A stretch of DNA of 14,817 bases, from contig NHDJ01000018.1 in NCBI GenBank assembly GCA_002167265.1, positions 14,039-28,855 on the forward strand, given 5' to 3'. The position numbers and the translations under genes are program-made. A model generated the notes under the pieces. The model ran no database searches, was not told the DNA's origin, and was given only the letters and a program-made list of their open reading frames with translations. The stretch is from Verrucomicrobia bacterium TMED56. Lineage in GTDB: Bacteria; Verrucomicrobiota; Verrucomicrobiia; Opitutales; Seribacteraceae. Below, piece by piece: positions 1-14,817 of the stretch (position 1 is the stretch's first letter; each line of letters starts with the position of its first letter).

Positions 1-39
1 CCAGCCGCAAGGACAAGTAAAATCGGTGAATTTTGAGAT

Positions 40-1590
40 TTAGATATCATTACGAATGGCGGTGGATAAATAATTTAAAATTTCAGTGGTCAGTACGGAT
101 TCTTGCCCGTGCTGTCTGGCAAGAGCTTCCGCTGCCCGCCCATGCCACTGAACTGCAAGACATGCTGCTTCAAGGTGAGAAAATGTTTTCTTTGCAAGCA
201 AAGCTCCAAGAATACCTGAAAGAAGATCACCACTGCCCCCACGGGCAAGCACCGAACTTCCACCAAGCGAGATAATTTGGAGTTCGGAAGTAAATATTTT
301 TGAATGACTCCCTTTTAAAACCAAAGTACAAGAATAGTTCTTTATCCATTCCACCGATTTCTGTCCTCCAGAAAGCCGATCGAATTCGCCTGAATGAGGA
401 GTGATGACAAGATTTTGCTTATTCTTAAGTTTCTGAAAGATTTCAGGTTGCAGGGCATCAGCATCCAATAATGTTGAGCCATCAAAAAAATTACATGTTT
501 CTCTGACCAAGGATTGAGTTTCTATACCTTTTCCAATGCCGGGACCAATGGCAAGAGAAGTCGCCTTGTCTAAGGAATGACGAACTCTGCCAAGACCTTC
601 CAGGGCAAGAAATCCATCCGGTGTTTCTGGGAGTGGAACCCACATGGCTTCCGGTAAGCGAGCCACAAAAGATGAATGTAAGGATTCTGGAACCCCAACA
701 GTCAGTAAGCCTACCCCAGCCTTGAGGGCCGCCTGTGCTGCCATCATCACTGCACCCCCTAGATCACGAGAGCCTCCTAATAAAAAGAGATGACCATGTG
801 TTCGCTTGTCCCGATCAACCTGACGCAAGCGGCGCAGTTTTCGCAGTGTATCTGGACGAAGGACGCGTAATTTGCACTCATCATGCTCAGACTCCGCAAA
901 AAAATCGAGATCAAGATAACGAATTCGACCCACAGAATCTGCATTGGACGATAAAAGGACAGGTTCCTTAACAATTCCTGTGCAATAAGTGAAATCAGCC
1001 CGTAATGGATTCTCTGTGCCATCTCCAGTCACCCCGGTTGGCATATCCACGGCAATTCGGACAGATATCTTATCAGATTGATTGAGAAATTGAATAATTG
1101 AAGGCAATGGATCACGAAGCGGAAGTTTGGCTTGCATTCCAAGAAAGCCGTCCACTTGTGCATTGAAGTCATTATTCAGGACTACTTGTTTTAGTTGATC
1201 GAGTGAATCTTTAGAAGGGTCAATAAGTTGAATCCTTTTCTCCGCCAAATCCTCAAGTTCTTTCCAGGCTCTTTGCGTTAAAGGGCGACAATCCTCCCAC
1301 TTACATATTGGAAAAACAACTGCCCGAGCGGTCGGAATGGTTCTGAGAAATCTTCTTGCAGCAATGAGAGCATCCCCCCCGTTGTGCCCTTTACCAACTA
1401 ACACGAGTAAGTTTGGGCGATGTGAAATCGTCCTAAGTTCTCGCATATCCCTAAGTAAAGCATCCCCTATTGCTTGGCCAGCCCGTGTCATTATTTGCCA
1501 TTCCTTAATTTCATCACCGCCAAAAAAATGTTTTTCAAAACTAATACTGCTCTCACAACTGAGAACTGGGTCCGTGGGGATGGAATTCAT
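40..1590 (-). CDS. nnr: Bifunctional NAD(P)HX epimerase / ADP(ATP)-dependent NAD(P)HX dehydratase
   Basis: Repairs hydrated NADH and NADPH: the N-terminal YjeF_N domain epimerises R- and S-NAD(P)HX, and the C-terminal ribokinase-like domain dehydrates S-NAD(P)HX using a nucleotide. In the 516-residue product, residues about 20-230 carry the YjeF_N signatures GKGHNGGD (66-73) and VDMPTGVTGDG (181-191). Residues about 240-516 carry the dehydratase signatures: HGHLFLLGGS, AALKAGVGLLTV, AIGPGIG (347-353), LLDADAL, ITPHSGEFDRL, VLKGSHSKI and ARGGSGDLLSG, with the expected catalytic Asp at 455. The N-terminal motif is usually G-x-G-N-N-G-G-D; here the first Asn is His69, a mild deviation. Length is normal for the fused form. 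The ATG overlaps the acpS stop as ATGA, indicating translational coupling as the last visible gene of a minus-strand operon. No Shine-Dalgarno sequence is seen. The identification is secure. Confidence 0.96.
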   Translation of the reverse strand: MNSIPTDPVLSCESSISFEKHFFGGDEIKEWQIMTRAGQAIGDALLRDMRELRTISHRPNLLVLVGKGHNGGDALIAARRFLRTIPTARAVVFPICKWEDCRPLTQRAWKELEDLAEKRIQLIDPSKDSLDQLKQVVLNNDFNAQVDGFLGMQAKLPLRDPLPSIIQFLNQSDKISVRIAVDMPTGVTGDGTENPLRADFTYCTGIVKEPVLLSSNADSVGRIRYLDLDFFAESEHDECKLRVLRPDTLRKLRRLRQVDRDKRTHGHLFLLGGSRDLGGAVMMAAQAALKAGVGLLTVGVPESLHSSFVARLPEAMWVPLPETPDGFLALEGLGRVRHSLDKATSLAIGPGIGKGIETQSLVRETCNFFDGSTLLDADALQPEIFQKLKNKQNLVITPHSGEFDRLSGGQKSVEWIKNYSCTLVLKGSHSKIFTSELQIISLGGSSVLARGGSGDLLSGILGALLAKKTFSHLEAACLAVQWHGRAAEALARQHGQESVLTTEILNYLSTAIRNDI

Positions 1591-1997
1591 TTCGAAATTA
1601 AAAGTACAATTGCACTGGCAATAGACTCCAAGTGCGTAAGGCTGACCAAGGCATGATTTGCACTTTTTCTATCAAGAAGACCCTGTGCTCTCTTGTTAAA
1701 GCGGATAATCGGCTCACCAAATTTCCCATGATTGATCTCAGAATCAAGCCATCCAAACGAAGGTCCGAAACCTGTGCCAAATGCCTTGGCAGCAGCCTCT
1801 TTAGCAGCAAAGCGTGCAGCCAGATAAGGGGCTGGGTCTGACTTGTCCATGCAGTAGGATTGTTCTTTTGGAGAAAAAATTTTTTTAAGAAAATGATCGC
1901 CATGTTTATCGAGAGATTCTCGAATTCTGGTTACCTCAATCTGATCGATACCCACGCCCATGACATTTGTCCCGTCCGGAATTTCTGGAAGGTTCAT
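1587..1997 (-). CDS. acpS: Holo-[acyl-carrier-protein] synthase
   Basis: Transfers 4'-phosphopantetheine from coenzyme A to the serine of acyl carrier protein, activating fatty acid synthesis in the cytoplasm. The 136-residue product has the full AcpS pattern. It begins with GVGIDQIEVTRI, which holds the Mg-binding Asp at 18, followed by IFSPKEQ. Next comes YLAARFAAKEAAAKAFGTG, with the metal-binding Glu at 67, and the protein ends with VSLTHLESIASAIV. The chosen ATG at 1997 overlaps the pdxJ stop as TGATG. A TTG one codon upstream (2000) would add a single residue. The gene ends in an ATGA overlap with nnr. pdxJ-acpS is a neighbour pair found in many bacteria, which supports both calls. Its position between vitamin B6 and NAD(P)HX-repair genes reflects a housekeeping operon rather than one pathway. 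Confidence 0.96.
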   Translation of the reverse strand: MNLPEIPDGTNVMGVGIDQIEVTRIRESLDKHGDHFLKKIFSPKEQSYCMDKSDPAPYLAARFAAKEAAAKAFGTGFGPSFGWLDSEINHGKFGEPIIRFNKRAQGLLDRKSANHALVSLTHLESIASAIVLLISK

Positions 1998-2743
1998 CAA
2001 TCGTTTAGCCCGGCACGCATTTTTTGCACTGCTTCCTGAAGGCCATGCGTAATCGAACGCGAAATAATACTGTGCCCAATATTGAATTCATATACCTGAT
2101 CCAATTGCTTGGCCCCCTCTACATTGTCGTAATTAATTCCATGACCTGCATTGACACGCAATCCCAGAGAGATTCCAAACTCCATTCCTTTTCTTAAGGT
2201 GGCCAGTTCAGTTGCCCTCCGGGTCGCATCATACCATGAACGTGCAAAACTGCCAGTATGTAACTCGACCCATGGGGAACCAATCTCCGCAGATGCTTCC
2301 AGTTGTTTTTCATCGGGATCTATGAACATACTTGTTGGAATGCCCGCATCGATAAATGCTTTCACCGCATCCCTTGACCTTTCAATATGAGAAAGAATAT
2401 CCAGACCACCCTCCGTGGTGACCTCTTTACGGTTCTCCGGAACTAGGCAGACACTTTCAGGTTTTAAAGAAAGGGCCAACTCCACCATTTGAGGAGCCAA
2501 GGATACTTCTAGATTGAGTCGTGTACGCATCTTTTCCTGATAGCGTATTACATCCTCTACCTGTACATGCCGACGATCTTCCCGTACATGCATAGTGATG
2601 CCATCCGCTCCGGCATCCTCAGCTAACCATGCAGACTTGGCAGGATCAGGCTCTACAAACCCACCGTGAGTATTAGGTTCATCCCGATAGCGTGCTTGTC
2701 GTAAGGTAGCGACATGATCGACATTGACTCCGAGTAAAATCAT
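1997..2743 (-). CDS. pdxJ: Pyridoxine 5'-phosphate synthase
   Basis: Condenses 3-amino-1-hydroxyacetone 1-phosphate with 1-deoxy-D-xylulose 5-phosphate to give pyridoxine 5'-phosphate, the ring-closing step of DXP-dependent vitamin B6 synthesis. The 248-residue TIM-barrel protein carries LGVNVDHVATLRQAR (4-18), GITMHVREDRRHV with the catalytic His at 52, NLEVS with Glu at 79, LVPENRKEVTTEGGLD, VELHTGSFA, VNAGHGINYDNV with His at 201, and EFNIGHSIISRSI. All family landmarks are present and the length is typical. The start is the only ATG ahead of the first strand, 23 bases after the rnhB stop, with no Shine-Dalgarno sequence (leader ttatcctaaattttca). Its cofactor product serves PLP enzymes such as GlyA, encoded elsewhere in the window. 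Confidence 0.97.
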   Translation of the reverse strand: MILLGVNVDHVATLRQARYRDEPNTHGGFVEPDPAKSAWLAEDAGADGITMHVREDRRHVQVEDVIRYQEKMRTRLNLEVSLAPQMVELALSLKPESVCLVPENRKEVTTEGGLDILSHIERSRDAVKAFIDAGIPTSMFIDPDEKQLEASAEIGSPWVELHTGSFARSWYDATRRATELATLRKGMEFGISLGLRVNAGHGINYDNVEGAKQLDQVYEFNIGHSIISRSITHGLQEAVQKMRAGLND

Positions 2744-2766
2744 TGAAAATTTAGGATAAGCGGGTT

Positions 2767-3528
2767 TTACAGGAAACTCAATTGACTTTGTTCATTCTCG
2801 ACAGATGTGACCCTAGACTCGGATATCAGATTACGTAAAAAGCGGGGACGGTGATGCTCGGTGGGACCCTTTTCCTTGAGAGCGTGCAGATGCACAGGGG
2901 TTCCGTATCCTTTATTTGAATCAAACCCAAAAGAGGGAAATTGCTGGTGAAGCTCACGCATCAAACGGTCCCGGTTTACTTTTGCCAGCATCGAAGCCAT
3001 GGCGATTGCTAATGATTTCGTATCTCCCCTGACTAGACCCTCGTGCTTGTAAGGTAACTTTTTCATCGGCCGACCATCCACCATCACTTCCCAGTCTTTC
3101 GCCGGATCCTGTGTCTTATCAAAAAGTTCGAGAGATATTTTTTTTACCGGTTTCCACAGCCAATCGCTTTTGGCGGACACCTGATCCATTGCCCTTTGCA
3201 TAGCTATACAAGTTGCTCCCACAATGTTATGTTCTTCGATTTCCTCCACCGAAGCAATACCCGTGGACCCGTACAGGACCTTTTTGTCAGCCAACTCTAG
3301 AATTTGAGCGAAAAGTTCTTCCCGTTTGATCTCATCAAAATGTTTTGAATCATTCATCTCCTCGGTTAATTTTCGATTCTTGGCACAAGTAAAAAAGATG
3401 GCTGGTAAAATGACGGCTCCCGCCACCACAGGACCAGCTAGGCAACCTCGCCCTGCCTCATCTACCCCAACAATCCCGATTAGGCTTTGGGTCAATTTTC
3501 GATCATGTGTCCAACGAGGATTAGGCAT
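2767..3528 (-). CDS. rnhB: Ribonuclease HII
   Basis: Cleaves RNA in RNA-DNA hybrids and, as a family trait, nicks at single ribonucleotides in DNA to start ribonucleotide excision repair. The 253-residue product has GVDEAGRGCLAGPVVAGAV with the catalytic Asp23-Glu24 pair, NDSKHFDEIKREEL, IEEHNIVGATCIAMQRA, VMVDGRP (Asp151), GDTKSLAIAMASMLAKVNRDR (the GD aspartate at 169 being the fourth metal ligand), and GFDSNKGYGT. It is somewhat longer than the usual ~200 residues because of a short insert around residues 115-145 and a C-terminal tail. ATG at 3528 is preferred; a TTG directly upstream (3531) would add one residue. It lies 13 bases after rnhC, so two type-2 RNases H are encoded side by side in one operon. 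Confidence 0.96.
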   Translation of the reverse strand: MPNPRWTHDRKLTQSLIGIVGVDEAGRGCLAGPVVAGAVILPAIFFTCAKNRKLTEEMNDSKHFDEIKREELFAQILELADKKVLYGSTGIASVEEIEEHNIVGATCIAMQRAMDQVSAKSDWLWKPVKKISLELFDKTQDPAKDWEVMVDGRPMKKLPYKHEGLVRGDTKSLAIAMASMLAKVNRDRLMRELHQQFPSFGFDSNKGYGTPVHLHALKEKGPTEHHRPRFLRNLISESRVTSVENEQSQLSFL

Positions 3529-3541
3529 CAAATGATGAAAT

Positions 3542-4528
3542 TTATTTTTTCCATTTCGGATTCCAAACCTTTTTCATTGGAGGCTTTTTGCCCATAGCTT
3601 CATAAGCGGTCTTGAAGTGCATCTTGCAAAAATCCTGCATTTTGGACTCTCCAAACTTAGTAAATAGTTTGGCAGCCACCTCCTTTGCCTGCGAACCCGA
3701 CCCCTTTGGAATCTTACAACCAGCCAAGTCCTCCAACTTCTGCATCTGTTGAAGCCAAGTGGCTCGGGCAATAATTGAGGCAGCTGCGACCACCGGATCC
3801 TCTTCTGCTTTGGTTCTCATTTGCAGTTCAAAATCCAAATCCTCCACATATTTTTGGACTAAGGGCTGTTTTGAAAATTGATCAAGTAATCCCCACTTTG
3901 GTTTTCTTAATTCCAAAGCATCATTTAGGGCCTTCCCGTGTAGCCAAGCAAGCAATTTATTTAAATTCTCTCCAAACTTCAGGTACAACTCATTGTACTT
4001 CTCCATCCCTGTAAATGCAGTTTTCACGACCACTCCTCTGGTCGAAGCAATGGACTTAGCCATCTTCATAATCGCTCCATCTGTAATCGTCTTACTATCT
4101 CTTATCCCCAGTTTCATCCATGCACTTACCATCTCTCCATCCGCAATTACACAAGCACAGACAACTGGACCAAATAAATCACCCTTCCCGCTCTCATCGA
4201 GACCCGCGTGCGGTTCAAACCATTCTGGATGGTTGACCTCCTCGTACCCCATAATGAACTCACCTGTTATCTCGGGTTCTAAAATATTTGTCACAAAATC
4301 CTCAGTCCCTTTTCCCTGCACCACCAATTTCCCACTTTCATAGGCAGTCACTTTGACTGAGTCCCCTTCAAACGCGTGCGTTGCGTACTGCACCTTCCGA
4401 GTTGACCATCCACGGGTTCGCAGTACCTCACCAAGTTTATCAACTTGAATAGACGACAACTTGAGGTTGTACATCGACTTTTTCTTTGCCTCTCCACCAT
4501 CTTTATTTGTAGCCAAACTTGCCATCAT
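3542..4528 (-). CDS. rnhC: Ribonuclease HIII
   Basis: Endonuclease for the RNA strand of RNA-DNA hybrids, the HIII branch of type-2 RNases H. Numbered from the chosen ATG (328 residues), a lysine-rich leader precedes a TBP-like N-terminal substrate-binding domain at about 20-80 (YNLKLSSIQVDKLGEVL ... KLVVQGKG). The catalytic domain follows, with HAGLDESGKGDLFGPVV (the DESGKGD hallmark of HIII at 111-117), GIRDSKTI, YNELYLKFGENLNKLLAW, GLLDQF (Asp216) and AEEDPVVAAASIIAR (Asp244). The start is uncertain. ATGs at 4528, 4525, 4540 and 4474 are all possible, and the longest reading (4594) would overlap the mutY start antisense. 4528 is chosen for a GGA about 7 bases upstream. It appears to be the first gene of the minus-strand operon. 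Confidence 0.94.
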   Translation of the reverse strand: MMASLATNKDGGEAKKKSMYNLKLSSIQVDKLGEVLRTRGWSTRKVQYATHAFEGDSVKVTAYESGKLVVQGKGTEDFVTNILEPEITGEFIMGYEEVNHPEWFEPHAGLDESGKGDLFGPVVCACVIADGEMVSAWMKLGIRDSKTITDGAIMKMAKSIASTRGVVVKTAFTGMEKYNELYLKFGENLNKLLAWLHGKALNDALELRKPKWGLLDQFSKQPLVQKYVEDLDFELQMRTKAEEDPVVAAASIIARATWLQQMQKLEDLAGCKIPKGSGSQAKEVAAKLFTKFGESKMQDFCKMHFKTAYEAMGKKPPMKKVWNPKWKK

Positions 4529-4573
4529 CGAATTATCCATGAAAAAGAGATTAGGAAAACGCAACTGCCAAGC
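4529..4573. promoter_or_regulatory. Divergent start region between rnhC and mutY
   Basis: The two genes face away from each other, so promoters for the five-gene minus-strand operon and for mutY should lie in or near this interval, possibly reaching into the rnhC leader up to about 4474. I see no pair of -35/-10 boxes convincing enough to name. The exact limits depend on the unresolved rnhC start. The placement is inferred from gene orientation only. Confidence 0.35.
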
Positions 4574-5632
4574 ATGAAAAAAATCAAACCACATCCATCC
4601 CTTCCAAAACTTAATGACAGTTCAAGTTTCCGTGATGAGTTGCTTAATTGGTACGATCACAATCATCGAATCCTCCCTTGGAGAAGCGAGCCGACACTTT
4701 ACAAAACTGTTCTTTCGGAATTTATGCTACAACAGACCCGAGTATCAACTGTACTGCCTTATTTTGATAATTGGATAAAAAAATTTCCTGACTTTGATGA
4801 ATTGGCAAATGCATCCGAAGAACAGGTTATAAAAGCATGGGAAGGATTGGGATACTATTCTCGTGCCCGCAACATCCACAAACTAGCAAAAATCGCAACA
4901 ACCTGGGAAACGCCACCCGATACAATAAAAGAATGGAAGAAACTTCCAGGTGTTGGTCCATATATCGCGGCAGCTGTCACCAGTATCTCTTTAGGTAAAG
5001 CCGAAGCTGTATGTGATGGCAACCTCGTCCGTGTGCTCTCCCGATTATTTGGGATCGACGAAGAGTACAAAGATGGAGCCACTGCCCAGAAAAAACTTCA
5101 ACCCCTTGCACAGTCTATCATCGATCAAGATCGACCGGGAGATTACAACCAAGGGATGATGGAGCTTGGTGCCACCGTCTGTCACCGTCATTCTCCTCTT
5201 TGCATGTCTTGTCCAGTTCTAAATTTTTGTAGAAGTGGTAAAACAGGTGATGCTGAAGATTTCCCCAGGATACAAAAAAAGAAAAAAAAGAAAAAAAATA
5301 TCCAACGATATTGGGTGGAATCTACAAAAGGACTGCTCCTGTGTATGGGTATGAATTCAAAAAATAAACTAATGGGAATTTTTGAACTTCCTGATCACTT
5401 ACCAACTTCTGTGAATATTGCATTCGATAGGCACCAATTATTAGCCACGAAAAAAAGAACTATTGGCAATGTGGACTATAATGAAAAAATCTTTCGAATT
5501 TCGAATTTTAATGAAACTAACCTTAACCTTGGAGAAAATTACCGCTGGATTTCTCGACAGAAGCTAGAAAATGTTACATTATCAGGTCCCCACAGAAAAT
5601 GGATTACTGAGTTGTGGAAGGTTCCAAAATAA
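4574..5632 (+). CDS. mutY: A/G-specific adenine DNA glycosylase
   Basis: Removes adenine mispaired with 8-oxoguanine, preventing G:C to T:A mutation. In the 352-residue product, LPWR (34-37), SEFMLQQTRVSTVLPYF (catalytic Glu49), WEGLGYYSRARN (89-100), a helix-hairpin-helix LPGVGPYIAAAV (124-135) and the catalytic Asp148 in VCDGNLVRVLSR are all present. A Cys-x6-Cys-x2-Cys-x5-Cys cluster loop (203, 210, 213, 219) should bind [4Fe-4S]. The C-terminal NUDIX-like domain (about 245-350) is recognisable, but the loop usually reading FSH appears as IGN (297-299). The interdomain linker holds seven consecutive lysines (235-241) encoded by an interrupted A-run. The ATG at 4574 is chosen because the frame upstream to 4445 is antisense to the rnhC N-terminus and gives no family-like sequence. 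The stop abuts the convergent mpl stop. Confidence 0.95.
   Translation: MKKIKPHPSLPKLNDSSSFRDELLNWYDHNHRILPWRSEPTLYKTVLSEFMLQQTRVSTVLPYFDNWIKKFPDFDELANASEEQVIKAWEGLGYYSRARNIHKLAKIATTWETPPDTIKEWKKLPGVGPYIAAAVTSISLGKAEAVCDGNLVRVLSRLFGIDEEYKDGATAQKKLQPLAQSIIDQDRPGDYNQGMMELGATVCHRHSPLCMSCPVLNFCRSGKTGDAEDFPRIQKKKKKKKNIQRYWVESTKGLLLCMGMNSKNKLMGIFELPDHLPTSVNIAFDRHQLLATKKRTIGNVDYNEKIFRISNFNETNLNLGENYRWISRQKLENVTLSGPHRKWITELWKVPK
5274..5298 (+). repeat. Interrupted poly-A tract inside mutY
   Basis: The tract reads A7-G-A8-G-A8 within the mutY linker, coding for seven lysines (residues 235-241) between the FeS-cluster loop and the C-terminal domain. Runs of eight A are slippage-prone during replication and transcription. 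A one-base change would truncate or scramble the 8-oxoG-recognition domain while leaving the catalytic half. The sequence here is in frame. Confidence 0.9.
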
Positions 5633-7084
5633 TTACTTCCTCCTTTCAAAAGAATCAGTAAATCTGTCAATCACACCGTCAAATGATCCATTGGAAAAAA
5701 ATACTACCAAGGAAGGATTGGAAAATTCTGAACTCATAAGAAATCTTTCAAGGTTTTGATTCGATTCAAAAGCATGACCTTTCTTGCCGAGTTCATTAAT
5801 ACGAATAATCATATTTTGTGGATCGATCCTATTTTCCGGAGGGATTTTTTCCGCTCTATAAATAGCACCAAGCAAGGCAACATCAGCTAGAGCAAGAGCT
5901 TCAACAAATCGGGATTCAAAAATATTGGTTACTGCAGTATTACTGCGAGGTTCAAAACAGGCAATAATTTCACGGTCTGGCCAGCGTGCCCGAAGGGATT
6001 CAATTGCCCCGGTAATGGCAGTGGGGTGATGGGCAAAATCAGAAAGAATGATCAATTTTTCACTTTCGTGCAAAATTTCCTGTCGGCGTTTGACGCCGGT
6101 ACAAGAGGAAAAATCCGGTAAGGTTGCAAAAGCAAATGGATTAAAATCGGGATTGTTCATTCGCTCACCTGATTCGATATTTTGCATCAGCACAGAAGCC
6201 AAGGTTGCCATAGCCAAGTTTCTGGCATTGAAAAGACCATGCATTTGCCAATCTATTTGCATGACTTTATTACCTTTCCATACCAACCCAAAACGGCTTC
6301 CCTTAGAATCTTCAGAAAACTCCGTAATCTGTAAACCATTACCTTCACTTAAACCAACATTTATGGTGGATGTCCAAGGTGCATCTGATAATTCTTTAAG
6401 ATTAGGATCGTCACCATTTATCAAAACATATCCATCAGAAGGAACTATCCGCAATAAGTGAGAAAAACTTCGTGAAATGTCGAGCAAATCCCTGAAAATA
6501 TCCCCATGATCAAATTCCAAATTATTAAGGATTAGAATCTTGGGCCGATAATGAATAAATTTACTTCTTTTATCAAAGAATGCGGAATCATATTCATCGC
6601 CTTCTATAACAAATGGCGATGAATCCGTCCCCAATTCATTGCCAGAAGGCAAGTCGAGAGGAACTCCTCCAATAAGATAACCCGGGGTGACTCCTGCTTG
6701 AGCAAGAGCAAAAGAAGTGAGTGAAGTGGTAGTAGTCTTGCCATGGGTGCCAGCAACTACGACAGCAGGACGATTTGCAATGAGATCCTCGCCGATCAAC
6801 TGTGGAAGTGAGACGAAGGGAATTTTGCGACTGCGTAAGAGATATTCAACCTGTGAATTCCCACGGGAAACCGCATTGCCAACGACTACCCGGTCGGGTT
6901 GCCAATTGAGCATTTCATTCTCGGCATAGCCTTCGAAGAGATCTACCCCTGCAGATTTTAGAACATCTGACATCGGAGGATAAACCCCATTATCGGAGCC
7001 TGCCACTTCATGGCCCATCTTTTTTAACAGGACAGCCGCATTGCCCATAGCTGTTCCACAAACCCCAATAAAAAATACCCGCAT
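5633..7084 (-). CDS. mpl: UDP-N-acetylmuramate:L-alanyl-gamma-D-glutamyl-meso-diaminopimelate ligase
   Basis: Murein-recycling ligase of the Mur family: it joins the salvaged tripeptide L-Ala-gamma-D-Glu-meso-DAP to UDP-MurNAc with ATP, bypassing MurC, MurD and MurE. The 483-residue product begins with the Mur N-terminal fold (MRVFFIGVCGTAMGN, AGSDNGVYPPMSDVL, VVVGNAVSRGNSQVEYLL). The ATP-binding loop AGTHGKTTTTS (111-121) follows. EGDEYDSAFFDKRSKF (161-176) and NNLEFDHGDIF (187-197) separate Mpl from MurC. Then come NARNLAMATLA, GVKRRQE (330-336), SDFAHHPTAI and CFEPRSNT. ATG at 7084 starts exactly at the first Rossmann strand; a TTG at 7117 would add an 11-residue tail not expected for the family. 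It implies meso-DAP peptidoglycan, and with that a source of meso-DAP, which matters for the altered DapF homologue in this window. Confidence 0.95.
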   Translation of the reverse strand: MRVFFIGVCGTAMGNAAVLLKKMGHEVAGSDNGVYPPMSDVLKSAGVDLFEGYAENEMLNWQPDRVVVGNAVSRGNSQVEYLLRSRKIPFVSLPQLIGEDLIANRPAVVVAGTHGKTTTTSLTSFALAQAGVTPGYLIGGVPLDLPSGNELGTDSSPFVIEGDEYDSAFFDKRSKFIHYRPKILILNNLEFDHGDIFRDLLDISRSFSHLLRIVPSDGYVLINGDDPNLKELSDAPWTSTINVGLSEGNGLQITEFSEDSKGSRFGLVWKGNKVMQIDWQMHGLFNARNLAMATLASVLMQNIESGERMNNPDFNPFAFATLPDFSSCTGVKRRQEILHESEKLIILSDFAHHPTAITGAIESLRARWPDREIIACFEPRSNTAVTNIFESRFVEALALADVALLGAIYRAEKIPPENRIDPQNMIIRINELGKKGHAFESNQNLERFLMSSEFSNPSLVVFFSNGSFDGVIDRFTDSFERRK

Positions 7085-7170
7085 CTTTAAATACTGAAAA
7101 ATTCCTTGGACAAACAAAAGACAAAAAGTGATTTGCCTCGACTTCCTTCGCTTTTTTTTGGAAATCGAAA
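7085..7170. promoter_or_regulatory. Divergent intergenic region between mpl and purD
   Basis: These 86 bases separate two divergent start codons and should contain promoters for both mpl and the purD-led plus-strand genes. The region is AT-rich with a run of nine T near 7152-7159. A TTGGAC at 7106-7111 resembles a -35 box, but no matching TATAAT-like box lies at the proper distance. Assignment is positional. Confidence 0.4.
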
Positions 7171-8457
7171 ATGATGAAAGATGAAAACTTGAAGGTTTTA
7201 GTGGTTGGAAGCGGTGGACGTGAACATACGATTGCGAAAGAATGTGCCAAGAGTCCTTTGGTTAACCAAGTACTTGTAACTCCGGGTAATGGAGGAATCT
7301 CCCGTGAATTCAAATCCTTCACATTGGGGGTGGAGGATAACGCTGGAATCGTAAACCTGGCTCAAGATCAGAATGTTGATTTAGTGGTAGTCGGCCCTGA
7401 AATCCCTCTTTGCAATGGATTGGTGGATGATCTTCAAAAAGTGGGTATTCTTGCCTATGGACCAGATGAAAAAGGTGCAAAACTTGAGGGTAGTAAAGCT
7501 TACACCAAAGACTTTTTATCAAAATATAACATTCCAACCGCCTCGTATGGCAATTTTTCAGATTTATCAAATGCCTTGGATTATCTCGAAACCTGCCAAT
7601 TGCCGGTGGTGGTCAAAGCAAGCGGTCTAGCAGCAGGAAAAGGAGTTTTAATTTGCGAAAGCATGGAGGAAGCAAAAACAGCAGTTGGAGAAATGCTAAG
7701 TGGAGATAGCTTTGGAGATAGTGGCAAAGAAGTAGTCATTGAGGAATTCTTATCCGGAGAAGAGACATCACTTCATTTAATTTGCTCAGGAGAAAGTTAT
7801 CTCGCTCTACCCATGAGCCAGGATCATAAAAAAGTGGGAGAAGGTGACACAGGGCTTAATACAGGAGGAATGGGTGCTTATGCTCCCACCTCGCTGGTCA
7901 CCCCTGTGATGCTTAGACAATACGAGGAGAAGATCGTTAAGCCAACCCTCGCAGGTTTGCGGTCTGAGGGTGTGAATTTTCGTGGAACTCTTTACATTGG
8001 ATTAATGCTAACTACAAATGGACCCAAGGTTTTAGAATTTAATGTGCGATTTGGAGATCCAGAAACTCAAGTAATTCTTCCACTTTTAGAGGATGATCTG
8101 GTTATTCTGTTATTGAAATCTGCGAGGGGTGAAAAGATGCCCGACAGCATAACTTTCAAAAATGAATCAGCTATGGTCGTAGTTCTAGCAAGTAAAGGTT
8201 ATCCAGAGTCTTATCCAAAGGGCGAGCCGGTTACGGAACCCAAAAATCCTGTGGATGGAAGCTTTCTTATTCATGCAGGCACGAAAGAGCAACAAGGACA
8301 AATTGTTACTTCAGGAGGAAGGGTACTTGGTGCTGTCGGGGTGGGCAAAAACCTTGAGGAAGCCAAACAAAAAGCCTATAAACTTGTAAAAGAGGTTAAT
8401 TTTGAAAGTAAATATTACCGTGCTGACATCGGGCATCGTGAATTTTCTAGATCCTAA
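7171..8457 (+). CDS. purD: Phosphoribosylamine-glycine ligase (GAR synthetase)
   Basis: Second step of de novo purine synthesis: ATP-dependent joining of glycine to 5-phosphoribosylamine to give GAR. The 428-residue ATP-grasp protein has VLVVGSGGREHTI (9-21), LVVVGPEIPL (71-80), LEGSKA, VVKASGLAAGKGVLI (147-161), VVIEEFLSGEETSLH, LPMSQDHKKVGEGDTGLN followed by TGGMGAYAP, and the metal-binding strand VLEFNVRFGDPETQ (287-300). All blocks are present and the length is normal for the monofunctional enzyme. Two consecutive ATGs (7171 and 7174) are possible starts; a GGAA about 8 bases upstream of the first is one of the few Shine-Dalgarno-like signals here. It leads a seven-gene co-directional run. 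GlyA, two genes on, produces the glycine it consumes. Confidence 0.97.
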   Translation: MMKDENLKVLVVGSGGREHTIAKECAKSPLVNQVLVTPGNGGISREFKSFTLGVEDNAGIVNLAQDQNVDLVVVGPEIPLCNGLVDDLQKVGILAYGPDEKGAKLEGSKAYTKDFLSKYNIPTASYGNFSDLSNALDYLETCQLPVVVKASGLAAGKGVLICESMEEAKTAVGEMLSGDSFGDSGKEVVIEEFLSGEETSLHLICSGESYLALPMSQDHKKVGEGDTGLNTGGMGAYAPTSLVTPVMLRQYEEKIVKPTLAGLRSEGVNFRGTLYIGLMLTTNGPKVLEFNVRFGDPETQVILPLLEDDLVILLLKSARGEKMPDSITFKNESAMVVVLASKGYPESYPKGEPVTEPKNPVDGSFLIHAGTKEQQGQIVTSGGRVLGAVGVGKNLEEAKQKAYKLVKEVNFESKYYRADIGHREFSRS

Positions 8458-8473
8458 ATCGATTAGCCCTTGC

Positions 8474-8498
8474 CTTTTCCTCAATCCAGTCGGAAAAG
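8474..8498 (+). promoter_or_regulatory. Inverted repeat ahead of the phosphatase gene
   Basis: CTTTTCC (8474-8480) and GGAAAAG (8492-8498) form a perfect 7-base-pair stem with an 11-base loop, ending 10 bases before the phosphatase ATG. The right arm contains the only GGA-type ribosome-binding candidate for that gene, so the hairpin could hide it. No T-run follows, so it is not a standard intrinsic terminator. The function is inferred only. Confidence 0.35.
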
Positions 8499-8508
8499 AT
8501 TAATAAAA

Positions 8509-9012
8509 ATGGGACGCAAAAGCAGAGAGAAAAAGGAAAGGAAACAGGAAAAATTGGTTGTTTTTGTATGCACTGCCAATGTCTGTAGAAGTCCCATGGC
8601 GGAGAAATTATTTGTTGATGCTTTAGAAAAAACTAAATCTAAGAAAAATATTAAGGTTTTTTCTGCCGGCATCTCGGCTATGGACGGAGATCAAGCATCC
8701 GAAAATTCGATTTCCGTCTGTAAAGAAATTGGTTTGGATCTAAAGGACCACCGCAGTGCTGCTCTCACCCGTGCAACCGCTGAAAATGCATCCGTTATTT
8801 TCTGTATGACTGAATCTCATCGTGCCCTTTTGCAAATGTATTTCGAATTGCCTGAAAAAACACAAGTTTTCCTCATGCGTGAATTTATGGAAGATGGGAA
8901 GAATGAACTACCCGATCCATTTGGGCAAAATCTGGATGTCTATCGGGCATGCAGAGAAAATATGTCTGAATCAATTCCTTCATTACTGAACTGGGTTGAG
9001 AAAAATCTGTAA
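8509..9012 (+). CDS. Low-molecular-weight protein tyrosine/arginine phosphatase family protein
   Basis: Cytoplasmic LMW-PTP fold phosphatase that dephosphorylates proteins through a cysteine intermediate. The 167-residue product has a lysine-rich leader (2-15), then VVFVCTANVCRSPMAE, where Cys21 and Arg27 form the C-x5-R P-loop. VFSAGISAMDGDQAS, GLDLKDHRSAALT and the general-acid loop ELPDPF (Asp136) follow. ATG at 8509 is used; a TTG at 8470 would add a non-conserved tail. In arginine phosphatases such as YwlE the fourth P-loop residue after the Cys is Thr, whereas classical LMW-PTPs have an aliphatic residue. Here it is Val25, which leans towards phosphotyrosine or another target. It sits 17 bases before glyA; in Bacillus ywlE also lies close to glyA. 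The substrate is unknown. Confidence 0.9.
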   Translation: MGRKSREKKERKQEKLVVFVCTANVCRSPMAEKLFVDALEKTKSKKNIKVFSAGISAMDGDQASENSISVCKEIGLDLKDHRSAALTRATAENASVIFCMTESHRALLQMYFELPEKTQVFLMREFMEDGKNELPDPFGQNLDVYRACRENMSESIPSLLNWVEKNL

Positions 9013-9029
9013 TTTCTTAAATTAATTTT

Positions 9030-10319
9030 ATGAGTGCCACCGAACTAGTTGAAACAGTAGATATAAAAGCCTTGGACCCCCGATCACTTGCTGAGATCGA
9101 CCCTTCTATTCATGCGGTCCTTGAAGATGAGAAAAAACGCCAAAATACTCATATAGAGCTGATCGCTTCTGAAAACTTTACTCTACCCGCAATCATAGAA
9201 ACCACCGGAAGTGTACTGACTAATAAATATGCCGAGGGATACCCTTCCAAGCGCTACTATGGCGGTTGCGAATATGTTGATATTGCTGAAAGTTTGGCAA
9301 TTGAACGGGCCAAATCTCTTTTTGGAGCGGAATACGCAAATGTACAACCTCACTCGGGAAGCCAGGCAAACACAGCAGTATATTTTGCAATGTTGAAGCC
9401 AGGTGACAAAATTCTCACCATGAGCCTTCAGGATGGAGGACATCTGACACATGGTCATCCTAAGAATTGCAGTGGCATGCTTTACGAGGTGGTAAATTAT
9501 GGAGTCAACCCCGAGAGCGGTTTTATTGACTACGATGAAATTGAACGCCTGGCACAATCCGAAAAGCCAAAGTTAATCACCGTTGGAGCCTCAGCCTACC
9601 CTCGTACTATCGACTTTGAAAGAATGGGAGAGATCGCAAAATCCAACGGTTCTCTCCTCCTTGCGGACATAGCTCATATCGCGGGATTGGTGGCCGCTGG
9701 ACTTCATCCCTCGCCCGTTCCACATGCAGACTTTGTAACCACAACAACTCACAAAACCCTTCGTGGTCCTAGGGGAGGACTCATTCTGTGTAAAGAAGAA
9801 TATGGTAAAGCAATAGACTCCGCTGTTTTCCCTGGAAATCAAGGGGGGCCGCTCATGCATGTTATTGCTGCTAAGGCGGTTTGCTTTCTTGAAGCTGCAA
9901 AACCTAGCTTCAAAAATTATCAGACCCAAGTTAAACTAAACTCACATTGCTTGGCTGAATCTTTAACTTCGAAAGGATTTCATTTAGTCAGCGGAGGAAG
10001 TGATAACCATCTTATGCTAATGGATCTGCGTCCATCTCACCCGGAGTTGACAGGCAAGCAAGGCCAACTCGCCTTAGAGAAAGCAAATGTTACCTTAAAT
10101 CGAAACACGGTTCCAGGCGAAACCCGTAGTCCTTTTCAAACAAGTGGTCTTCGAATCGGGACGCCCGCGGTAACTTCAAGGGGAATGAATGAAAATGACA
10201 TGATTGAAATAGCCTCGATAATTTCTGATGTTCTTTCAGATCCCGAAAATGATTCAGTTTTATCAGATGCAAAACAGAAGGCACTTGCCCTGTGTGCCAA
10301 GTTTCCTCTACCCTATTAG
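9030..10319 (+). CDS. glyA: Serine hydroxymethyltransferase
   Basis: PLP enzyme that interconverts serine and tetrahydrofolate with glycine and 5,10-methylene-THF, the main source of one-carbon units. The 429-residue product shows [14 protein letters not shown] (42-55), [32 protein letters not shown] (104-114), [30 protein letters not shown], and the PLP-lysine motif [15 protein letters not shown] with Lys242. [18 protein letters not shown] and [15 protein letters not shown] follow. It is slightly longer than usual (415-420 residues) because of an N-terminal extension of about 15 residues. The ATG at 9030 has no Shine-Dalgarno sequence; the leader is AT-rich (cttaaattaatttt). The product glycine and methylene-THF feed purine synthesis, including PurD upstream. 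Confidence 0.97.
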
Positions 10320-10348
10320 GCAACATTCTTACTTTAAATTATTTGCAT

Positions 10349-11086
10349 ATGAAAAAATCTACTGATCGAAAAAAAGGGTTTACTCTAATTGAACTCCTTG
10401 TGGTTATCACCATCATTGGTATTCTAGCAGGAATAGCCATTTCATCTTTTGGGGGTATCTTTGGATCTGCTGGGCAACTGGCAGCACAAGATTCTCTCTT
10501 ATCGATCCATAAAGGACTTGCACAGAAATACAAAGGTCAAATCAAGTTCCCAAAATCAGATGTTCTGGATGAAGAAAGTCCTGCTGGATTTGCAATATGG
10601 TTTAGACAAAGAACTCGTAACCCAGAGGCTGGTTTTTGGTATATCGACGAAGATGATAAGGCACTTTTATTGATGGAGGATGAAGAGGGCCCTGGTCTGC
10701 CAACAGCAATTCCAACCGATATTGGAGATCTTGATGATGAACAAAAAGAAGCCATGGCATGGAGTATAGCCATACCGGGTGAAGATTCTAATCCAAAGCT
10801 GGAGCAAAATCTTCGCAGTGGACCTTTTCCGGTTATGTGGACCCGTGGGCATGAGGGTGATGACGGAACTTGGAATCCTGACTCACCATGGAGTGGAGAT
10901 GGAGGTCATGTCTTATTTTCAAATGGTAAAGTTGAGTTTTTTGAGGATACTACAGGTTCTGATGAAGAAGGAGTCTTTAATGTTGCTTCCAAGGAGGATG
11001 ACGACGACGAAGCTCAAATTGAAAAAACTGCCGATCCTGAACAAGCACTTCCTGAAGATTGGATTGTCTTGGATATTTCAGACTAA
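10349..11086 (+). CDS. Type IV pilin-like / type II secretion pseudopilin-like protein
   Basis: Has a class-III signal: a short basic leader, then KKG followed by FTLIELLVVI. Prepilin peptidase should cut after Gly10, leaving Phe11 as the methylated residue and Glu15 at +5. Residues about 11-33 form the single hydrophobic helix (inner-membrane anchor before assembly). The remaining ~210 residues are a strongly acidic soluble domain with no cysteine. Near its end it carries VMWTRG (162-167), NPDSPWSGDGGHVLFSNGKVEFFED (in 176-200) and an acidic tail. GGHVLF-x-NG-x-VEF resembles the C-terminal H...DG-type module of the many solitary prepilins in Planctomycetes and Verrucomicrobiota, with NG replacing DG. 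No other secretion or pilus gene is nearby. ATG at 10349 is chosen because it gives a standard short leader. The exact partner system cannot be named. Confidence 0.9.
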   Translation: MKKSTDRKKGFTLIELLVVITIIGILAGIAISSFGGIFGSAGQLAAQDSLLSIHKGLAQKYKGQIKFPKSDVLDEESPAGFAIWFRQRTRNPEAGFWYIDEDDKALLLMEDEEGPGLPTAIPTDIGDLDDEQKEAMAWSIAIPGEDSNPKLEQNLRSGPFPVMWTRGHEGDDGTWNPDSPWSGDGGHVLFSNGKVEFFEDTTGSDEEGVFNVASKEDDDDEAQIEKTADPEQALPEDWIVLDISD

Positions 11087-11134
11087 TCCAGCTATACAGG
11101 TTATTCAATTAGCATAAAATCTCCTAAAGGTACC

Positions 11135-13132
11135 TTGTTATTTGGCAAGCAAGGTAGAGCGAAAGTTCATGTTGAATCTTTTAACGGAGAACCTATTTCT
11201 TTAGCAAAAGGCCTGACTTCAACTGCTTTACATGGAGATTTTGTGGAATTACGTATTCTTCCGCCGAAAAAGAAGAAATTTGACCGGAGGAAAAAAAAAT
11301 TTAGCGAACAGAAAGCTAGATATGAAGTACGGAAGATAATTCGAAGAAATACAAAAGATTTTCTCGGTTACCTTAAAAAGGACGGCGGTAGATTTTTAGT
11401 TGAGGCAGAGAATTCGAGGCTATTTATACCCTTTAAAATATTGGGAGATGCCAGAAAGGGAAACCCTGGTGACAAAGTAGTTGCTCAGTTCTCCAGATGG
11501 GACCCTCCCGCAAAAATTCCAACCTGTAAAATCCTCCGAGTTCTAGGCCCTGGAGGTGAAGCTCAAACGGACCACTTAGGGATTCTGGCTAAATTTGGTT
11601 TATCTGCTAAATTTCCTCACAAGGTTGAAGAAGAAGCCAAAGCGGTGGCAAATTCTTTGACCAAAGCAGACCTGAAACACAGGGTCGATTACCGTAATAT
11701 TTTTACAATTACAATCGATCCTCTTGATGCCAGAGATTTTGACGACGCTTTATCGTTAAAAAGTATTAATGACGACATATGGGAAGTTGGCGTTCATATT
11801 GCTGATGTTTCTCACTATGTGAGGGAAAACTCATCAATTGACAGGGAGGCCAAGAAGCGGGGTAACTCAACTTACCTGGTCGATGAGGTGGTTCCAATGC
11901 TTCCCCATAGTTTATCAAGCGGAATATGCAGTTTGATAGAGGGAGAAGAACGCTTAACTAAATGTGTGCTCTTTCGCTTTGGTCCAAAAGGTGAAATTTT
12001 AAAATCAGAAATTGTTGAAAGTGTAATCAAAAGCGACAAAAGACTGACTTATGAACAGGCGATACTGTTTCTGCAGTCTAATTCACTCGTACAAATCAAA
12101 TCTGCCAAGCCACCTCCAAGTAGATACTCTGGAAATCCGGGAAAATCACTTCAGGAATTAGATGATCAGTTTCTTACTAAAATCGAAAATGCTATACAAC
12201 GGCTTTGGAGCTTTGCTGCATCCTTACGCAAGAAACGCTTTCAACAGGGAGCTCTGAAACTGGATTCAGGGGATATTAAAATTCTGGTTGATGCAAACGG
12301 AGAACCCGAGGAAATTTTGCATTCTGAAAATGATGAAAGTCATCAACTGGTTGAAGAACTAATGCTTTTGGCAAATGAAACGATTGCCAAAGAATTTAGG
12401 AAAAAAAGCTTACCCGGAATTTTCCGGGTGCATCCAGATCCTGATGAAGAAAACCTTGAGGAACTAAGACATTTCTTGCATCTATTTGGAATCTCATGTG
12501 GGGAACTCTCTTCCCGAAAAGAGGTTACCAAAGCATTAGACGGAATAAATAAACATCCAATCAGTCAGGTACTCCGAATAAAATTTCTTCGTAGTCTCAA
12601 ACAGGCATGCTATCGACATAGTCCCGATGGACATTATGGTTTAGCTAAAACAGATTATTTGCATTTCACTTCTCCCATACGTAGATACTCTGATCTTGTA
12701 GTACACCGTATTATTGAAGAATATCTCCGCAAGATTAAGACAAAAAAGCATGCTGTTGACCGCTTTGAGAGCCTTGCCAAGCATCTCTCTACAACCGAAA
12801 GAAATAGTGTAGATGCAGAGAGAGAATCAGTTAAAGATAAACTTTTACTTATGTATAAAAAAGAAATCGGTAGAAATCCACCTGTTCGACATAAGGCTAT
12901 CATTACTGAAATCGGGCGGAGAGGATTCTTTGTGGAACTTAGAAATACTCTAGCTCGGGGTTTTGTTCCAATCCGCACACTGCCAAGAGATCTAAGATTC
13001 CGAGTGTCACAAAGCGGAACTTCTTTGATAGGGAAAAATCCGAGGAATCAACTTAAGCTTGGACAGGAAATTAATGTAGTAATCGATAAGGTTTTCCCTT
13101 CCGATAAACAGTTGGATTTTAGAATGGCTTAA
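11135..13132 (+). CDS. rnr: Ribonuclease R / RNase II-family 3'-5' exoribonuclease
   Basis: Processive exoribonuclease acting in mRNA turnover and structured-RNA decay. Numbered from the TTG (665 residues), cold-shock-like OB folds at about 1-140 contain a lysine/arginine-rich stretch (43-71). The RNB catalytic domain spans about 185-520: TITIDPLDARDFDDALSL holds the metal ligands Asp195, Asp201, Asp203 and Asp204. It continues with VGVHIADVSHYV, RGNSTYLVDEVVPMLPHSLS, HYGLAKTDYLHFTSPIRRYS and LVVHRI. An S1 domain lies at about 583-665. The N-terminal helix-turn-helix of typical RNase R is absent. There is no ATG in the intergenic space; TTG at 11135 with AAAGG just upstream is the best start. 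The frame is open back to the pilin stop (11084-11086), so a rare start such as ATT at 11108 is possible. A proline-rich insert (about 326-338) interrupts the catalytic domain. Confidence 0.92.
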   Translation: MLFGKQGRAKVHVESFNGEPISLAKGLTSTALHGDFVELRILPPKKKKFDRRKKKFSEQKARYEVRKIIRRNTKDFLGYLKKDGGRFLVEAENSRLFIPFKILGDARKGNPGDKVVAQFSRWDPPAKIPTCKILRVLGPGGEAQTDHLGILAKFGLSAKFPHKVEEEAKAVANSLTKADLKHRVDYRNIFTITIDPLDARDFDDALSLKSINDDIWEVGVHIADVSHYVRENSSIDREAKKRGNSTYLVDEVVPMLPHSLSSGICSLIEGEERLTKCVLFRFGPKGEILKSEIVESVIKSDKRLTYEQAILFLQSNSLVQIKSAKPPPSRYSGNPGKSLQELDDQFLTKIENAIQRLWSFAASLRKKRFQQGALKLDSGDIKILVDANGEPEEILHSENDESHQLVEELMLLANETIAKEFRKKSLPGIFRVHPDPDEENLEELRHFLHLFGISCGELSSRKEVTKALDGINKHPISQVLRIKFLRSLKQACYRHSPDGHYGLAKTDYLHFTSPIRRYSDLVVHRIIEEYLRKIKTKKHAVDRFESLAKHLSTTERNSVDAERESVKDKLLLMYKKEIGRNPPVRHKAIITEIGRRGFFVELRNTLARGFVPIRTLPRDLRFRVSQSGTSLIGKNPRNQLKLGQEINVVIDKVFPSDKQLDFRMA

Positions 13133-13176
13133 ACAAGCTTGCCATCATCATTGCCTCATACAAGTTGATTTGCTCA

Positions 13177-13701
13177 ATGAAAGACTTTTATCAGCAAAAA
13201 CTCGTTACAATATGGCAAAAAGCAGTGAATCTCTACAAATCTGGAAACTGCAAGGTCGATAGCTTTCCCATTGATGATGATCTTCCATTCCTTACCGATA
13301 TGGGGATGAAAAAGATCGATGTGTTCGACTTCGCTGAGGATTGGATTTGTGAAGGTGAACCTGATCTGGCCACATTTGTCCTCATCCACGATCAGAGAAG
13401 GGACTACTTTTGGGAAGTACAAAACAAAGTTCCATCTACAAATATTTTGGATACCGGTACTCTGCCAGCTAAAGATGCAGAGATCGGTGGGATCCGTTGG
13501 TTGCCAAGGATTATTCCTAAAGCCAGGGCAAAACTAAAAGGAGAACTACCACGGGAAACCATGTTTTGTTGCGGGGGAGACCGGAATTTCTTTCATCAAA
13601 ACAGAATACATCCTTCCGAATTTCTAGCACTTATTCGACGAGCCAAGGCAGATAATCAAAAAATTATCGACTGGGTCGTTCAACGGGCAAAAAGAATTTA
13701 A
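13177..13701 (+). CDS. DUF5069 domain-containing protein
   Basis: A 174-residue cytoplasmic protein of unknown function. There is no signal peptide or membrane segment. The C-terminal half matches my memory of the DUF5069 family: EIGGIRWLPRIIPKARAKLKGELP (102-125), then MFCCGGDRNFF (129-139) and PSEFLALIRRA (146-156), ending in KIIDWVVQR. The N-terminal half is Asp/Glu- and aromatic-rich, with DVFDFAEDWICEGEPDL (48-64) and RRDYFWEVQ (74-82). A Cys-Cys pair (131-132) precedes GGDR and could be of structural interest. ATG at 13177 is chosen over a TTG at 13165, which would add four residues. It lies 44 bases after rnr and 18 before dapF, so co-transcription is likely. No function can be given from the context. 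Confidence 0.8.
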   Translation: MKDFYQQKLVTIWQKAVNLYKSGNCKVDSFPIDDDLPFLTDMGMKKIDVFDFAEDWICEGEPDLATFVLIHDQRRDYFWEVQNKVPSTNILDTGTLPAKDAEIGGIRWLPRIIPKARAKLKGELPRETMFCCGGDRNFFHQNRIHPSEFLALIRRAKADNQKIIDWVVQRAKRI

Positions 13702-13719
13702 TCCACAATTATTTATTTT

Positions 13720-14565
13720 ATGAAATTTGAAAAATACCATGCATTAGGAAACGATTACCTTGTGTTCGATCCTCAGGGTGAAGAAAAAACTTTTACCAAT
13801 GATGAAATAATTCGTATTTGCCACAGAAACTTTGGTCTTGGTTCCGACGGTATATTAATGGGGCCTCTTAGATCAGATATAGCAGATTTTGGACTTAGGA
13901 TTCTCAATCCAGATGGAAGTGAGGCTGAAAAAAGTGGAAACGGTTTACGAATTTTTGCAAGATATCTACACGACTGTGAAATTGTAAACACTATCCCTTT
14001 TACTGTAGACACCTTAGGAGGTGTGGTAACTTGTGAAGTTTCCTCCAAACTGAATTCAATCGCCGTAGAAATGGGTCAAGTCAGCTTTCATAGTGATCTG
14101 GTTCCTGTTTCAGTAGAGGGCCATCCGCGCGAAGTAATTCAAGAAAATATCTCCGTTGGCGGACAAACCTATCAGTTTTATGCTGCAACGATAGGTAATC
14201 CTCACTGCGTGGTTCCTCTTCCTGAAATTTCTGAATCTCTCGCACTTCAACTTGGACCTGAGTTGGAAAATCATCCAATTTTCCCAAATCGTACCAATGT
14301 CCAACTCCTTAAGATAATTGATCGAAATAGAATAAGAATTGAAATTTGGGAGCGTGGTGCAGGATACACTCTTGCCTCAGGCAGTAGTAGCTCAGCAGCT
14401 GGTGCGGTCGCCCGAAAAATGGGTGCTTGTGATCAGGAAATTACTGTTGAAATGCCAGGAGGTGAAATTAACCTTGTTATTGACGACAGTTATAATGTGC
14501 AGATGACAGGTCCGGCAACTCGTGTCGCGACAATGCATCTTTATGAAGAATGCCTGAAGGCTTGA
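13720..14565 (+). CDS. dapF: Diaminopimelate epimerase homologue with both catalytic cysteines replaced by serine
   Basis: DapF normally interconverts LL- and meso-diaminopimelate for lysine and peptidoglycan, using a thiolate/thiol pair. This 281-residue protein has the whole family frame: KYHALGNDYLVFD (5-17), GLGSDGIL (39-46), NPDGSEAE (63-70), GNGLRIFAR (73-81), ATIGNPHCVV (156-165), FPNRTNVQ (188-195), WERGAGYTLA (210-219) and a C-terminal GPATRVA. However, the usual MCGNG reads KSGNG (Ser72, codon agt) and the usual ACGTG reads ASGSS (Ser220, codon tca), so both catalytic cysteines are serine. Asn and Glu/Arg residues that bind the amino-acid backbone remain. The frame is intact and the length normal, so this is not a decayed gene. 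It may be a working Ser/Ser epimerase, a related lyase or epimerase on another substrate, or a non-catalytic relative. The start ATG follows an AT-rich leader without Shine-Dalgarno. Confidence 0.9.
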   Translation: MKFEKYHALGNDYLVFDPQGEEKTFTNDEIIRICHRNFGLGSDGILMGPLRSDIADFGLRILNPDGSEAEKSGNGLRIFARYLHDCEIVNTIPFTVDTLGGVVTCEVSSKLNSIAVEMGQVSFHSDLVPVSVEGHPREVIQENISVGGQTYQFYAATIGNPHCVVPLPEISESLALQLGPELENHPIFPNRTNVQLLKIIDRNRIRIEIWERGAGYTLASGSSSSAAGAVARKMGACDQEITVEMPGGEINLVIDDSYNVQMTGPATRVATMHLYEECLKA

Positions 14566-14566
14566 A

Positions 14567-14817
14567 TTACTTCCTGCGGGCTATCCAAAACCTGCAGTCA
14601 TCTGAATATTTATGCACTAATTTCGACTCTTCACAGATCTTGGATTTAAGAAGATCACGCTCAACAGAAAAACCCGTGTTGCTCAAATCCAATCGGACAT
14701 CAGCAACTTCTGGGACATGAATGTAAAGCATTCCTTTATCCGTCTCTTCAAAACGATCACCAAATTCCAAAAGTTCCTGGTTTTGCTCTCCTTTTTTCCA
14801 TCTCTTTTTTTCCGATA
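14567..14817 (-). CDS. C-terminal part of an unrecognised protein, running off the right edge
   Basis: The frame is open from the right edge of the window to a TAA at 14567-14569, giving at least 82 residues. The internal TTG at 14770 is probably not the start, because the frame continues upstream to the edge with Lys- and Arg-rich sequence (SEKKRWKKGEQNQELLEF). The visible part is hydrophilic, with LYIHVPEVADVRLDLSNTGF and an end of CRFWIARRK; two cysteines are present. I do not recognise a family. Its stop lies one base from the convergent dapF stop, in keeping with the other convergent pair here, which favours a real gene. Most of it is probably outside the window. Confidence 0.5.
   Translation of the reverse strand, partial: SEKKRWKKGEQNQELLEFGDRFEETDKGMLYIHVPEVADVRLDLSNTGFSVERDLLKSKICEESKLVHKYSDDCRFWIARRK

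Follow-up and report, generated by a model that had tools for sequence, protein, structure and literature searches.

The window analyzed here, a 14,817-nucleotide stretch of Verrucomicrobia bacterium TMED56 contig NHDJ01000018.1, encodes a homologue of diaminopimelate (DAP) epimerase, DapF, in which both catalytic cysteines are replaced by serine. The protein belongs to a real and conserved variant clade of DapF and is not to be filed as a canonical Cys/Cys DapF. With a probability of roughly two in three, we take it to be the LL-DAP/meso-DAP epimerase of the host lineage, drawn from an old Ser/Ser clade of DapF. The odds lie slightly above even for a broader reading, namely, that a natural, cysteine-free Ser/Ser epimerase serves as the sole DAP epimerase in most of a Verrucomicrobiota order and occurs also in several other phyla, in a clade that would have exchanged thiol for hydroxyl chemistry, the likely accompanying changes being Lys71, Glu208, and Ser222-Ser223.

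Diaminopimelate epimerase is an enzyme for lysine and cell wall production, and structures of its Cys/Cys form have been solved from Haemophilus influenzae, Escherichia coli, Pseudomonas aeruginosa, Anabaena, and Arabidopsis. The window homologue, 281 residues in length, is encoded by an intact open reading frame at positions 13720 to 14565 of the forward strand. It scored 229.6 bits against the NCBIfam DapF model TIGR00652 (cut-off, 114.65) over residues 1 to 273, that is, its full length, as well as 170.6 bits against Pfam PF01678 (cut-off, 34.7), and by sequence it matched solved DapF chains of 17 distinct sequences, the best being 9mro at 2.1e-56. In alignments to solved DapF, Ser72 (codon agt, 13933 to 13935, forward strand) and Ser220 (codon tca, 14377 to 14379, forward strand) stand in place of the first and second catalytic cysteines, respectively, such that the pair defining DapF is absent, while Asn11, Asn63, Asn193, Glu211, and Arg212 are kept. 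The AlphaFold model (built with 49 sequences; mean pLDDT, 93.1) has the DapF fold, its best solved-structure matches are DapF, and its helices 73 to 85 and 221 to 233 begin right after the two serines. The original prediction had placed the feature at 13933 to 14379, which spans codon 72 through codon 220 exactly; its claim of serine at both catalytic positions in an intact frame is confirmed by the reading frame, the codons, and these alignments, and its claim that the neighboring motifs are kept holds as well, the active-site motifs being invariant. The protein thus resembles Cys/Cys DapF (TIGR00652) in fold, length, DAP-binding residues, GNPHC and WERGAG motifs, and helix-start catalytic position, but differs from it in the two serines and, from nearly all Cys/Cys rows, in Lys71, Glu208, Ser223, Ile78, and other residues. 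Against the model for bifunctional DapF/glutamate racemase (NF038284), it reached 61.6 bits, below the cut-off of 350, and no match to the histidine racemase CntK model (NF033599) was found at an E value of 0.001; a KSB1 relative (L061) scored 18.8 bits against the latter model (cut-off, 300).

The serine pair is shared by all 120 of the best homologues listed in the homologue search and by all 112 of the rows L001 to L112, in which some genes are represented by two loci. Across 343 DapF rows (two masked rows and five that were non-DapF or fragments having been set aside), 198 pairs were Ser/Ser, 145 were Cys/Cys, and none were mixed. The named isolates Cerasicoccus arenae (L033) and Cerasicoccus maritimus (L030) were also Ser/Ser. 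Codons among 109 relatives were AGY in 107 and TCN in 2 at site 72, versus TCN in 104 and AGY in 5 at site 220; because both codon families are used at both sites, it is serine itself that has been kept. A tree of 63 rows (quick search, without bootstrap, and with long branches for L142, L175, L176, and L121) separated the 36 Ser/Ser rows from all others by a branch whose SH-aLRT support was 100, which answers in the affirmative whether Ser/Ser forms a clade and rules out a recent change in the host genome alone. The same single split between Ser/Ser and Cys/Cys, together with the lack of mixed pairs in the 343 rows, contradicts the idea of two independent replacements put forward in the original prediction. 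Judged by the tree and the alignments, Ser/Ser DapF is an old, widespread clade of single origin. Values of dN were 0.12 to 0.21, and in 6 of 9 comparisons dS had reached saturation or could not be defined, so only strong protein constraint can be claimed. A mobile gene was rejected as an explanation, as the matches in 116 plasmid and 26 phage records all fell below 60% identity. Two proteins from small genomes (L175 and L176) were very divergent Ser/Ser forms within the clade comparison. A further divergent Ser/Ser branch, with 46 to 47% identity to the window protein, was formed by L214, L215, and L216 (G110, G087, and G121); here GHTLASGSSSC replaces GYTLASGSSSS, and the remaining members of their family are of the Cys/Cys or the main Ser/Ser type.

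Within the class of the host, sampled as 141 genomes (140 at 90% completeness or above, plus the host), exactly one TIGR00652 match was found in 136 genomes and none in five. Every pair was read in the 136: 101 were Cys/Cys, 35 were Ser/Ser, and no genome had both. A profile built from 20 Ser/Ser proteins gave the two types non-overlapping scores, at about 292 bits and above versus about 160 and below. In the order of the host, DapF was present in 25 genomes of the sample and was Ser/Ser in each of them; the other ten Ser/Ser genomes belonged to other families, one of which (f27) has both types in different genomes. Ser/Ser DapF therefore replaces Cys/Cys DapF one for one in the class. As to the surrounding pathway, Ddh, the bypass enzyme, was over its cut-off in 17 of the 141 genomes, and DapL, which makes LL-DAP, in 72. 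The 35 Ser/Ser genomes comprised 17 with DapL and without Ddh, 2 with both, 1 with Ddh only, and 15 with neither; the corresponding numbers for the 101 Cys/Cys genomes were 42, 11, 0, and 48. Put differently, Ddh was absent from 32 of 35 Ser/Ser genomes, 17 of which have DapL, and a match to DapL, the LL-DAP route surveyed, was absent from 16 of 35. Among the five DapF-less genomes, three (G209, G149, and G166) had Ddh, versus 14 of the 136 others (Fisher P = 0.013, to be read as a guide, given that the genomes share kinship). Family f19 contains both G209, with Ddh and without DapF, and G054, with Ser/Ser DapF and without Ddh.

Beyond the class sample, relatives were encoded at no fewer than 579 loci in the genome contig scan. 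The best 80 of these were mostly from Opitutia and other Verrucomicrobiota, the rest being from Nostocales cyanobacteria, two “Deltaproteobacteria” records, one KSB1, one Sedimentisphaerales, and one Burkholderiales bin. The host draft (2.48 Mb, 84% complete, 148 contigs) has one DapF gene; the possibility of a second, hidden Cys/Cys dapF raised by the original prediction was pursued there, and none was found in the 84% complete draft. Among 57 relative genomes, host included, 47 had a TIGR00652 match, and the pair was read in 45 (fragments in G006 and G050 were left out): 44 were Ser/Ser, and one (G042) was Cys/Cys only. One of the 44 (G028) had an additional Cys/Cys copy (L327), which may stem from transfer or contamination. 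Of 20 genomes tested by locus, nine had Ser/Ser alone, and one (G069) had a second, untyped fragment; Ser/Ser stood beside Cys/Cys in all 8 Nostocales cyanobacterial genomes tested, in KSB1 (G067), and in Sedimentisphaerales (G068). In the phylum of G065, a DapF match was found in 188 of 197 genomes, and the pairs read, those of four Ser/Ser genomes (G065, G218, G254, and G329) and of the next 26 by score, showed the latter to be Cys/Cys; G254 also had a Cys/Cys copy. Where a genome holds Cys/Cys DapF as well, the Ser/Ser copy may have another function. Ser/Ser DapF was also retained in the reduced genomes G041 (L175; ~0.9 Mb) and G047 (L176; ~1.3 Mb), neither of which had a LysA match; this would be in keeping with meso-DAP being required for the wall and not for lysine.

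Gene neighborhoods are consistent with a role in DAP metabolism in part of the clade. Both dapA and dapB adjoin dapF in at least 5 of the best 80 Ser/Ser loci, a lower bound because many loci are short. The order was dapF-dapA-dapB in three (L044, L055, and L065) and dapB-dapA-dapF in two (L061 and L080); in L080, the cluster follows aspartokinase, and the two pieces in which its dapA was scanned each fell short of the whole-protein cut-off. The Cys/Cys dapF of G028 has the same dapF-dapA-dapB order. In the window, no dap genes adjoin dapF. The usual dapF neighbors in Opitutales are RNase R and a DUF5069 protein, with no dap genes; a DUF5069 protein is encoded directly upstream in the window (13165 to 13701, forward strand), with a homologue at the same place in 20 of 72 loci compared. 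Elsewhere in the window, RNase HII and RNase HIII genes adjoin one another (2767 to 3531 and 3542 to 4594, both reverse strand). An Mpl-like ligase (5633 to 7117, reverse strand), for which the best model was TIGR01081 mpl at 349 bits (under the cut-off of 388.7; murC, 221), hints at recycling of meso-DAP muropeptides and, with it, at meso-DAP in the host wall. In the host draft, at 84% completeness, no protein passed the DapL cut-off, and the one LysA-like sequence was a fragment at the end of a contig. DapL was over cut-off in 33 of the 57 relatives, and LysA-like proteins were found in 46, over the LysA cut-off in one. For one such protein that was scanned, LysA was the best model (266.6 bits versus a cut-off of 297.9). 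The LysA-like decarboxylase of the order scored uniformly at ~240 to 280 bits, short of the cut-off, with that of the Cys/Cys genome G042 being no exception, and by these scores is a separate LysA subfamily.

Active-site residues were compared in 132 Ser/Ser and 140 Cys/Cys rows picked by their pair, a selection from which conservation of the pair itself is not derivable; 79 of 351 rows (duplicates, short, masked, or non-DapF) were omitted. The substrate-binding positions of DapF, Asn11 (codon at 13750 to 13752), Asn63 (13906 to 13908), Asn193 (14296 to 14298), and Glu211-Arg212 (14350 to 14355; all forward strand), were identical across both groups. The arginine corresponding to Arg212 has a substrate-binding role as described in a portion of PMC12039745. 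Other positions separated the groups. Lys71 (13930 to 13932) was Lys in 131 of 132 Ser/Ser rows versus Met in 127 of 140 Cys/Cys rows; Glu208 (14341 to 14343) was Glu in 129 of 132 versus Arg in 139 of 140; Ser223, of the Ser222-Ser223 pair (14383 to 14388; all three on the forward strand), was Ser in 132 of 132 versus Gly in 140 of 140; and Ile78 was Ile in 132 of 132 versus Cys in 138 of 140. Gln195, Ser42, and Tyr216 also marked the Ser/Ser clade. Because Lys71, Glu208, Ser223, Ile78, and others changed along with the serines, the alignments indicate that the surroundings of the active site were remodeled in concert and that the Ser/Ser change is more than a bare Cys-to-Ser swap. In solved DapF, the loop preceding the first helix wraps around the substrate (PMC12039745, in the part consulted), and position 71 belongs to this loop. 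In the mechanism that we favor, the substrate would be held as in DapF by Asn11, Asn63, Asn193, Glu211, Arg212, and the helix N termini; Ser72 and Ser220 would move the proton in place of the acid/base cysteines; and the co-changed Lys71, Glu208, and Ser222-Ser223 would tune the catalytic serines.

The preference for cysteine in such enzymes is ascribed to its pKa and to the ease with which it is desolvated (PMC8142540, section 7), and Cys/Cys DapF reaches a kcat/KM of about 1e5 per M per s (PMC12039745). Serine nonetheless works in the same fold: an account in PMC4113996 describes B9JQV3, an active 4-hydroxyproline epimerase that pairs Ser93 with a cysteine, and the dehydratase B9K4G4, in which Ser90 is paired with Thr256. 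Set against these active serine enzymes is the relative HisR, in which a single Cys-to-Ser change greatly reduced turnover (PMC11602996, as excerpted). Weighing the two, we hold the DAP epimerase role of the window protein to be likely and proton transfer by two serines to be the best candidate mechanism. The serine-based epimerase proposed in the original prediction gains indirect support from the one-for-one replacement, the dap neighbors, and the kept DAP-binding residues. Its other proposal, a DapF redirected to another reaction, found no positive evidence and leaves LL-DAP epimerization unaccounted for in the 17 genomes that have DapL, no Ddh, and only Ser/Ser DapF.

A clade with the DapF fold could still catalyze another reaction on a DAP-like amino acid, by epimerization or elimination, with meso-DAP coming from an unrecognized enzyme. 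Changed pairs do accompany changed reactions in the same fold, as in Ser/Thr and Cys/Thr dehydratases (PMC4113996 and PMC8142540, section 7, for the portions cited), and cyanobacteria hold Ser/Ser beside Cys/Cys DapF. Physiology bears on this as well. According to the sections of PMC5303756 consulted, cultured relatives in this order contained approximately one-tenth of the DAP of E. coli, thin-layer chromatography revealed no DL-DAP in them, ornithine was present in Opitutaceae cells, and DAP was detected by mass spectrometry in three Lacunisphaera strains, for one of which DapL and DapF were listed. The low DAP and the ornithine speak for another reaction; the low DAP and the negative chromatography fit either slow epimerization or little wall. 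Opitutus terrae PB90-1 (G155 is taken as this strain) has Ser/Ser DapF, DapL, and also Ddh, so DAP measured there is no proof of epimerase activity. E. coli dapF mutants are viable, and the need for the epimerase step is thus not absolute. Against another reaction stand the strict alternation of the two forms, all 136 class genomes with a DapF having either Ser/Ser or Cys/Cys and never both, the dapA-dapB neighbors, and the invariance of the DAP-binding residues, and we regard it as unlikely.

Somewhat less probable still is that the protein is a DAP epimerase in which another residue, such as Lys71 (next to Ser72), Cys34, or His162, moves the proton and the serines have no more than an auxiliary part. 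The near-fixed Lys71, which did not appear in the Cys/Cys rows shown, and Cys34, present in 132 of 132 Ser/Ser rows, would suit such a role, but Cys34 (119 of 140) and His162 (140 of 140) are common in Cys/Cys rows too and hence not clade-specific, and the serines were present in all 120 listed homologues, which were unselected for the pair (in the 198 rows, they are present by definition). A catalytic cysteine elsewhere was rejected on similar grounds, since Cys34 occurs in Ser/Ser and Cys/Cys DapF alike, 8 of 132 Ser/Ser rows lack Cys163, and 5 of 49 rows lack Cys237. The protein might also be catalytically dead and act in binding or regulation; E. coli DapF reportedly also binds RppH. We find this very improbable: although Cys-to-Ser changes strongly impair studied relatives (PMC11602996, as far as excerpted), the Ser/Ser form is the sole DapF in 35 class genomes, persists in the two reduced genomes, and has entirely invariant active-site motifs. 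Sequencing or assembly error, or a pseudogene, for which one could cite the fragmented, 148-contig draft, is effectively ruled out by the 120 of 120 listed homologues and the 198 Ser/Ser rows, named isolates included; the original prediction was right to doubt error, but its argument from two base changes from a Cys codon is weak because that count includes a synonymous third base.

The preferred reading, a Ser/Ser DAP epimerase, has partial parallels among known proteins. In the proline racemase superfamily, B9JQV3 (a Ser/Cys 4-hydroxyproline 2-epimerase) and B9K4G4 (a Ser/Thr trans-3-hydroxyproline dehydratase) share the overall fold and a catalytic serine documented in the cited part of PMC4113996, but, unlike the window DapF, they have one serine only, act on other substrates, and belong to a different family. 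The Cys/Thr aspartate/glutamate racemases Ecl-DER and MMP0739 likewise use a hydroxyl residue for one cysteine and are cofactor independent, but they have another fold family, keep one cysteine, and have a reaction reported or predicted to be one-way (PMC8142540, section 7). The DapF mutants C73S and C217S (PDB 2q9h and 2q9j) have serine at one site and a fold close to the model, yet they are man-made single mutants without the co-changed residues. No report of a natural Ser/Ser DapF was found in the open-access literature (subscription papers, including the original H. influenzae mutant work, were outside this scope), and among the pairs that section 7 of PMC8142540 gives for enzymes working without a cofactor are Cys/Cys, Cys/Thr, and others, but no Ser/Ser.

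Were the protein not an epimerase, Ser/Ser genomes would be left without a known route from LL-DAP to meso-DAP, itself notable. If the preferred reading is true, a natural Ser/Ser DAP epimerase would be a direct test of the cysteine rule for these enzymes and would reveal the neighboring residues that let a hydroxyl do the catalytic work. It would also correct automatic annotation and motif rules that presume cysteine, and Ser/Ser bacteria would be predicted to resist thiol-directed DapF inhibitors.
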